From assembly GCA_017470985.1 (NCBI GenBank), contig JAFUXA010000005.1:1-64000 (forward strand): a stretch of 64,000 nucleotides of DNA, written 5' to 3'. The notes below the pieces were generated by a model, which did not search any database, was not told the origin of the DNA, and saw only the letters and a list, made by a program, of their open reading frames with translations. This DNA comes from Lachnospiraceae bacterium (GTDB lineage Bacteria > Bacillota > Clostridia > Lachnospirales > Lachnospiraceae). Every line of letters starts with the position of its first letter. The first letter of the stretch is position 1. Of this stretch, positions 1 through 64,000 are shown in pieces. The position numbers were made by a program, and so were the translations under genes.

Positions 1-685
1 AATCAGAACCTGATATTGAGAAAAATGGAACTCCTGCCTCACCGGCCACCGCCTTGGCAAGAAGAGTCTTTCCTGTTCCAGGAGGTCCCTCCAGAAGCAT
101 ACCCTTTGGAATTCTCGCTCCCAGCATGGTATATTTGGCAGGATCTTTCAGGAAGTCAACAACCTCAGCCAACTCTTCCTTCTCCTCAACAAGTCCGGCT
201 ACTTTGGAGAAATCCACACCGATCTTGTCTTTAGAAATCATAGTTGCACGGCTCTTGCCAAAATTCATCATCTTGGAATTGGAACCGCCGGCAGCTCCCT
301 GTCCGCCCATTAACATCATAAATAGAATAAATACCACTGCCAATACCAATATCATTGGCAACAGATACTGCATCCAACTATCATGCGGCACATCATTTAT
401 CTTGTAACTCACATTATTATTTGCAAGAACTTTTTCAACTACAACAACATCTGAAACATATAATTTATAGTTATCACTGGTTTTGAGAGTGACATTTACA
501 GCACCTGTAGGCACCTGTTCATTCTGCTCAATCACAGCGCTAGCCACCTCACCATTTTCCACATCAGCAACAAACTGATTCATTGTCTTGGTAGAAGCAT
601 TGGTTGCGTTTGTAGAAAACCATATTCCCACAATAATCAATATAAGGGCCAAGTACATAAATACACTGACTTTACTTCTCTTCAA
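1..685 (-). CDS. ftsH: ATP-dependent zinc metalloprotease FtsH, N-terminal part (cut by window edge)
   Basis: FtsH is a membrane-anchored AAA+ protease that degrades misfolded and regulatory membrane proteins. The reverse strand reads open from a TTG at 685 to base 1, about 228 residues. Visible are a first membrane helix, an extracytoplasmic FtsH-ext domain, a second helix followed by GGQGAAGG, then the AAA+ start with the Walker A sequence [13 protein letters not shown]. The Walker B, SRH and HExxH protease motifs lie outside the window. I chose TTG because a strong GGAGGTAG ribosome binding site sits 7 bases upstream and the first ATG is already inside the membrane helix. It follows hpt by 58 bases, the order tilS-hpt-ftsH known from Firmicutes. 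Confidence 0.95.
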
Positions 686-743
686 GAAACTACCTCCTAC
701 TGCAAGCCTACATCCATATCAATAAGAATCTCATACAATCATT

Positions 744-1265
744 TTATAACTCAACTACACCAATATAAGGCAGGTTACGATATCTCTGATCATAATCCAA
801 TCCATAACCAACTACGAACTTATCTTCAATCTCAAATCCTGTGTAATCAACATCTACGTGAACCTCTCTACGAGAAGGCTTGTCAAGCATTGTACACAAC
901 TTCACGCTCTTGGCGTTTCTATCCTTGAATACATCCAACAGGAAGTTCAATGTATTTCCACTATCGATAATATCCTCTACAATAAGTACATTCTTGCCTT
1001 CTACCGGAATTTCAACATCAGACTTAATCTTAACCACACCACTTGATACTGTTCCAGAACCATAGCTTGATGTTGTCATGAAATCAATTATTACAGGAAC
1101 TGTGATTCTCTTTGCCAGTTCACAGGCAAAGAAAGAAGCTCCTCTTAAAATGCATATAATATACACTTCTTCTCCAGCATAATCCTCGCTAATCTTCTTA
1201 CCCATCTCAGCAATTTTTGCTTCTAATTCGTCCTCTGAAATCATTACAGAGATCTTCTCACTCAT
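744..1265 (-). CDS. hpt: hypoxanthine phosphoribosyltransferase
   Basis: This cytosolic purine-salvage enzyme converts hypoxanthine or guanine plus PRPP to IMP or GMP. The product is 173 residues, the normal length. It shows the PRPP-binding signature VLIVEDIIDSGNTL near residues 92-105 and the C-terminal VVGYGLDYDQRYRNLPYIG typical of Hpt. The start overlaps the end of tilS by 8 bases, so the two are translationally coupled, and ftsH follows. This three-gene order is conserved across Bacillus and Clostridium. Confidence 0.96.
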   Translation of the reverse strand: MSEKISVMISEDELEAKIAEMGKKISEDYAGEEVYIICILRGASFFACELAKRITVPVIIDFMTTSSYGSGTVSSGVVKIKSDVEIPVEGKNVLIVEDIIDSGNTLNFLLDVFKDRNAKSVKLCTMLDKPSRREVHVDVDYTGFEIEDKFVVGYGLDYDQRYRNLPYIGVVEL

Positions 1266-2712
1266 TTATCTTTTCCTCCATTGCGTGTATCTCTAGTACG
1301 GTGCGGGTATCGGAAGTAATCTTGTACTTCTCACTGATTCTATATCCGACCGCCCATAATATATGATGTTCATCACATACAAGCGGTATATTCCGTCTCA
1401 TTTCCTGAGGGATCTTGGCATTTTTACAATACTTCGCAAAACTTTGTGTTCCGCCCTGACTCATTATCTGTATATAGTCACCCTCACATGCCTTTCTGAT
1501 AGAAATACCATCTCTTATCTTATCATAATCAAACCATTTCGTATAGTTTAAACTAGGGACATTTGCCCCAATAGAGCCCTGTATTCGCTTTATTTCATAT
1601 GTTTTACCCTGGCACTGAATTGTGATAGACTCATTGGCCTCTATCTGCTCTTTGGAAACAAATACTTCTTCAGCCTCGTGGCCTTCTGTCAACGCCTCAT
1701 CAGAAGCCTTTACAATTTTCAACCCCTTGTAACTGCGCACAATCTGATAATCATCAGGTATATCAATTCGTCTGCCCACCTGCTTGCCCATAAGGCTTTG
1801 CATATCATATAAATGCTTGGCTGTTACATCCTTGGCATGAAGTATGTACTTGCTAATCCACAGATGCAGAATTTCCCTCTGCATAAAGTCCGGTTGCTTC
1901 ATTATCTCCGTAATATCTATCTCTCCACCGGCATAATTATCACTGCAAATAGCATCCTCAAGCACATCCCTGGCCTCGCCTCTTATATATTTCGCCACCT
2001 CACCAAGTAAAATAGCAGAATTATTGATATGCTCTATGGCCTTGGGATTAATCTCATTTAATACAGGAATAACATTCAGACGTATATTATTCCTATCATA
2101 AGACGGGTCTAAATTAGTACTGTCTGTGCGATAATGTTGCTTTATATCTGATAAATATATCTCTATATCCCGTCTGGTAAGAGACAACATAGGCCGGATA
2201 ATATTGCCACGCTTTACAGGTATACCTCTCATACCATCTAAGCCAGTACCTCTTATCATATTGAAAATGATAGTTTCAGCATTGTCATTACCATGATGAG
2301 CCAGTGCAATATATACCTTACCCTGTGGATCGCGTCTGTGCCATTCCCTTGCCTCGTTTTGAATAAGCTCATATCTGGCATCCCTGGCTTTTTCTTCAAG
2401 AGATAGATGTGATGAGATATTCTCTCTAATCATCTGCCCTGCACTTTTACAGACCAGATTCACCTCATATTTCTCACAGAGCATTTTCACAAAATCCTGA
2501 TCCCGCAGACTCTCCCTGCCTCTCAAGCCATGTTCCACATGAATAGCCTCCAGAGACATATCCAGTTCTTCCCGCAGCCTTGCCAAAACCACCAGCAACG
2601 CCACTGAATCAGCACCACCTGAAACACCCACCAAAATCTTGTCATGAGGCTTCAGTTTTGCAATGCTTATAATATTGTCCTTTACTCTCTCCTGAAATTC
2701 TTTCACATCCAT
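1258..2712 (-). CDS. tilS: tRNA(Ile)-lysidine synthase
   Basis: TilS adds lysine to C34 of the CAU-anticodon isoleucine tRNA so that it reads AUA codons; it is essential. The 484-residue protein has the PP-loop ATP-pyrophosphatase motif SGGADS near residue 30, the N-terminal catalytic domain up to about residue 215, a middle substrate-binding domain and the TilS C-terminal domain (about 390-475, with VPLVCDEHHILWAVGYRIS). It overlaps hpt by 8 bases. A 43-base hairpin lies between it and divIC upstream. Confidence 0.96.
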   Translation of the reverse strand: MDVKEFQERVKDNIISIAKLKPHDKILVGVSGGADSVALLVVLARLREELDMSLEAIHVEHGLRGRESLRDQDFVKMLCEKYEVNLVCKSAGQMIRENISSHLSLEEKARDARYELIQNEAREWHRRDPQGKVYIALAHHGNDNAETIIFNMIRGTGLDGMRGIPVKRGNIIRPMLSLTRRDIEIYLSDIKQHYRTDSTNLDPSYDRNNIRLNVIPVLNEINPKAIEHINNSAILLGEVAKYIRGEARDVLEDAICSDNYAGGEIDITEIMKQPDFMQREILHLWISKYILHAKDVTAKHLYDMQSLMGKQVGRRIDIPDDYQIVRSYKGLKIVKASDEALTEGHEAEEVFVSKEQIEANESITIQCQGKTYEIKRIQGSIGANVPSLNYTKWFDYDKIRDGISIRKACEGDYIQIMSQGGTQSFAKYCKNAKIPQEMRRNIPLVCDEHHILWAVGYRISEKYKITSDTRTVLEIHAMEEKINE

Positions 2713-2751
2713 CAGTCACACCATTCCTTTTAAGATTGCAGAATTAACAAA

Positions 2752-2794
2752 GCCCTCCAAGCGCATGTATAATATATACATCCGTTCAGAGGGC
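2752..2794 (-). terminator. hairpin between divIC and tilS, possible weak terminator or attenuator
   Basis: The outer stem GCCCTC/GAGGGC encloses an inner ATGTATA/TATACAT stem. On the minus strand it is followed only by TTTGTT, so it is a weak terminator at best and may just reduce read-through from divIC into tilS. Confidence 0.5.
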
Positions 2795-2803
2795 CCAAAG
2801 CCA

Positions 2804-3109
2804 TTATTTCTTCTCTCTAAATATAATCTCATTTTCATGAACAAGCCCAAGCTTATCCTGAGCCGTGCTCTCAATATATTCAGGAGTATTTATATATCCT
2901 TCATATTCCGATAACTGGGCCTTCTTCTCTTCCTGCTCCTTCACCTGACTATTCAACGTCTCTATCTGCTGAACATATTGCTGATCCTTCTGGTACAGAC
3001 GAACCATCTGAACTGAAAGCACCAACAACAGGAACAAAGCTATACATATAATAGAAGCCCTACCGGTATTACTTCTCTTCTTTTTTCCACGAATTACTCT
3101 TTTACTCAT
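2804..3109 (-). CDS. divIC: septum formation initiator, DivIC/FtsB family
   Basis: This is a small bitopic cell-division protein that joins FtsL and DivIB/FtsQ in the divisome. The 101-residue product has a basic cytoplasmic N-terminus (KRVIRGKKKR), one membrane helix (about residues 20-38), then a coiled coil (about 42-75) and the family ending around LGLVHENEIIF. A TTG four codons upstream is possible, but the ATG at 3109 has a GGTG at usable distance. It lies in the conserved S4 gene - divIC - tilS order; in Bacillus yabP, yabQ and spoIIE interrupt this block, and they are absent here. Confidence 0.88.
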   Translation of the reverse strand: MSKRVIRGKKKRSNTGRASIICIALFLLLVLSVQMVRLYQKDQQYVQQIETLNSQVKEQEEKKAQLSEYEGYINTPEYIESTAQDKLGLVHENEIIFREKK

Positions 3110-3255
3110 AATACACACCAATCTAAAGAAATTCTAAGTTTATTCACTTGTATAGAGATATTGTATCATATATGCAATATCCGTCAAAGGTTTTATCGGT
3201 TAATACACTTATTTTATTAACCCATATATCTGCAATCGCAATGAAATAAATGGAT

Positions 3256-3495
3256 TTACAGATACTTAAACAAGTCACTGGCCTCTTCTTTTTTCGTCGT
3301 GTCCTGTATATCTAAGACCTGTACTTTCACAGGTTTGTTTCCAAAAGCTATCTCTATTACATCTCCAACCTTTACATTGGTAGATGCCTTGGCCGGTTTA
3401 TCATTTACCATAACTCTACCGGCATCGCAGGCCTCATTGGCCACGGTGCGTCTCTTAATCAATCTTGAAACTTTCAAAAATTTATCTAATCTCAT
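3256..3495 (-). CDS. rqcP: S4-domain RNA-binding protein, RqcP/YabO (Hsp15) family
   Basis: RqcP-type proteins bind stalled 50S subunits with RqcH during ribosome-associated quality control (family knowledge). The 79-residue product is essentially one S4 domain: MRLDKFLKVSRLIKRRTVAN at the start and the GRVMVNDKPAKAS loop in the middle, with a short acidic tail. The ATG at 3495 is preferred over the TTG at 3501 because GAGGA lies 6 bases upstream of it. It sits between hup and divIC as in Bacillus (yabO). Confidence 0.9.
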   Translation of the reverse strand: MRLDKFLKVSRLIKRRTVANEACDAGRVMVNDKPAKASTNVKVGDVIEIAFGNKPVKVQVLDIQDTTKKEEASDLFKYL

Positions 3496-3531
3496 CTTCA
3501 ATCCTCAAAACAATAATCATAAAGTAAAAAA

Positions 3532-3553
3532 GGACTCAAGCGAACTTGAGCCC
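3532..3553 (-). terminator. rho-independent terminator after the HU gene
   Basis: On the minus strand, GGGCTCAAG and CTTGAGTCC form a 9-bp stem (one G-U pair) with a TTCG tetraloop, followed by TTTTTT. It lies 30 bases past the HU stop codon. Confidence 0.9.
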
Positions 3554-3583
3554 TTATCTTAACCAATTTTATAAAACAAAAAA

Positions 3584-3856
3584 TTAGTTTAAAGAATCCT
3601 TTAAAGCCTTACCAGCCTTGAACTTAGGAGCCTTTGAAGCAGGAATCTTCATCTCAGCGCCTGTCTGTGGGTTTCTACCTGTACGAGCAGCTCTCTCTGA
3701 AACCTCGAAAGTACCGAATCCTACTAACTGGATCTTCTCACCCTTCTTAAGCTCTTCAGCAACTACCTCTGTGAAAGCCTTTAAAGAAGCCTCAGCCTCC
3801 TTCTTTGATAAGCCTGTTTTGTCAGCCATAGCTGCAACTAATTCTGTCTTGTTCAT
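3584..3856 (-). CDS. hup: HU family histone-like DNA-binding protein
   Basis: HU bends and compacts DNA as a dimer. The 90-residue product covers the whole family: MNKTELVAAMADKTGLSKK at the start, the GFGTFEVSERAARTGRNPQT beta arm, and the KAPKFKAGKALKDSLN end. The reading frame stays open 19 codons further upstream, but the ATG at 3856 has GGAGG 8 bases before it and gives the canonical N-terminus. It is expressed apart from the gene upstream, since a terminator (3964-3995) lies in between. Confidence 0.95.
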   Translation of the reverse strand: MNKTELVAAMADKTGLSKKEAEASLKAFTEVVAEELKKGEKIQLVGFGTFEVSERAARTGRNPQTGAEMKIPASKAPKFKAGKALKDSLN

Positions 3857-3963
3857 TCTAACATCCTCCTCTTTTTTAAGGTTAAAATATATTATCATGG
3901 GTCCTTCGCCCAAAAATAACTACATGGATAGTTATACTTGTTTTGAATTTCATTGTCAAGAAA

Positions 3964-3995
3964 AAACCCCATAAAACCTAGATTTTATAGGGTTT
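3964..3995 (-). terminator. rho-independent terminator of the cca-PEGA lipoprotein operon
   Basis: A 13-bp stem (AAACCCTATAAAA / TTTTATGGGGTTT on the minus strand) with a 6-base loop is followed by a run of T. It lies 60 bases beyond the stop of the PEGA lipoprotein gene. Confidence 0.85.
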
Positions 3996-4055
3996 TTGAC
4001 ATTTTTCACAACTTTAGATGTTAAATTTGTATAAATTCCCATCTAGACTTTTTTG

Positions 4056-5294
4056 TCATTTTGTTAATGTAGATAGCATGTCTCTTATTGTAGTCAAATA
4101 ATCCAGCTGTGAAGTGTTAGAATCAGCCGAGGAATTCGCCCCCGAATTCGAACTATTTCCAGATGAAGAGGATGTATTTCCACTATTCGAACTACTATTT
4201 CCAGAGCTATTATTGCTGCTGTTTGAATCTGAGCTGTTAGAAGTAGAATTATTAGTAGCAGCATCTGTTGTATTCTCATCCTCCAGGTCAAGAGAAACTG
4301 TAGCACTGGCAGAATTTACAACAAGAACCTTGGTCCAACTTGTATATCCTTCCGCCTGGACAGACAACTTATGTCTACCGTACTTCACTTCCATTTCCTG
4401 TCCTATTGCCACTTGGACATCATCCAGATATACCTGTACATTTGCCACGCTGGATTCAAATTTCAATCTACAGACCTTCGGGCCCTCACCCTTCAAGGCA
4501 TTCAAATCAATCTCTGTCACCTGTCCTCTTAGTACAGTATATTCGCCGGTTCCTCCGTATCCATTATTTGCCACAGTTATACTGTAAGTCCCCTCCGGAA
4601 CTTCAATCTGCATGTCCCCTGTAATGGTAGCTACAATACCATTTCCCACAAACATCATACTGCCAATAAAGACTTCTGAATTTCTAAGCTGGAGATAGCC
4701 ATGTCCTGTGGTAACCATGACAGATATAATATTATTATCCAGACCTATAACTCTAAGCACATCATCAGGACTGATGTCCGCCAAAGTTATCTCATTGCCA
4801 TCTGAATAGAACTTTGTTGATTCAAGAATACGATAATCACTCTGCCCGATGGAAAGCTTATTGCTTGCCGCATCAATGAGATAATTATCAACCTTGTCAT
4901 AATCCCATACTTTGTCAGATATCTGTATGCTGGACAAAACCGAGGCAGATGTAACCTCTCCCAGCTCAACAACCATTCCTTTGACAAAGTTCACCGAAGA
5001 TGTGCTATCACCATATTTGTTGAGGAACTTGGTGGTCAGATTATATCTGTATCTCACCACATGACTTGGATTATCAAGAGACATCACTGCAATAGTCTCC
5101 TCTTCCATATTGAAATCCACAATCTCCTGCAGATCTTCTGATTCCTGTTGCTTATCATCATCAGCCTCCTGCTTAGCCGGCGCTCTGTATGTAAAAGGCT
5201 CTCTCTTCTTCTCCTTACATCCCACAAGCCCCACAGCCATCATCACAAGCACAAGACCTAATATCAGTTTAGTCTTCATCTCTTTCATAATCAT
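4056..5294 (-). CDS. PEGA-domain lipoprotein
   Basis: This is a predicted secreted, lipid-anchored protein of up to 412 residues. A hydrophobic signal ends in the lipobox VGLVGC, followed by a charged linker. Two PEGA-like beta modules are visible: around residues 205-270 (VPEGTYSITVANNGYGGTGEY) and 275-335 (VQVYLDDVQVAIGQEMEVKYGRHKLSVQAEGYTSW). A Ser/Asn-rich low-complexity stretch of about 55 residues follows, then a short tail. The start overlaps the cca stop by ATGA; the ATGs at 5288 and 5279 are alternatives, and 5288 has the better spacing to GGTGG. The ligand is unknown; PEGA modules are often linked to the cell wall or surface layer. Confidence 0.8.
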   Translation of the reverse strand: MIMKEMKTKLILGLVLVMMAVGLVGCKEKKREPFTYRAPAKQEADDDKQQESEDLQEIVDFNMEEETIAVMSLDNPSHVVRYRYNLTTKFLNKYGDSTSSVNFVKGMVVELGEVTSASVLSSIQISDKVWDYDKVDNYLIDAASNKLSIGQSDYRILESTKFYSDGNEITLADISPDDVLRVIGLDNNIISVMVTTGHGYLQLRNSEVFIGSMMFVGNGIVATITGDMQIEVPEGTYSITVANNGYGGTGEYTVLRGQVTEIDLNALKGEGPKVCRLKFESSVANVQVYLDDVQVAIGQEMEVKYGRHKLSVQAEGYTSWTKVLVVNSASATVSLDLEDENTTDAATNNSTSNSSDSNSSNNSSGNSSSNSGNTSSSSGNSSNSGANSSADSNTSQLDYLTTIRDMLSTLTK

Positions 5295-6637
5295 TTTCCA
5301 CCACTATTTTCCACAATCCTCCTGGCCTCATTCAATAGATATTCCCTGTCATTCAAGTCACTGTCAGAAACCACTTCCTTAAAAAGTTCATCCAACACCT
5401 GCCCAACCATCTTGCCTTGAGGAACTCCCAAGTCGAGAACATCCTTGCCATTTATGGCCATGGTTTTTTTCGATACACATTGTCCCTTGGCTATAATATC
5501 CTCATAGATTCTCTGAAATTCATCTATGTAATCCAGCTTCTCCTGACGACCCACTTCACTTTGAGCCATTGTATCTGCTCTTTTTACGGCAAATATATCC
5601 GGAAAAGCCTCCTCGCCAAATCGTACTACAGCCTTTCTAACAGACTTCTCATTTAATGCCGGTCTGTCATCATGCCACAGAATCAACCTCTTCACTCTGC
5701 CGATTGTATCATTGTCAAATTTTAATCGGCGCAATATAGTTACAGCCATGTCTGCGCCCATTTGCGGATGCATCTTAAAATGATCCACTCCCATACTATC
5801 CGTAGTCTTAGCTTTGGGCTTGCCTACATCATGAAGCAACATGGTCAGTCGAAGCACTTTGTCCTTCGGCGACGCAAGAAGAGCGTGCATTGTATGTTCA
5901 CCCACATTATAACAATGATGGATATTATTCTGGGGAGTCGCAAACATTACATCCAGTTCTGGCAGAAAATATTTTCCCAAACCGCACTGGCTCACAACTC
6001 TCATTTTGTCCGGATGATCTGACACCAGAGTCTTCACCAGTTCCACCATAATACGCTCCTTGGACACCTTTTCTATTGTAGGCGCCAGCTTCACTATGGC
6101 ATCATAGGTTTTAGTATCAATATCAAAATCCAGTTGAGCTGCAAATCTCAGTGCCCTAAGCATACGAAGGGCATCTTCCCCAAATCTTTCCTCAGGTTCA
6201 CCCACGCATCTGATAATGCCATGATCCAAATCATCCATTCCACCAAACAAGTCTATAATGCCTTCCCTCTCATTATAGGCCATGGCATTGATTGTGAAAT
6301 CTCGACGTTTCAAATCTTCTTCAAGAGAAGCTGTGAACTCCACCTGTTTTGGATGTCTGCCATCCTCATACTCACCATCTATTCTATAGGTTGTAACTTC
6401 ATATCCCACATGGTTCATAAGCACCGTAACCGTACCATGCTCTATTCCTGTGTCAAATGTTTTCGAAAAAATATCCTTCACTTCCTCCGGTTTAGCCGAA
6501 GTGGTAATATCCCAATCCGATGGAGTCTTTCCCAGAACGCTGTCTCGAACGCATCCACCAACTGCATAAGCTTCATGTCCGCAATTATTTAAACACTCTA
6601 TTATATTTTTCACATCTTGTGGTAGGATGATTCTCAT
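5291..6637 (-). CDS. cca: CCA-adding tRNA nucleotidyltransferase with HD domain
   Basis: The enzyme adds or repairs the 3' CCA end of tRNAs without a template. The 448-residue product is a class II nucleotidyltransferase: GGCVRD near residue 27, the catalytic DWDITT near 40, the RRDFTINAMAY motif near 110, and the D-ALRMLRALRFAAQL motif near 155. An HD phosphohydrolase domain follows (LLHDVGKP near 267), as in many Firmicute and proteobacterial forms. It overlaps the PEGA lipoprotein start by 4 bases. A GC-rich hairpin (6665-6694) separates it from proS upstream. Confidence 0.95.
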   Translation of the reverse strand: MRIILPQDVKNIIECLNNCGHEAYAVGGCVRDSVLGKTPSDWDITTSAKPEEVKDIFSKTFDTGIEHGTVTVLMNHVGYEVTTYRIDGEYEDGRHPKQVEFTASLEEDLKRRDFTINAMAYNEREGIIDLFGGMDDLDHGIIRCVGEPEERFGEDALRMLRALRFAAQLDFDIDTKTYDAIVKLAPTIEKVSKERIMVELVKTLVSDHPDKMRVVSQCGLGKYFLPELDVMFATPQNNIHHCYNVGEHTMHALLASPKDKVLRLTMLLHDVGKPKAKTTDSMGVDHFKMHPQMGADMAVTILRRLKFDNDTIGRVKRLILWHDDRPALNEKSVRKAVVRFGEEAFPDIFAVKRADTMAQSEVGRQEKLDYIDEFQRIYEDIIAKGQCVSKKTMAINGKDVLDLGVPQGKMVGQVLDELFKEVVSDSDLNDREYLLNEARRIVENSGGK

Positions 6638-6664
6638 ATAATAAACCTCTTACTAATACCTAAA

Positions 6665-6694
6665 CACCGCGCCAGAATCAATCTGTGCGCGGCG
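6665..6694 (-). terminator. GC-rich hairpin between proS and cca
   Basis: CGCCGCGC and GCGCGGTG can pair around a loop containing ACAGATTGATTCTG. On the minus strand only TTTAGG follows, so termination would be partial. Confidence 0.5.
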
Positions 6695-6715
6695 TCCGTA
6701 GTCAATATAATTTAT

Positions 6716-8155
6716 TTAGTATGCCTTGCCCCAATATACAAGTTTGTGAGCCGGCTTACCACAGCATACGCATGTATCCCCAATAACTTCCTGGTTAAAT
6801 GGCATACATCTACTTGTAGCTGTTGTCTCTTCCTTAATCTTGTCCTCACAGGCCTGATCGCCACACCACATACCTCTGATGAATCCAGGCTTAGAATTTA
6901 CAATAGCCTTGAACTCCTCATAATTATGTGCATCATATGTATGCTCTTCTCTGTGAGCTCTAGCTCTCTCAAGCATCTCAACCTGCATCTTGGCCAAAAT
7001 ATCCTTGATGTCATTATCAATAGTATCAAGGGAAACTGTAATCTTCTCACCATTATCACGGCGAACTACTACAGCCTGATTTGCCTCAATATCACGAGGT
7101 CCCATCTCAACACGTACTGGAATTCCTCTCATCTCCTGCTCAGAGAACTTCCAACCTGGAGTCTTGTCTGTATCATCAATCTTGACGCGAAGTCCTGCAG
7201 CCTTCAATCTGGCTGTCAATTCATTGGCCTTGTCAAGAACACCTTCCTTGTGCTGCATAATAGGAATCACATCCACCTGGACTGGTGCAATAGCTGGTGG
7301 CAATACCAATCCGGAATCATCACCATGTACCATAATCAAAGCACCAATCAAACGAGTAGTCATACCCCAGGATGTCTGATGTACATACTTCAGCTTGTTG
7401 TCCTTATCTGTATATTGAATACCAAATGCCTTGGCAAATCCATCACCAAAGTTGTGAGATGTACCTGACTGCAAAGCCTTACCATCATGCATCAAAGCTT
7501 CGATAGTGTAAGTAGCTTCAGCACCAGCAAACTTCTCTTTATCAGTCTTTCGTCCACGAACAACTGGCATTGCAAGCACTTCCTCACAGAAGTCAGCATA
7601 GAGATTTAACATCTGCTGTGTTCTCTCCTCAGCTTCCTCTGCTGTAGCATGAGCTGTATGTCCCTCCTGCCACAAGAACTCTCTAGAACGAAGGAAAGGT
7701 CTTGTCTCCTTCTCCCAACGAACTACTGAGCACCACTGATTATATACCTTTGGCAAATCTCTGTAAGAATGAATCTCATCCTTGTAGAAATCACAGAACA
7801 AAGTCTCAGATGTAGGACGCACACACAAGCGCTCCTGCAAATCATTTAAACCACCCTGTGTAACCCAGGCAACCTCAGGAGCAAATCCTTCTACATGATC
7901 CTTCTCTCTCTGAAGTAAGCTCTCAGGAATAAACATAGGCAAGTATACATTTTCTACACCTGTCTCCTTAAAACGTCTGTCTAACTCATGCTGTATATTT
8001 TCCCACAAAGCATATCCTGCCGGCTTGAAAATCATACAACCTTTTACGCTAGAGTAAACCATCAACTCTGCCTTCTTGACAACATCTGTGTACCATTGAG
8101 CAAAGTCCACATCCATAGATGTGATTTCTTCTACTAATTTCTTGTCTTTTGCCAT
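6716..8155 (-). CDS. proS: prolyl-tRNA synthetase (short, archaeal/eukaryotic-like form)
   Basis: This enzyme charges tRNA(Pro) with proline. The 479-residue product is the type without the editing insertion. The class II motifs are visible ([16 protein letters not shown], and motif 2 around [24 protein letters not shown]), followed by the anticodon-binding domain and a C-terminal zinc-type region with four cysteines (GDTCVCCGK and upstream MWCGDQAC) ending in YWGKAY. The ATG at 8155 is chosen because GGAG lies 9 bases upstream and it gives the family-typical N-terminus [15 protein letters not shown]; an ATG at 8170 is an alternative. Its leader holds two hairpins with identical loops (see 8180-8221). 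No T-box sequence is seen. Confidence 0.95.
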
Positions 8156-8179
8156 TTCTCTAATCTCCATTTCTCTTCA

Positions 8180-8221
8180 CCTTACCCCATGTAAGGCTTA
8201 ATAACCCTAACCCATTTAGGG
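8180..8221 (-). promoter_or_regulatory. twin hairpins with identical AUGGG loops in the proS leader
   Basis: On the minus strand CCCTAA-ATGGG-TTAGGG (8221 to 8205) and CCTTAC-ATGGG-GTAAGG (8196 to 8180) are two perfect 6-bp stems. Both have the same five-base loop and are 8 bases apart, ending 24 bases before the proS start. The stem sequences differ while the loops are identical, the pattern expected of a protein- or RNA-binding site. I cannot name a known family for it. Confidence 0.5.
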
Positions 8222-8274
8222 CCACAAATTTTTCGCGATTTACTGACATATCGCTACAGGGTATTCTAACAAAA

Positions 8275-8299
8275 AAGAAGCCTATCTTCAAGGCTTCTT
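8275..8299 (-). terminator. rho-independent terminator after the pseudouridine synthase gene
   Basis: A 9-bp stem (AAGAAGCCT/AGGCTTCTT) with a 7-base loop is flanked on the downstream minus side by TTTTTTG. It ends the operon of the sensor kinase, response regulator and pseudouridine synthase. Confidence 0.85.
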
Positions 8300-8363
8300 C
8301 CATTTCAACAATTCCCAGCAATCACTTGTTCCATCGGATTCCATATACATTTACCTCCATAAT

Positions 8364-9011
8364 CTACAAAAGCCAGTCAGGTTTAATCCTGTAAGTCATG
8401 GTCTCTCCTGTAACAGGATGGGTAAATGATAATTCGTATGCACAGAGCGCAATAGCTCCTCGCTTAAATCGAGAATCATTTTCACCGCCGTATTTCACAT
8501 CACCCAATATAGGCCAGCCTCTCTTGGAAAGCTGGAATCTAATCTGGTGAAATCTACCTGTCTCCAAGAGGATATCCAAACAAGTTGCATCGACCTCTTG
8601 TCCATCTGGCATTTCAACAACCTTGTATTCAAGGACTGACTTCTTGCCAGTATCTGACGTGGCATTCACTGCCATCTTGGTCTTGGCATCCTTGGCAATG
8701 TAATCCTCAAGCCTGCCGGATTCCGGCACCTCCCCTGTCACAAGAGCATAATATCTCTTGGTAAAATTATGTTGCTGCAACTCCTTAGACAACTTTGCTG
8801 TGGCAGCCTTGGTTTTGCCTATTACCACAATCCCTTCCACGGGCTGATCCAATCTGTGTACCAAGCCTACATAACTACTGTCTGGCAAGAAATGATTTCT
8901 AACCATGGCAACTATATCCATGCTTGTTGCTTTGGCATTTTCCACTGCCACTCCTGCCGGCTTATGAACTACTATAATATTCTCATCTTCATATAAAATA
9001 TCTAACTTCAT
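8364..9011 (-). CDS. RluA-family RNA pseudouridine synthase
   Basis: The family isomerises uridine to pseudouridine in rRNA or tRNA. The 215-residue product is a single catalytic domain without the S4 domain of RluC/RluD. It carries the RluA motif with the catalytic Asp (VGLVHRLDQPVEGIVVIGKT near residues 47-66), the KRYYALV segment, and FHQIRFQLSKRGWPILGDVKYGG near 155-178. The start codon shares one base with the stop of the response regulator (TAATG). The exact RNA target cannot be told from sequence alone. Confidence 0.9.
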   Translation of the reverse strand: MKLDILYEDENIIVVHKPAGVAVENAKATSMDIVAMVRNHFLPDSSYVGLVHRLDQPVEGIVVIGKTKAATAKLSKELQQHNFTKRYYALVTGEVPESGRLEDYIAKDAKTKMAVNATSDTGKKSVLEYKVVEMPDGQEVDATCLDILLETGRFHQIRFQLSKRGWPILGDVKYGGENDSRFKRGAIALCAYELSFTHPVTGETMTYRIKPDWLL

Positions 9012-9700
9012 TATAATTTAAAACGGTAACCTACGCCCCATATAGTCTCTATATACTGTGGCTTGGTTGTATCCAATTCTATTTTCTCCCTGATTTTCTT
9101 GATATGAACTGTAACTGTGGCAATATCTCCTACAGAATCCATATCCCAGATTTCCTGGAACAATTCCTGCTTGCTATATACTCTGTTAGGATTCTCAGCC
9201 AGAAACAGCAGGAGTTCATATTCCTTGGTGGTAAATGCAGTTTCCTCCCCGCGAATCCATACTCTTCTAGCCGATTTATCAATTTTGATATCACGAATTT
9301 CTACAATATCATTGAGCTCTCTGGCACTTCCTACCAATCGCTCATATCTTGCCAAATGAGCCTTCACTCTGGCTACCAATTCACTTGGTGAAAATGGTTT
9401 TGTAATATAATCATCAGCACCCAGTCCCAATCCACGAATCTTGTCAATGTCATCCTTCTTGGCTGACACCATTAAAATAGGAGTGTTCTTCTCCTCCCGA
9501 ATAGCTTTGCATATATCATAGCCGTCCATTCCAGGAAGCATCAGATCCAAAACGAATATATCAAAATCTTCTGCAAGTGCTATCTCGCAGCCTTTTGCTC
9601 CATCATTTTCCACAACGACTTCAAAGCCGCTTAATTCCAAATAATCCTTCTCCAACTCAGCAATTGCCTGCTCGTCTTCAATTATCAATACTCTACTCAT
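9011..9700 (-). CDS. OmpR-family response regulator
   Basis: This is a DNA-binding response regulator of 229 residues. The receiver domain has the acidic pair EDE (8-10), phospho-acceptor Asp52 in VLDLMLPGMDGYD, and the SAKKDD and KPFSP motifs. The C-terminal winged helix (about 130-229) has TTKEYELLLFLAENPNRVYS and ends TIWGVGYRFKL. It overlaps the sensor kinase gene by 8 bases, so the pair is co-expressed. The signal and targets are unknown. Confidence 0.93.
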   Translation of the reverse strand: MSRVLIIEDEQAIAELEKDYLELSGFEVVVENDGAKGCEIALAEDFDIFVLDLMLPGMDGYDICKAIREEKNTPILMVSAKKDDIDKIRGLGLGADDYITKPFSPSELVARVKAHLARYERLVGSARELNDIVEIRDIKIDKSARRVWIRGEETAFTTKEYELLLFLAENPNRVYSKQELFQEIWDMDSVGDIATVTVHIKKIREKIELDTTKPQYIETIWGVGYRFKL

Positions 9701-10820
9701 CCTTTACCTCCTGATATTTTCTAAGGACCAAATACATAACTGTTCCCATGTCTTCCTTACTAGTAGCCCATATCTTGCCACCATGATCCTCTATAATTTT
9801 CTTCACAATGGAAAGTCCTATTCCACTTCCTCCCGTCGCAGAATTTCTAGAAGCATCAGCTCGATAGAATCTGTCAAATATATGCGGCAAATCCTTGGCT
9901 GCAATTCCTCTACCATTGTCCTCAATTTCTATCTGAACGAAGTCTCCCACATCTCGAACTCTGACACTTATGAAGGACGGTTCCTTGGACTTCATATATT
10001 TCACAGAATTTCCTATTATATTATGAATCACCCGGCCCAATTGCTCAGGATCCGCAATCATAAGTACATCTTCTTCTACAGAATTAAAATATGTCAGCTG
10101 GATATTCTGATTCTCCATATCCAGTTCCAGCTCCTCTATACAGTCATCAAAATAATCCCGTACATTCAGTTTATTGAAGTTATATGGAATTCTATTGGTA
10201 TCAATATTCGTATACAAGGTCAGCTCATTAATCAGAGTGTTCATCTCGTTGGCCTTGTTATAAATAGTCTTGATATATTTATCTCTCTTCTCAGGAGTAT
10301 CTGCCACTCCGTCTAAGATTCCCTCTGAGTACCCCTTGATAGCAGTGATCGGAGTCTTTAAGTCATGAGCGATGTTGGAAATAAGCATGCGCTGCTCATT
10401 TTCCGCATCGATTTTCTCCTCTGCATTCTCCTTGAGTCTGCGGCGCATCTCCTCAAATGTCTGACTCAGTTCACTGATTTCATCTTCGCCGCTGGTGTCA
10501 ATCTTGAAGTCCAGATTTCCATCTCTAATATTTTCCACCGCCTTGTTAAGCTTCTTGAGCCTGGCAACAATTCCACCGTAAGTCCAGGCAATCAATATTC
10601 CCGCGGTAAATATTAAGATAAATATAAACATAACCAGCACTGTCTTGGCCGCGTCCTCAATACCCGGCATCTCAGCCAGTTTTCTATAGAAGCCCATATC
10701 AATGGATACATTTAAATATGGCATCATATGGGTAAATATAAAATACCCTGTTACCACCATAAAAATAGGCAAAAATATAATTATGCAAAATGCAATTGTC
10801 ATTCTCGTCCTAAGCTTCAT
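9693..10820 (-). CDS. sensor histidine kinase with HAMP domain
   Basis: This membrane sensor partner of the downstream response regulator has 375 residues. It has one helix near the N-terminus, a short extracytoplasmic loop (about 35-65), a second helix, a HAMP linker, the HisKA box NIAHDLKTPITAIKGYSEGI, and an ATPase domain with N (HNIIGNSVKY), G1 (DNGRGI) and G2 (GGSGIGLSIVK) boxes. The ATG at 10820 is chosen because GGAGG lies 5 bases upstream; the open frame reaches 10889 without a good start. A terminator of metK lies just upstream. Confidence 0.9.
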   Translation of the reverse strand: MKLRTRMTIAFCIIIFLPIFMVVTGYFIFTHMMPYLNVSIDMGFYRKLAEMPGIEDAAKTVLVMFIFILIFTAGILIAWTYGGIVARLKKLNKAVENIRDGNLDFKIDTSGEDEISELSQTFEEMRRRLKENAEEKIDAENEQRMLISNIAHDLKTPITAIKGYSEGILDGVADTPEKRDKYIKTIYNKANEMNTLINELTLYTNIDTNRIPYNFNKLNVRDYFDDCIEELELDMENQNIQLTYFNSVEEDVLMIADPEQLGRVIHNIIGNSVKYMKSKEPSFISVRVRDVGDFVQIEIEDNGRGIAAKDLPHIFDRFYRADASRNSATGGSGIGLSIVKKIIEDHGGKIWATSKEDMGTVMYLVLRKYQEVKDE

Positions 10821-10875
10821 CCGCGCCTCCACTAAAACTCTGGTGTCGGTTACATAACCTGTTTGAGCTAAAAAT

Positions 10876-10904
10876 AAGCCCAAGGTCAATACAACCTTGG
10901 ACTT
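10876..10904 (-). terminator. rho-independent terminator of metK
   Basis: An 11-bp stem (AAGTCCAAGGT/ACCTTGGGCTT, one G-U pair) with a 7-base loop is followed by ATTTTTAG on the minus strand. It lies between the metK stop and the histidine kinase start. Confidence 0.85.
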
Positions 10905-10969
10905 ATTATATCATTTATATTTTTTTATAGTAATTCACTCAAATTATTTAATAAAAATTTTAGATTTGA

Positions 10970-12151
10970 CTATAAATATTTCTTCAAGTCATCAACCTTG
11001 TTGAGTGCTTCCCATGGAAGATCAATATCTGTACGACCGAAATGACCATAAGCTGCTGTCTTACCATAGATTGGACGACGAAGGTCAAGCATCTTGATAA
11101 TTCCAGCTGGACGAAGATCGAAGTTCTCTCTTACGATCTCAACAAGCTTCTCCTCTGAAACCTTACCTGTACCAAATGTATCTACGCGAACTGATGTAGG
11201 CTGAGCAACACCGATAGCGTATGAAAGCTGAATCTCACACTTATCAGCAAGACCTGCTGCTACAATATTCTTGGCAACATAACGAGCTGCATAAGCTGCA
11301 GAACGGTCAACCTTGGTACAATCCTTTCCAGAGAAAGCACCGCCGCCGTGACGAGCCATTCCACCGTATGTGTCAACGATAATCTTACGTCCTGTAAGAC
11401 CTGCATCACCGTGAGGTCCACCGATTACGAAACGACCTGTTGGATTAATGAAGAACTTGGTATTGCCATCAATAAGCTCTGCAGGAAGAATTGGATCAAA
11501 TACATACTTCTTGATATCTGCATGAATCTGCTCCTGTGTTACATCCTCATCATGCTGTGTAGAACATACAACTGCTTCCAATCTAATTGGCTTATCATTC
11601 TCATCATACTCAACCGAAACCTGTGTCTTACCATCTGGGCGAAGGTATGTAAGAGTACCATCTTTTCTAACCTTTGTAAGCTGAAGTGCAAGCTTATGAG
11701 CAAGGTCAATAGAATATGGCATGTATGACTCTGTCTCGTTTGTAGCGTAACCGAACATCATACCCTGATCTCCAGCACCTGTATCCAAGTCATCGCCAAG
11801 TGTTCCTTCCTTGGCCTCAAGAGCCTTGTCAACTCCCATAGCAATATCAGCAGACTGCTGATCGAGTGCTACAAATACAGCACATGAGTTTCCATCAAGA
11901 CCTTTCTTGCCATCATCATATCCGATATCAACAACAGTCTTTCTAACAATTGCAGGAATATCAAGCTGCGCCTTTGTTGTAATCTCTCCTGTTACAAGAA
12001 CGAAACCTGTACAACTTGCTGTCTCACATGCAACACGGCTCATTGGATCCTGCTCGAAACAAGCATCCAAGATAGCATCAGAAACCATATCGCAGACTTT
12101 GTCAGGATGTCCTTCTGTTACTGACTCTGAAGTAAAAATCTTCTTTTCCAT
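10970..12151 (-). CDS. metK: S-adenosylmethionine synthetase
   Basis: MetK makes SAM from methionine and ATP in the cytoplasm. The 393-residue product has full family length, with the signatures [13 protein letters not shown] near the start, [15 protein letters not shown] near residue 117, and [19 protein letters not shown] near 262. It is a single-gene unit: promoter, SAM-I riboswitch with terminator (12200-12344) upstream and its own terminator downstream, so synthesis should fall when SAM is abundant. Confidence 0.97.
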
Positions 12152-12199
12152 TTTATGTATCCTTTCTATTGTTCATTTGAACTCATCAATTTAAGCATA

Positions 12200-12225
12200 A
12201 AAAAATAATCCGCCATAAGCGGATT
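12200..12225 (-). terminator. expression-platform terminator of the SAM riboswitch
   Basis: A perfect 7-bp stem AATCCGC/GCGGATT with a 5-base loop is followed on the minus strand by ATTTTTTAT. It sits just after the riboswitch aptamer and about 50 bases before metK, as expected for SAM-induced termination. Confidence 0.9.
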
Positions 12226-12248
12226 TAATTTATAAACAAATCAAATCC

Positions 12249-12344
12249 CTTATTGTTCGTTTTGCTCGCTCAGGTTGGCACCTTCCAAAATGGGGTTGCC
12301 GTGGCTTCACAGATCCTATGTATCTCCACCACTCTGAATAAGAG
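12249..12344 (-). ncRNA. SAM-I (S-box) riboswitch
   Basis: Read on the minus strand, the aptamer starts CTCTTATTCAGAG and continues GGTGGAG, then a P2 arm leading to GAAGCCACGGCAACC, AAGGTGCCAACCTG, GAGCGAGC, and the closing strand AACAATAAG that pairs with the start to form P1. These are the conserved S-box core elements. It controls metK through the terminator at 12200-12225. Confidence 0.95.
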
Positions 12345-12377
12345 AGTTCATCTATGAAATTTATATTACAATATGGA

Positions 12378-12406
12378 AATTTACACCGATACAACCTTCA
12401 TGTCAA
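12378..12406 (-). promoter_or_regulatory. metK promoter
   Basis: TTGACA (12406 to 12401), a 17-base spacer and TAAATT (12383 to 12378) form a sigma-A-type promoter placed about 30 bases before the riboswitch aptamer. Confidence 0.65.
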
Positions 12407-12464
12407 CCCTGATTACTACATTTGACACAAATTGTATATGTCACCTATACATATCAGAAAAATG

Positions 12465-12494
12465 TTGCCAAAGCCCCGGTTTTAACACTATAAT
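12465..12494 (+). promoter_or_regulatory. candidate promoter of the HD-GYP gene
   Basis: TTGCCA (12465-12470), an 18-base spacer and TATAAT (12489-12494) lie 75 bases before the start at 12569. A second candidate, TTGACA (12422-12427) with TATACA (12446-12451), lies upstream. The stretch 12345-12568 otherwise holds only these divergent promoters. Confidence 0.5.
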
Positions 12495-12568
12495 GTTTAC
12501 AAGAAGTTTATTGTTCTTATATATAATGTGTTTTTTATGCAAATATGCATTTTTTCATGGGGGTTATC

Positions 12569-13795
12569 ATGGTAAAAATATCTAGCAAGAAGCTTGAGTC
12601 CGGCATGGTTGTTGCTCAGGCAATCGAAACAAAACGCGGGCAAATTATAGCTGTAGAAGGAACTGTACTCAGTCCACAGCTTATCGCCAGATTATCATTT
12701 TATAATATTGAAAATGTAATGGTAACTGATGAAACAGCTTCAAATACCAAAGAAGAAAAAGTTATCACAGAGGACATCTCACAATTACTGTCTGATCTAG
12801 ATGAGGAAGAAGTACAAAGTATTACAATTCCATCTGTTGAGATCAAGAAACCAGCTGAAGACAAAACAAAATCTGTAAATCCGGCGCATACCTCCAGTCA
12901 TATAGAAAGCATGTCTTTCTCAAGTAAGATACAGGTATCTCCTAGATTTCAAAAGTATCAAATGTCCTTCACCAACAGTATGGTCTCCCTAAAAGACTAT
13001 TTTGATCAAATAATTTCCGGAGATGTTGATGAGGATTTGGAACAGCATATGCTCAAAGTACCATCTGAATTATTCGCATCCAAAACATCCCTTGAGATTT
13101 TTGATATGGTACACAATATGCGTTCAGTGGATGATACAATATATGCTCATTCTCTAAATGTTGCACTGATTGCTCGTGCCATTGGTAAATGGTTGAAATA
13201 CTCTCGTGAAGATTTGGATTTATTGACCATTGCCGGTTTACTTCATGATATCGGCAAGACTCAGGTCCCGGAGGAAATATTAAACAAGCAAGGCAAGTTA
13301 ACTGATGATGAGTTTGCCCTCATCAAGAGTCATCCTCTTGCAGGATACAAGATTCTCAAGAATACAAAATTCGATACCAGAATAAAGCTTGCTGCATTAC
13401 AACATCATGAAAGATTTGATGGTTCCGGTTATCCAAGAGGACTAGAAGGAGATGAGATTGATGAATTTGCTTCTATCATCGCTCTGGCAGATGTATATGA
13501 TGCAATGACAGCAGCCAGAAGTTATCGCTCACCGAAATGTGCCTTTCAGGTTATCTACGAATTTGAGCAGGAAGGCTTCCAGAAATATAATCCTGAAGTC
13601 ATATATACCTTCTTGAAGAGAGTGGCTAATTGCTATTCCAACAGCCGTGTACTTCTAAGTGACGGCAGAAGCGGCCAGGTAGTATTTCTCAATAAAAACG
13701 CTCTATCAAGACCGATTGTGAAGCTGGACGATGGAGAGATGGTAGATTTATCAACTCCAGACAATCACGATATTTTCATCAAATCAATTTTATAA
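12569..13795 (+). CDS. HD-GYP domain protein, probable c-di-GMP phosphodiesterase
   Basis: HD-GYP proteins hydrolyse c-di-GMP. The 408-residue product has an N-terminal region of about 180 residues without a recognised sensor and no membrane helix. The HD-GYP core then shows HSLNVALIARAIG, LLHDIGKTQVP (HD pair), the HPLAGYKIL helix and QHHERFDGSGYPRGLEGDEI (HHE and GYP), plus ALADVYDAMTAARSYR. The ATG at 12569 has GGGGG 5 bases upstream and gives MVKISSKKLESGM, a common start in this family. It is a single-gene unit with a bidirectional terminator after it. Confidence 0.9.
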   Translation: MVKISSKKLESGMVVAQAIETKRGQIIAVEGTVLSPQLIARLSFYNIENVMVTDETASNTKEEKVITEDISQLLSDLDEEEVQSITIPSVEIKKPAEDKTKSVNPAHTSSHIESMSFSSKIQVSPRFQKYQMSFTNSMVSLKDYFDQIISGDVDEDLEQHMLKVPSELFASKTSLEIFDMVHNMRSVDDTIYAHSLNVALIARAIGKWLKYSREDLDLLTIAGLLHDIGKTQVPEEILNKQGKLTDDEFALIKSHPLAGYKILKNTKFDTRIKLAALQHHERFDGSGYPRGLEGDEIDEFASIIALADVYDAMTAARSYRSPKCAFQVIYEFEQEGFQKYNPEVIYTFLKRVANCYSNSRVLLSDGRSGQVVFLNKNALSRPIVKLDDGEMVDLSTPDNHDIFIKSIL

Positions 13796-13803
13796 TGCAA
13801 AAC

Positions 13804-13837
13804 AAAAGCGTAACAGCCTCAAAACTGTTACGCTTTT
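13804..13837. terminator. bidirectional terminator between the HD-GYP gene and murA
   Basis: A perfect 13-bp stem AAAAGCGTAACAG/CTGTTACGCTTTT with an 8-base loop is flanked by A-rich and T-rich runs on the two sides. It can stop transcription of both converging genes. Confidence 0.92.
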
Positions 13838-13839
13838 TC

Positions 13840-15132
13840 TTATGATACCTTCATCATAAACTTAGTCAATTCCTTATCGCTTGATACCTTGGCAATCTCA
13901 GCACCAAGTCCTGCAAGCTTAACTTCGAAGTTCTCATAACCTCTCTGAATGAAATGTATGTCATCAACAATTGTAAATCCTTCTGCTGCAAGCCCTGCAA
14001 TTACAAGAGCTGCACCTGCACGAAGATCCGGCGCACAAACCTCTGCGCCAGTGTACTTCTCTACACCTTTTACAATAGCTACATTTCCCTCAACCTGTAT
14101 GTTTGAACCCATTCTGTTGAGTTCATCAATATATTTGAAACGATTTTCAAAAATGCTTTCTGTAACAACACTGGTTCCATTGGCAATTGCAAGAACCGCT
14201 GTAATCTGTGGTTGCATATCTGTAGGATAACCAGGATATGGCAATGTAGTTACAGATGTACTTGTAAGTGGCTTGTTTGCTACAACACGAACAGCATCAT
14301 CAAACTCTTCTATTGAGCATCCTGCCTCTATAAGCTTAGCACTTGTAGCTTCCAAATGCTTTGGAATAACATTTTTCACAAGTACATCGCCCTTTGTTGC
14401 AGCTGCCGCACACATAAATGTACCCGCTTCAATCTGATCAGGAATAACCGAATACTCAGCTCCGTGAAGCTTCTCAACTCCAACTATTCGAATAACATCT
14501 GTTCCTGCGCCTCTTATATTGGCACCCATTGCATTCAGTAAATTGGCTACATCAACCACATGTGGCTCCTTGGCTGCATTTTCTATAATAGTCTTGCCCT
14601 CAGCCAACGCTGCTGCCATCATAACATTGATAGTAGCTCCAACTGAAACCTTGTCCATATAGATATGATTTCCAACAAGCTTATCTGCCTTGGCAGAAAT
14701 AAGTCCAAAACTGATTTCTACATTAGCTCCAAGAGACTTAAATCCCTTCACATGCAAATCAATTGGTCGGCTTCCGATTACACATCCACCAGGAAGTGCA
14801 ACTTCAGCTTCTTTAAATTTACCAAGCAAAGCTCCCAACAGATAGTAAGAAGCTCTGATTTTTCTAATATATTCGTAATCTACACTCAGTGACCTGATTG
14901 TACTTCCATTAATTTTGGCTGTATGTCTATCTATTCTGTCAACATGAGCTCCGATATCACTCAAAGCATCAAGCATAATGTTAATGTCACGTACATCCGG
15001 CAGATTCTCAATTACAACAGTCTCATCTGTCATAATCGCTGCTGCCAATATAGCAAGGGCCGCATTTTTAGCTCCACTAATTTCAACTTCACCTACGAGT
15101 GGATTACCTCCATGTACAACAAATTGTTCCAT
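13840..15132 (-). CDS. murA: UDP-N-acetylglucosamine 1-carboxyvinyltransferase
   Basis: MurA makes the first committed peptidoglycan precursor by transferring enolpyruvate from PEP to UDP-GlcNAc. The 430-residue product has the family N-terminus (VHGGNPLVGEVEISGAKNAA), the loop with the fosfomycin-target cysteine (ALPGGCVIGSRPIDLHVKGF, Cys near residue 116), and the C-terminal DLRAGAALVIAGLAAEG. The start at 15132 has AGGTG 8 bases upstream. Confidence 0.96.
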   Translation of the reverse strand: MEQFVVHGGNPLVGEVEISGAKNAALAILAAAIMTDETVVIENLPDVRDINIMLDALSDIGAHVDRIDRHTAKINGSTIRSLSVDYEYIRKIRASYYLLGALLGKFKEAEVALPGGCVIGSRPIDLHVKGFKSLGANVEISFGLISAKADKLVGNHIYMDKVSVGATINVMMAAALAEGKTIIENAAKEPHVVDVANLLNAMGANIRGAGTDVIRIVGVEKLHGAEYSVIPDQIEAGTFMCAAAATKGDVLVKNVIPKHLEATSAKLIEAGCSIEEFDDAVRVVANKPLTSTSVTTLPYPGYPTDMQPQITAVLAIANGTSVVTESIFENRFKYIDELNRMGSNIQVEGNVAIVKGVEKYTGAEVCAPDLRAGAALVIAGLAAEGFTIVDDIHFIQRGYENFEVKLAGLGAEIAKVSSDKELTKFMMKVS

Positions 15133-15207
15133 ATCAATAACACCTCATATGCCAACTCATAATCCTCGATATTATAGCACAGGTTTTTCTTTTTGAATAG
15201 TATCTAG

Positions 15208-16224
15208 TTACTTGTCTTCTGTCTTGAACAAAGAATCAAATTTCACCTTAGACCATACTTTATCATTTACAGTCCAGGTAATCTCACCCTTCCAACCATC
15301 TAATATCTTGTTGAAGTAATCAGTGCGAGCCTTCTCCTCCAGCTCTGTCTTCTTGGCATCAGACGCTTCCTTATCGTAATCACTATCCAAACGAACGATG
15401 TAATATCCGTCATTTTCCACTTCTACAACAGAAGAAATCTCGCCCTCTTTTGTAAGTGCATCTGCAGCTTTTACAACAGCTTCATTAAGTTCTGTCTCAT
15501 CAGCTCCATAGGTTTTCTCAGTGACTTTGAATCCAAGTGCCTTAGCTTCGTTCTCAAAATCACTAGAAGCAGCCACTTTTTCGGCATTTGGCTTCAACTG
15601 TTCCAACTCGTCCTTCTCATAAGGAGTCTGTGTTCCATTTTCATCAGTCTTGACCACAGTGCTGATATAAGCATATGTAATCTTTCTCTGAGCAGCTTCC
15701 TCATCAGTTACATTTACCTCAGCCTGCGCCTTGATAGCATCTGTAACCTTGGTTGAGTAATACTGGTTTGTCAAATACTGCTTTACTACTTCCTCGCTGG
15801 CTGTCAGTTCCTCAAGAGTGCTCTCCTTGTTTGACTCCATAAATGCTTTGGCAGCTTCATCAATCTTCTTCTGCTCATCCCCAGAAATTGTCACCCCATA
15901 CTCCTGAGCATGCTTGGCAAGAAGATACTCCTGCTCCATTGCATCAATTGCACTTTCTTTTACCTGATCCTCGAAAGTCTTGCCATCCTCTACTTCCTGT
16001 GACCAGTATGAGTTACCATAATATGACAGATACACTCCGTCATAGTTGGACTGAGTAAATCTAGTCGCAAAATTCCCATATCCTAAAGAGATGCTGTCTG
16101 TAGTATCTCCTGTCTTAATTGTAATTAATGTCTCGTCGGCATTTAACTTGCCACATCCCCCTAAGAGAGTCGCACATGCAATAGCTCCAGTGAGAGCAAA
16201 TGCCATAATTTTCTTTGTTTTCAT
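15208..16224 (-). CDS. PrsA/SurA-like peptidylprolyl isomerase lipoprotein (foldase)
   Basis: This is a predicted extracytoplasmic folding factor of 338 residues. A signal peptide ends in the lipobox TLLGGC. The N-terminal chaperone region is helical and charged, and a parvulin-like domain is suggested around residues 180-290 (ITYAYISTVVKTDENGTQ to VENDGYYIVRLDSDYDKEA). The isomerase motif is weak, so it may be mainly a chaperone. The ATG at 16224 follows GAGGAG by 9 bases; an upstream ATG at 16254 gives no proper signal peptide start. It follows mfd by 40 bases and is probably co-transcribed. Confidence 0.82.
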   Translation of the reverse strand: MKTKKIMAFALTGAIACATLLGGCGKLNADETLITIKTGDTTDSISLGYGNFATRFTQSNYDGVYLSYYGNSYWSQEVEDGKTFEDQVKESAIDAMEQEYLLAKHAQEYGVTISGDEQKKIDEAAKAFMESNKESTLEELTASEEVVKQYLTNQYYSTKVTDAIKAQAEVNVTDEEAAQRKITYAYISTVVKTDENGTQTPYEKDELEQLKPNAEKVAASSDFENEAKALGFKVTEKTYGADETELNEAVVKAADALTKEGEISSVVEVENDGYYIVRLDSDYDKEASDAKKTELEEKARTDYFNKILDGWKGEITWTVNDKVWSKVKFDSLFKTEDK

Positions 16225-16264
16225 CACATAATACTCCTCTAGTAAATTTTTCACACTTTTAATA

Positions 16265-19200
16265 TTATACTCGTTTAGAAGTGCTTTTGTCCACCAAAGA
16301 CTCCTGTTTTAATGCGCTAATTTGCCGCACCATTTCCAATGTTTTATCAGGCACATCCTTGGCCTTTATCATGGAGTTTTTCTTATAATAGAAATTAAAT
16401 GCCGGATTCTTGGAATCAGCTACAAATTTCACATAAGGCTGGTTTCGCTGAATAAAATCAGGAATGGCAGATACATCAATAGGTGCTCTGTCATACATGG
16501 TAAATATTATGACATCCCCCTTCTGAGATATATCTATAATAAATGCGTTGTGAGCCTCCATTCTAAGCATGGCCACAAACAGCAAATTCATAACCGGTTT
16601 CGACGGCTCGCCAAATCTATCTATAAGCTCATCCAGCATCTCATCTCTGGCATCCTCAGAATCAATAGCAGCGATTCTCTTGTATATATCCAGTCTCTGG
16701 CTCTCACTTGGCACGTAATTCTCCGGCAGATATGCATCAATCTCCAAGTCAATAGTAGTGTCAAATACTTCCTCAACAACCATGCCCTTCTCACGTTTTA
16801 CCGCCTCATTTAACATCTTGCAGTACAAATCGTAACCTACGGCCTCCATATGTCCATGCTGTTCCTGACCCAGGAGATTTCCTGCTCCTCGAATCTCCAG
16901 ATCTCTCATGGCAATCTTGAAGCCACTTCCCAAATCTGTAAATTCCTTGATGGCTGCCAGTCTCTTCTCTGCCACTTCCTTAAGCATCTTGTCCCGCTTA
17001 TACATGAGAAATGCATAGGCATTTCTATTACTTCTACCTACTCTTCCTCGAAGCTGATACAACTGAGACAGCCCCAACTGATCAGAGTCATGGATAATAA
17101 TAGTATTTACATTGGATATGTCGATTCCTATCTCAATGATAGTTGTGGATACAAGCACATCTATATCACCATTTATAAAATCATACATTATCTGCTCCAT
17201 GCGGCTTTCTGTCATTTTACCATGAGCATATTCCACATTGGCTTCCGGAACCAACTGCTGTATATGAGCAGTTATATCCGCAATATTTTTTACACGATTA
17301 TAGACATAATATACCTGTCCGCCTCTGGCCATTTCTCGAAGTATAGCCTCTCGAATCATCTCCTCATTGTATTCAAAGACGAAGGTCTGGATTGGTCGCC
17401 TCTCCATTGGAGCCTCCTCCAAAACACTCATATCTCTTATACCAATAAGACTCATATGCAGAGATCTAGGAATTGGTGTGGCAGACATGGATAGCACATC
17501 TACAGTCTGCTTCATCTGCTTGATCTTCTCCTTCTGCTTCACTCCAAAACGCTGTTCTTCATCAATTATCAGAAGACCTAAATCCTTGTATTTCACATCG
17601 GAAGACAATAATCGATGCGTGCCGATTATAATATCCATCTGTCCATTCTTGGCGCCCTCTATAGTCTTCTTCTGCTCAGCCTGTGAGACAAATCTGTTGA
17701 GCAATCCAATATTTACCGGATAACCTGCCATTCTCTGCTTGAAGGTATTATATTGCTGCCCCGCCAGTATGGTGGTAGGAGCCAGATATGCCACCTGCTT
17801 ACCTTCCTGCACAGCCTTGAAAGCCGCACGAATAGCCACCTCTGTCTTACCATAGCCCACATCACCGCAGATTAATCTATCCATAATCTTGGTGCTCATC
17901 ATATCACGCTTCACATCCTCGATGGCCTGAAGCTGACCGTCTGTCTCCTGATATGGGAAGGCCTCCTCAAATTCCTGCTGCCACACTGTATCCGGCCCAT
18001 AGACGAAGCCATTATCCTGTTGTCGAATAGCATATAAATCCACCAGTTCCTTGGCAACAACACCAACTGCATGCTGAACCCTGGCTTTGGTATTGGCCCA
18101 CTCCTGGGTTCCAAGGGTATTCAGCTTCGGTTTCTTACCATCTGCACTACTGTATTTCTGGATAGAATCCAACTGGTTGGCAGGGATATACAAATTACCA
18201 CCTTTGGCATAGGAGATTTTGATATAATCCTTGACTATCTTGTCCACCTCAATCTTCTCGAAGCCCTGGTATACTCCCAGGCCATGGTTCACATGAACCA
18301 CATAATCTCCCACATGCAAATCCGTAAATTGGGCGATAGCCTCACCCTCGTACTTGAATTTCTTTTTCTTCTTCTTGGGCTTAGCGCCAAATATATCCTG
18401 CTCGCTTAAAAGCACATAAGCCACTTCACTCAAATCATATCCCCGGGAAATATTACCAGGGGCCACCATAATCTCTCCCGGATGAATATCATGATCATAA
18501 TCCTCTGTATAGAAGCATGATATATCCTCATCCATGAGAATCTCCGACAGATGCTTAGCTCTGGTTCGAGATGGAGACAGAAGAAGAATACGATATTTAT
18601 TTCTCTTATATCTCTTCAAATCCTTCAGAAGCAAATCAAACTGACCATTATAACTTCCCACTGACACAGCCTTCACTCCGGCTCTATCGGAAATATTTAT
18701 CAGCCCCTTCTTGCTCTCAAGGGTAGACATAATCACTCCCGGACGATTATTTAATTCCCCTGCCAGCTTCTTTTTGGAAATAAGCATATCCACCTGACGA
18801 GGCAGGCAATAACCTTTCTCAAGGCGAGCAGTCATACTCTCAGAGAATTCCTCTTCCACCGCTTTGATACACTGCTGGATATGAGTCATCTCATCATATA
18901 TTACAAGAGTATCATCTGGAAAATATGACAGGAGTCCCACCGTCTCATCCAGAAAATAAGTCAAATGAGTCTCTAATCCACTGCTGATACCCCACTCTCT
19001 GGTCTGGTCAACAAGGGTTGCCGCCATGGTCTGAACTCTGTGAGCCTCCTCAGTCTTCATAGCCTTGCGATAGGTCTCATACAGTTTCCCGGCATCCTCC
19101 TCAATTAGTTTCAACCCCTTCTCAATCTCATCAGGAGTCAACACCAGTTCCACTGCAGGATATATGGTCACATCCTGGATTTCTTCCACAGACTTCTGTG

Positions 19201-19822
19201 TCATAGGATCAAAGAATCGCAAAGAATCCACCTCATCCCCCCAGAGTTCCACTCGAACAGGATTCTCTTCCGTGAGGGAATAAATATCTATAATGCCACC
19301 TCTAACAGCAAACTCTCCCGGATGTTCCACCTGGCTTACCGCCTCATATCCCAGCATAACCAGATGCTTACGAATGTCATCAACATTGATTTCATCAGCT
19401 ATTTTTATGGCAAATATGCCTCTCTCATAAGTATCCATTGGAGGCAACTTATTCATCAGGGCGTCAATGGTGGTAACAACTGTAATAGGACCGCCTTCCA
19501 GCAAAGCTCTCACAACTTCAATTCTATCTCTGGTCAGAGCATTGCTGTGAATATCCGACTGATAAAAGAGCAAATCACGTGGTGGATAATAATATACATT
19601 CTCATCAAAGAAAGCATAACTTTCCATCAGGTTCTTTGCTCTGTTCTCATCATAGGTAATTATCAATTTCACAGGCACATCATGCCCCACCCCATATATT
19701 AAATGGGGTTTGAAATTGTCCAATACACCTACTATCTCATATGTATCTGTACTCTTGGCCAAACCATCTCGAATCTCTTCTATATTTGGCATGTCTTTAA
19801 ATGGAATCAAAAAACTATTCAT
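16265..19822 (-). CDS. mfd: transcription-repair coupling factor
   Basis: Mfd displaces stalled RNA polymerase from DNA lesions and recruits UvrA. The 1185-residue product has the UvrB-like N-terminal part, the RNA-polymerase-interacting CarD-like domain (FTDLHVGDYVVHVNHGLGVYQG), the translocase with Walker A GDVGYGKTEVAIRAAFKAVQ, DEEQRFG, SATPIPRSLHMSL and QLRGRVGRSNRNAYAF, and the C-terminal regulatory domain. The frame overlaps the pth stop at a TTG (19837), but the ATG at 19822 has GAGGA about 9 bases upstream and is preferred. The pth-mfd order is conserved in Firmicutes. Confidence 0.95.
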   Translation of the reverse strand: MNSFLIPFKDMPNIEEIRDGLAKSTDTYEIVGVLDNFKPHLIYGVGHDVPVKLIITYDENRAKNLMESYAFFDENVYYYPPRDLLFYQSDIHSNALTRDRIEVVRALLEGGPITVVTTIDALMNKLPPMDTYERGIFAIKIADEINVDDIRKHLVMLGYEAVSQVEHPGEFAVRGGIIDIYSLTEENPVRVELWGDEVDSLRFFDPMTQKSVEEIQDVTIYPAVELVLTPDEIEKGLKLIEEDAGKLYETYRKAMKTEEAHRVQTMAATLVDQTREWGISSGLETHLTYFLDETVGLLSYFPDDTLVIYDEMTHIQQCIKAVEEEFSESMTARLEKGYCLPRQVDMLISKKKLAGELNNRPGVIMSTLESKKGLINISDRAGVKAVSVGSYNGQFDLLLKDLKRYKRNKYRILLLSPSRTRAKHLSEILMDEDISCFYTEDYDHDIHPGEIMVAPGNISRGYDLSEVAYVLLSEQDIFGAKPKKKKKKFKYEGEAIAQFTDLHVGDYVVHVNHGLGVYQGFEKIEVDKIVKDYIKISYAKGGNLYIPANQLDSIQKYSSADGKKPKLNTLGTQEWANTKARVQHAVGVVAKELVDLYAIRQQDNGFVYGPDTVWQQEFEEAFPYQETDGQLQAIEDVKRDMMSTKIMDRLICGDVGYGKTEVAIRAAFKAVQEGKQVAYLAPTTILAGQQYNTFKQRMAGYPVNIGLLNRFVSQAEQKKTIEGAKNGQMDIIIGTHRLLSSDVKYKDLGLLIIDEEQRFGVKQKEKIKQMKQTVDVLSMSATPIPRSLHMSLIGIRDMSVLEEAPMERRPIQTFVFEYNEEMIREAILREMARGGQVYYVYNRVKNIADITAHIQQLVPEANVEYAHGKMTESRMEQIMYDFINGDIDVLVSTTIIEIGIDISNVNTIIIHDSDQLGLSQLYQLRGRVGRSNRNAYAFLMYKRDKMLKEVAEKRLAAIKEFTDLGSGFKIAMRDLEIRGAGNLLGQEQHGHMEAVGYDLYCKMLNEAVKREKGMVVEEVFDTTIDLEIDAYLPENYVPSESQRLDIYKRIAAIDSEDARDEMLDELIDRFGEPSKPVMNLLFVAMLRMEAHNAFIIDISQKGDVIIFTMYDRAPIDVSAIPDFIQRNQPYVKFVADSKNPAFNFYYKKNSMIKAKDVPDKTLEMVRQISALKQESLVDKSTSKRV

Positions 19823-19833
19823 CCAATTATTCC

Positions 19834-20406
19834 TCAAGCTTTCTTTCCGTTGAAGCTGTTCATAGCTTCCTCAACTCCTTGATTCATAATGCATCGCACT
19901 GCATCTGCTGCCATATCATAGGCCTTCTCTATCTCAACCCGGTCATCCTTTGGTGGTCGTCCCAACACATGGGCAATCATATCTCCGCCTGTAGGAAGCT
20001 TACCCACACCAACTCTCACTCTCAGGAATTGATCTGTATGAAAATGTTCTATAATATTTTTCAGACCATTATGGCCTCCGGCACTACCTTTTCTACGAAC
20101 TCTAATATTGCCCGGATCCAATGTGACATCATCAGAGATTACAATAACATCCTCTGTTGGATTAAGCTTATAGAAATTCACTATATCTATGAGGCTCTCA
20201 CCACTTAAATTCATAAAAGTCTGAGGCTTCACCAGCATAACCTGCTGCCCGTCTATTACTCCCTTGCCAATCAGAGCTTTATATTTATTTTCCTTTACAG
20301 CAATACCATACTGATCTGCCAACACATCTATTACATCGAAGCCTGCATTGTGTCTGGTATGTCTATATTTCAAACCAGGATTTCCAAGTCCTGCTATTAT
20401 ATACAT
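19834..20406 (-). CDS. pth: peptidyl-tRNA hydrolase
   Basis: Pth frees tRNA from peptidyl-tRNAs that drop off the ribosome. The 190-residue product shows the catalytic His in RHTRHNAGFDVID near residue 20, KPQTFMNLSGES, and VISDDVTLDPGNIRVRRKGSAGGHNGLKNI. It ends against the start of mfd and follows the cation transporter gene by 18 bases. Confidence 0.96.
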   Translation of the reverse strand: MYIIAGLGNPGLKYRHTRHNAGFDVIDVLADQYGIAVKENKYKALIGKGVIDGQQVMLVKPQTFMNLSGESLIDIVNFYKLNPTEDVIVISDDVTLDPGNIRVRRKGSAGGHNGLKNIIEHFHTDQFLRVRVGVGKLPTGGDMIAHVLGRPPKDDRVEIEKAYDMAADAVRCIMNQGVEEAMNSFNGKKA

Positions 20407-20424
20407 CTCAATTCCTCCAAATGA

Positions 20425-21573
20425 TTAATCAGCTATATCTATATCAGGAGAAATATGAACAACAAAATCTTCATATTTCTCACCAATCTCTCTAGTCAAA
20501 ATCTCTACTCCCTCATCAGGATTAATAGCAAAGCTAAATACCACATCAAAGCGAATAGCTTTATTTTCCATATCCACATAGAAGCCATGCATCTGCAGAG
20601 CCCAATCATGTTCCATAACAATATGGGATATGTCATTTCTTATATTGGCCACTTCCTCATTGCTGGTGTTATAAGAGTAAACACCGACTCCTGTCAGAAT
20701 CACACCTGTCTGAGTGTAGACTTTGGCCTGGAGTCTGCGAGTCAACACATCCACCTCATCAACTGTCATTGTATCAGGCAGCTCAATATGGATGGATGCA
20801 TAATTCTTGTTAGGTCCGTAGTTATTGATGAAGAGATCATATGCTCCCCGAACCTCCTCCTCCTCATTAATGAGGGATTTGATTTTCGCAACCATATCTT
20901 TCTCTGCTCTCTGTCCCAATATCTCATCCACAGTCTCGCTCATCATCTCAATGCCGGACTTCACAATTATAATTGCGATTACAACGCCTACATAAGCCTC
21001 CAAAGATATATGGAACTTGATAAATATAAGTGCTGAAATCAATACCGACAAAGACAATACGGAATCAAAGCTGGCATCCGCTCCGGTAGCAATCAATGAA
21101 CTGGAATTCAGCTCCTTGCCTTTGGCAGCAATAAGTCGTCCCATTATAAATTTCACAACCACAGCAGCTGCAATAATTATCAATGATACCATGCTGTAAT
21201 CTGCAACCACGGGATGAATAATCTTCTTGATGGATTCCACTCCGGCAGTTATACCTGCATACAGCACCAACGCGGCCACAATCATGCCACTTAGATACTC
21301 TATTCTGCCATAGCCCAGAGGATGCTTCTTGTCAGGAAGCTTACCTGAAAGCACGGTAGCCACAATGGTAATAATAGATGCCAGGGCATCAGACAAATTA
21401 TTTACCGCATCAAGAGTAACTGCAATAGAATTGGTAACCAGGCCTACCACAGCCTTGAACGCTGCCAATATTACATTGGCAACAACACCTATTATACTGG
21501 TCTTGATTATTTCCTTATTTCTCTTTGTAGCCTCATCCACAATGTCCATTGGTATATCCTGTATCTGTGCCAT
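20425..21573 (-). CDS. cation diffusion facilitator family transporter
   Basis: CDF proteins export divalent metals (Zn, Mn, Fe, Co) by proton antiport. The 382-residue protein has about six membrane helices between residues 20 and 215. The metal-binding pattern appears in the second helix region (TLDAVNNLSDALASI: N, D in place of the usual HxxxD arrangement), with GADASFDSVLSL in the fifth. A cytoplasmic domain of about 165 residues follows, longer than in zinc exporters such as YiiP, suggesting a manganese-type subfamily (inference). It precedes pth closely and follows the COG0523 GTPase by 4 bases. Confidence 0.85.
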   Translation of the reverse strand: MAQIQDIPMDIVDEATKRNKEIIKTSIIGVVANVILAAFKAVVGLVTNSIAVTLDAVNNLSDALASIITIVATVLSGKLPDKKHPLGYGRIEYLSGMIVAALVLYAGITAGVESIKKIIHPVVADYSMVSLIIIAAAVVVKFIMGRLIAAKGKELNSSSLIATGADASFDSVLSLSVLISALIFIKFHISLEAYVGVVIAIIIVKSGIEMMSETVDEILGQRAEKDMVAKIKSLINEEEEVRGAYDLFINNYGPNKNYASIHIELPDTMTVDEVDVLTRRLQAKVYTQTGVILTGVGVYSYNTSNEEVANIRNDISHIVMEHDWALQMHGFYVDMENKAIRFDVVFSFAINPDEGVEILTREIGEKYEDFVVHISPDIDIAD

Positions 21574-21577
21574 CTGT

Positions 21578-22519
21578 CTAGCTCCTTTCCATCCCTATAT
21601 AAGCCTTGATTTTGTCCTCTTTTAAATCATTTCCTATAACAATTATAACTTCCTGCCCCACATTGATTGGGGCAACTTCTATTTCTTCCGATGTGGCATT
21701 CAACTGATACCAGCCACTCTCATCATCTCCATAGAAACCTTTGACGCGATATATCTCTCCAAAGGAATCATCTGCAAATAATCCTGAGACTCTATCCTGT
21801 ATAACTTCCCCAGTCAACCCGTGATTCAGCAGATATACCGTCATATATGCTTTCTCAGCCAGAAGCACCTTCTTCACATAATTAGACAGTTGATATCCCG
21901 CCTGTGAAATGTTGGCAAAATTCTCCTTGTCATAATCATCCATATTCTGAGCTATCACCAAATCTCTGAGGTTTTTCCTTGTATTGTACTCTTCTGTAAC
22001 CTTATCCAGAAATTCATAGCTTCTATTCACATCATCCGGGGTTGCCAAATCCATTTTACTAAATATTATCGCTCCCGCATTGGCCAGCTGAGAAGCCATA
22101 ACATACTCTCCCGCCTTGGATAGATGCTGTGGCATCTTAGCATCCATCACAGCAATGATATTGCCAATGTCATACCATCTCTCCAGGGGTTCTTCTCTAA
22201 GCACATCGTAGAATTCATCCATGTCAAATATCCCCGACGGCTCCATTATTATTCGGTCATACCCTGTCATGCTCATTGATATAAGCTTGGTTTTGAGGCG
22301 TCTGTAATGACAGTCCCTATCGCCACCAATAACCATTTCAATCTCGCAATTCTCACTTCTTAAATCCTGAAGCAGAAGCATATCCACATTTACCGCTCCA
22401 AAATCATTTTCCAGAATACCAACTCGAAGGCCCTGGTCCGTATAATATTTTACATACTTTCTCAGAAAGGTTGTCTTCCCTGCACCGAGAAAACCTGTTA
22501 TTAAATCAATCTGTATCAT
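21578..22519 (-). CDS. CobW/COG0523-type GTPase, divergent
   Basis: COG0523 GTPases are metallochaperones that load metals onto client proteins. The 313-residue protein has Walker A GFLGAGKTTFLRKYV at the start, ENDFGAVNVD, EPSGIFDMDEF and FSKMDLATPDDVNR (an NKxD-like guanine site with S replacing N). The usual CxCC metal site between the first two motifs is not there; the region reads GGDRDCHYRRL, with one Cys and one His. The gene abuts the hydrolase upstream with no gap and precedes the cation efflux gene, which fits a metal theme. Confidence 0.78.
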   Translation of the reverse strand: MIQIDLITGFLGAGKTTFLRKYVKYYTDQGLRVGILENDFGAVNVDMLLLQDLRSENCEIEMVIGGDRDCHYRRLKTKLISMSMTGYDRIIMEPSGIFDMDEFYDVLREEPLERWYDIGNIIAVMDAKMPQHLSKAGEYVMASQLANAGAIIFSKMDLATPDDVNRSYEFLDKVTEEYNTRKNLRDLVIAQNMDDYDKENFANISQAGYQLSNYVKKVLLAEKAYMTVYLLNHGLTGEVIQDRVSGLFADDSFGEIYRVKGFYGDDESGWYQLNATSEEIEVAPINVGQEVIIVIGNDLKEDKIKAYIGMERS

Positions 22520-23587
22520 CTACTTTACCGCCTCAGCCAAGAATTCATCTATCTGAGCATAGAACTGTTCATTTGGCTGGTTCACTTTGTCCCTATCCTT
22601 GGTAGCAATATATTCCACTTTCACATCATGAGGAATCTTGCCCTTTGGATAATGCTTTTGCATCTCCTTCACATCTGCCATTATATCAGCCAGATAAGCC
22701 TCCGATTCCGCTGTACCGAAGAAGTTGGCATGACCATTTCTTCCAGTCTCATCCAAAGTTATATATCGCACATTAGGATTAGTAATCTCATCCTTGTGAC
22801 ACACTATACTAGACACATTATATACTATGAAATCATCACCTGTTCCATGGCTTAGAAGGACAGGAATACCGCTTTTGTTAATTCCATCCACTGCTGTCAT
22901 ATCAGCCTGAGAGCCAAATCTCATGTGATTTATAATATTGATAAATGGTTTCAAAATCCCTGCAACCGGTCCAAACATCTGCTTACCTGCCTCCACAGAA
23001 ATTGTAAGAGGATCATTAAATCCAGACATAGAACATGCTGCATATACATCATGGTCATAATTCAATACTGCAGAAGTAGCATAAGCGCCCCAGCTATGAC
23101 CTAGCAGCACTTTCTTGTACTTATTCAACTCCGGATTAGCTTCTATATAATTCAAAGCAGCATGCAAATCCAATGGAGACTGAAGAAGCCCCTTGGCGCT
23201 CTTACCCTGGCTGCCATTGTAAGCAGTGTAGTTGTAAGTGAAAACCTTCCAACCATGTCTCACAAGCCATGTTATCAGTATGAGATACTCCTCCGGGCCA
23301 GACCATATTCCGTGAGAGAATACAATCAGACCTTTTGGCTGATCCTGAGGCTGGAGAATCGGTTCATATATGTAGCCCTTTAACATATTGCCATCCAAGG
23401 ATGGAAATTCCACCGGATTTCTCTCATATCCCAGCTTCTCATAATGTGGAAAATGATATAACATAACCTCATCCTGTGGGTCAATATTAAATGCTTTGTA
23501 TGTCTGCTCAAATATAAATCGCACAAAGGCAAGCATCAACAAACAAATAACTACTATAACCCCAATAATTATCAATAACACCTTCAA
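22520..23587 (-). CDS. alpha/beta hydrolase, membrane-anchored
   Basis: The 355-residue protein begins with one hydrophobic helix (about 1-22) and is probably anchored with its catalytic domain outside. Alpha/beta hydrolase features: VFSHGIW (oxyanion), the nucleophile elbow GHSWGAYATS near residue 166, and later SHGTGDDFI (Asp) and GRNGHANFF (His). The start is a TTG with GGGTG about 8 bases upstream. It is co-transcribed with the COG0523 GTPase. The substrate is unknown. Confidence 0.78.
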   Translation of the reverse strand: MKVLLIIIGVIVVICLLMLAFVRFIFEQTYKAFNIDPQDEVMLYHFPHYEKLGYERNPVEFPSLDGNMLKGYIYEPILQPQDQPKGLIVFSHGIWSGPEEYLILITWLVRHGWKVFTYNYTAYNGSQGKSAKGLLQSPLDLHAALNYIEANPELNKYKKVLLGHSWGAYATSAVLNYDHDVYAACSMSGFNDPLTISVEAGKQMFGPVAGILKPFINIINHMRFGSQADMTAVDGINKSGIPVLLSHGTGDDFIVYNVSSIVCHKDEITNPNVRYITLDETGRNGHANFFGTAESEAYLADIMADVKEMQKHYPKGKIPHDVKVEYIATKDRDKVNQPNEQFYAQIDEFLAEAVK

Positions 23588-23644
23588 CTTAATTTCACCC
23601 GTCCTTATATCAAGTTTATTATTTTACAGCCTTCATTCCTATGA

Positions 23645-24184
23645 TTATAGGAATTTAGCCACCTTCTCCAAAGTCTTTCTTGGAGGTTTGCTCATATCTT
23701 CGCGGCGTTTACCCAAAGCAATAACAGCAACCACATGCTGGCTTTCTGGAATATCGAAAATATCTCTCAAGGCATTCACATCTCTAATTCCCATAATCAG
23801 AGAATCATATCCCAACTCTGTAGCCTTTAAAATAAATAATTGATTCTGTAATCCCAGGTCGTAAGCACCCCACTCATTTCCAAGCTCATTTGTAGGATTT
23901 CCATCTCGTTCGAATCCGGATCTCTCAGCTTCAAATGTGGTAACAACATAAGCTGCAGCATCACGAGTACTGTTTTGATTAAATTCAGGAAGAGCCTCTG
24001 CTCTAACCTTCTCAACCATATCAGGCGTATTTACCACATAGTATCTGCCTGTCTCAGTATTTTTCCATGTAGGAGCTTCAAGAGCACACTCAATCATCTG
24101 CTCAATATCTTCACGAGGAATCTCAACTCCTTCTGCGAAGTCTCTAATGCTTCTTCTATTAGCAACCAATACATCAAATTCCAT
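23645..24184 (-). CDS. nitroreductase-family protein
   Basis: This is an FMN-dependent oxidoreductase of 179 residues, the small type. It has the family start (VANRRSIRDFAEGVEIPREDI), the APTWKNTETGRYYVV flavin-binding segment near residue 38 and the end segment LGYDSLIMGIRDVNALRDIF with VVAVIALGKR. It is likely expressed alone, as it is divergent from the aldolase gene and 57 bases from the hydrolase. The substrate is unknown. Confidence 0.85.
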   Translation of the reverse strand: MEFDVLVANRRSIRDFAEGVEIPREDIEQMIECALEAPTWKNTETGRYYVVNTPDMVEKVRAEALPEFNQNSTRDAAAYVVTTFEAERSGFERDGNPTNELGNEWGAYDLGLQNQLFILKATELGYDSLIMGIRDVNALRDIFDIPESQHVVAVIALGKRREDMSKPPRKTLEKVAKFL

Positions 24185-24370
24185 AATTAGACCTCCTTAC
24201 AATATGCTGTCTATAACATCATCAATATTGTATCCATAATAGCACAACACGGCTTATTCTTCATCATTTCTTTCATTGACTAAAAGCTATCTTCCTTATT
24301 AAAATATATCTGGCGATTATAATAAATAATAAGGGTGATACAAGTTTTATAGGTAAGAAGGAGAAATGAC

Positions 24371-25405
24371 ATGGCAGATAAGCTTATGTTTGCATCAGAC
24401 TATCAAGAAGGTGCTCACGAAAATATAATACGCAGATTGATAGACACTAATCTAATATCCACAAGCGGTTATGGCACAGACGAAATATGTGCAAGTGCCC
24501 GTGACAAAATCCGCAAGGCATGTAACTGTCCTGATGCACAGGTGGAATTCCTTGTAGGAGGAACCCAAACCAACGCCACCGTTATCGCGTCTGTACTTCG
24601 CCCATACGAGGGAGTAATTGCTGTAGACAGCGGTCATATAAATGTTCACGAAGCAGGAGCAATCGAGTACACCGGTCACAAGGTAATTGCTCTTCCGGGT
24701 ACTAATGGCAAATTGACAGCTTCAGTTATCGAAGATTATATTCACTCTTATGAAATAGATGAGAATCGTGACCATACTGTAAAACCTGGCATGGTCTACA
24801 TATCTCAGACAACAGAATATGGAACCATCTATTCTAAATCTGAATTAACAGAAATCAGTCACATATGTAGGCAGCACAAGATTCCTCTATATTTAGATGG
24901 TGCAAGATTAGCTTATGCTCTTGCCTGTCCGGAAAATGATTTAACCCTTGCGGACCTGGCCGAGTTATGTGATGTCTTCTACATCGGAGGAACAAAATGC
25001 GGAGCCTTGTTTGGAGAAGCAGTGATTGTACCGGACTCCAATCTCATTCCACATTTCTTCACAATGATAAAACAGCACGGCGCCCTTCTTGCCAAGGGCA
25101 GACTTCTGGGCATTCAGTTCGACGAGCTGTTCACTAATGATTTATATCTGGAAATCGGCCAAGATGCCATTACCTATGCCAAGGAAATAACAGAATCCTT
25201 GCGCGCAAAGGGATACCAGCTATTTATTGATTCACCTAGCAATCAGGTGTTCTTTGTTATTGAAAATGATGCCATGAAGAAATTGTCTCTACAGGTTGAA
25301 TACTCTTATATTGAGAAATATGATGACAACCATTCAGTTATTCGCTTTGCAACCAGCTGGGCTACAACATCTGAGTCTGTGCAAGCACTTATTTCTATTT
25401 TATAA
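24371..25405 (+). CDS. low-specificity L-threonine aldolase / beta-eliminating lyase family
   Basis: This PLP enzyme of fold type I cleaves threonine or allo-threonine to glycine and acetaldehyde. The 344-residue product shows FLVGGTQTNATVI, HINVHEAGAIE, PLYLDGARLAYAL and the PLP lysine in FYIGGTKCGALFGEAVI near residue 208. The start follows AGAAGGAG by 6 bases. It is a single-gene plus-strand unit between two minus-strand blocks, ended by a long hairpin terminator. Confidence 0.88.
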   Translation: MADKLMFASDYQEGAHENIIRRLIDTNLISTSGYGTDEICASARDKIRKACNCPDAQVEFLVGGTQTNATVIASVLRPYEGVIAVDSGHINVHEAGAIEYTGHKVIALPGTNGKLTASVIEDYIHSYEIDENRDHTVKPGMVYISQTTEYGTIYSKSELTEISHICRQHKIPLYLDGARLAYALACPENDLTLADLAELCDVFYIGGTKCGALFGEAVIVPDSNLIPHFFTMIKQHGALLAKGRLLGIQFDELFTNDLYLEIGQDAITYAKEITESLRAKGYQLFIDSPSNQVFFVIENDAMKKLSLQVEYSYIEKYDDNHSVIRFATSWATTSESVQALISIL

Positions 25406-25427
25406 TAAAGGCAAAAACAGAGGTGCT

Positions 25428-25488
25428 CCCCGGTATATGTACTCAATATTCCGAATACATATCAACAGGAGAACACCTCTGCTTTTTT
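25428..25488 (+). terminator. long hairpin terminator after the threonine aldolase gene
   Basis: CAGAGGTGCTCC (25428-25439) pairs with GGAGAACACCTCTG (25468-25481) with a small bulge, and an inner TATGTA/TACATA-type stem extends it. TTTTTT follows. Confidence 0.85.
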
Positions 25489-25553
25489 AATACAAGATAT
25501 CTATATATAAATATCCTCTGTCATATTTTCATACACCCATAAAGTTATTATAA

Positions 25554-26933
25554 CTACTTAAAAGTATCTGCTGTAACTTCATCAAGGTTTACATACTTAG
25601 TCTCTTTTACCTTGGTCATTAAAGTAATAAGAGATAACGCCATAAATGGTACGCACACTACCAGGAATAACACATCTACAGGAATGAAGTTGTGTCCAAT
25701 GATAAATGCAATCTGTCCAATGAACATACCGGCTCCAATAAGAACTGAGATTGTACCCATAACAGATGATCTCATACCTGATGGTGTGGATTCTGCAGGC
25801 ATTGTGAGAATCAATGTATCAGACATAGACCACAATCCACCGATTGAACATCCATAGCATACTCCTGCTGCAATTGGTCCCCATCCGAGACGACAAGCCA
25901 GCACGAAGAACAGAAGTCCCAATAATGCAACTGATCCCAGAAGAAGACATACGTTCTTTCTTCCAAGTTTATCTGAAAATACTCCGCTCAAAATTGTTAC
26001 AATACCGTTGCAGAATGGGTAAATCAAAAGTGCTGTTGCCACCATCTCTGTGCTCATGGCACCCTCAAGAACCGTAGCATAGTATGATGTGTAAAATGTA
26101 GTTGCAAAGAATAAAAATCCTGAAATCAGAATCCATCTTAACTGCTTATTTGAGAAGATGAACTTCAAGGCATTGAATACTCCACCCTGTTCTGAAGTAT
26201 TATTGACCTTGGCCTCAGCCTCTCTCTTAGCTCTCTCCTCATCTGTCATAGACAAGAAACCAATTCTCTGCTCCAAGAACACTGGTGTCTCACGAACGAA
26301 AAATACTGATAACAATCCAACTACAAGAGCTACTATAACTGGAATCAGATATACTAACTTCCAACTGCTAGCTACATCTTCTCTCAAGAAGAGCTTAGTG
26401 AGTAATCCGATAAATGATACACTCATAAGTGCAATTCCCTTGGCAACAAAAGAATATGTGGCACGCTTCTCCTTTGGAGCTGTCTCCATAATATAGAGCA
26501 CCTGCATATCATTTGGTGTAAAGAAAAGCATAAAAAGCATACCTATGATGTACTGTGGAACTGAATTACTTGTCATTACAATAAGCATTCCAAGTCCCAT
26601 TCCCACAGTGTTGATCATAAGGAATAGTCTACGACCATATTTATCAGATAACGCTTTGTAAAATGGTGTGATTACCAATAATAAATTTGAAACCAATGAC
26701 AGTGGAGCAACAACATTTAAGGCTCCCTGATACTCTGGGGAATTAACATTTCTAGATGTAATTCCAAATAAATCAAATAAGATGTATGGCTGCATGGCCG
26801 AATTAATATTCGATGTAACCTCATCAACAATGTAGATGATGGTTAATACCAGCATAACCATACCCAGATAAAAAGCCGGCTTTGGTCTAGCCTGCTCTTT
26901 TTTCAACTTCGCAAGTTCTGTGTTTTTGTCCAT
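25554..26933 (-). CDS. MFS transporter
   Basis: This major facilitator of 459 residues has about 12 membrane helices and a central cytoplasmic loop (about 225-255, rich in E and K). It shows the family motif between helices 2 and 3 (ALSDKYGRRLFLMI) and a repeat of it in the second half (VFSDKLGRKNVCLL). The substrate is not evident. Position suggests import or export for the reductase/CoA-transferase set upstream, with the DUF2798 gene in between. Confidence 0.85.
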   Translation of the reverse strand: MDKNTELAKLKKEQARPKPAFYLGMVMLVLTIIYIVDEVTSNINSAMQPYILFDLFGITSRNVNSPEYQGALNVVAPLSLVSNLLLVITPFYKALSDKYGRRLFLMINTVGMGLGMLIVMTSNSVPQYIIGMLFMLFFTPNDMQVLYIMETAPKEKRATYSFVAKGIALMSVSFIGLLTKLFLREDVASSWKLVYLIPVIVALVVGLLSVFFVRETPVFLEQRIGFLSMTDEERAKREAEAKVNNTSEQGGVFNALKFIFSNKQLRWILISGFLFFATTFYTSYYATVLEGAMSTEMVATALLIYPFCNGIVTILSGVFSDKLGRKNVCLLLGSVALLGLLFFVLACRLGWGPIAAGVCYGCSIGGLWSMSDTLILTMPAESTPSGMRSSVMGTISVLIGAGMFIGQIAFIIGHNFIPVDVLFLVVCVPFMALSLITLMTKVKETKYVNLDEVTADTFK

Positions 26934-27089
26934 TATTAAGTTTAACCCCCTCTTTTATAAATACCTGTGCACAGTTTTCCCTATGCTACAATTTTCCCAA
27001 CATAATTAATTATAATCTTTCACGGGAGTTATTCAACTTAATAACCATCACATTTTATGCATATTCCACCATTTAATTAAAAGCCTTGA

Positions 27090-27551
27090 TTAATTCTCGG
27101 CAAACACCTTGCCAAAGATTCCTCTGACTATTGGGCCGGCAAAAAAGATCTGCCAACAAAAAGCCATCGGGAAATTAAATACTACTGTCTGAATCCATAC
27201 AGCAACAAACTGATTTCCAGGATGCTTAAATAAAATTGTGGCAACTAGACTCATAAGTGTGCACATGCCTACCACTGACAGCGCAGAAATTGCAAGCACC
27301 AAGAAAAATGGATTATCCTTCTGAGGATTGACAATAGCAAATGCCTTCTTCTTGGCAATTGGTCCTACAATAAAGAAGTCCAGCACAAAAGCTATTGGGG
27401 CCATTATAATAAGCTCCTTGAAGGCCGCAAGAAATACAAAATTCTGTAATCCCTTCACTTCCAGGCTAATGTTATAAACTATCATGGCATACACCATGAC
27501 AAGAACCATCATTATTGTAAAAATAACTTCTTGAAATTTGTTTTTTGGCAT
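27090..27551 (-). CDS. DUF2798-family membrane protein
   Basis: This is a small integral membrane protein of 153 residues with four helices arranged as two similar halves. Each half carries a pattern like F-x(3)-I/V-x(5)-PIAF or NFPMAF followed by F-x-GPI (FIVGPIAKKK and FFAGPIVRGIFG), the layout I associate with DUF2798. The start at 27551 has GGAGG about 8 bases upstream. It lies between the old-yellow-enzyme gene and the MFS gene, all on the minus strand. Function unknown. Confidence 0.7.
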   Translation of the reverse strand: MPKNKFQEVIFTIMMVLVMVYAMIVYNISLEVKGLQNFVFLAAFKELIIMAPIAFVLDFFIVGPIAKKKAFAIVNPQKDNPFFLVLAISALSVVGMCTLMSLVATILFKHPGNQFVAVWIQTVVFNFPMAFCWQIFFAGPIVRGIFGKVFAEN

Positions 27552-27765
27552 AATAAAACCTCCGAAAATGATAATTAATAAACAGCTGTTTCAAGTGTTG
27601 TTCGTTATCACCCCGGAGGAGTGTGCGTTTCCAATTAAAAACCTGTTTTTTTACAGCAGATTGCATTATAACAAGATTTTGGAAAATGTGTAAGCACTTT
27701 TTTGTTTTTATTTAGATTTCATTTTTATATATTTTCACCGGCAGTATCTACATAAGCCAAGCTCA

Positions 27766-29829
27766 TTAAATACCCATTGCAACCTCATATGCCTTCCAGA
27801 TTACGGTTCGCAGATTTCCAATAGCATCACAGTCACCTACATATTCTACATATGCCGGCTTCTTATCCTGTGGCATAAGTGGATTTGGAATATAACCAGC
27901 AGAACTGATAACCGAATCACAGGCCACCTCAATTTCTCTACCTTCCTTGTCTGTGCAGACAATGCTTCCATCACGAACTTCCTTCAACTTAGTCTCGAGA
28001 TATACTGGAATCTGGTGAAGTTCAAACCACTCTCTCAGATATGAGCTATTGGCTAGGCACACGCCCTTCTGAGATACAAGATCATCCTTCATCTCCACAA
28101 TAATTGGCTTCTTGCCTTGAAGAGCAAGTTCATATGCGATTTCACTACCGGTAAGTCCACCACCGATTACTGCAACAGTCTCACCAACTGGAGTTCCTGT
28201 GAGATACTCACATGCCTCAATCATCTTCTCATAACCTGGCACAAACTTCAGCACTCTAGGTTTAGAACCTGTAGCTATAATTACAGGACCATTTTCAAAT
28301 TCTGTAATATCAGTGATTTCTGTATTAAGATGAATTTCAATATCCATCTGATCCATCTTGCGTATATACCATGCCAACAAGTCACGCAACTTACCCTTGT
28401 AACTTTCTGCACTTGCAGCAATAAATGTACCGCCTAATCTATCACTCTTCTCATAGATTACAGGCTCATGACCACGAAGCTTAAGCACTCTGGCAGCTTC
28501 CATACCACCAATACCACCACCGATGATTACAACACGCTTAGGCTCATCAGCAGGATCAATATAATGCTTATCCTTCTGCATAGTCTCTGCATTTACCGCA
28601 CATCTAGCCAGATGCAGACTATCATATAAATCCTGATCATTTGGCACGCCCTTATAATGGCACATATTGAAGCAACCGCTATGACATAAGATACAAGGTC
28701 TGATATCATCCTCCTCATCCTTCATAAGCTTGGTTACCCACTCTGTATCTGCAAGAAATTGTCTGGCAAAACCAGCACCATCTATATCCCCTGCTGCCAC
28801 TGCTTCTGCAGCAACTTCAGGATTCATTCTACCAGCGCATACCACTGGAATATCCACATATTTCTTGATGTTTTTCACATCTTCGAGATTACAATTCTCT
28901 GGCATATAAATCGGTGGATGAGCCCAATACCAGGCATCATATGTACCATTATCACAGTTGAGCATATCATAGCCTGCATCCTGCAAATATTTGGCAGCCC
29001 TCTTGGACTCCTCGAAGTCTCTACCAGCTTCCACATAATCCTCTCCAGGAAGGGCACCCTGTCTGAAACCTTTGGTCTTTGAGACTACGCTGTAACGCAA
29101 TGATACAGGGAAGTCATCACCACACTGCTTCTTAATTTCCTGCACAATCTCAACGGCAAATCTATATTTGTTTTCAAATGAACCGCCATACTCATCAGTT
29201 CTGTGATTTACATAATCCAATGTAAACTGATCCAACAGATAGCCTTCGTGAACAGCATGAATCTCCACTCCATCTACTCCGGCTTCCTTCAAAAGCTTAG
29301 CTGTCTTGCCAAAAGCTTCCACAAATTCATGAATCTCTGCCACAGTCATCTCACGGGATGGCACTTTGTCAGACCATCTGTTTGGAGAAGGTGATGCGCT
29401 GGCTGTAATCTTGTCCAAATCCATAACCGGCTTAGACAACACCTTCAGTACAGGGTTTGTGTACAATGTCTCCATCATCTTGCTTATGGTAAATGATCTA
29501 CCAAATCCGGCAGTTAACTGCACGAAGAGCTTAGCTCCTGTCTTGTGAAATTCCGGCATCCACTCTGCCAAATCCTTATACATCTTCTTGTTTTTGTACA
29601 GCCACTGTCCGTACATAGGATTATACACAGGCTGACATCCAGGTAACACAAGTCCTGCATTATTTCTGGCTACATTTAAAATAAAATCTGCTCCAGCCTC
29701 ATCAAAATGATTTCTCTCCATCCATCCAAAGAGATCTGTTCCTCCCATTGATGTCAGGACAATTCTGTTCTTAATTTCGCAATTACCAATCTTCCATGGT
29801 GTAAATAGTGGATTATATTTCTCTTTCAT
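27766..29829 (-). CDS. NADH:flavin oxidoreductase of the OYE / 2,4-dienoyl-CoA reductase type (BaiCD-like)
   Basis: The 687-residue protein joins an N-terminal FMN TIM barrel (about 1-370; EIHAVHEGYLLDQFTLDYVNHRTDEYGG), a 4Fe-4S site (CILCHSGCFNMCHYKG near 388), and an FAD/NAD(P) domain (VVIIGGGIGGMEAARVL and VAVIGGGLTGSEIAYELAL). This layout is that of 2,4-dienoyl-CoA reductase, BaiCD/BaiH of bile-acid dehydroxylation and enoate reductases, all of which reduce activated C=C bonds using NAD(P)H. It follows the CoA-transferase gene by 26 bases and is surely co-transcribed with it. The natural substrate is not known. Confidence 0.88.
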   Translation of the reverse strand: MKEKYNPLFTPWKIGNCEIKNRIVLTSMGGTDLFGWMERNHFDEAGADFILNVARNNAGLVLPGCQPVYNPMYGQWLYKNKKMYKDLAEWMPEFHKTGAKLFVQLTAGFGRSFTISKMMETLYTNPVLKVLSKPVMDLDKITASASPSPNRWSDKVPSREMTVAEIHEFVEAFGKTAKLLKEAGVDGVEIHAVHEGYLLDQFTLDYVNHRTDEYGGSFENKYRFAVEIVQEIKKQCGDDFPVSLRYSVVSKTKGFRQGALPGEDYVEAGRDFEESKRAAKYLQDAGYDMLNCDNGTYDAWYWAHPPIYMPENCNLEDVKNIKKYVDIPVVCAGRMNPEVAAEAVAAGDIDGAGFARQFLADTEWVTKLMKDEEDDIRPCILCHSGCFNMCHYKGVPNDQDLYDSLHLARCAVNAETMQKDKHYIDPADEPKRVVIIGGGIGGMEAARVLKLRGHEPVIYEKSDRLGGTFIAASAESYKGKLRDLLAWYIRKMDQMDIEIHLNTEITDITEFENGPVIIATGSKPRVLKFVPGYEKMIEACEYLTGTPVGETVAVIGGGLTGSEIAYELALQGKKPIIVEMKDDLVSQKGVCLANSSYLREWFELHQIPVYLETKLKEVRDGSIVCTDKEGREIEVACDSVISSAGYIPNPLMPQDKKPAYVEYVGDCDAIGNLRTVIWKAYEVAMGI

Positions 29830-29855
29830 TATTTATCTCCTCCAGTTCCCCTTTA

Positions 29856-31472
29856 TTATTTCTTAAATCCTACATTACCATCAGTAAAATGCATATTTAC
29901 AATTCTGTAATCATTGCTTCCCTCTCCAACATTGGTAGCAGGTGCCGGAAAATATACATCCCCGACAGAAGTCTTTGACACCTTCATATATGCCTGTTTA
30001 AATGTGTCGATATCCACATCATGAACTATATTTGAGAATTCCTTATTGGTATTAGCCTCCCACAAATCGGTGCACTCATGAAGCCAATATCCGCCTCTTG
30101 TCAGGCTGCCTGTTACAGTATAAGAGCCGCCCTCAGTCATCTGTCTCTTGATTGCATCCATAACTCCAGAAGCCAGAATCATTCCCGGTATATAGTCAAG
30201 TGGCACTCCATTTAAATTAACAGGATTATCAATGGAACCATTTCTCACACTAAGTCCTGTTATATCCTCCGCACATGGTGCCCAGCCCGGTCTTGTAGAC
30301 CACACTGTATCTGAGAAGCACATAAGAGATGCGTATATAGCTCCCGGATTAAGTCTATGAATATCCTCCTCAGACAATCCGAATTTATCCAGAGCTCCTC
30401 TCTGATAAGAGCAGACTACAACATCTGCCTCCTTAATAAGCTCCTTGCATCTTGCCAGCTGATCAGGCACATTGAAATCCAGCTGTATGCTGTTCTTTCC
30501 AGCCCACCCGTCCAGCTCAAGCATAGCCTGTTCCTGCTCTACGAACTTGCCACGGCGCACCATAAGCACATCTGCTCCCGCCTCAGCCAAAAGTCTAGTA
30601 CAAGCCGGACCTGCAATAATATGTGTGAGATCCAACACTTTGATTCCTGCAAGCGGGCCCTGTTCCATATGAGAATTGTCAAATGTTTTCACAGGTGCGT
30701 CAGCCACTTTTACCCGTCTCACCAGAGGCATCTCACATACTGCCTTGCCTACTTCTGTAGCTTCCCATTCCTCTCTGGTACGAAGCATACAACCACAGGC
30801 TCCATCTGCAAATGTCTGTTCCTCAAGTTCCAAGGCATTCCATTTCTTTACAGCTTTTCTTGTAGTGATCTTATCGAAAAATGTAGTTCCAAAGACGAAC
30901 TTCTCCGGAGCCTTGGTTATACCCAGGGTCTGCATCATAATCTTCTTCTGAGACTCATAATATACATGGGCGGAAAACTTACGACCGTCTCCTGTCTCAT
31001 ATTTATAGAAGGACCCATTTAACGCATTATCCACTCTAATAGCCGAGTTGTATCTCGCAGTGACAAATTCATCATTTCCCTCATAGGCACTCATATACAA
31101 TCTGATAACCTGCAGTCCTGCCAAATCCACATCACAATATATTGGCGCGTCTACATTCTTTGCTGTACGCATCTTGCCAATTTCCTGTGCCAAAGCAGCA
31201 TCCAGAGCAAGTATTGCTGCTGCCGGTCCAGTCTGTATTACCTTCTCATCCTCATACAATTTCTTTACCGCCTTCTTACGAAGTGATAACAAAACCGGCT
31301 TCAGTACACCAGGAAATGGATTGTGCTGATGACACGCCTTCTCAATCATGGCCTGTCTATCTGCTGAAACATTAAAAAGGACCTGCGCACTTGGATGAAT
31401 ATCCAATTTGTCCGTCAAGTCCTCATAGCACAAAGCCGCCTGCTTTGCCTTCTTATCCATTATTGTATCCAT
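29856..31472 (-). CDS. class III CoA-transferase (CaiB/BaiF family), two-part protein
   Basis: Family III CoA-transferases move CoA between carboxylic acids. The 538-residue protein is longer than the usual 400. The C-terminal half begins with the typical PLAGIKVLDLTHIIAGPACT near residue 280 and continues ELIKEADVVVCSYQRGALDKFGL. The N-terminal 270 residues look like a diverged family domain. At the site of the catalytic Asp, where family members read RPGYD, this protein reads RPGWA. The ATG at 31472 is chosen because GGGGGG lies 6 bases upstream. It heads the set with the OYE-type reductase, DUF2798 and MFS genes. Confidence 0.82.
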   Translation of the reverse strand: MDTIMDKKAKQAALCYEDLTDKLDIHPSAQVLFNVSADRQAMIEKACHQHNPFPGVLKPVLLSLRKKAVKKLYEDEKVIQTGPAAAILALDAALAQEIGKMRTAKNVDAPIYCDVDLAGLQVIRLYMSAYEGNDEFVTARYNSAIRVDNALNGSFYKYETGDGRKFSAHVYYESQKKIMMQTLGITKAPEKFVFGTTFFDKITTRKAVKKWNALELEEQTFADGACGCMLRTREEWEATEVGKAVCEMPLVRRVKVADAPVKTFDNSHMEQGPLAGIKVLDLTHIIAGPACTRLLAEAGADVLMVRRGKFVEQEQAMLELDGWAGKNSIQLDFNVPDQLARCKELIKEADVVVCSYQRGALDKFGLSEEDIHRLNPGAIYASLMCFSDTVWSTRPGWAPCAEDITGLSVRNGSIDNPVNLNGVPLDYIPGMILASGVMDAIKRQMTEGGSYTVTGSLTRGGYWLHECTDLWEANTNKEFSNIVHDVDIDTFKQAYMKVSKTSVGDVYFPAPATNVGEGSNDYRIVNMHFTDGNVGFKK

Positions 31473-31555
31473 ATAAATCCCCCCCTTATTATCTTCTCTA
31501 TTTATACATCCATTACATTGCATCAAGTATATCTCATATCCTGATAAATATCCAA

Positions 31556-32518
31556 TTAATGGGTATCCATCCTCATAATAAGCACATCACCTAGCTTTAA
31601 TTCTATATCCCTTCTTGGCAAAATTGACAGATTATCTCTTACAATGAGATAGACTTTGGTTGTCTCCTCATTTTCCACATCCTCCACAAGTTGACCTGCC
31701 AATCTGGCATCCACCAATATCTCAGATATTTCTTTCACATCATCGCGTTTCCAATCTGATATAACACTCTTGCGATGATATTGCTCCACAAAACCGGCAC
31801 TGATAATACCAGTAGGAATCGCTACCACTCCAACACCGAGGAAGCTTATCACTATAGCCATAACACGACCCACAAAGGTAATAGGATATATATCTCCATA
31901 TCCAATGGTAAGTAGCGTACTCATACTCCACCAGATACCGCTAAAGGCATTTCTAAATACATCGGGCTGAGCATTATGCTCTGCACCATACATGCACAAA
32001 CTGCTGGCCAACATTAGAATTACAACTATAAACACTGATGAGATTATCTGATTCTTCTTCTCATACAATACGGTTGTTATTACATTGAAGGAATCGTACT
32101 GAGCATTCAATCTAAAGAGATGGAAGATTCTGGCTACTCGAAGCATTCTAAATATAACCATTCCTGTCAGGAAGAATGCAGGTACAATAGTCAACAAATC
32201 CACTATTCCATCAAAGGACACCAGAAATCTCAATCTGGAAGCCACCTCTCCTCTGTCGGTATACAGATAATCTGCCGTCCATATTCTCAGGGCATATTCC
32301 ACGCAGAAAATCACCAGAGTGACCCATTCAACCACATGGAAAAATCCATATAGAAACTCAAGTTCATCAAAGGTCAACGCTACTGTAACAGCAATATTTG
32401 ACACAATAACAATGGTGATAAACACATCAAAAAAACGGCTTATAGGATTACTCTTGTCGCCGATCTGTATTATATTAAACACCTCTGCCTTTAGATTTTT
32501 CTTTTTTCTCTCTTCCAT
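31556..32518 (-). CDS. voltage-gated-type potassium channel
   Basis: The 320-residue protein has six helices. An S4-like helix with regularly spaced arginines (FRMLRVARIFHLFR) lies near residue 125, and the pore carries the selectivity filter STLLTIGYGDIYP near 195. A cytoplasmic C-terminal tail of about 80 residues has a TrkA-C-like look (EIKLGDVLIMRM). It should pass K+ across the membrane, possibly gated by voltage. The ATG at 32518 has GGAG 6 bases upstream; an ATG at 32530 is an alternative. It is divergent from the diguanylate cyclase gene. Confidence 0.88.
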   Translation of the reverse strand: MEERKKKNLKAEVFNIIQIGDKSNPISRFFDVFITIVIVSNIAVTVALTFDELEFLYGFFHVVEWVTLVIFCVEYALRIWTADYLYTDRGEVASRLRFLVSFDGIVDLLTIVPAFFLTGMVIFRMLRVARIFHLFRLNAQYDSFNVITTVLYEKKNQIISSVFIVVILMLASSLCMYGAEHNAQPDVFRNAFSGIWWSMSTLLTIGYGDIYPITFVGRVMAIVISFLGVGVVAIPTGIISAGFVEQYHRKSVISDWKRDDVKEISEILVDARLAGQLVEDVENEETTKVYLIVRDNLSILPRRDIELKLGDVLIMRMDTH

Positions 32519-32641
32519 AAGTAACTCCATTACACATAAAACCTGTTATTGTAAATATTTTTATACATTTTCTACTATCGGTCAAGTAAGTATCTGTGTT
32601 ATAACTATTATATATGAGACTTATAATATGAGGGTAAAATT

Positions 32642-33817
32642 ATGAAAGATAAATTCCTAACTATACTTGCTAAAGTGTACAATTATCTATTGGAATCCTT
32701 TGGATTCCCAGGCATCAATGATTACATTCAGCTTAACAGTGCAGAAGTGCGCCAAAAACTGCACAAGAAAATGTATTATCTGAATTGTAAGCGAATCGTC
32801 GCAGGCATGCCTCTTATGCTTATTGTAAACATCATTACCATTTTCTACTATGACTATACAAATCAGCATCCTACAATCACTTTTCTGTTGCATCTTTATG
32901 TGGGATTTTTGATAATCTTTACAATATTTCTAATAGCAATTATGCACAACTACAAACATTTCAAGCATAACCCTCTGCTGTGCAGAGCAATATATCTGTT
33001 CTTCTGGATTGGTTATCTTGTATTCCTTCGCACCTGCGCCACATATTTTGATGAAGCTCATTTCACAGGAATGTGGTCCATTTTCATGGCGTTATTTTTG
33101 GCCCTGGTGCCTCTTGTAAATAATGTTGAATCCGTCGGAGAAATCATAATAGTTATAGCATTTGTCTTTATGTCAGACACCCACGGAGCTTCAACCGCAG
33201 ACCACGTCATCCTGGACTTGATTACAATTATTGCCATTACCCAGAAACTAAACTATCTATTGATTGTAATGCGCGATTATATTAAAACCTACGCTTTCTT
33301 CGACCCGCTCACTCATCTGTTGAACCGTAGAGGTGCTGTATCTCAGTTCGAGGAATGCCTGTATAAATATCAGACCACCCATGCTGATGTTCAAAATCCC
33401 GCATATGCACTCATTATGCTGGACATTGATTTCTTTAAAAAATATAATGATACCTTCGGCCACGGGGAAGGTGATCGTTGCCTGGAAAAAGTTGCCACTG
33501 CAATAAAGCATGCTGTAATGGGACGAACTGAGCTTGTTATACGACATGGTGGAGAAGAATTTGTAGTTATTCTTATTGGTTCAAGTGAGAAGGAAGCACT
33601 TCTATATGCAGAGAAAATAAGACAGGCAGTCAAACATCTTGAACTGCCTGCACCTGATACTACATTAAATAAATATGTAACCGTAAGTCTCGGTGTTGAT
33701 GTGGTAAATAGTATTCCGGATCATAATTATACTGATGTATTATCCGGAGCCGACCTGGCTTTGTACCACTCAAAAGCCAATGGTCGCGACCAGATTACTC
33801 TGCGTTCGAAGATTTAA
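32642..33817 (+). CDS. membrane-bound diguanylate cyclase
   Basis: This protein of 391 residues makes c-di-GMP. About six hydrophobic segments lie between residues 50 and 215, forming a membrane sensor of unknown ligand. The GGDEF domain follows: FFDPLTHLLNRRGAVSQF, MLDIDFFKKYNDTFGHGEGD, and the active loop HGGEEFVVIL (GGEEF). The inhibitory RxxD site in front of it is not present (RTEL instead). The start has GAGGG 7 bases upstream. Its last 23 bases overlap the end of the converging hydrolase gene. Confidence 0.9.
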   Translation: MKDKFLTILAKVYNYLLESFGFPGINDYIQLNSAEVRQKLHKKMYYLNCKRIVAGMPLMLIVNIITIFYYDYTNQHPTITFLLHLYVGFLIIFTIFLIAIMHNYKHFKHNPLLCRAIYLFFWIGYLVFLRTCATYFDEAHFTGMWSIFMALFLALVPLVNNVESVGEIIIVIAFVFMSDTHGASTADHVILDLITIIAITQKLNYLLIVMRDYIKTYAFFDPLTHLLNRRGAVSQFEECLYKYQTTHADVQNPAYALIMLDIDFFKKYNDTFGHGEGDRCLEKVATAIKHAVMGRTELVIRHGGEEFVVILIGSSEKEALLYAEKIRQAVKHLELPAPDTTLNKYVTVSLGVDVVNSIPDHNYTDVLSGADLALYHSKANGRDQITLRSKI

Positions 33818-34520
33818 CAAAATCCAGAATTGTCTGGGCTGTGATACTCTGTTGCTCATCATTTGTTATTTGAGCTTCACCGTCTCCAGCCTGTTCTCCA
33901 TAGTTGGCATATCCCGCATGATTTCCTCCCGGGATAATCACCTCACGGGATTGTGCCGGCCAGTTGGACTTATTGGAATCGTATCTGTCCATCTGCACTA
34001 CTTTGTCTCTATCTCCATAAATAGAAATCATACTGATATCATCTGAGATCTCCTTGGTAGGATAGGCAGCCAACAAAATTAATCCGTCAATATTATCAGG
34101 ATTCTGTGCTACATAAATCGCTGCCGCTGCGCCTCCCTGAGAATGTCCTGAGAGATACCAATTATCATAATTATATTCATCCATGATATCCTCAGCCTTG
34201 TCCATATCCAAAATCGCCATATGCACCGGCATCTTTACCAGAAAACAATCTACTCCTCCGTCAGCAATTTGACTCATAAGGGGACCGTAAGCCTTCTCAT
34301 CCACCTTGGCTCCCGGATAAAATATCAAAGCACTCTCTGTACCCGGTCCATCAATAAAATATCCGTAATCCTCCTTCGAAATACTAACCTTCGAATTGCC
34401 AAGAGAATCTATGTCAACCTGAGTATGATAATATTTCCCAAGATAAACCGCCACAATTATCACCGCAATAATGACAATAAATAGCGCTCCTCGCAATATT
34501 TTCTTTCCAACAGATTTCAT
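33795..34520 (-). CDS. alpha/beta hydrolase, membrane-anchored
   Basis: The 241-residue product has one N-terminal hydrophobic helix (about 8-30). The catalytic features are IFYPGAKVDEKAYGPL, the nucleophile elbow LSGHSQGGAAAA near residue 128, SIYGDRDKVV (Asp) and IPGGNHAGYANYGEQ (His). This resembles the alpha/beta hydrolase family 5. The C-terminal end overlaps the diguanylate cyclase gene tail to tail. The substrate is unknown. Confidence 0.82.
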   Translation of the reverse strand: MKSVGKKILRGALFIVIIAVIIVAVYLGKYYHTQVDIDSLGNSKVSISKEDYGYFIDGPGTESALIFYPGAKVDEKAYGPLMSQIADGGVDCFLVKMPVHMAILDMDKAEDIMDEYNYDNWYLSGHSQGGAAAAIYVAQNPDNIDGLILLAAYPTKEISDDISMISIYGDRDKVVQMDRYDSNKSNWPAQSREVIIPGGNHAGYANYGEQAGDGEAQITNDEQQSITAQTILDFVKSSNAE

Positions 34521-34614
34521 TTAATTTTCCTCTTTTCCTTTTTAATTATTTCTCCCAATAACTAGATTAGCTACTTTCTAGTCAGTTAAAAAACAAAAAG
34601 CAAAAGATATTCTA

Positions 34615-36990
34615 TCACAATTTCTGCAATACTTCTATTAAATGATCTATATCGAGAGGCTTTGCTATATGATCATTCATTCCTGACTCTTTCGATTTAC
34701 GCTTATCCTCCTCAAAAGCATCTGCACTCATGGCAACTATAGGAATATTCTGGGAATAATCACTTCCCATACCTCTTATACTTCTACTTGCCTCATATCC
34801 ATTCATAATCGGCATTCTGATATCCATCAAAATCAAATCAAAATATCCATCTGGATTATCCTTGAATTTATCAACTGCCTCCCGTCCGTTTCCTGCCTTT
34901 TCTACAATGGCACCTGTTGCTTCCAATAATTCAGCTGCTATTTCCAGATTTATAATCATATCATCAACAACCAAAATCCTCTTACCTGACAAATCAACCT
35001 CAGAAAGCCCACTACTCATTGATCCTTCGGTGCTATCCGACGAATTGTCCTGATTGATTACTTTCAACTCAAAAACAATTTTTACTTCTGTTCCGACTCC
35101 CAACTCACTGGAAATATCTATACATCCACCCATATTATCTACAATGGCCTTGGTAATAGCCATTCCCAATCCGGTTCCCTTCACCTCGGTCTGATGTTCA
35201 TCCTTTTCTCTCACAAATGGTGTATATATTTTCTCCAAGAATTCAGGACTCATTCCGATTCCATTATCGGTAAACATAAAGATATAGCGACGGAATCCAG
35301 GTTTTGTTCCAGGTTCTTCCTTCACAATTACAGTTATAACCCCACCATCATTAGTATACTTTATGGAATTGGATAGTATATTGACGAAGACCTGTTGTAA
35401 CCTAAGCCCATCCACAATAACCATATCATGCACCACATGACTTACATCTGTCTTCATTATATGATTATGGCCTTCCACCTCACTGTTTACCATTCGAACA
35501 GTATTATCTATCAGCTTCCTTATGCTGTTTTCTTCCATAGAAAATGCAAATGTTCCACTTTCAATACGACTCATATCAAGGACATTATTTATCAATGACA
35601 TAAGATACTTACCGGAATTATTGATTTTATCCAGGCAGTCCGCCAGTTTGTCCGGATTATTGATATTATCATTTGCTATAATGCTCATACCCACAATGGC
35701 ATTCATTGGAGTTCTGATATCATGACTCATCTGAGATAAGAAATCTGACTTCGCCTGACTCGCCCGCTGGGCCTCCTCCACAGCTCGTTCCAGTTTTCTA
35801 TTTCTTGCTGCCAGCTCTGACTCCGTCAATTTCTTCTTCTTGGCCAGAGTCTTGGTCATTTTGTTGATACCATTTTGCAGCTCTGCCAGCTCCTCGATTT
35901 CCATCTCAGGAATTTCAATATCATAGTTACCGGCATCAATTTCTTTAACAGATCCGGTTATCTCCACAATAGGATTAATTAATCTGCGACAAGCCCTTCG
36001 AACCAGAAAGATTACAATCAAGGTAATTAACAGTTCACTAAACATGGTCCACATCAGCAGGGAATTACGGTCATGATATACTTCCATATAATCATCACAC
36101 ATAACCAGTTTCAGCCCGCTTCTCAGGGTAATCACTGCCCCCATTGAGCGCTCGCCATTGTACATATATTCCAATATGTCAATCTCTTCGCCACTGGTAG
36201 ATATATTTACCGCACCCTCACTAATGACAGTGACCTTGTCGTCTCCATGTATATCGTTATTGAAAAAAGCCGGATGGTAATGAATCATTCCATCAGAATT
36301 CTTGAGAAATGCATAACCTCTCTCATAAACTCTGGCCTGATCCACGACTTTTACCAATTTTTCAAAGTCCATATCCACGCCAATAACTGCAACCATTTCA
36401 CCGTCTTTATAAAATGGTACCACATATGATATAAGCCATCTGTCTACATTCTTGTTATAGTATGGCTCAAGCCAAACCGGTTCACCTGTAGCCTTGGGAA
36501 TACTAAACCAGCCAACATGCTCTATATCATCCTCACTATATTTTGTTATATCAGTCAACTCATTTTCCTGAATATTACCACGAGAATTTCGTGTATAGAA
36601 TACGCCGTCGCTTCCACCTATAAGCGCCGGATCATAAGATATATATATACCGAATATATCCTCAGAACGCTTCATTATTGCAATAAAAATCGATGACATC
36701 TGACTTGTCACCTTTTGTCTTACGCCCTCATCCTTTACGTCCTGAATGCTATGAATAGAATTATCAGCCAATGCTACAACATCATTTACAGAAGTTTCCA
36801 TACGCACAAAGTTCTCATTGATGGCAGTGGCCTCTGAACTGGCTGCAGACGCAAGTATATTCCAGGCTGCAACCTTTTGATCTTTACTAAGAACCCCAAA
36901 GCACATACCACCCAACAAGAAAGCTATTATTAAAATAACAATTGTAGCAAACCTAAGTACTATAGTTTGCAGAGAATTCTTATTATGCAT
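34615..36990 (-). CDS. hybrid sensor histidine kinase / response regulator with Cache domain
   Basis: This is a membrane sensor of 791 residues. The order is: first helix (about 10-32), an extracellular double-Cache-like sensor (about 35-300, with FYKDGEMVAVIGVDMDF), a second helix (about 305-325), HAMP, a coiled coil, HisKA with SQMSHDIRTPMNAIVGMS near 430, HATPase with NILSNSIKY, DNGIGM and GTGLGMAITK, then a receiver domain with phospho-acceptor Asp in LILMDIRMPIMNGYEAS near 740. No output domain follows, so an HPt protein elsewhere or self-contained signalling is likely. It is probably transcribed alone. Confidence 0.92.
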   Translation of the reverse strand: MHNKNSLQTIVLRFATIVILIIAFLLGGMCFGVLSKDQKVAAWNILASAASSEATAINENFVRMETSVNDVVALADNSIHSIQDVKDEGVRQKVTSQMSSIFIAIMKRSEDIFGIYISYDPALIGGSDGVFYTRNSRGNIQENELTDITKYSEDDIEHVGWFSIPKATGEPVWLEPYYNKNVDRWLISYVVPFYKDGEMVAVIGVDMDFEKLVKVVDQARVYERGYAFLKNSDGMIHYHPAFFNNDIHGDDKVTVISEGAVNISTSGEEIDILEYMYNGERSMGAVITLRSGLKLVMCDDYMEVYHDRNSLLMWTMFSELLITLIVIFLVRRACRRLINPIVEITGSVKEIDAGNYDIEIPEMEIEELAELQNGINKMTKTLAKKKKLTESELAARNRKLERAVEEAQRASQAKSDFLSQMSHDIRTPMNAIVGMSIIANDNINNPDKLADCLDKINNSGKYLMSLINNVLDMSRIESGTFAFSMEENSIRKLIDNTVRMVNSEVEGHNHIMKTDVSHVVHDMVIVDGLRLQQVFVNILSNSIKYTNDGGVITVIVKEEPGTKPGFRRYIFMFTDNGIGMSPEFLEKIYTPFVREKDEHQTEVKGTGLGMAITKAIVDNMGGCIDISSELGVGTEVKIVFELKVINQDNSSDSTEGSMSSGLSEVDLSGKRILVVDDMIINLEIAAELLEATGAIVEKAGNGREAVDKFKDNPDGYFDLILMDIRMPIMNGYEASRSIRGMGSDYSQNIPIVAMSADAFEEDKRKSKESGMNDHIAKPLDIDHLIEVLQKL

Positions 36991-37082
36991 ATTTCATCCC
37001 TCATAATCCCACACATAAAATGTAATGATAATTTAACCATTACTATACTTGTATAATAGCAGATTATATATAATTCTCTCAA

Positions 37083-37898
37083 TTATTTTTTACAACCTAC
37101 AATCTGCCCCATTTTCACCGGATATTCTCCGCCGGATCTGGTACACTCCAGAATATCCCGTGACACCTCTGCTGCGTCTTTCGTAAGCAAAACCACTATG
37201 GTAGAACCACCATACAGAAACATTCCTTTCTCCTCGCCTCTGACAAATTCATGGCTACTATGGTAATTATGTATTTTACCCACCAGCATTGCTCCAACTT
37301 CCACCTGAACAACCTTGCCAAAATTCTCAGTATCCATCACGGTATACTCTCTACAATTCTCAGTAAATACTGGAATATCACGCAAAGCAATTGGACGAAC
37401 CGTATGTAATAGTCCCGGAATAAATATATTCGCACCCTTCTTACCATTATCCAAATAAGAATATCTATGATAGTGATTTACGCACAATCTGTAAATCATA
37501 CAGGTACCACCTTCAAACTCCGCAGCCAGCCCCTTGTCCCGAAGTAAATCTACAATACTATATCGACTCTGTTTTATAGGGTAGACATCATGCCCCTTGA
37601 TGGGATAGACGCTAAGCAATCCGTCACAAGGCGCTACCAGATTGTTAGGATTCATGTCAAATTCTCTCATTCCAGGCTTTAACTGTCTGGTAAAAAAATC
37701 ATTAAAGGAATCAAAATCTGATTTTATACACTCACTGACATCTATATTATTCTTTTGGGCAAATTTATCTATTATAAATCTCGATGCCCCTGAATCAAGA
37801 AAACTGCCAGCAACCTGTGACAGTTTTCTGGCAGTAAGTCCTTTTAATATAAATCTACCTATATTAGTATTATATAAAAAATCCAATCCATCTCTCAT
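37083..37898 (-). CDS. psd: phosphatidylserine decarboxylase
   Basis: Psd converts phosphatidylserine to phosphatidylethanolamine and is membrane-associated. The 271-residue proenzyme has NDFFTRQLKPG, VNHYHRYSYLDNGKK, HDYHSSHEF-like HNYHSSHEFVRGEEKG, and the self-cleavage site GGST in FLYGGSTIVVL near residue 232, whose serine becomes the pyruvoyl group. It follows pssA by 31 bases and ends the phospholipid operon. Confidence 0.93.
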   Translation of the reverse strand: MRDGLDFLYNTNIGRFILKGLTARKLSQVAGSFLDSGASRFIIDKFAQKNNIDVSECIKSDFDSFNDFFTRQLKPGMREFDMNPNNLVAPCDGLLSVYPIKGHDVYPIKQSRYSIVDLLRDKGLAAEFEGGTCMIYRLCVNHYHRYSYLDNGKKGANIFIPGLLHTVRPIALRDIPVFTENCREYTVMDTENFGKVVQVEVGAMLVGKIHNYHSSHEFVRGEEKGMFLYGGSTIVVLLTKDAAEVSRDILECTRSGGEYPVKMGQIVGCKK

Positions 37899-37929
37899 GG
37901 ATATACTCTCCTAATCTTATAACTGTATT

Positions 37930-38637
37930 TCAGTGTATATGATGCACTGCAAACATACCTACCAAGAGCAATATTCCAATAACCATACCAAAGCCTATCA
38001 TCATAAGAATGCCCTTCATGCCTGGTTTTTTCACTTTGATTTTGGAAACAAACAAAGTACCTGTTATCAACAATCCCAGATAATATAATAATGATATATC
38101 CATAGGGATAACATATTGCAATAACATAATCGTCGGGAATATCAATGCTGCCGATGTAACAGGCAAACCTATATATTCTTTTCTGCATCCACCTTCCACA
38201 GACTGGCGCTCTTCCTCGCATACATTAAAATATGCCAGTCGAATCAATGCCATAAGCACATAGTATATTAAAACAATTATTCCAAGAGCCATAAGCAGAC
38301 CTCTCAGCACAGGATTGCCAATTTCAATTCTGCACACTCCTGTAATATCAGGTCCGATACCAACAAGAGCATCTCCTATACAAATTGGAAGCACACCAAA
38401 GGCAACCAAATCTGCCAGTGAATCTATCTGTATACCAAATTTCTGCTCCATCTCTGTTCTATTCTTTTTTGTTCTAGCAACTTTGCCATCAAAGGCATCA
38501 CATAATCCACTTATCATAAGGAAAAATATACCCCAATATGGATGCCCTATTCCATGAAGAGATACTCCTATTCCCATTACTGCCGAAACTAATGACGCAT
38601 ATGTAAGCCATACTGTGTAATCATAAAAACCAAACAT
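37930..38637 (-). CDS. pssA: CDP-diacylglycerol-serine O-phosphatidyltransferase
   Basis: PssA joins serine to CDP-diacylglycerol. The 235-residue membrane protein has the CDP-alcohol phosphotransferase motif, here CDAFDGKVAR followed after 13 residues by GIQIDSLADLVAFG, and several further helices. The spacing in the motif (longer than eight residues between AR and G) fits the PssA branch. It lies directly upstream of psd, its pathway successor, and 4 bases after the flippase-like gene. Confidence 0.92.
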   Translation of the reverse strand: MFGFYDYTVWLTYASLVSAVMGIGVSLHGIGHPYWGIFFLMISGLCDAFDGKVARTKKNRTEMEQKFGIQIDSLADLVAFGVLPICIGDALVGIGPDITGVCRIEIGNPVLRGLLMALGIIVLIYYVLMALIRLAYFNVCEEERQSVEGGCRKEYIGLPVTSAALIFPTIMLLQYVIPMDISLLYYLGLLITGTLFVSKIKVKKPGMKGILMMIGFGMVIGILLLVGMFAVHHIH

Positions 38638-38641
38638 ATTC

Positions 38642-39679
38642 CTATTCCATTCTCTCTCTTCTTTTTATAGATATATATCCCACTAATACGGTTATAGCGC
38701 TTACCAATATACATACATAAAAAGACAAACTTCTGCTAAGCAGCTCCAATTGAAATGCTGCCGCTTTTTCCATAATCTCCTTAAATCCGTCTACCATAAG
38801 GTAATCCGTCACTCCCATTCCTCCCGGAATCGGTACACAGTTAGACCCAATTGCCACCATGCTCTGTGTTACCCATATGGCATACGCATGTTTCATTTTA
38901 CCACCTAATGCCATATACATAAAGACCGAAACGCATATTTGAGATACTCGCTGAGCCAAATTCCACAAGTAAGCACTTATCAAAGCTTTTTTATGACCTC
39001 TCATCTGCTCCACGCAATCTTTATAATCAAGCATCTTGTGATTTAACTTCTCTATCTTGGCTTCAGGATTTCTAATCAGCTTCAATTTAGCCAACAATCT
39101 CAAAGCCTTGGTAGCAATATTTCTTAGAATCTCACCTCTTGTGAGAAGCATAATAAATACCACTGCCAACAGTATCAAAACTATATATCCCAGCAAAATC
39201 AGTATTCTGGATAGAATATTAAAATTAAGAAATATTCCCGGAGCTGTAAATATACATATAAGTCCCACGGTTATTATTCCCAGGGTGTACATCACCAGAT
39301 TCATAATCAATACCGCTGTAACCGTAGCCCCGGGGATTTTGCTTTTCATCATGAAAAATGCGCTGGCCGGCTGCCCTCCGGAAGCAGACGGGGTAATAGC
39401 AGAAAAATATACATCCGCCGCTGCAAATACAAATCCCTGGCCGAAGCTTCTCTTATAATTAATATTTCTCAAAATACTTCTGATGGCTTCTCCTTCAAAT
39501 ACAATGAAGCCAAGCATGGCACATACAGCAAGAAACAACCACCCTTTATGAGCATGCACCAAGGCATCCTTTAAATCCTGAATTGACATGCTACCTGCCT
39601 GTGACAGCACAGCCAGGACTGTCAATATGGCCAGCAACGCTGAAATAAAAATCCAAATCAGTTTCTTCTTATCAATCAT
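38642..39679 (-). CDS. UPF0104 / lysylphosphatidylglycerol-synthase-TM-type integral membrane protein
   Basis: This 345-residue protein has about eight helices and resembles the flippase half of MprF and AglD-type proteins (UPF0104): GFVFAAADVYFSAITPSASGGQPASAFFMMK near residues 80-110 and VAIGSNCVPIPGGMGVTDY near 275-293. It carries no lysyl-transferase domain. It may move lipids across the membrane or act in lipid-linked glycan synthesis. It overlaps the PAP2 gene by 8 bases and lies in the operon with pssA and psd. Confidence 0.83.
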   Translation of the reverse strand: MIDKKKLIWIFISALLAILTVLAVLSQAGSMSIQDLKDALVHAHKGWLFLAVCAMLGFIVFEGEAIRSILRNINYKRSFGQGFVFAAADVYFSAITPSASGGQPASAFFMMKSKIPGATVTAVLIMNLVMYTLGIITVGLICIFTAPGIFLNFNILSRILILLGYIVLILLAVVFIMLLTRGEILRNIATKALRLLAKLKLIRNPEAKIEKLNHKMLDYKDCVEQMRGHKKALISAYLWNLAQRVSQICVSVFMYMALGGKMKHAYAIWVTQSMVAIGSNCVPIPGGMGVTDYLMVDGFKEIMEKAAAFQLELLSRSLSFYVCILVSAITVLVGYISIKRRERME

Positions 39680-40394
39680 TATTCACCTTTAAAACCTTCG
39701 TCCACCAATTCTCCAAACTATCATACAATCTATGTAAATCAATCTTTCCAGCAATATACATACCAATTTCAAATACAACAACAGCTCCAATTATATCTAC
39801 AAACACATGCTGCTTCACACATACAACAGATGCAAACACCAGCAGTGTCATAACTGTTGTCACAACCTTGTATATATTTCCTGTTCTCTTTTGAGAAAAA
39901 GCACATCTTAGACAGAACCAACTCTCCAGACAATGAATAGAAGGAAATAAATTAATTGGATGATCACTGTTATAAATGAACTGAACCAGCCAATTAATGA
40001 TTCCATCCCCATTCACCTCAGGTCTCACAATGGTTGATGGAATCACCAGAAAGCATATAAAGCATAACAGCTTGGCATAAATTTCTGCAGACAGATATCG
40101 ATAGCAGAATTCTCTGCTTTCCCGTCCGCATAATATAAATCCTAAGAACCACTGAACAAATGCCAGAATGTAAATTATTATAAATCCTGAAATAAAAGGA
40201 ATGTGATCATCTATAACTGTAGAAAAATCATGTAGTGGCAACACCTCATGCAGTTGCTGAATTCCAACATAACCTATGAAATTAAATACTAAAGCCAAAA
40301 TAAGAGGCGCAAAGGCATACTTTGGCAGAATTCCAAATATAATATTTTGCCACTTTGAGCCTACAACCTTTTCATCTTGTGATTTAGCTTCCAT
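39672..40394 (-). CDS. PAP2-superfamily membrane phosphatase
   Basis: This 240-residue membrane protein has about six helices. The PAP2 signature is visible as NLFPSIHCLESWFCLRCAF (PSIH) near residue 147 and the last part KQHVFVDIIGAVVVFEIG (H and D) near 190-210; the first motif is weak. It probably dephosphorylates a lipid phosphate. It heads the operon with the UPF0104, pssA and psd genes. Confidence 0.83.
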   Translation of the reverse strand: MEAKSQDEKVVGSKWQNIIFGILPKYAFAPLILALVFNFIGYVGIQQLHEVLPLHDFSTVIDDHIPFISGFIIIYILAFVQWFLGFILCGRESREFCYRYLSAEIYAKLLCFICFLVIPSTIVRPEVNGDGIINWLVQFIYNSDHPINLFPSIHCLESWFCLRCAFSQKRTGNIYKVVTTVMTLLVFASVVCVKQHVFVDIIGAVVVFEIGMYIAGKIDLHRLYDSLENWWTKVLKVNND

Positions 40395-40597
40395 ATCTTA
40401 TTACTTCCTATTCCCCATGGTATTTTAACATTCTATACCATTTATATATATAGTACTTTTATCCTATCTCTTCCATTGCTGGTATGATATAGTTTCATTT
40501 TCTCCAACTAATTGTATACCAATCCTTATTAAGAATAAATATACAAAGTCTTTAAGATTTCATTAAGAATTCGTCATATTACACATTTACACAATAA

Positions 40598-40642
40598 AAT
40601 AGCCACTTCTGATCCATATACTGAAAATCAGAAATGACTATT
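40598..40642 (-). terminator. rho-independent terminator of the nitrogenase-like / metNIQ operon
   Basis: A 16-bp stem (AATAGTCATTTCTGAT / ATCAGAAGTGGCTATT, two G-U pairs) with a 13-base loop is followed by TTATTG on the minus strand. It lies 46 bases after metQ. The rest of the interval 40395-40688 is AT-rich and shows nothing else recognisable. Confidence 0.85.
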
Positions 40643-40688
40643 TATCATAGTAGATTCAAAAATGAGATAATTACTTATTTATTAAAAT

Positions 40689-41531
40689 CTACTTTACCGG
40701 AATAACTGCTCCATCATACTTTTCCTGGATAAACTTCTGTGTATCCTCGTCAAGTAATGCTGCCACCAATGCCTTGATTGCCGGATTGTCCTTGTCTTCT
40801 GAACGGACTGCAATAATGTTGGCATATGGGCTGTCTGCACCTTCACTAAACAACCTGTTTGACTTGATTCCTGCCTCAAGGGCTTTGTTAGTATTTGTAA
40901 TAAAGAAATCGTAATCATCCTTTGTAGGGATAATCTGTGCAGAATCGATTTCAACAATCTTAATAGGAATCTTGTACTCTAAAATATCATCAACTGAAGC
41001 TGAGAGAGAATCCTCTGCCTTGTCATCCAAATCAATGAAACCATTTAACTCAAGAATTCTCAAAGCTCTATACTCGTTTGTTGCGTCATTTGGAATTGCT
41101 ACAACAGCGTTCTGTGGAATATCTTCCTTCTTCTCATATTTATCAGAATAAGCTGTAATTGGCTCTACATGAATTCCACCTGCATTAACAAGGTCATATC
41201 CATTGGACTCTACCTCTGAAAGCAAATATGGCTCATGCTGGAAATAATTGAAATCAATTTCACCGGCATTTAACTTCTCATTTGTTGTAGAGTCTGCTGC
41301 AGTTGATACAAGCTCAATCTTGATACCCTGCTCAGCAAGCTTTGGTGTTACATATTCAATGATTTCTGAATGTGGCACCAAATCAGCTATACCCTTTAAT
41401 ACAACCTCAGACTCTGTGGCGTCTGCTGCCTGTTCCTTGTTCTCAGTCTCCTCCGCCTTGCTTGCGCATCCTGTAAGCGCACCAAGTACTGTGACTGCTG
41501 ATAAAATAATTGCTAATGTTCTTCTTTTCAT
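40689..41531 (-). CDS. metQ: MetQ/NlpA-family ABC transporter substrate-binding lipoprotein
   Basis: This is the extracellular binding subunit of a methionine-type ABC importer, 280 residues. It has a signal peptide with lipobox ALTGC, a linker rich in E and A, then the NlpA fold: LVPHSEIIEYVTPKLAEQGI near residue 50, FNYFQHEPYL near 93, VAIPNDATNEYRALRIL near 143, and NTNKALEAGI near 212. These match the methionine-binding family, but ligand choice cannot be read directly, and relatives bind other sulfur compounds. It is last in the run D-K-H-B-metN-metI-metQ and is followed by a strong terminator. Confidence 0.9.
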   Translation of the reverse strand: MKRRTLAIILSAVTVLGALTGCASKAEETENKEQAADATESEVVLKGIADLVPHSEIIEYVTPKLAEQGIKIELVSTAADSTTNEKLNAGEIDFNYFQHEPYLLSEVESNGYDLVNAGGIHVEPITAYSDKYEKKEDIPQNAVVAIPNDATNEYRALRILELNGFIDLDDKAEDSLSASVDDILEYKIPIKIVEIDSAQIIPTKDDYDFFITNTNKALEAGIKSNRLFSEGADSPYANIIAVRSEDKDNPAIKALVAALLDEDTQKFIQEKYDGAVIPVK

Positions 41532-41613
41532 TTTCTACCTCCTGCACTTACTGTGCTATTTATATTTCTTAAATCAGTTTCCTGATATAAGTTCAAATTT
41601 ATATTTCCAAGTA

Positions 41614-42324
41614 CTATATTAAATTTCTGGTTTTCAACATCCTGTTGGATATAAGATTTCCTATACCTTGCGTTATCTGCACCAATACAATAAGTATGTA
41701 TACACATGCAAATAATCTATCATGCTGAAATCTCTGATATCCGAAGCGGACCGCAATATCACCTATTCCTCCGGCGCCAAACATTCCTGCCAGAGCTGTC
41801 ATGGAAATGACTCCAATTACTGCCACTGTAAATCCTCGAATTATAGCCGGCAGTGTCTCTGGTATAATCACCTTGAAAAACACCTGTGAATTGCTGCTGC
41901 CAATGGACTTGGCCGCCTCTATCTTACCCTTGTCAATTTCAAGAAGTGCACTCTCCACAATTCGGGCATACATAGGTATACAACTTGCAGCAATGGCTAT
42001 AATACAAGCATTGATTCCATAGGATTTACCAAATATCAGTCTGGCCACAGGAATCATCAGGATGATCATAACCATCTGTGGCAGAGATCTAAGGACATTT
42101 ATCAGCCAGCCAACAGTTGTATAAGATATGCGCTTAGGCAATAATCCATCTGGGCTGGTCAATGTCAATACAACGCCCAAAATCATTCCGAAAATCAATA
42201 CGATTATTGAAGAAATAATTGTCATATATAAAGTCTCGCCAACAGGAACAATCAATTCCTTCCATATTTCCGGATCGAATGACGCCTTAATAACTTCCCA
42301 TAAGGATGAATCCAACAAACTCAT
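41614..42324 (-). CDS. metI: MetI-family ABC transporter permease
   Basis: This membrane subunit of the methionine-type importer has 236 residues and about five helices. The coupling loop carries the EAA-like motif IEAAKSIGSSNSQVFFKVII-P near residues 130-150. Its ATG overlaps the metN stop by 4 bases, so ATPase and permease are translationally coupled. Confidence 0.92.
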   Translation of the reverse strand: MSLLDSSLWEVIKASFDPEIWKELIVPVGETLYMTIISSIIVLIFGMILGVVLTLTSPDGLLPKRISYTTVGWLINVLRSLPQMVMIILMIPVARLIFGKSYGINACIIAIAASCIPMYARIVESALLEIDKGKIEAAKSIGSSNSQVFFKVIIPETLPAIIRGFTVAVIGVISMTALAGMFGAGGIGDIAVRFGYQRFQHDRLFACVYILIVLVQITQGIGNLISNRMLKTRNLI

Positions 42325-43103
42325 ATTCCCTCTCCTTCCGAAAAACTAATATTTTGAAACTCTTGTAACACTTTGGCAAACAAAGCTCCTGTACGGCTTG
42401 TTGGATTACTGAAAATGGACTGTACACTGCCTTTTTCAATAAACTTACCATTTTCCAACACGGCCATCTGGGAACAACAGTATCTGATTGCCTCTAATTC
42501 ATGGGTAATCATCAAAATTGTTATACCGGATTTCTTGTTAATTTCTTTCAACAAATCCAGAATCTGTATGGTAGTCTGAGGGTCCAGTGCTGATGTAGCT
42601 TCATCAGATATTAATATATCCGGCTTGTTAACCAGGGCTCTGGCTATACCAACTCGCTGCTTCTGCCCGCCGGACAATCCACCGGGATATGCATCAAGCT
42701 TATCTGAAAGTCCAACCATCTCTGCAGTCTCCAAAACCCTCTTGTGTATCTCAGATTTGGACACACCACTTATCTCTAAGGGATAAGCAATATTCTTATA
42801 AACTGTTCTTGAATCAAACAGGTTAAAAGTCTGAAATACCATGCCGATTTTCTTTCTCTGCTCTAAAAGTTCGCGCTTATTCAATTTCAGAATATCCACG
42901 CCTCCCACTACGACGCTTCCGCCGTCCGGGCTTTCCAGGCGATTTATACATCTTGCCAAAGTGGATTTTCCGGCCCCACTGAAACCGATGATTCCGAAAA
43001 TCGAACCCTTCTCTACATCCAGGTCCACGCCCTTGAGCACTTCCAGTTCTCTGCCATGCACTTCAAAAGTCTTCTTCAAATCTCTTATCTCTATATAACT
43101 CAA
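42321..43103 (-). CDS. metN: MetN-family ABC transporter ATPase without the NIL domain
   Basis: This ATPase of the importer has 260 residues: Walker A GFSGAGKSTLARC near residue 39, the signature LSGGQKQRVGIARAL near 142, and Walker B ILISDEATSALD. Usual MetN proteins are about 340 residues and end in a NIL domain that binds methionine and shuts the transporter off; this one stops soon after the nucleotide-binding domain (short tail FSNPTSRTGALFAKVLQEFQ). The start is a TTG with only a weak ribosome binding site (GAAG). A perfect inverted repeat lies in the 88-base gap to the nifB-like gene. Confidence 0.88.
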   Translation of the reverse strand: MSYIEIRDLKKTFEVHGRELEVLKGVDLDVEKGSIFGIIGFSGAGKSTLARCINRLESPDGGSVVVGGVDILKLNKRELLEQRKKIGMVFQTFNLFDSRTVYKNIAYPLEISGVSKSEIHKRVLETAEMVGLSDKLDAYPGGLSGGQKQRVGIARALVNKPDILISDEATSALDPQTTIQILDLLKEINKKSGITILMITHELEAIRYCCSQMAVLENGKFIEKGSVQSIFSNPTSRTGALFAKVLQEFQNISFSEGEGI

Positions 43104-43146
43104 AACAACTTCATCGTGGTCGTATACAGTTCCACTTCTCCTTTCC

Positions 43147-43166
43147 TGATGTGCTATAACACATCA
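43147..43166 (-). promoter_or_regulatory. perfect inverted repeat between the nifB-like gene and metN
   Basis: TGATGTG-6 bases-CACATCA, a 7-bp perfect dyad with no T-run after it. It could be an operator, an RNA processing or stability hairpin that sets different levels for the enzyme and transporter halves of the operon, or chance. Confidence 0.35.
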
Positions 43167-43191
43167 TATTTTCTATTAATGATTATTTGCA

Positions 43192-44472
43192 TCAGCCATG
43201 GCTGAAGGTCTCCACTGCTTCCACATCTCTGTCCTTGTACAGTTCAGAGTGCAAATCCTTGCCCTTTCCCGGAATTCCAAGGGCATCTGCACGACAATGC
43301 TTACAATGACGGAATACCTCCAGATATTTTCCTGCCTCAGCTCGCACCTTATCAAGCATCACACAGTCCGGGGCTGGTATATCTTTCATACCATTCTGAG
43401 GAATCAATGGAATGATATTCAAAAGTGAAGCTCCAAGTTCTGATGTAACCCTGGCCACTTCTGCAATGTGATGATCATTCACACCAGGCACTAGAACCGT
43501 ATTGATCTTGATTACAATTCCTAACTCAGCTGCTCTCTTAATACCTTTTAACTGATTATTAATAAGGAGTTTCGCACCTTCTACTCCGGAAGTTTTTACT
43601 CCATTTTCATCAATTACAAATTCATTAATCTGAGCTTCAATCTCCGGATCAACAGCGTTTACTGTTACTGTAATTGTCTCAATACCAATTTCTGCTATCT
43701 CCTCCACTCTATCAAGGAGGCGGAAGCCATTGGTTGACAGACAACATATCAACTCCGGAAACTCTTTCTTCACCAGGGCAAATGTATCCAGGGCATGTCT
43801 TGTAGCCAATGTATCTCCAGGGCCGGCAATTCCAACCACTGATAACTCAGGACACAATTCCTTGGCTCGCTTGATAACATCCACTGATTCTTCCGGTTTC
43901 AGTACCAGAGAACTTACTCCAGGTCGAATCAGAGACTTGTCAAATTGTCTTGTACAGAATTTACACTGTATATTACATGCCGGGCTTACCGGTAGATGAA
44001 TTCTTCCGGCTGACACATTGGCCTCGCCACCCATACATGGATGTCTCTTTTTCAAATGTGCAAATCTAATCTCGTTCAGCTCTGTCACTTCAGCCTGAGG
44101 TCGAATATTATCCACCAGACGCTTTTCATCAATCAGCTTCACTTTGCCATATAAAATGTTATCTATGACCTCATCTATCCCTCTCTCCACATCTACAATC
44201 TGTATACCTTTGGAGCTTAAAATGCTTTTTGCTCCGGGGCCACTACATTCAGCAAATACCACGTGACAATCAATTAATCGATTTGCCACATTTTCCATTC
44301 TCACATCGTGATGCTCATGATTGAGACAAGCTTTATCCACCTCTCTTACCTCTATATAACGATAGGTCTTGTCCCCTGTATTCACTTCATATATGTCAAA
44401 TCTATCTGCCGCACCAAAATGTCTATCAATGTCTAGTCCATTACTGGATGCGAATGCTGTCTTTATAATCAT
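43192..44472 (-). CDS. NifB-like radical SAM cofactor-maturation protein with N-terminal NifX-type domain
   Basis: NifB builds the 8Fe-9S-carbide NifB-co cluster, the precursor of nitrogenase-type cofactors. The 426-residue product has an N-terminal NifX/NafY-like domain (about 1-115; AFASSNGLDIDRHFG and RFDIYEV). The radical SAM core follows: HPCMGGEA at 144-151, SPACNIQCKFC with Cys166, Cys170 and Cys173, VGIAGPGDTLA near 215, and the NifB-type end CKHCRADALGIPG. All NifB cluster cysteines are thus present. The ATG at 44472 follows AGGTGG by 5 bases; a GTG lies three codons upstream. It follows nifH by 17 bases. Confidence 0.9.
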   Translation of the reverse strand: MIIKTAFASSNGLDIDRHFGAADRFDIYEVNTGDKTYRYIEVREVDKACLNHEHHDVRMENVANRLIDCHVVFAECSGPGAKSILSSKGIQIVDVERGIDEVIDNILYGKVKLIDEKRLVDNIRPQAEVTELNEIRFAHLKKRHPCMGGEANVSAGRIHLPVSPACNIQCKFCTRQFDKSLIRPGVSSLVLKPEESVDVIKRAKELCPELSVVGIAGPGDTLATRHALDTFALVKKEFPELICCLSTNGFRLLDRVEEIAEIGIETITVTVNAVDPEIEAQINEFVIDENGVKTSGVEGAKLLINNQLKGIKRAAELGIVIKINTVLVPGVNDHHIAEVARVTSELGASLLNIIPLIPQNGMKDIPAPDCVMLDKVRAEAGKYLEVFRHCKHCRADALGIPGKGKDLHSELYKDRDVEAVETFSHG

Positions 44473-44489
44473 TGTTACCACCTGTAAAA

Positions 44490-45374
<885 letters not shown>

Positions 45375-45388
45375 CTAATCACTAAATC

Positions 45389-46723
45389 TTATCTATATGT
45401 GGCAAGTACTCTGTCATAGATATCCTCTATAGCTCTAAGTCCGCCTTCATAACCTGTATAACCACAGTTCATAATCAATCTGTACTGAACTGGAGGTGAT
45501 ACAATAAGCAAATCCGCATTAAGCTTACTTGCCAGATTCTTGTCCCATGCACTTCCGAGAATTAGTATTCTTTTGTCCTCATAATTCTTGGCATCCTCTT
45601 CCAGCTTTTTCTGAGAATTTCCTGCATCCGGATCAAATACAACTTCGATCTCTCTCTTATTTCCAAGTTCAGAAATATTTTCAAACTGATCTAATACATA
45701 CTTCTGATATTTCTCAGGAATGTCATCTACGATGAACTGTGTTCCTGGAATAATTCCAAGCTCATTTAACAGAAACTTCGAAAATCCCAATGAGTAAGAG
45801 CTGTCAGCAATTGAGTACACTCTACGAGGAATACCATATCTGAACTCCAACATGAAGGAAGCCATCTTCTCGATATGCTCATAGTATTTTGCCTCTTCAC
45901 GCTCGATATATCCCTCAACCTTGTCCTTATCCAATCCTGCGAACTCGCCAACTTCCCGCAGGAATCTGGATGTCTCTATAGCGCCGATTGGCAGGTATGG
46001 GAACTGGAGAAATGGTTGCTGATATTTCACCTTGAGATGCTTGGCAGCCTTCAATCCTACCCATGGACCAATTACAATATTGAACTGGGCATTTGGAATT
46101 GTCTTCCACTCGCTTACACCTTCTGATTCTCCGCCAAATAATATATTTACCTTCAAACCAATGTCTGTCAGTATCTTCTTAATGCCTTCCAGGTTTCCAT
46201 TCCAATATGGGTCCTGATAAGGAATAGAAGCAAATACATTTACAAGGCCTTCTACCTTCTCATCACTTTCATGGAATTTATCAACATACTGATCAATAAT
46301 GGCATTGAGTAATCTGTCATGAGCAGCGTAATTGTTGCTCTTAAAACCGCCTTCTTCCACATATACAATCGGCTTGTCTTCTTCCTGAAATTCTCCTGTG
46401 ACAGCTGCTACATCATCACCTGTTATAGCCGCTGTACAACCGGTAACTACTACGAATAATTCTCCGTCTATTACCTTGAAAGCATTCTCTATAACGCTTC
46501 TAAGTTTCTTCTCGCCGCCAAATACAACATCCTGTTCCTCTGCATTTGTACATGGAGCTGTGGAACCACCTGCGTAGCCCTCACCCTGCCCGATAATGCG
46601 ATTAACCTGCCCACCGCAGCCAGGTCCGGAATGTAGAATCGGCACTCCTTTCTTTATTGCTACAACGCTCTGATATGAACCCAGAGCACAAGTAAATCTT
46701 GGTTGTTCTATTGCCTGTGACAT
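45389..46723 (-). CDS. nitrogenase-like component 1, beta (NifK-like) subunit
   Basis: This partner of the D-like subunit has 444 residues. It keeps the three P-cluster cysteines of NifK: Cys12 (RFTCALGSYQS), Cys36 (HSGPGCGGQVNR) and Cys96 (VVTGCTAAITGDDV). It lacks the N-terminal extension of true NifK, as nitrogenase-like and NifN proteins do. The C-terminal third contains ILGSAWDKNLASKL and ends GGLRAIEDIYDRVLATYR, typical of the oxidoreductase/nitrogenase component 1 family. It lies 9 bases after the D-like gene. Confidence 0.87.
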   Translation of the reverse strand: MSQAIEQPRFTCALGSYQSVVAIKKGVPILHSGPGCGGQVNRIIGQGEGYAGGSTAPCTNAEEQDVVFGGEKKLRSVIENAFKVIDGELFVVVTGCTAAITGDDVAAVTGEFQEEDKPIVYVEEGGFKSNNYAAHDRLLNAIIDQYVDKFHESDEKVEGLVNVFASIPYQDPYWNGNLEGIKKILTDIGLKVNILFGGESEGVSEWKTIPNAQFNIVIGPWVGLKAAKHLKVKYQQPFLQFPYLPIGAIETSRFLREVGEFAGLDKDKVEGYIEREEAKYYEHIEKMASFMLEFRYGIPRRVYSIADSSYSLGFSKFLLNELGIIPGTQFIVDDIPEKYQKYVLDQFENISELGNKREIEVVFDPDAGNSQKKLEEDAKNYEDKRILILGSAWDKNLASKLNADLLIVSPPVQYRLIMNCGYTGYEGGLRAIEDIYDRVLATYR

Positions 46724-46732
46724 CGTTTTCTC

Positions 46733-48211
46733 CTATCTGCATCCGCCGCTTCGTCCACCTTGAAAATACCCTGGTTCCTGTGTCAGCCACCACTCGGTAT
46801 ATGGGTTGGATGAATGCTTCGAAAAATTCTTAATAAATTCTATTGAATCAAGTGTCTCGTCGATTCGTCTCGCGTAATTAAGTGCCCCTTGATATCCAAT
46901 TCCAAACTGCTCATCACCAATCAACAATGTCGGTATACCAAGCTTCGCTCCCCATAATGTCATACCGCCGTGTCGAGCCATAATGAAGTCCGGTTTATTT
47001 CTAATAAGTGCATTTACAAGCTCACAGCTCTGCTTGTTACATACACGGTAATCTTTGACATCACCGTAGGTATTAACTGCATGAGCCAATACATCCAGCT
47101 CTCTATCCTCACTATCGTAGATTGGATCGTGGTGGAATACGCTTGCACCAATTACTTCAAAGCCCAATTCGTTCAACAGATGTATCAAAGCCTGTCCATG
47201 AGCAGCACCTGCTGTTACATATGCTTTCTTACCTTTGAAGCGCTCCTTCAGCTTCTCGATCTGTGGCACATACTTCTCATGTCCCTCTCGAATTATTTCT
47301 TCTGCTATATCTTCCTTACCAAGAACCTTTCCCAAAGCTCTAAGCCATCCATCTGTACCATCTATTCCATAAGCTGGGGGAGCAGTTATCTCCGGCACTC
47401 CATATAACTGAGATAATCCTGCGCCCATGTATGTAGACAGTGAAGGACATATATGCACTGTTGCTGCCGCCTCACTTACATGCTCAAGCTCCTCAATAGA
47501 AGCAAATGGCATAATGTACTGAGCTTCATAACCGAATCTTTCAAATATCTCATCAAACACATGGCTTCCCCAGAAGTTGACTACATTTATCTTGTTGGTC
47601 TTCTTCTCAGGCGGCTTTACGATTCCTCTCAAAACTGTGTGATATGCTGCATCAAAACCTGTTGTCCATACCTTTGATCTAAATCCTTCGCAGGAACATG
47701 TAACCACTGGAATTCCCAGCTCCTCTGTGGCTTTATCAGCTACAGATTCAATATCCTCTCCAATAATTCCTGATGCACATGAGGTTGTGATAAATATTGC
47801 CTTGGGATTAACTCTCTCGTAAGCAAGCTTTATTGTCTCCTCCAATTTCTTGGTGGCACCGAATACTGTGTCCTTCTCCTGAATGTTGGTTGAGAAATAT
47901 CTTCCAATATCCTCTGGCAAATCTCTCTTATCCTGCTCAATTCTATAAGTGAAGTTGAAATCTGCAAACTCTCCGGCACATCCTATAGGTGCATGATTTA
48001 TTACTGCCACATCCTTTATCATTGCCAACTGGCAAAAGGCCTGCTGGGCATTACATCCCAAACACTGTGAAAATTTTCTTTTTGCATCACGCAATGTTCC
48101 ATCCTGAGATTGCTGTACAATCTCTGCTGCTGTTCCGGTAAATGCATTTATTGTTCCAAGTCTTTTCTCTCGTATCATTACGCTTGGCTCTGCTAAATTA
48201 ATGGATGGCAT
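46733..48211 (-). CDS. nitrogenase-like component 1, alpha (NifD-like) subunit
   Basis: The 492-residue protein is the presumed catalytic subunit. P-cluster cysteines are Cys50 or Cys53 (SQCLGC), Cys78 (INHAPIGC) and Cys145 (TTSCASGIIGEDI). Cys255 (VHICPSLSTYMG) lines up with cofactor ligand Cys275 of NifD. By hand alignment on CEGFR, nitrogenase Gln191 is Trp182 and His195 is Phe186; His442 lines up with Gln441 (IGYQGALNYARR). The product is therefore nitrogenase-like but probably not for N2. It starts the operon D-K-H-B-metNIQ; GGAGG lies 7 bases upstream of the ATG. Confidence 0.88.
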   Translation of the reverse strand: MPSINLAEPSVMIREKRLGTINAFTGTAAEIVQQSQDGTLRDAKRKFSQCLGCNAQQAFCQLAMIKDVAVINHAPIGCAGEFADFNFTYRIEQDKRDLPEDIGRYFSTNIQEKDTVFGATKKLEETIKLAYERVNPKAIFITTSCASGIIGEDIESVADKATEELGIPVVTCSCEGFRSKVWTTGFDAAYHTVLRGIVKPPEKKTNKINVVNFWGSHVFDEIFERFGYEAQYIMPFASIEELEHVSEAAATVHICPSLSTYMGAGLSQLYGVPEITAPPAYGIDGTDGWLRALGKVLGKEDIAEEIIREGHEKYVPQIEKLKERFKGKKAYVTAGAAHGQALIHLLNELGFEVIGASVFHHDPIYDSEDRELDVLAHAVNTYGDVKDYRVCNKQSCELVNALIRNKPDFIMARHGGMTLWGAKLGIPTLLIGDEQFGIGYQGALNYARRIDETLDSIEFIKNFSKHSSNPYTEWWLTQEPGYFQGGRSGGCR

Positions 48212-48260
48212 AATGTTCCTCCTTGTATTTTGTACATTCTTGTTTTTTTACTTGCGTTCC

Positions 48261-48297
48261 ATTATATCCTCAGAGTTAAGCCTTGTATAATACATGG
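48261..48297 (-). promoter_or_regulatory. promoter with overlapping palindrome before the nitrogenase-like operon
   Basis: TATAAT (48266 to 48261) has a weak -35, TATACA (48289 to 48284), at 17 bases. The -35 lies inside a near-perfect palindrome CCTTGTAT-A-ATACATGG (48281-48297; 7 of 8 positions symmetric). This suggests a regulated promoter, but the regulator is unknown. Confidence 0.5.
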
Positions 48298-48340
48298 TTA
48301 CTATTGCCCGTTATAAATAATATTTATCACAAAACAAAAA

Positions 48341-48372
48341 ATCCTGAGCAGTAACACCTACTCAGGATTATT
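48341..48372 (-). terminator. rho-independent terminator after the nitroreductase gene
   Basis: AATCCTGAG and CTCAGGATT form a perfect 9-bp stem with a 12-base loop, followed by TTTTG on the minus strand. It separates the nitroreductase gene from the nitrogenase-like operon. Confidence 0.88.
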
Positions 48373-48416
48373 TCAAATAACATATTTAATTATAAATAAT
48401 CAATGATTTTATCAGC

Positions 48417-49226
48417 TTAATTTATATGTACACTAACTATGTACTCTGCATCTGATGGAATCTCAATTTCTGGATTCAAGAACTCTAACTCCACAGTTTT
48501 GCCGATGTTTTCAAATCCCAAAACCAGGTGGCTAAGAGCAATTCCCACATCAATTTTCTGCAAGTCTCCAGTGTTTGGTTTATCATATCCCTTGTCCTTT
48601 TTCTCGAAGAGATGATATACACCATCCTTGCAAATGATTCTCCATGGCTGCTTATTCACTGCTGAAGGAGCCCATTTCACCATCTCAAATACATCTGCTA
48701 AATCATCACTGATTTCAAGAGGATTACCCCACTCATTTGCAAAGAACAATTTGCTGTTATCAAATCTTGAATCTGCTCCAATACCTTTTCTCATCATGGT
48801 ATCCTTTACAGATCTCTTCTTTGCCGGATATCCAAGAGGGCTGATACATGGCATGATCTCACCATCTGCCACACCTGCCGCTGCCTCGAACAACTCTCTC
48901 TTCATTGTTCCACCAATCATTACCGAACCTACTCCCAAAGACCACGCGTGAAGTAAAACCTTTTCAAAGGTATATCCAAACGCAATATCTGCGTGAGGTT
49001 TCTTCTCCACTTTGCCGGCGATATATAACTTTTCCCCTGTTAATACCGGGCTGGATAATCCATTTTCTTCAGCATCAAGCAGCACGAATTTCACAGGGAT
49101 ATCAAAAGGATTTGACACTTCCTCCATATATTTTGCTATGCTGCATCTATCTTCTTCACTAATTTGATTACCATCAAATGTACGCACGCTTTTGCGTGTT
49201 TTTATTAAATCTAATAATTCACTCAT
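48417..49226 (-). CDS. nitroreductase-family protein (two-part TM-nitroreductase type)
   Basis: The 269-residue protein starts like a nitroreductase (IKTRKSVRTFDGNQISEEDR) and has FMN-binding-like segments EKVLLHAWSLGVGSVMIGGT near residue 90 and VKWAPSAVNKQPWRIICKD near 185. The second segment shows the classical APSAVNxQPW motif placed late in the chain, as in the single-chain PF14512 type. Substrate unknown. It is a single-gene unit with its own terminator, so a link to the nitrogenase-like operon downstream is not implied. Confidence 0.82.
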   Translation of the reverse strand: MSELLDLIKTRKSVRTFDGNQISEEDRCSIAKYMEEVSNPFDIPVKFVLLDAEENGLSSPVLTGEKLYIAGKVEKKPHADIAFGYTFEKVLLHAWSLGVGSVMIGGTMKRELFEAAAGVADGEIMPCISPLGYPAKKRSVKDTMMRKGIGADSRFDNSKLFFANEWGNPLEISDDLADVFEMVKWAPSAVNKQPWRIICKDGVYHLFEKKDKGYDKPNTGDLQKIDVGIALSHLVLGFENIGKTVELEFLNPEIEIPSDAEYIVSVHIN

Positions 49227-49344
49227 CTTGATACCTCCATTATCGGATTACTTTTTCTTGTGCCCCATTATATTGCGCGCAACTTAATCTGTCAAGATAA
49301 TCATTCATTTCCCTTATTCCTAACACTCCCCCTATAAACAAGCA

Positions 49345-49378
49345 ATGGGTCAGATGACCATTATCATCTAACCCATTA
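49345..49378 (-). terminator. hairpin terminator after the M18 aminopeptidase gene
   Basis: AATGGGTTAGATGA and TCATCTGACCCATT form a 14-bp stem (one G-U pair) with a 6-base loop. The trailing sequence GCTTGTTTA is only moderately T-rich. Confidence 0.65.
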
Positions 49379-49389
49379 TTCATTAATCA

Positions 49390-50694
49390 TTATTTAATAA
49401 TATAATCGCAGCCAGATACATTTTCCAAAACTGACTCATAGAATTTTGTTGCCACCTTCAATAAGTACTCTGTATCCTTGGTTCCTGCTGTCTCATATGG
49501 AGAATGCATTGCAAGCTGCGCCAGACCAATATCCACACCATTGATAGACACATGAGCATTGGAAATATTTCCCAATGTAGAACCACCTGCCATATCTGAA
49601 CGATTTACAAATGTCTGATATGGAACATGGGCAGCGTTACAGATCTCAGTAAATATTCCAAATGAAAGTCCATCAGTCATATATTTCTGATTTGCATTGA
49701 ATTTAATGACAATACCCTCGTTCATAAATACCTTGTTGGTAGGATCACTCTTCTCTGGATTATTTGGATGAATTGCATGGGCGTTGTCAGCTGATACCAT
49801 AAATGAATTGGCAATAGCTGTAAGTAAAGTAGAATTATTTCCACCCATAGCCTCATTAATTCTAACCAGTGTATCATATAAGAATGTAGAATCAGCCCCC
49901 TGCTTGGTTCCGCTTCCTACTTCCTCGTTGTCAAATGTCACATGAATCTGCACAGCATTCTCTGAATTATTGGCATTAATCAGTCCCATCATAGAGCTGT
50001 AAGAGCACTGTAAATCATCAAGTCTTCTAATGGAGATGAACTCGTCTGCTGCCCCCCATACCTTTCCAGGCTCCCTGTTGTACAAGAAGAGGTCTGAACC
50101 GACTATATCATCTGCTGTTATATCAAGTGTAGCTGCCACCAGCTTCTTGAGACAGAAGTCCTCATCCATGGAGATAAGTGGCAACATGTCCTTCTGGGCA
50201 TTGTACTTGAATCCATCATTAGCTTCACGATTCATATGAATTGCCACAGATGGAAGCATGCACAAATCTTTATCAAGGTCTACAAGCTTGGTCTCAATAC
50301 CATTTTCCGTTTTCACAATGGCACGACCTGCAATAGACAGAGGTCTATCAAACCATGGCGCCATTAGCATACCACCGTATTTCTCAGTGTTGAGCTTCAC
50401 ATAATGGCCTTCCTTCATCTCTGGCATTTCCTTGATTCTAAAACTTGGAGAATCGCTGTGGGATGCCATGATCATAAAGCTCTTGTAAGCTTGCTGTGGC
50501 ATTCTAAAAGCCAGAATAGATGAACCATTTCTAGTGACGAAATAATTCTTGCCAAGCTCTAATTTCCACTCCTTTGCCTCACTTAATTCCTCAAATCCTG
50601 CCTCGAGAAATCTAGCTCTCTCATTTGCCACTACATGAAACTGAGATGGGCTCTTCTCTATAAATTCAAATAAACCTTGTACTGTCTTATTCAT
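49390..50694 (-). CDS. M18-family aspartyl-type aminopeptidase
   Basis: This is a cytosolic zinc aminopeptidase of 434 residues, the usual length. Motifs: ASHSDSPSFRIK near residue 83 (first metal His, Asp), VTFDNEEVGSGTKQGADSTF near 260 (metal and catalytic Glu), VSADNAHAIHPN near 305, and the final RSDMAGGSTLGNI plus LAQLAMHSPYETAGTKD. The family removes N-terminal acidic or other residues. It is transcribed as a single gene. Confidence 0.93.
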   Translation of the reverse strand: MNKTVQGLFEFIEKSPSQFHVVANERARFLEAGFEELSEAKEWKLELGKNYFVTRNGSSILAFRMPQQAYKSFMIMASHSDSPSFRIKEMPEMKEGHYVKLNTEKYGGMLMAPWFDRPLSIAGRAIVKTENGIETKLVDLDKDLCMLPSVAIHMNREANDGFKYNAQKDMLPLISMDEDFCLKKLVAATLDITADDIVGSDLFLYNREPGKVWGAADEFISIRRLDDLQCSYSSMMGLINANNSENAVQIHVTFDNEEVGSGTKQGADSTFLYDTLVRINEAMGGNNSTLLTAIANSFMVSADNAHAIHPNNPEKSDPTNKVFMNEGIVIKFNANQKYMTDGLSFGIFTEICNAAHVPYQTFVNRSDMAGGSTLGNISNAHVSINGVDIGLAQLAMHSPYETAGTKDTEYLLKVATKFYESVLENVSGCDYIIK

Positions 50695-50779
50695 TTATAC
50701 TTCCTTCTTTCTATATCTAATTGCCGCAAATCGCCATATAAATCATGGCTGCGACTTACTAATATTTCACATAATAATA

Positions 50780-51925
50780 TTAATACTCATCCAGAAAATG
50801 ATGACGCTGACCATGCTTCTTATAAGCAATAACTGTATCTACATTAACATTTTCTACGCTCTTGAAAATGTTGGACTCCACATAAGGGTTGACCTCCTTA
50901 AGTTGAGCAATCAATTTCTTGGTCTCAAGACGCTTTGATGAAGTCGTTCCATCCTCGTGACAAGTTGAACAAGTATCTGTAAAATGGCATGCGCATTGTA
51001 AGAAATGTAAATTGTTATAATCGCGCCATGCACATATGTCACTTTCTCTCACCAGATAGAGAGGACGGATAAGCTCCATTCCCTCAAAGTTGGTACTGTG
51101 AAGTTTCGGCATCATGGTCTGAACCTGTGCGCCATATAACATGCCCATAAGAATTGTCTCAATAACATCATCATAATGATGTCCAAGGGCAATTTTGTTG
51201 CAGCCCAACTCCTTGGCCTTGTTATATAGATAACCTCTGCGCATTCTGGCGCATAGATAGCATGGATTCTTGTCAATGGTATCTACCGCATCGAAAATAT
51301 CACTTTCGAATATTGTAATTGGAATGCCTAAAGCCTTGGCATTGCTTTCTATCAATGCTCTGTTATCCTTGTTATAACCCGGATCCATTACCATAAATGT
51401 CAATTCAAAATTGCACTGTCTATGCTTCTGTATCTCCTGAAAGAGCTTCGCCATAAGCATAGAATCCTTGCCGCCTGAGATACATACCGCAATATGGTCT
51501 CCCTCTTCTATAAGTCTGTATGTCTTGCAGGCTTTGGCAAATGGTGTGAAAAGCTGCTTGTGAAACTTCTTCTGAATGCTCCTCTCCGCACGCTCTCTGC
51601 GCTCTTCCAAAGAACTGTCCTCAGAAACCTGGGCACACACATATCCCGTGTAACCACCCTTTAGACTGTAGCACTCTCGACCTTTAAGTATATCTGTCAC
51701 ATCCATGTCTCTGGTCTTTCTGCCAAAATCACAATAGAAAACCAATTTCTTGTCTGCAGGAATGGCCTCTATTGCTGATATTGTCTCCTCTGTCATCTCA
51801 TCCATAGATATAGCTATAGCCCCAGGCATCATACCGTATTCCCTGGCATTCTCATCTCTGATATCTATGAATACATATGCATCTTCAGGTAATTGTTCCA
51901 ACCTGTCTAATGTAATCTCAATCAT
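50780..51925 (-). CDS. rhodanese-TtcA fusion, probable tRNA thiolation enzyme
   Basis: The 381-residue protein joins a rhodanese domain (about 1-110) with the active-site Cys in KLVFYCDFGRKTRD to a PP-loop ATPase (about 130-381). The PP-loop is AVCISGGKDSMLMAKLF, followed by PGYNKDN, the pair CYLCARMRRGYLY, LGHHYDDVIETILMG, and a cysteine-rich end (CACHFTDTCSTC). TtcA-like enzymes thiolate tRNA cytidine 32. Rhodanese would supply persulfide sulfur on the same chain (inference). The gene is alone between two intergenic gaps. Confidence 0.85.
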   Translation of the reverse strand: MIEITLDRLEQLPEDAYVFIDIRDENAREYGMMPGAIAISMDEMTEETISAIEAIPADKKLVFYCDFGRKTRDMDVTDILKGRECYSLKGGYTGYVCAQVSEDSSLEERRERAERSIQKKFHKQLFTPFAKACKTYRLIEEGDHIAVCISGGKDSMLMAKLFQEIQKHRQCNFELTFMVMDPGYNKDNRALIESNAKALGIPITIFESDIFDAVDTIDKNPCYLCARMRRGYLYNKAKELGCNKIALGHHYDDVIETILMGMLYGAQVQTMMPKLHSTNFEGMELIRPLYLVRESDICAWRDYNNLHFLQCACHFTDTCSTCHEDGTTSSKRLETKKLIAQLKEVNPYVESNIFKSVENVNVDTVIAYKKHGQRHHFLDEY

Positions 51926-52004
51926 TTCTATCTATAATACTCCTTATACCTATATGCGTATAACTCGCCCCGCTTATTTGATACTTAAGTAGTCTACCAC
52001 AAAT

Positions 52005-52772
52005 CTAATGAAATTTCCGCAAAACATCTAAGCCTAATAACAAAGCTTTCTCGTGAGATGCTATTCCAAAATCTCTGGCATCATATTCATGCACATTTGC
52101 TAGGGAATCTGCGGTAAAGAGAAACTGTCCAAACTCCGCACCCTGCTTTCTACAGACACTGGCCAGAGCAGCACACTCCATTTCTACAACCGAGCAGCCT
52201 TCTTCCAAACGATATTTTACCATATCCTGTGTCTCTCTAAAAAATCCATCTGTAGTCCAGGTTGTGCAAGTGACAAATGGCAGGTTGTGAGACTCAAAAA
52301 TCGCTTCTATTGCAGCAATAGGTGCTTCATCCAATTCTATATACCTCTCAGCCGGTAAATATTTATAAGATGCACCCTCATCTCTCATCGCTTTTACCGG
52401 AACTATAAAAGCATTTTCCTGAAACTCTGCCAATACACCACACGAGCCCACTGCAATTATTTTGCGACAACCGCATGCTATTAAATAATCCATAAGAGAT
52501 GCTGCTGCCGGTGCTCCAATTGTGGGCTGAACCAGACAGACATCTTCCCCATCTTCATGTAAAATATAAACCTTAATAATATGGGAAAATGTAATAAACT
52601 CATCAACGATTTCTGCATTATGCTTTTCGGCATATTCATGAACTGTATCTCCGAGAAACGCAAAGAGACATTTCTCTGGTAAATGCACATTGACACTATC
52701 ATGATTAGGCGCAATAACCGGCGCTGATGAATCATCATATTCTAGTATTGGTATTTCGTTCTTAATAATCAT
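52005..52772 (-). CDS. nucleoside phosphorylase (uridine/purine phosphorylase family)
   Basis: This enzyme of 255 residues splits nucleosides with phosphate. Visible are the phosphate-site segment VQPTIGAPAAASLMDYLIACGCRKIIAVGSCGVL (split motif GAP and GSCG, near residues 82-115), RDEGASYKYLPAERY near 132, and the sugar-binding VVEMECAALASVCRKQGAEFGQ near 195. The DxANV-like end (TADSLANVHEYDAR) fits the family. Whether it prefers uridine or purines cannot be told here. GGAGG lies 7 bases upstream of the start. Confidence 0.87.
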   Translation of the reverse strand: MIIKNEIPILEYDDSSAPVIAPNHDSVNVHLPEKCLFAFLGDTVHEYAEKHNAEIVDEFITFSHIIKVYILHEDGEDVCLVQPTIGAPAAASLMDYLIACGCRKIIAVGSCGVLAEFQENAFIVPVKAMRDEGASYKYLPAERYIELDEAPIAAIEAIFESHNLPFVTCTTWTTDGFFRETQDMVKYRLEEGCSVVEMECAALASVCRKQGAEFGQFLFTADSLANVHEYDARDFGIASHEKALLLGLDVLRKFH

Positions 52773-52921
52773 GATAGTACCTCCTGATAATATATTATTG
52801 GCATATCTACACTGTCAATTTCTTTGTAATTGTTATTTATAACATAATCTCTTCTATAATTGTATATATTTTGCGACATTATTGCCACGAATGACATATT
52901 TCATTAAAATATTTCTAAAAA

Positions 52922-52954
52922 AAGAACTCAACACCTATTTTGTGCCGAGTTCTT
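52922..52954 (-). terminator. rho-independent terminator after the 52970 gene
   Basis: AAGAACTCGGCAC and GTGTTGAGTTCTT pair over 13 positions (two G-U pairs) with a 7-base loop, followed by TTTTT on the minus strand. Confidence 0.88.
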
Positions 52955-52969
52955 CATACCACTCAAATA

Positions 52970-53785
52970 TTAATCAAGTTCAATTAGTTCTTTTACAATT
53001 CTTTCCTCTATATCTTTTTGCTGTGATGCTGTTAAATAATCTGAAACTCTAATTAAACAGGTACCTACTACATCCCTAGAGCCCGCAGAATAGAATATAT
53101 CAACACTATTAATATATTCAGCTCTTTTTTCAGCATCTTGCGGATTTGCATAAACCTCTATACATCCTCCGCCATCAGTTCCTTTGTCTACAATATCTAT
53201 ATAATCACCATCTGCTTCAATTCCCTCATACTCAAAATAAATACTTGCAGTATAACCACCTTGCTTATTCAGTAAACCATTTGGATCATTATCCTCCGTA
53301 ACTGCCTCTATTCCTTTCACTCCCTCAACTCGACTTAGTCTTTCTATAATAAATTTCTCATTTGGATTTGTAACCTGCTTTAATTGCTTTATACTGTTTT
53401 CTAGATTTACTCGTGCAACTCTTAATCCATGAAGTATGTCATAATAGTCGACATCTACATTAATACTTTCAGTTGCCGCAATAATATCTTTTGTTCTCCA
53501 TGGCATTTTTTCTGGCAAGACAACTTTCGTCTTCTCTGCAGTTTGCAACTCTTCTAATGCATTAGTTTTATATATTTCTTCAAACGGCTGTTCACCAGAA
53601 TCAATTATTTTTTGTAATTCATTAATCGATGCATCCAATGATTTATTCTTTTCATACACGCAATTATATGCATCATCATATTTCTTTACAGCCTCATTAT
53701 GTGGTTTCACAACAAACATATATCCTAATGCTATTATTGCTATAACTGCTGCAATCAAAATAATTATTTTTGTTACTCTTTTCAT
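52970..53785 (-). CDS. single-pass membrane protein of unknown function, MerR-type promoter upstream
   Basis: I do not recognise this 271-residue protein. It has one N-terminal membrane helix (about 6-26), then an extracytoplasmic helical region (about 30-150, charged, repeated leucines) and a C-terminal mixed region with EYEGIEADGDYIDIVDKGTDGGG and SAGSRDVVGTCLIRVSDYL. The ATG at 53785 has AGGGG 8 bases upstream. Upstream lies a promoter nearly identical to that of the merR-like gene at 55644, so it is likely controlled by that regulator. It stands alone with a strong terminator. Confidence 0.72.
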   Translation of the reverse strand: MKRVTKIIILIAAVIAIIALGYMFVVKPHNEAVKKYDDAYNCVYEKNKSLDASINELQKIIDSGEQPFEEIYKTNALEELQTAEKTKVVLPEKMPWRTKDIIAATESINVDVDYYDILHGLRVARVNLENSIKQLKQVTNPNEKFIIERLSRVEGVKGIEAVTEDNDPNGLLNKQGGYTASIYFEYEGIEADGDYIDIVDKGTDGGGCIEVYANPQDAEKRAEYINSVDIFYSAGSRDVVGTCLIRVSDYLTASQQKDIEERIVKELIELD

Positions 53786-53828
53786 TTCGCTTTCCCCTTT
53801 GATTATTATATATGACATCCTATATAAC

Positions 53829-53859
53829 ACTTTAATCTATGACACTGTGTCACAGTCAA
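53829..53859 (-). promoter_or_regulatory. MerR-type promoter with dyad, before the 52970 gene
   Basis: On the minus strand TTGACT (53859 to 53854), a 19-base spacer and TAAAGT (53834 to 53829). The dyad CTATGACA-3-TGTCACAG (53837-53855, 7 of 8 positions symmetric) fills the spacer, the layout of MerR-activated promoters. About 44 bases remain to the start codon. Confidence 0.7.
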
Positions 53860-53880
53860 CCGTAGGTGTAATAATCATTT

Positions 53881-54651
53881 CTATAAAAATTCAACTTCAA
53901 GCTTTACACTTGGCGCGAGTTTTGAAATCAATGGCTGATACATTTCCCAAATAGTCATTTTAGCAAAGCGATTTGCATACTCATCCTGACCAGTTTCAGT
54001 AAGCTTTGCCTCCATTTTTTCTCTTGCACCATTTTCCAGTTTTGTAATATCTTCAGGCTTAATATTAATATCGCCAAGTGCCAACAATCCCTTCTCAGGA
54101 TCGTTATATTGTATTTTATCAGCCGGTATATTAATCTCTTCACGCTCTGGTTTTGGTATATACATGGTTACAACTTTATTCTGTTCATCATAATCGATGC
54201 TAGCCTTGTTCAATTTAGCTAAGTCAACTGTATAAACCACTGTTCCGTTATATGTAAGAACCTGAGACTTGTTAAATATTTTAAAATTTAATAATCCTGT
54301 ATCAGTCAAAGTCACAGCATCACTCACCTGTGCCTGGTAAACTTCTACTTTCTTTAATTGCTCCGTATCGCCCAAAACTGCCTCTGCGAAATCTGCAGAT
54401 GTATAGCCTCGAAGTCCATCATCATCTAGAACTAAATCATGAGAATCTGCTGCCGCCCCCTGCTTTAATTGATCCTTTACATCATTTTTCTTTTTGATAA
54501 GGAAAAAATATCCACATAACAACAAAGCAACCACAACCACCACCGGTATCACTCTAGTTAATAGAAATCGCTTAAGATTTTCATCTCTCATGCCTTTCTT
54601 GACTGTCTCTTCAACATCCTTTAATAAATCTTCTTTTTCCTTCTTTTCCAT
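53881..54651 (-). CDS. DUF4230-like single-pass membrane protein
   Basis: The 256-residue protein has a cytoplasmic charged start, one helix (about 32-52), and an extracytoplasmic domain. The segment around 95-175 (VYQAQVSDAVTLTDTGLLNFKIFNKSQ... VTMYIPKPE) and the end VKLEVEFL resemble the DUF4230 family, a domain of unknown function. GAGGAG lies 7 bases upstream of the ATG. It follows the Mor-like gene by 37 bases and is probably co-transcribed with it. Confidence 0.7.
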   Translation of the reverse strand: MEKKEKEDLLKDVEETVKKGMRDENLKRFLLTRVIPVVVVVALLLCGYFFLIKKKNDVKDQLKQGAAADSHDLVLDDDGLRGYTSADFAEAVLGDTEQLKKVEVYQAQVSDAVTLTDTGLLNFKIFNKSQVLTYNGTVVYTVDLAKLNKASIDYDEQNKVVTMYIPKPEREEINIPADKIQYNDPEKGLLALGDINIKPEDITKLENGAREKMEAKLTETGQDEYANRFAKMTIWEMYQPLISKLAPSVKLEVEFL

Positions 54652-54688
54652 GTTTAAACTCCTCTTGCTTTATTTATAAAAATTTATA

Positions 54689-54964
54689 TTATGGCTTCTT
54701 CTTTATATCGCTTGCAATTTGCCGAACTCTTCGTTCTGATAGCCCCACAGTTCTTGCTATCTCAGAAGCAGACATATCTCCCCAATTATCTCTGATAAAT
54801 TCTCTTGTATATTCCTTGGAATACAATCTCTGCGGAAATGTCACATTTGTACCTGAAAATTGCTTCCATATTTTATTAACCGCAGCATCTCCAAGTATTT
54901 CTGCCAGTTCGCCATATATGCCGGCATACCGCTTTGGACTTTCCTTCAATCTCGCCACCTCCAT
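54689..54964 (-). CDS. Mor-type helix-turn-helix protein, with an in-frame TGA in its 5' extension
   Basis: The 91-residue product has a Mor-like body (YAGIYGELAEILGDAAVNKIWKQFSG, then VTFPQRLYSKEY) and a C-terminal helix-turn-helix (MSASEIARTVGLSERRVRQI, about 66-85), so it likely binds DNA. The ATG at 54964 has no ribosome binding site. In the same frame, an ATG at 55051 follows a strong GGGGGAGGT; it reads 18 codons (MRNGKLVEQISYVINRGY), then TGA (54997-54995), then DCGKCKLKKI into this start. Either a short leader peptide precedes the gene, or a longer protein of about 120 residues was broken by a TGG-to-TGA change. Confidence 0.7.
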   Translation of the reverse strand: MEVARLKESPKRYAGIYGELAEILGDAAVNKIWKQFSGTNVTFPQRLYSKEYTREFIRDNWGDMSASEIARTVGLSERRVRQIASDIKKKP

Positions 54965-55092
54965 TATCTTTTTAAGTTTACATTTTCCGCAGTCTCAATA
55001 TCCTCTGTTAATTACATATGAAATTTGCTCTACTAATTTCCCATTTCTCATTTTTGACCTCCCCCGCAATTTACCAGTATCAAACAAAATAT

Positions 55093-55122
55093 AGGCGCAT
55101 ACTCGTCACTGAATACGCGCCT
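55093..55122 (-). terminator. terminator after the merR/membrane-protein pair
   Basis: AGGCGCGTA and TATGCGCCT form a 9-bp stem with a 12-base loop, followed on the minus strand by ATATTTTGTTTG. It separates the 55156 gene from the Mor-like gene. Confidence 0.75.
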
Positions 55123-55155
55123 GCTTTAATCTCATTATGTTAAGTCAAACAAATC

Positions 55156-55647
55156 CTACATAGCTTCTATCATTTTCTGCTCCACTCTCAGCATAACTTC
55201 TGTATAATACTTCATCTCTGCATCATTAAGATCAGTTTTCAATTCCTCTGATGCTTGTACGAAATCAGAGTATTCCTGCATCATATCCGCATACTCCATT
55301 ATCATCGATGTATCAGCAGGATTTTGTTTATACTTCTTCATAAAATCCACATACTCATCCATGAATGACTCATAACTATCTAAGAATTCTTTTACATCTG
55401 GAGATATTTCTTCATTACTTGGTTCTGTTTCATTCTCAAGCTCCTCGAAATCATCCCCATTTGCTTCTTCATTAGTCTCAGCAGACCATGAAGACATATT
55501 TTCTTCCATTATTCTATAGAAGTCATCTGTAGCCTTTTGTTCTGCTTTTAACTTCTCCATTTTATAATGATATACTCCTACTCCCACTACTCCTGCGATT
55601 ATTGCAACCACAACAATTGCAATAATAACGATTGTCTTCTTTTTCAT
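55156..55647 (-). CDS. small single-pass membrane protein, acidic exterior domain (possibly DUF6591-like)
   Basis: The 163-residue protein has an N-terminal helix (about 5-27), then an acidic, helical exterior region with FLDSYESFMDEYVDFMKKYK (about 85-104) and a C-terminal helix ending VMLRVEQKMIEAM. The DSYE-FMDEY-FMKKY pattern recalls Lachnospiraceae proteins labelled DUF6591, from memory only. GGAGGAG lies 7 bases upstream; the start overlaps the merR-like stop by 4 bases, so the two are co-translated. It could sense or respond to an envelope signal with the regulator. Confidence 0.75.
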   Translation of the reverse strand: MKKKTIVIIAIVVVAIIAGVVGVGVYHYKMEKLKAEQKATDDFYRIMEENMSSWSAETNEEANGDDFEELENETEPSNEEISPDVKEFLDSYESFMDEYVDFMKKYKQNPADTSMIMEYADMMQEYSDFVQASEELKTDLNDAEMKYYTEVMLRVEQKMIEAM

Positions 55648-55985
55648 AATAAATCTCCTCCATTTTGCTTGATAATCTGTTTAGTAACATTAATATTTTC
55701 TTGTAAATATGCTTCTTCATTTTGCAATTTACATAAATGTTCCTGCATTAGTTTAACATCATAATAATTAGGTTTATCCAACAACTCCCTAATTACTTTT
55801 ACAGGAACCTTGGCTCGGCGATATTTTATAACCACCTTCAGTCGGGTTAGGTCTTTCTCATCATAAACTCGATATCCGTTCTCCTTTCTTCTTGGAACAA
55901 CCAAACCCATTTCGTCATAATAATGTAGCATTCTCGTAGATATATTCAGCATCTTTACTACATCTTTTGCCATCAATTCTTTCAT
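55644..55985 (-). CDS. MerR-family transcriptional regulator, short form
   Basis: This DNA-binding protein of 113 residues has the MerR helix-turn-helix and wing (DVVKMLNISTRMLHYYDEMGLVVPRRKENGYRVYDEKDLTRL, residues about 8-50). A dimerisation coiled coil follows (about 78-107), and there is no ligand domain. One Cys is present in the coiled coil. MerR proteins untwist promoters with 19-base spacers; two such promoters with matching dyads are nearby, one before this gene and one before the 52970 gene. The GGAGG ribosome binding site is squeezed between the -10 box and the start. Confidence 0.88.
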   Translation of the reverse strand: MKELMAKDVVKMLNISTRMLHYYDEMGLVVPRRKENGYRVYDEKDLTRLKVVIKYRRAKVPVKVIRELLDKPNYYDVKLMQEHLCKLQNEEAYLQENINVTKQIIKQNGGDLL

Positions 55986-55995
55986 AGCACCTCCG

Positions 55996-56026
55996 ATTCT
56001 AAACTATGACACGATGTCATAGTCAA
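55996..56026 (-). promoter_or_regulatory. MerR-type promoter with perfect dyad, before the merR-like gene
   Basis: On the minus strand TTGACT (56026 to 56021), a 19-base spacer and TAGAAT (56001 to 55996). The spacer carries the perfect dyad CTATGACA-CGA-TGTCATAG (56004-56022). The same arrangement occurs at 53829-53859. Confidence 0.72.
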
Positions 56027-56044
56027 TAACTACGAGGACAAATC

Positions 56045-56255
56045 CCTCACATAGGGGGTTGAAATTCTTGCGAACTTTTCCTCATATCGGAAGTTGAAAT
56101 TTTTGCGAAGCACTTCTCTATATTAGAAATTGAAAATTTCGCGAAGTATTTCTCTATATCAGAAATTGAAAATCCTGCGAAGTTTTCTCTGCATCAGAAG
56201 CTGAAAATCCTGCGAAGTTTTCTCTGCATCAGAAGCTGAAAATTATACGAACAAA
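56045..56255. repeat. tandem repeat, six units of 35 bp
   Basis: Units begin at 56045, 56080, 56115, 56151, 56186 and 56221, so the period is 35 (once 36). The last three are nearly identical and share CTGAAAAT and TGCGAAGTTTTCTCT; the first two have diverged. Since 35 is not a multiple of three and no frame stays open, it is non-coding. It fills most of the interval 55986-56334 together with the merR promoter and the rpiB terminator. Confidence 0.85.
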
Positions 56256-56266
56256 AACGCAAAAAA

Positions 56267-56296
56267 GAACACGCAAACCGTTAGGCTTACGCGCTC
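56267..56296 (-). terminator. terminator after rpiB
   Basis: A 13-bp stem with several G-U pairs (GAGCGCGTAAGCC / GGTTTGCGTGTTC) and a 4-base loop is followed by TTTTTTG on the minus strand. Confidence 0.75.
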
Positions 56297-56334
56297 TTAA
56301 TTATTTTTACTCTCTATTTAATTAACACACTCTT

Positions 56335-56796
56335 TTATGACAAGCTCTTACACAACTCATCATTTATTTCTTTTACTTTATCTCTTCTGCGGACATATTT
56401 CTCTGCTGTGAGCGGTTCAGTACACATCCATGTCTTCACTATTTCCATTGCTATCATTTCACCAATAAGCTTTCCACCCAGACACAATACATTGGCGTCG
56501 TTATGCTCTCGTGATAGCTGTGCGCAAAATGGATCCTGACATACGCAGGCGTAGATTCCCTTTACTTTGTTGGCAATCATGGCACTTCCATAACCAACAC
56601 CATCAACAAATATTCCTCGGTCACACTCACCTTTGCCCACAGCCATTGCTGCAGGATATACATAATCCGACAAGTCACAGGATTCTCCATCATATGTTCC
56701 AAAATCTTTCACCTCATGACCTTGTGACTCCAGATAATCTTTGATTACATTTTTCAAAGCTGTTCCTGCATGATCATTTGCCATTGCTATCTTCAT
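56335..56796 (-). CDS. rpiB: RpiB/LacAB-family sugar-phosphate isomerase
   Basis: This family interconverts ribose 5-phosphate and ribulose 5-phosphate, or related sugar phosphates. The 153-residue product has the family start (IAMANDHAGTALKNVIKDYL), the loop DYVYPAAMAVGKGECDRGIFVDGVGYGSAMIANK, and REHNDANVLCLGGKLIG. The active-site loop reads DGVGYG where typical RpiB has CGTGIG: the catalytic-base Cys is replaced by Asp here. The true substrate may therefore differ. It is a single-gene unit. Confidence 0.82.
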   Translation of the reverse strand: MKIAMANDHAGTALKNVIKDYLESQGHEVKDFGTYDGESCDLSDYVYPAAMAVGKGECDRGIFVDGVGYGSAMIANKVKGIYACVCQDPFCAQLSREHNDANVLCLGGKLIGEMIAMEIVKTWMCTEPLTAEKYVRRRDKVKEINDELCKSLS

Positions 56797-56828
56797 AATG
56801 CCTACCTCCTTTTTTCATATATTAATAG

Positions 56829-58283
56829 TTACATTTCCATTATGGTATAAGTATCTCTGCTCTTCTTAGATTCATATAGCGCCTCATCAGCTACACTAAT
56901 CATATTATTTACAAGATCTGTTCCCAGAGCACACCCAAAACTCATGGACAAATGTATCTCAGGATGGTTGTTAATTTTCAACGTCTTCACCTTAGATCTC
57001 AGATACTGAAGTTTCTCTTCCATAATTTCTTTGGTAATATCAGAAAATACCATCATAAATTCATCACCACCATAGCGAAGTACCACATCATCTTTTCTGA
57101 CTGAATGTTCTAGAAGCTCCGCTACTTTTTGAATGGCTTCGTCTCCAGCCTGGTGTCCGGCGCTATCATTTACCATCTTGAAATAATCAATATCTGCCAT
57201 AACCACAGAATTACAAGGCTCAAATATAAGCTTCTCATCCAGATATCTTCTATTGCGCACCTTGGACAGAGAATCGATATAAATCTCAGCTTCATACTCA
57301 GAAATCATCTTCTGCTGGGCCATATACTGTAGCTTCGTCTCTGTTGTGTCCTGGCAACCATATACTATGTGAGCAATACTTCCATCCTCATTTCTATCAC
57401 CTACCAGGAATATTCCAGTAAACCAACGATTTGCACCTTCACTATAAAACTCCATACTACTAGAGCCATTTTCCGCAACAGCTTCTATTATTTTATCCTT
57501 ATCCAACCACTCATAAAGACTCTGACGAAAACTCTCCGCCACCGAAGCATCCACATTGTTCCTAAGAAACTGAAATGCATCAGGAACCTTTTCCACCATT
57601 TCCACATATTCGTTGGTGCTTATCATACGATAGCTCATATCCTGCACATCAATAAAGATTGAGAAATTAAATGCTCTTCCCAGAGATTCCACGATTTTCA
57701 GATAATCCTTCAAATCTTTCTGAGCCGTAATATCTCTATAACAACCCATGTATATTTCCAGGGAACCATCCTCCGGACGTCTAACAAATCTACCTGCGCC
57801 TGTCACCCAGATAATACTTCCATCCTTTTTTACCATGCGATATGTGGCATGAGTTATGTCCGGCAGACTACGATGAATACGAACTGAATCCCAGAATAAT
57901 TTAACAAGACCATCTCGCTCCTCTGGAACCAATGTCTTGACCCAGCTATCAAACTCATTTGGCAAATCATCTAATCCCTCGTATCCCAGCATCATTCTAG
58001 TTTCGTCATTAAATTCAAAGCTTGTGAGATTCTCGTCGCGATCAAATGTGCAGAAATACATACCAGCCTTCAAACCTTTGGCAAACATGTCCTCTCTAAT
58101 TCTGGCAATACGGCATTTTGCATTGGCCTCCTCGATTCTGACATTACATTCCTTCAGAATATCACGCTGACTCTCAGGATAAGATTCTATGTCAAATAAT
58201 GGTACATCGTCCTCCAGAAATATACTCTCTTCAGCATCAAACTCTCCTACACCATTATCAATATCATATCGCTTTTCACTCAT
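56829..58283 (-). CDS. PAS-GGDEF diguanylate cyclase, cytoplasmic
   Basis: This protein of 484 residues has no membrane helix. A PAS domain (about 75-195, FCTFDRDENLTSFEF to GRFVRRPEDGSLEIYMGCYRDIT) and a second PAS-like region (about 205-320, ending IVYGCQDTTETKL) precede a GGDEF domain: NSVVMADIDYFKMVNDSAGHQAGD, active loop YGGDEFMMVF, and the inhibitory site RKDD five residues before it. The enzyme should be active and feedback-inhibited by c-di-GMP. The ATG at 58283 has GGAGG 8 bases upstream; the frame is open 19 codons further. Confidence 0.88.
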   Translation of the reverse strand: MSEKRYDIDNGVGEFDAEESIFLEDDVPLFDIESYPESQRDILKECNVRIEEANAKCRIARIREDMFAKGLKAGMYFCTFDRDENLTSFEFNDETRMMLGYEGLDDLPNEFDSWVKTLVPEERDGLVKLFWDSVRIHRSLPDITHATYRMVKKDGSIIWVTGAGRFVRRPEDGSLEIYMGCYRDITAQKDLKDYLKIVESLGRAFNFSIFIDVQDMSYRMISTNEYVEMVEKVPDAFQFLRNNVDASVAESFRQSLYEWLDKDKIIEAVAENGSSSMEFYSEGANRWFTGIFLVGDRNEDGSIAHIVYGCQDTTETKLQYMAQQKMISEYEAEIYIDSLSKVRNRRYLDEKLIFEPCNSVVMADIDYFKMVNDSAGHQAGDEAIQKVAELLEHSVRKDDVVLRYGGDEFMMVFSDITKEIMEEKLQYLRSKVKTLKINNHPEIHLSMSFGCALGTDLVNNMISVADEALYESKKSRDTYTIMEM

Positions 58284-58377
58284 ATAACTCGCCTCCCAAT
58301 GTCCGTCTCTTACGTCCTTTTTCCAAATCCAGAGACGCAAGCAACTTATAAGTCTCTCTATATAATCTCAGTCTACA

Positions 58378-59094
58378 TCACGGCAATATTTTAATACCTT
58401 TACTATCCAAAAATACAATAACAAAGAAAATGCCCCATACAGCAATGAAAAAAACTATAAATACTTTCAGAAACAAATCATTTCGCAAATGGCAAAATGG
58501 CAACTTCCCTACTCCAATAAGAAGCATCCATAATCCCAACAAAAATAACAATGCAAAAATAACTTCTAATGCAATCAAACCTATGTTTAAAAGCCCAACA
58601 AATAACCAGCATGATACGATCATAAACAAAAATCCTACCCCGCGAAATTGTGTTCCTTCTTCTTTGCTCATGTAGACACAATTCCACACGCCCGGCTTAT
58701 ATTTAAAGCCATGATCCATTAGATAATGCTCTATTATAGAGCTCAACTTATCTATATCATGTCCAATTTGAGCTCTATCCTCCACCTTTACTCTCTTGCG
58801 CCATATGGGATTCTCATCTACCGGAGAAGCTGAATAATAGGTCGTTTTTACTGTTTCCGTTGCATGTCCATACTTCGTCCTATTCAATTTAATCTCTCCG
58901 CCGGAAAATGTACCATCTTTTCTCAGCTTATATCTCATACAAAACTTTTCCAGTTCCTCTCTATCCTCATCCTGGGAGATGCTTTCCGGCTTCCATTTGA
59001 CCACAATAGTATTTCTCACTATTTTTAAAGAAAACGGATACTGGTCAGATTTTAAATCCTTAACAATAGCCTGCTTTAATTCTTCCAAATTCAT
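58378..59094 (-). CDS. hypothetical protein with two C-terminal membrane helices
   Basis: I do not recognise this 238-residue protein. A soluble, charged N-terminal region (about 1-140, many Lys and Glu) includes RNTIVVKWKPESIS and YSASPVDENPIWRKRVKVEDR. It is followed by hydrophobic stretches at about 152-198 (probably two helices) and a last one at about 213-230. The ATG at 59094 has GGGGAG 11 bases upstream, a long spacing; the upstream ATG at 59118 has none. It may be expressed alone. Confidence 0.65.
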   Translation of the reverse strand: MNLEELKQAIVKDLKSDQYPFSLKIVRNTIVVKWKPESISQDEDREELEKFCMRYKLRKDGTFSGGEIKLNRTKYGHATETVKTTYYSASPVDENPIWRKRVKVEDRAQIGHDIDKLSSIIEHYLMDHGFKYKPGVWNCVYMSKEEGTQFRGVGFLFMIVSCWLFVGLLNIGLIALEVIFALLFLLGLWMLLIGVGKLPFCHLRNDLFLKVFIVFFIAVWGIFFVIVFLDSKGIKILP

Positions 59095-59162
59095 ATAAAT
59101 ATGTACTCCCCATGCCATTTTAATTAACTAGATATCTATAATAATACCACTTTCTTCAACAA

Positions 59163-60209
59163 CTATAAGGCATATCCTATGAGAAGCTTAAGAGTATTTT
59201 CCACACCATCTCTATGACTTCTCTCGTAACCATGAGATGCATATACTCCAGCTCCAATCAGACCATGCTTCACATCGAATCCAGCTCCAAGTGTAGCTTC
59301 AACATCAGAACCGTAATGAGGGTATACATCAACGGCAAAGTCAGCCTCCATCTTCTTGGCAGCTTCCATTAATCCCTTCACTACAGAATATGCATAAGGA
59401 CCACCTGAATCCTTGGCACAGATAGATACCTGACGCTCAGTGCATGATAAGCCTTCGCCAACACATCCCATATCAACGGAGATTGCTTCTGTAACTCCTT
59501 CTGGTACTGATGCGCAACCACCGTGTCCTACCTCTTCAAATACTGTGACATGTGCATATAATGCTCTTGATGGTGTGATGTCATGATCCTTAATATATTT
59601 CGCAAATCCCAGCAATATTCCAACAGATAATTTATCATCTAAGAATCTGCTCTTGATATATCCACTCTTTGTGATTCTGGTATTTGGCTCGAAGCAGACA
59701 ATATCTCCCACACCAATTCCAAGCTTCTCTACATCTTCCTTGGATTTCACATCTTCATCTAAAACCACTTCGCATGTATCAAAAGAACGCTTCACATCAT
59801 CATACTCACCATTTACATGAATAGACGCATTTTCCAACTGAAATGTACCCTCATATTCGCCGTTAAACTTTGTAACGACGCGGACATTTTCTGTCTCTGC
59901 ATTGTTGGCATTCATTCCACCCAAAGGTGTGATGGCAAGACGCCCTGTAGACTTAATGGACGAAACCATTCCACCTAAAGTATCAGTATGCGCTTCAAGA
60001 AACAGACCATTGTCAGCATCTGTTCCTGTTAGATTCACAAGCACTCCACCCTTCTTGGTGATAGATGCCTCATAACCCAAATCTTCAAACTCTTTTTTCA
60101 CCCAGGCTGCCGCGTCATCTGTATAGCCCGTAGGCGAGTCAATATTCAACAGTTCCACGGTTTTATTCATAATAAAATCTGTATATTCACTAAATTTATT
60201 TGCTCCCAT
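59163..60209 (-). CDS. M42-family metallopeptidase
   Basis: This is a cytosolic aminopeptidase of the M42 type (glutamyl aminopeptidase or related), 348 residues. Metal and catalytic motifs are LFLEAHTDTLGGMVSSI near residue 68 (His, Asp), SRFLDDKLSVGILLGF near 185, TVFEEVGHGGCASVPEGV near 220 (catalytic and metal Glu), and HYGSDVEATLGAGFDVKHGLIGAGVYASHGYERSH near 295-330. The ATG at 60209 is preferred because AGGA lies 8 bases upstream; ATG 60215 is too close to it. A tail-to-head terminator separates it from the GH43 remnant. Confidence 0.88.
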   Translation of the reverse strand: MGANKFSEYTDFIMNKTVELLNIDSPTGYTDDAAAWVKKEFEDLGYEASITKKGGVLVNLTGTDADNGLFLEAHTDTLGGMVSSIKSTGRLAITPLGGMNANNAETENVRVVTKFNGEYEGTFQLENASIHVNGEYDDVKRSFDTCEVVLDEDVKSKEDVEKLGIGVGDIVCFEPNTRITKSGYIKSRFLDDKLSVGILLGFAKYIKDHDITPSRALYAHVTVFEEVGHGGCASVPEGVTEAISVDMGCVGEGLSCTERQVSICAKDSGGPYAYSVVKGLMEAAKKMEADFAVDVYPHYGSDVEATLGAGFDVKHGLIGAGVYASHGYERSHRDGVENTLKLLIGYAL

Positions 60210-60291
60210 TTTCATAGTCCTTCTTTCATTTTTATCGCAATGTAAGTATACCACAATTTTATCAACTCCGTTCCTGTAAAATAAAAAGGCA

Positions 60292-60325
60292 CCAAAAAGA
60301 TATTCTCTTTGATGCCCTAATAGAA
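60292..60325 (-). terminator. terminator after the GH43 remnant
   Basis: GGCATCAAAGAGA and TCTTTTTGGTGCC pair with mismatches around a short loop, then TTTTT follows on the minus strand. It lies 40 bases beyond the last GH43 codon and would end the rhamnosidase-esterase-GH43 transcript. Confidence 0.75.
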
Positions 60326-60364
60326 ATTATTCATTTTTCATTGTTTCTCGCTTCCTCCTTCTGT

Positions 60365-61507
60365 TCAAAAGTTTTTATCAAAAGCGATTTCCAACAAGTC
60401 GCACATGGTATCCCCATTTGTCTTTAAATACAATGCATGAACCCCCTGTTTTTCGAAGGTTAGGAGAGTTCTCGCCCATGTATCCGATTGTCCTAGAAGA
60501 AGTTCTCCTAGTTTCTCGTCATCGGCATACACACTTAACTTCCCGTAACCACGATAGGTAATATAAAGTGTCGTTTCTCCCTCAAATGAAAAGTACTTGT
60601 ATCCAACCACCGCACCATCACAAAGCTCTGCAACAAAACGTTCCCCTTCCCGACAGGTCACATATGGCATACGTTTGCTATTTCCAACAATCGGTGTATG
60701 CCCTTTCTTTCTCGTCTTGGCATTAAACAGATTGCAGCAAATAGCGGCTGGGTAGGACCCTTTAGCGACAAGTGGGCCATCATTTAATCCCTGACTAGTC
60801 ATCTCCACCTGTGGAATGCTTCCATCTGGCAAAATCTCTATTTTTTCCGCACATCCCTGTCTGCTATAGCAGGTCTTATTGGTATGTCTGTGATAGAACA
60901 TATACCACTGTCCCGTTACGCACACCATACTTCCGTGATTGTTGCCTGTGATTGCAAGACGTTCCTCAAGCTTTCTGCCCTGATAACCAACATCACCATT
61001 GGATATCAGAACCCCACCACATTGCCACCTTCAATGCCATATGGCTCTCTTTTAATCTGCTCTTTAGTCTTCTCAAAAAGTTTGGGTCCCACAAAATGCT
61101 TACAGATAAAAGAAGAGAATTTCGTCATAAATTTTGGCACCTTTTGAGTCCCAGTCCCAATAGCCCAGCCATAGTAAAGATAGATTTTTCCATTATCATT
61201 TAAAAGTCCTGGATCAAAGGTGATATCTTCCATCACATCCCTGCACCACGTCAGGTGCATACATGTATTTATCTTTTTTATTATGTCCCGGATCCTGTTC
61301 TGCTCGGTATATGATACCTTCACTGCGCCAATCAGATAAATCGTCTATAGGAGCAGAAAAGCATTCGTAATCAAGAACACAAAATTCGGTTCCGTTTTCT
61401 GCATCGTGGGAGCCAAACACATAAAGTCTGTCTCCAAACACGTGTGGCTCACCATCTGGAATATAGGTATCCAGTGGTAAATATGGGTTGTAAACTTGTC
61501 GTTTCAT
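60365..61507 (-). pseudogene. decayed GH43-family glycoside hydrolase
   Basis: GH43 enzymes release arabinose or xylose from plant polysaccharides. Three reading-frame pieces are in order. Residues from 61507 (NPYLPLDTYIPDGEPHVFGD, DKYMYAPDVVQGCDGRYH) match the family start with the catalytic Asp region. A second frame begins with ITFDPGLLNDNGKIYLYYGW near 61230. A third, same frame as the first, has LISNGDVGYQGRK, ITGNNHGSM and WYMFYHRHTNKT to 60365. Between pieces one and two, and two and three, conserved blocks are missing as well as the frame, so these are deletions, not single-base sequencing slips. Confidence 0.85.
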
Positions 61508-61545
61508 AAATAACTATTACCTCCTAAAAAATTTGCCAACCAGAA

Positions 61546-62484
61546 TTAAAAATTCTCAATAAAACAAATTGCATTTTTTAAGGTTTTTTTCGCTTCCGGC
61601 ATCATTGGTAATGTTGCATATGCATGACAAATACCACTAACAACATCCATCTCTACAGGATGTCCTTCTTTTTTTAGTTTTTCATATAAGGTTACTGAAT
61701 CATCGTATAACACTTCAGCATCAGAAACAGCTAAAAACACAGGTGGCATACCTTTATAATCACCATAGTATGGAGAAATATATGGATGTAACATGATTTC
61801 TCTTGGTGGATGAGCTACTCCAAATACAGCCTGATTTTGTCTATCACAAAAAAGGGCATTTTTTAACATATAGTCCGTCTTTTCTTTTCCATGGTGACTC
61901 TTTAAATCATCTGCCTGATTTGTAATTGGAGAAAATGCACATACCGCTTTTGGCATTATTCTTCCCTCATCCTTTGCTCTTAAAGAAACCGATAAGACAA
62001 GTAAGCCACCTGCGCTTCCACCCATAAGAACTATATTCTTCATCTCGTATCCAAGTTCTTCTATCCCATCATACATGTCCATACAATCATCTAACTGTGC
62101 TGGCCAAATATGTTCCGGTGCCAGTCTATAATCGTTTGCAATGACAGTATAGCCAAATTTTTCTGCCAAATAATAAGTACATCCACGACTTTGCTTTGCT
62201 GAACCTGTGGTACATCCACCACCATGAATAAACCATATTACTTTATCTGCCTTTGGATTAGCTGGTGTAATGACTTCGTATCCAATCCCTTTATATTCTT
62301 TTTCAACTACTTGAATCCCTTTTGGTAGTTTGGGCAGTTTTCGTGCAGCATTACGCGCTCTTTCCGCCACATAATCATGTTCCGTATTAATATCTTCTGC
62401 TGGCATACTTTTAAATATTTGATTTAACATTTTCGCTTGTATACTTAACATCATTCTCTCCTTCCATAAATATGGACGTTTCAT
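61546..62484 (-). CDS. acetyl-esterase-like alpha/beta hydrolase (HSL type)
   Basis: This esterase of 312 residues in the hormone-sensitive-lipase family has the HGGG oxyanion motif in WFIHGGGCTTGSA near residue 88, nucleophile elbow VLMGGSAGGLLVLS near 152, Asp in FLAVSDAEVLYDD near 252, and His in SGICHAYATLP near 282. It has no signal peptide, so it probably acts inside on imported acetylated oligosaccharides. The start overlaps the rhamnosidase stop by 4 bases. ATGs ten codons in are alternatives. Confidence 0.85.
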   Translation of the reverse strand: MKRPYLWKERMMLSIQAKMLNQIFKSMPAEDINTEHDYVAERARNAARKLPKLPKGIQVVEKEYKGIGYEVITPANPKADKVIWFIHGGGCTTGSAKQSRGCTYYLAEKFGYTVIANDYRLAPEHIWPAQLDDCMDMYDGIEELGYEMKNIVLMGGSAGGLLVLSVSLRAKDEGRIMPKAVCAFSPITNQADDLKSHHGKEKTDYMLKNALFCDRQNQAVFGVAHPPREIMLHPYISPYYGDYKGMPPVFLAVSDAEVLYDDSVTLYEKLKKEGHPVEMDVVSGICHAYATLPMMPEAKKTLKNAICFIENF

Positions 62485-64000
62485 CCTTCAAAATAATACT
62501 GTCCCGGCTCTAACCATTCTTCCTCTTTTCCATGAAGCCGAATCAGTGCTCTATTATTTGTAGGAATTTCTACATGATATAGAACCTTATCACCTTCATA
62601 TTTCCACTCAGAAACGATCTTACCATATGGTGAATCATAACTTGCCTTTGCATATCCCAATCTTTCGTCCGGATACGGCTGAATGGTGATCTGTCCGTCT
62701 GTCACATCAATTCCTGCCACGCAATCCATGAGCCATCCAACAACCGCTCCATAGGAATAGTGGTTAAACGAACTTAATGGTTTTCCTTCCTCTGAATAGC
62801 AATCCCAGCTCTCCGGAATGGTAGTGCATCCCTTGATTACTGAATATAACCATCCCGGACTTTCCTTCTGAAGTAACAAATCATAGGCTTTTTCATTCTG
62901 CCCGTAATGGCTTAAGCATCTGCTCAGTTCATGAGTCGTTAAAAATCCTGTATTTAAATGATTTCCATTCTCCGTGATCAACGCTGCCAGGTCTCTTGCA
63001 GCCTCCATTTTTTCTTCTTCTGATAAAAGATTATGGGCAATTGGGCGTACATAACGGCACTGTCTCTTCGTTTCAATCACCTTTCCATTACTGGTATATA
63101 CCTGACGATATGCACTACGAGCATGCAAGGCAAGATTATGATAATAAGCCTCATCTTCTTTTTTGCCTAAGATTTTTGCCATCTGCTCCATATAACATAA
63201 GTTCATATAGAAAAATGCTGTACCGACTTCAGGATCACCTTTTTTTACAAGGTTGATGATGTAATCTACCGTCTGGTCCGGTTCTAACCATTCTCCCCAC
63301 ATCCATTCTGTGTCAATCATATACTGACGGCAATTTTTCGGAAGTAACTTTCTATTGTTGAATCTTGTTTTTTTCGCCCTCTTGATCTCATAAGCCGTCC
63401 ATTTTTTTATTGCATCATAATATTCTTCAATCAATGACGTATCACCGTAGCGTTTCATCAAACGATAGGGAACGATTTCAAAAGAATCAGACCATCCAAT
63501 TCCACCATCAAGAGGCCACCACGGGATAATTTTTTCCTTCTGATTTGGTCTACTTGACTTCGGACAGACCTGTGGAACCACACCATCTTCATACTGGCCT
63601 GCTGCCTGTTCACGAATCCATTTTGCATACACACTGAAGCAATCCATCAGATACATGGCCGTATGAATATATGCTTGACAATCCCCCGAATATCCGGACT
63701 TTTCACGGGTTGGACAATCTGTAGGAACGTCAATGAAATTACCCTTCATAGACCATAAAGCATTGGAGAACAGTTGATTCACTTCCCGGACTCCACAGCT
63801 AAATTCAGCAGTTACTCTCATATCAGAATATACTGCGATTGCCTGAAAATCTTTCGAGTCAATTTCAAAATCAGCAACTACTTTCACATATCGAAAGCCC
63901 ATATAAGTTTTCGTTGGATGGTAATTATTTCTTCCATCTTTACAAATATAATGGACTTCCTGTTTTACCGGTTTTTTCTCATTTTGGAAATTTTCAATGG
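62481..64000 (-). CDS. alpha-L-rhamnosidase (GH78), C-terminal part, cut by window edge
   Basis: GH78 enzymes release L-rhamnose from pectin (rhamnogalacturonan) and glycosides. The frame stays open to the window end, about 505 codons visible; an ATG at 63902 lies inside a conserved segment (TKTYMGFRYVKV), so the true start is to the right. The catalytic core shows NFIDVPTDCPTREKSGYSGD near the beginning, GVVPQVCPKSSRPNQ, WWPLDGGIGWSDSFEIVPYR and, near the end, SFNHYSYGAVVGWL. No signal peptide can be judged. It forms an operon with the esterase and the GH43 remnant. Confidence 0.93.
   Translation of the reverse strand, partial: IENFQNEKKPVKQEVHYICKDGRNNYHPTKTYMGFRYVKVVADFEIDSKDFQAIAVYSDMRVTAEFSCGVREVNQLFSNALWSMKGNFIDVPTDCPTREKSGYSGDCQAYIHTAMYLMDCFSVYAKWIREQAAGQYEDGVVPQVCPKSSRPNQKEKIIPWWPLDGGIGWSDSFEIVPYRLMKRYGDTSLIEEYYDAIKKWTAYEIKRAKKTRFNNRKLLPKNCRQYMIDTEWMWGEWLEPDQTVDYIINLVKKGDPEVGTAFFYMNLCYMEQMAKILGKKEDEAYYHNLALHARSAYRQVYTSNGKVIETKRQCRYVRPIAHNLLSEEEKMEAARDLAALITENGNHLNTGFLTTHELSRCLSHYGQNEKAYDLLLQKESPGWLYSVIKGCTTIPESWDCYSEEGKPLSSFNHYSYGAVVGWLMDCVAGIDVTDGQITIQPYPDERLGYAKASYDSPYGKIVSEWKYEGDKVLYHVEIPTNNRALIRLHGKEEEWLEPGQYYFEG

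Follow-up and report, generated by a model that had tools for sequence, protein, structure and literature searches.

A seven-gene operon in the window, which is the whole 64,000-nucleotide stretch of DNA analysed from a rumen-type bacterium of the Lachnospiraceae, very probably encodes a sulfur-salvage C-S reductase, as judged from comparison of its sequence with relatives and known enzymes. Its most likely function would be the cleavage of C-S bonds in imported organic sulfur compounds for the supply of methionine and cysteine. With somewhat less assurance, we consider it probable that the substrate would not simply be that of methylthio-alkane reductase (Mar), a nitrogenase-like enzyme from Rhodospirillum rubrum; the sulfur role of the operon is well supported. 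The reductive sulfur salvage proposed in the first-pass annotation is favoured by Mar-type cluster ligands, by the search for NifEN-type genes, which found none, by conserved sulfur genes nearby and by a recurring metNIQ whose MetQ has a clade of its own. The annotation had also suggested a Mar-like role with a possibly new substrate; the similar role was supported, and the enzyme itself is better described as a member of a sister clade with an altered active-site pocket than as Mar.

Family assignment by Pfam and NCBIfam models and inspection of the gene coordinates confirmed the operon as annotated, with nifD-, nifK-, nifH- and nifB-like genes followed by metN, metI and metQ. The features are:

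48340..48369, minus strand: 12-pair terminator-like hairpin upstream of D, separating a nitroreductase gene from the operon
48261..48289, minus strand: promoter-like TATACA-17-TATAAT ahead of D, a consensus match only
46733..48211, minus strand: D, NifD/MarD-like catalytic subunit, 492 aa
45389..46723, minus strand: K, NifK/MarK-like subunit, 444 aa
44490..45332, minus strand: H, NifH-type Fe protein, 280 aa
43192..44481, minus strand: B, NifX-like domain and NifB-type radical SAM enzyme, 429 aa
42321..43103, minus strand: metN, MetN-like ABC ATPase, 260 aa, listed with a TTG start
41614..42324, minus strand: metI, MetI-like permease, 236 aa
40689..41531, minus strand: metQ, MetQ-like (NlpA family) lipoprotein, 280 aa
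40560..40660, minus strand: long hairpin 3' of metQ, folding z-score -3.2, the probable end of the operon

From D to metQ the genes are separated by 9, 56, 8, 88, -4 (overlap) and 82 bases. That no terminator interrupts them, as claimed before, was borne out by a scan of the coding strand from D to metQ, in which the sole terminator-like site was a 5-pair match within metQ. Promoter-like sites numbered 26 in the region, compared with a mean of 30 in shuffled sequences. No riboswitch at the operon was revealed when the window and 21 of the 80 loci of relatives were scanned with Rfam; the SAM riboswitch of the window precedes metK, more than 30 kb away, and locus L136 has one T-box some 6 kb upstream of its D gene. 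An operator upstream of D is not claimed, because the dyad found there is strong in some relatives (equally good in 4, 2, 10 and 18 of 300 shuffles for L070, L071, L077 and L074, respectively) and at chance level in the window (96/300); L072 (297/300) and L075 (188/300) are without a strong dyad.

The best solved match of both catalytic subunits is Mar of R. rubrum, with E values of 1e-126 for D and 9e-116 for K, compared with 4e-37 for the best nitrogenase match of D; window D and MarD share 44% identity. All six P-cluster cysteines of Mar are retained: Cys53, Cys78 and Cys145 of window D are the equivalents of MarD 66, 91 and 158, and Cys12, Cys36 and Cys96 of window K occupy the places of MarK Cys32, Cys56 and Cys121. 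The ligands of the [Fe8S9C] cluster (L-cluster) are present in window D as Cys255 and His414, together with Arg413, corresponding to MarD Cys270, His429 and Arg428 of loop I. This Arg428-His429 hallmark is kept in 57 of 58 rows of the window's clade, the remaining row having a gap. Of the S2B pocket of MarD (His194, Trp195, His375), Trp195 and His375 are retained in window D, but His194 is replaced by Val181. His194 adjoins the active-site cluster and is His in all seven Mar-clade sequences, whereas all 58 sequences of the window's clade have Ile, Val, Met or Leu at this position. The use of the His194 pocket as a criterion for membership in Mar is our own, and the Mar paper does not name it as defining.

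A tree of D and K had been proposed as a check, and in it both proteins fall outside the true nitrogenases. In the D tree as well as in the K tree the window stands beside the Mar clade and not within the clade of R. rubrum MarDK; the large clade of nitrogenase-like D/K proteins to which the window belongs is here called clade A. On these trees clade A is sister to Mar and distinct from it, and the window operon is not a Mar ortholog. A long branch within the Mar clade of the D tree, L106, calls for some caution here. The alternative of an ordinary Mar, which would act on 2-methylthioethanol, dimethyl sulfide and ethyl methyl sulfide as in R. rubrum, with metNIQ as co-regulated methionine uptake, appears unlikely to us. 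It would account for the retention of every Mar cluster ligand and of the Arg-His hallmark and for Mar being the closest solved relative, it would need no importer for its volatile substrates, and the AU test, which was carried out on the D tree only, did not reject placing Mar together with the subclade of the window (p = 0.07). The separation of the clades in both D and K speaks against it, as does the occurrence of both kinds in the same genomes (G251, G253 and G320, and by identity G443), single loci with both being L106 and L087; Ruminiclostridium cellobioparum, a cultured carrier of the clade, has Mar too. Moreover, Mar rows and those assigned to clade A have no residue in common at His194 and at five more positions.

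The H protein contains the P-loop GKGGIGKS, Cys94 and Cys129 and is close to nitrogenase NifH in a tree that did not include MarH; with 451 bits it scores above the NCBI nifH cut-off of 394. A grouping by NifH was rejected on account of this proximity, and D and K were used instead. The NifB-like gene of the first-pass annotation indeed encodes a NifB-type radical SAM domain, fused, as a refinement, to a NifX-like N-terminal domain (residues 17-108). B reaches 312 bits with the NifB model, below the cut-off of 344, and NifB is its nearest family. We searched for six motifs which we take to be those of NifB: HPC, CX3CX2C, AGPGD, TxTxNAV and CX2CRxDAxG are present and ExRP is absent.

The claimed absence of NifE and NifN was upheld, with only two PF00148 (NifDKEN-type) genes in the assembly, which is 88.8% complete; G139, G252 and G255 likewise have two such genes each and none of NifEN type. 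The group IV enzyme of Endomicrobium proavitum has been claimed to be an unusual nitrogenase that does without NifEN; 15N2 incorporation by this organism is reported, as cited in PMC9147875, PMC4995403, PMC8399215 and PMC11257099, and an Endomicrobium MAG has a clade A D (L132). Such a nitrogenase is very improbable for the window: compared with Nif rows, NifD Val70, Gln191 and His195 are replaced in window D and no equivalent of His442 was seen, locus L132 is itself among those with sulfur neighbours, and its MAG has a separate NifD-type gene. Homocitrate synthase NifV (TIGR02660) gave no match over cut-off in the five genomes tested, and none of 14 control genomes passed either.

The sulfur role is further indicated by the gene neighbourhood. 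The neighbour counts that follow, drawn from related genomes, are not independent of one another. The listing of D-K-H-B sets next to metNIQ, suggested at first pass, yielded a complete metNIQ in 22 of 80 clade loci compared with 0/40 control stretches. Methionine/cysteine enzymes occurred in 58/80 loci vs 3/40 controls, and MccB- or OAHS-type enzymes in 51/80 vs 0/40. In the Butyrivibrio MB2005 locus L070, LysR-CysK-MccB faces D-K-H-B-metNIQ-CysK-LysR; within 36-53 kb of the window no methionine or cysteine synthesis enzymes were recognised. A sulfite reductase domain was not found in four of five genomes tested, including that of the window, and is present in the fifth (G256), so that a thiol or sulfide product is favoured. 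This also speaks against a sulfonate reductase of the Isr kind releasing sulfite, a reading suggested by sulfonate-type binding protein genes at 19/80 loci, where they replace or accompany metNIQ, and by Isr reported in gut bacteria (PMC11423573). We judge it highly improbable: IsrD has one of three cluster cysteines and no cofactor cysteine according to the same source, whereas window D has all of them; rows with Isr-like cysteine loss (L044-L046, stand-ins and not Isr sequences) group elsewhere; and B is nearest NifB.

MetQ/NlpA lipoprotein, MetI-like permease and MetN-like ATPase are encoded together in one operon, and none of the three attains the cut-off set for the methionine models in NCBIfam. 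As in the MetNIQ methionine importer, N84, D93, N95, H99, N152, R155, N213 and N238 are each kept by no fewer than 90% of the rows in either MetQ set; unlike it, linked MetQ proteins mostly form their own clade, which comprises 26 of 33 linked rows and the window's MetQ together with 2/19 unlinked rows, the other seven linked rows lying outside. Lys216 is found in 24/30 rows, Tyr at this position in 21/23 other MetQ rows. Such a distinct MetQ clade speaks against an ordinary Mar, as does the lack of metNIQ in all four Mar-type loci without an adjacent clade A member (L172, L173, L270, L271), though the mixed locus L087 has metNIQ. Chances seem evenly balanced that the linked importer carries the substrate of the reductase, and since 58/80 loci do not show a complete metNIQ and 19/80 have the sulfonate-type protein, it may be interchangeable or only co-regulated.

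For the sulfur-salvage reductase the following course can be envisaged. The MetNIQ-type importer would take up an organic sulfur compound, for which a thioether amino acid is the likeliest candidate. B would assemble the [Fe8S9C] cluster, and its NifX-like part may help to deliver it to DK without NifEN, as suggested by its anatomy and by Mar. H would then pass electrons with ATP to the P-cluster and on to the [Fe8S9C] cluster in D, where reductive C-S cleavage would give a thiol or sulfide and a reduced carbon fragment. The thiol could be captured by O-acetylhomoserine sulfhydrylase and a MccA/MccB-type route towards methionine and cysteine. Genes for this capture adjoin many clade members, but not the operon in the window. 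Tentatively, clade A might represent a second, widespread kind of [Fe8S9C]-cluster C-S reductase for non-volatile thioether amino acids imported via a dedicated MetQ. In Firmicutes of the gut and rumen it would then supply reverse transsulfuration and release small hydrocarbons or amino acid remnants. Candidates under this reading are methionine, S-methylcysteine, S-methylmethionine or a more acidic relative.

A survey by nifH would misread the clade A operon as nitrogen fixation. In the rumen 23% of 501 cultured genomes were scored nitrogenase-positive by NifH and N2 fixation there is described as negligible (PMC6776011). In our sample of the family, 34/250 genomes have a gene above the NCBI nifH cut-off; 26 of these, matched by genome handle, have a nitrogenase-like D of some clade, seven of them of the window's clade at an identity of at least 51%. 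A NifD-type gene occurs in three of the 34, in two cases beside a nitrogenase-like D, and seven of the 34 have no D match at E <= 1e-30, a limit close to the values that true NifD genes reach. As nifH-positive genomes mostly have a nitrogenase-like D, part of the nifH signal of the gut may be sulfur metabolism. Mar is called the sole nitrogenase-like enzyme described with large nitrogenase clusters in PMC12552129. Clade A has the ligands of Mar with an altered pocket and its own importer, so a comparison of both would reveal determinants of specificity on the [Fe8S9C] cluster.

Among known systems, nitrogenase NifHDK (groups I-III) shares with the operon the H, D, K architecture and an H above the NCBI nifH cut-off, and differs from it in that here no NifEN-type genes were found in the assembly, catalytic residues are replaced and D lies outside the Nif clade. 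IsrBHDK of Rhodobacter capsulatus likewise combines a nitrogenase-like enzyme, a radical SAM protein and an ABC importer for organic sulfur, but its D subunit lacks the majority of the cluster ligands, IsrB has BciD as its nearest relative and sulfite is what the enzyme produces (PMC11423573). With MarBHDK of Rhodospirillum rubrum (PDB 9FMG, 9D9U; PMC12552129) the operon has in common the P-cluster and [Fe8S9C] ligands, the Arg428-His429 loop, Trp195, His375 and a NifB-type maturase of its own, with NifEN-type genes not found; it is set apart from MarBHDK by its position in a sister clade, Val in place of His194, the NifX-NifB fusion and the linked metNIQ.

The seven genes that the first-pass annotation had joined into one operon were all confirmed, with the following family assignments from Pfam and NCBIfam:

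46733-48211 (-): D, Oxidored_nitro
45389-46723 (-): K, Oxidored_nitro
44490-45332 (-): H, Fer4_NifH
43192-44481 (-): B, NifX-like and radical SAM
42321-43103 (-): metN, MetN-like
41614-42324 (-): metI, MetI-like
40689-41531 (-): metQ, MetQ-like

The operon is flanked by a terminator-like hairpin on its upstream side and a strong hairpin on its downstream side. Among the matches listed, which may omit records very close to the window's, the nearest named genome was that of Butyrivibrio sp. MB2005, with 91% identity in D. When solved structures were searched by sequence, D matched MarD (E 1e-126) and K matched MarK (E 9e-116) of the methylthio-alkane reductase MarBHDK (Mar) of R. rubrum, reportedly first described by North et al. 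in 2020, whereas the best nitrogenase match of D reached only E 4e-37.

Phylogenetic trees of D (106 and 46 rows) and K (53 rows) placed both proteins outside the true nitrogenases, in agreement with the earlier reading of the operon as not serving N2 fixation. In the 106-row tree, the clade holding the window's D (clade A, 58 rows including the window) adjoins the Mar clade and lies apart from the Nif rows and from rows with the cysteine loss resembling that of isethionate reductase (IsrBHDK, Isr). The more careful 46-row tree, in which the Mar-type row of locus L106 was flagged as a long branch, joined the two main subclades with support of 97/93, or 89/85 with a small basal pair, and the Mar clade with 100/100. 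The K tree concurred (main clade 100/100, with the basal pair 89/86, Mar 100/100). An AU test on D did not reject the best tree joining Mar with the window's subclade (p 0.0707), so that the branching order falls short of full certainty. A Mar ortholog and a clade A member coexist in Paenibacillus sinensis, Ruminiclostridium cellobioparum and the genome G320, and both kinds share the single loci L106 and L087 and, by identity, L272 (genome G443); they are therefore best seen as paralogs. One clade A operon (L150) is located on a 375 kb plasmid of Candidatus Chlorohelix, a phototrophic member of the Chloroflexota, with transposase and O-acetylhomoserine sulfhydrylase genes nearby, which suggests horizontal transfer.

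The absence of nifE and nifN, first noted for the window, was upheld beyond it: the window's genome and its relatives G139, G252 and G255 contain exactly two PF00148 genes, leaving none for NifEN (G256 has four). As the window's assembly is 88.8% complete, its own count is weak alone and is strengthened by the relatives. The operon's H is the sole close NifH in the window's genome, G139 and G252. Homocitrate synthase was above cut-off in none of the five genomes, but likewise in none of 14 control genomes. Of the six motifs that we take to characterize NifB, B carries five, the ExRP motif not being found in it. The NifX-like fusion is shared by the window with ten loci from its nearest relatives (L050, L070-L077 and L079). 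It was seen in none of 46 further loci having a B-type frame, one of which (L089) has a long frame whose match is confined to the radical SAM part.

Gene neighborhoods were compared for the best 80 of at least 546 loci from one scan of named genomes, each sharing at least 51% identity with the window's D over its best segment. Their record titles place them in Clostridia, Paenibacillus, Sporomusa and related taxa, Coriobacteriales, Spirochaetes, Synergistaceae and Endomicrobium. The 40 controls were 20-kb stretches taken from carriers and relatives, the loci being shorter (mean 17 kb). A complete metNIQ was present in 22 of the 80 loci and in none of the controls.

Neighbor types in clade A loci and controls. 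Families were named from representatives only, several under the curated cut-off; O-acetylhomoserine sulfhydrylase and MccB types were separated by length, and the Rrf2 representative is CymR-like. Related genomes are not independent, so Fisher values for these counts overstate significance.
MetQ: 25/80 loci, 0/40 controls
O-acetylhomoserine sulfhydrylase: 36/80, 0/40
MccB: 38/80, 0/40
CysK: 35/80, 2/40
Sulfonate binding protein: 19/80, 1/40
Rrf2: 13/80, 0/40
LysR: 21/80, 3/40
PatB: 6/80, 1/40
Any of five sulfur enzyme types: 58/80, 3/40

None of the counted types occurred in three true nif loci of Lachnospiraceae. Among four Mar-type loci without an adjoining clade A member none had metNIQ and one (L271) an MccB-type gene. 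Several PLP enzymes of cysteine and methionine metabolism are encoded elsewhere in the window's genome. The sulfite/nitrite reductase domain PF01077 is missing in four of the five genomes, including the window's, and present in G256; the window's organism would thus gain little from an enzyme that releases sulfite. Taken together, anatomy, ligands, genome content and conserved neighborhood lend good support to the predicted sulfur-salvage role, as initially proposed.

Two further sulfur-related features were observed in the window. Upstream of the operon, at a distance of a few genes, a single gene (50780-51925, -) combines a rhodanese domain with a TtcA-like PP-loop protein and probably encodes a sulfur transferase. 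A SAM riboswitch (12247-12344, -) immediately precedes a gene reading by eye as metK (10970-12151), an ordinary arrangement indicating that riboswitch control of sulfur genes exists in this organism.

A quick tree built from 54 MetQ rows contained one clade (SH-aLRT 99) that united the window's protein with 26 of 33 linked rows, i.e., those inside a stretch retrieved around a D gene, and two of 19 unlinked rows; the genomes of the latter were mostly chosen for having the linked form, so the comparison is one of copies within carriers. A second MetQ in the window's genome is unlinked to the operon. Position 216, three residues past the conserved Asn213, is Lys in 24 of 30 clade rows and Tyr in 21 of 23 others, a difference that may reflect an altered ligand preference.

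Our literature search, with most subscription papers outside its reach, yielded none linking clade A to metNIQ or separating it from Mar. Mar is described in PMC12552129 and Isr in PMC11423573. MarDK is predicted for heliobacteria in PMC9147875, which also discusses Endomicrobium proavitum, whose group IV-A enzyme is believed to fix N2. Paenibacillus nifHDK-like genes, which may or may not belong to clade A, ignored ammonium and oxygen and did not rescue nif mutants (PMC4246453). Gut NifH of Lachnospira and Butyrivibrio were read as possible N2 fixers in PMC4995403, which also notes for some gut strains the loss of the FeMo-co ligand His442. We observed this loss in true nif-type NifD of three Lachnospiraceae loci (L047, L048, L049) and an Endomicrobium MAG (L160), where PYSGF or PYAGF replaces PYHGF and the cysteines are kept. 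Two more nitrogenase-like D groups were detected in Lachnospiraceae (L058-L069; L035-L039, L060, L061 and L069), occurring together in L060, L061 and L069. One retains the Arg-His hallmark; in the other that loop is missing and Trp195 (MarD numbering) is replaced by Cys. Some members adjoin NifS, Rrf2, PatB and CysK types.

For the comparison with Mar, ligand residues were taken from PMC12552129. Cys66, Cys91, Cys158, Cys270, Arg428 and His429 of MarD are all kept in the window's D, as are the three MarK cysteines in its K, and the replacement of nitrogenase Val70, Gln191 and His195 is shared with Mar. MarD His194, assigned by the same source to the cluster's S2B site, is His in seven of seven Mar-clade sequences and non-His in all 58 of clade A (Ile 28, Val 24, Met 5, Leu 1). 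At the chosen thresholds 21 positions, two of them gaps, discriminate the two sets, and the window's D has the Mar state at one. As read from these alignments, clade A is distinguished from Mar by an altered pocket around unchanged cluster ligands. Paralogy and pocket change make it likely that the substrate is not that of Mar; a reasoned guess would be a thioether amino acid brought in by the linked importer.
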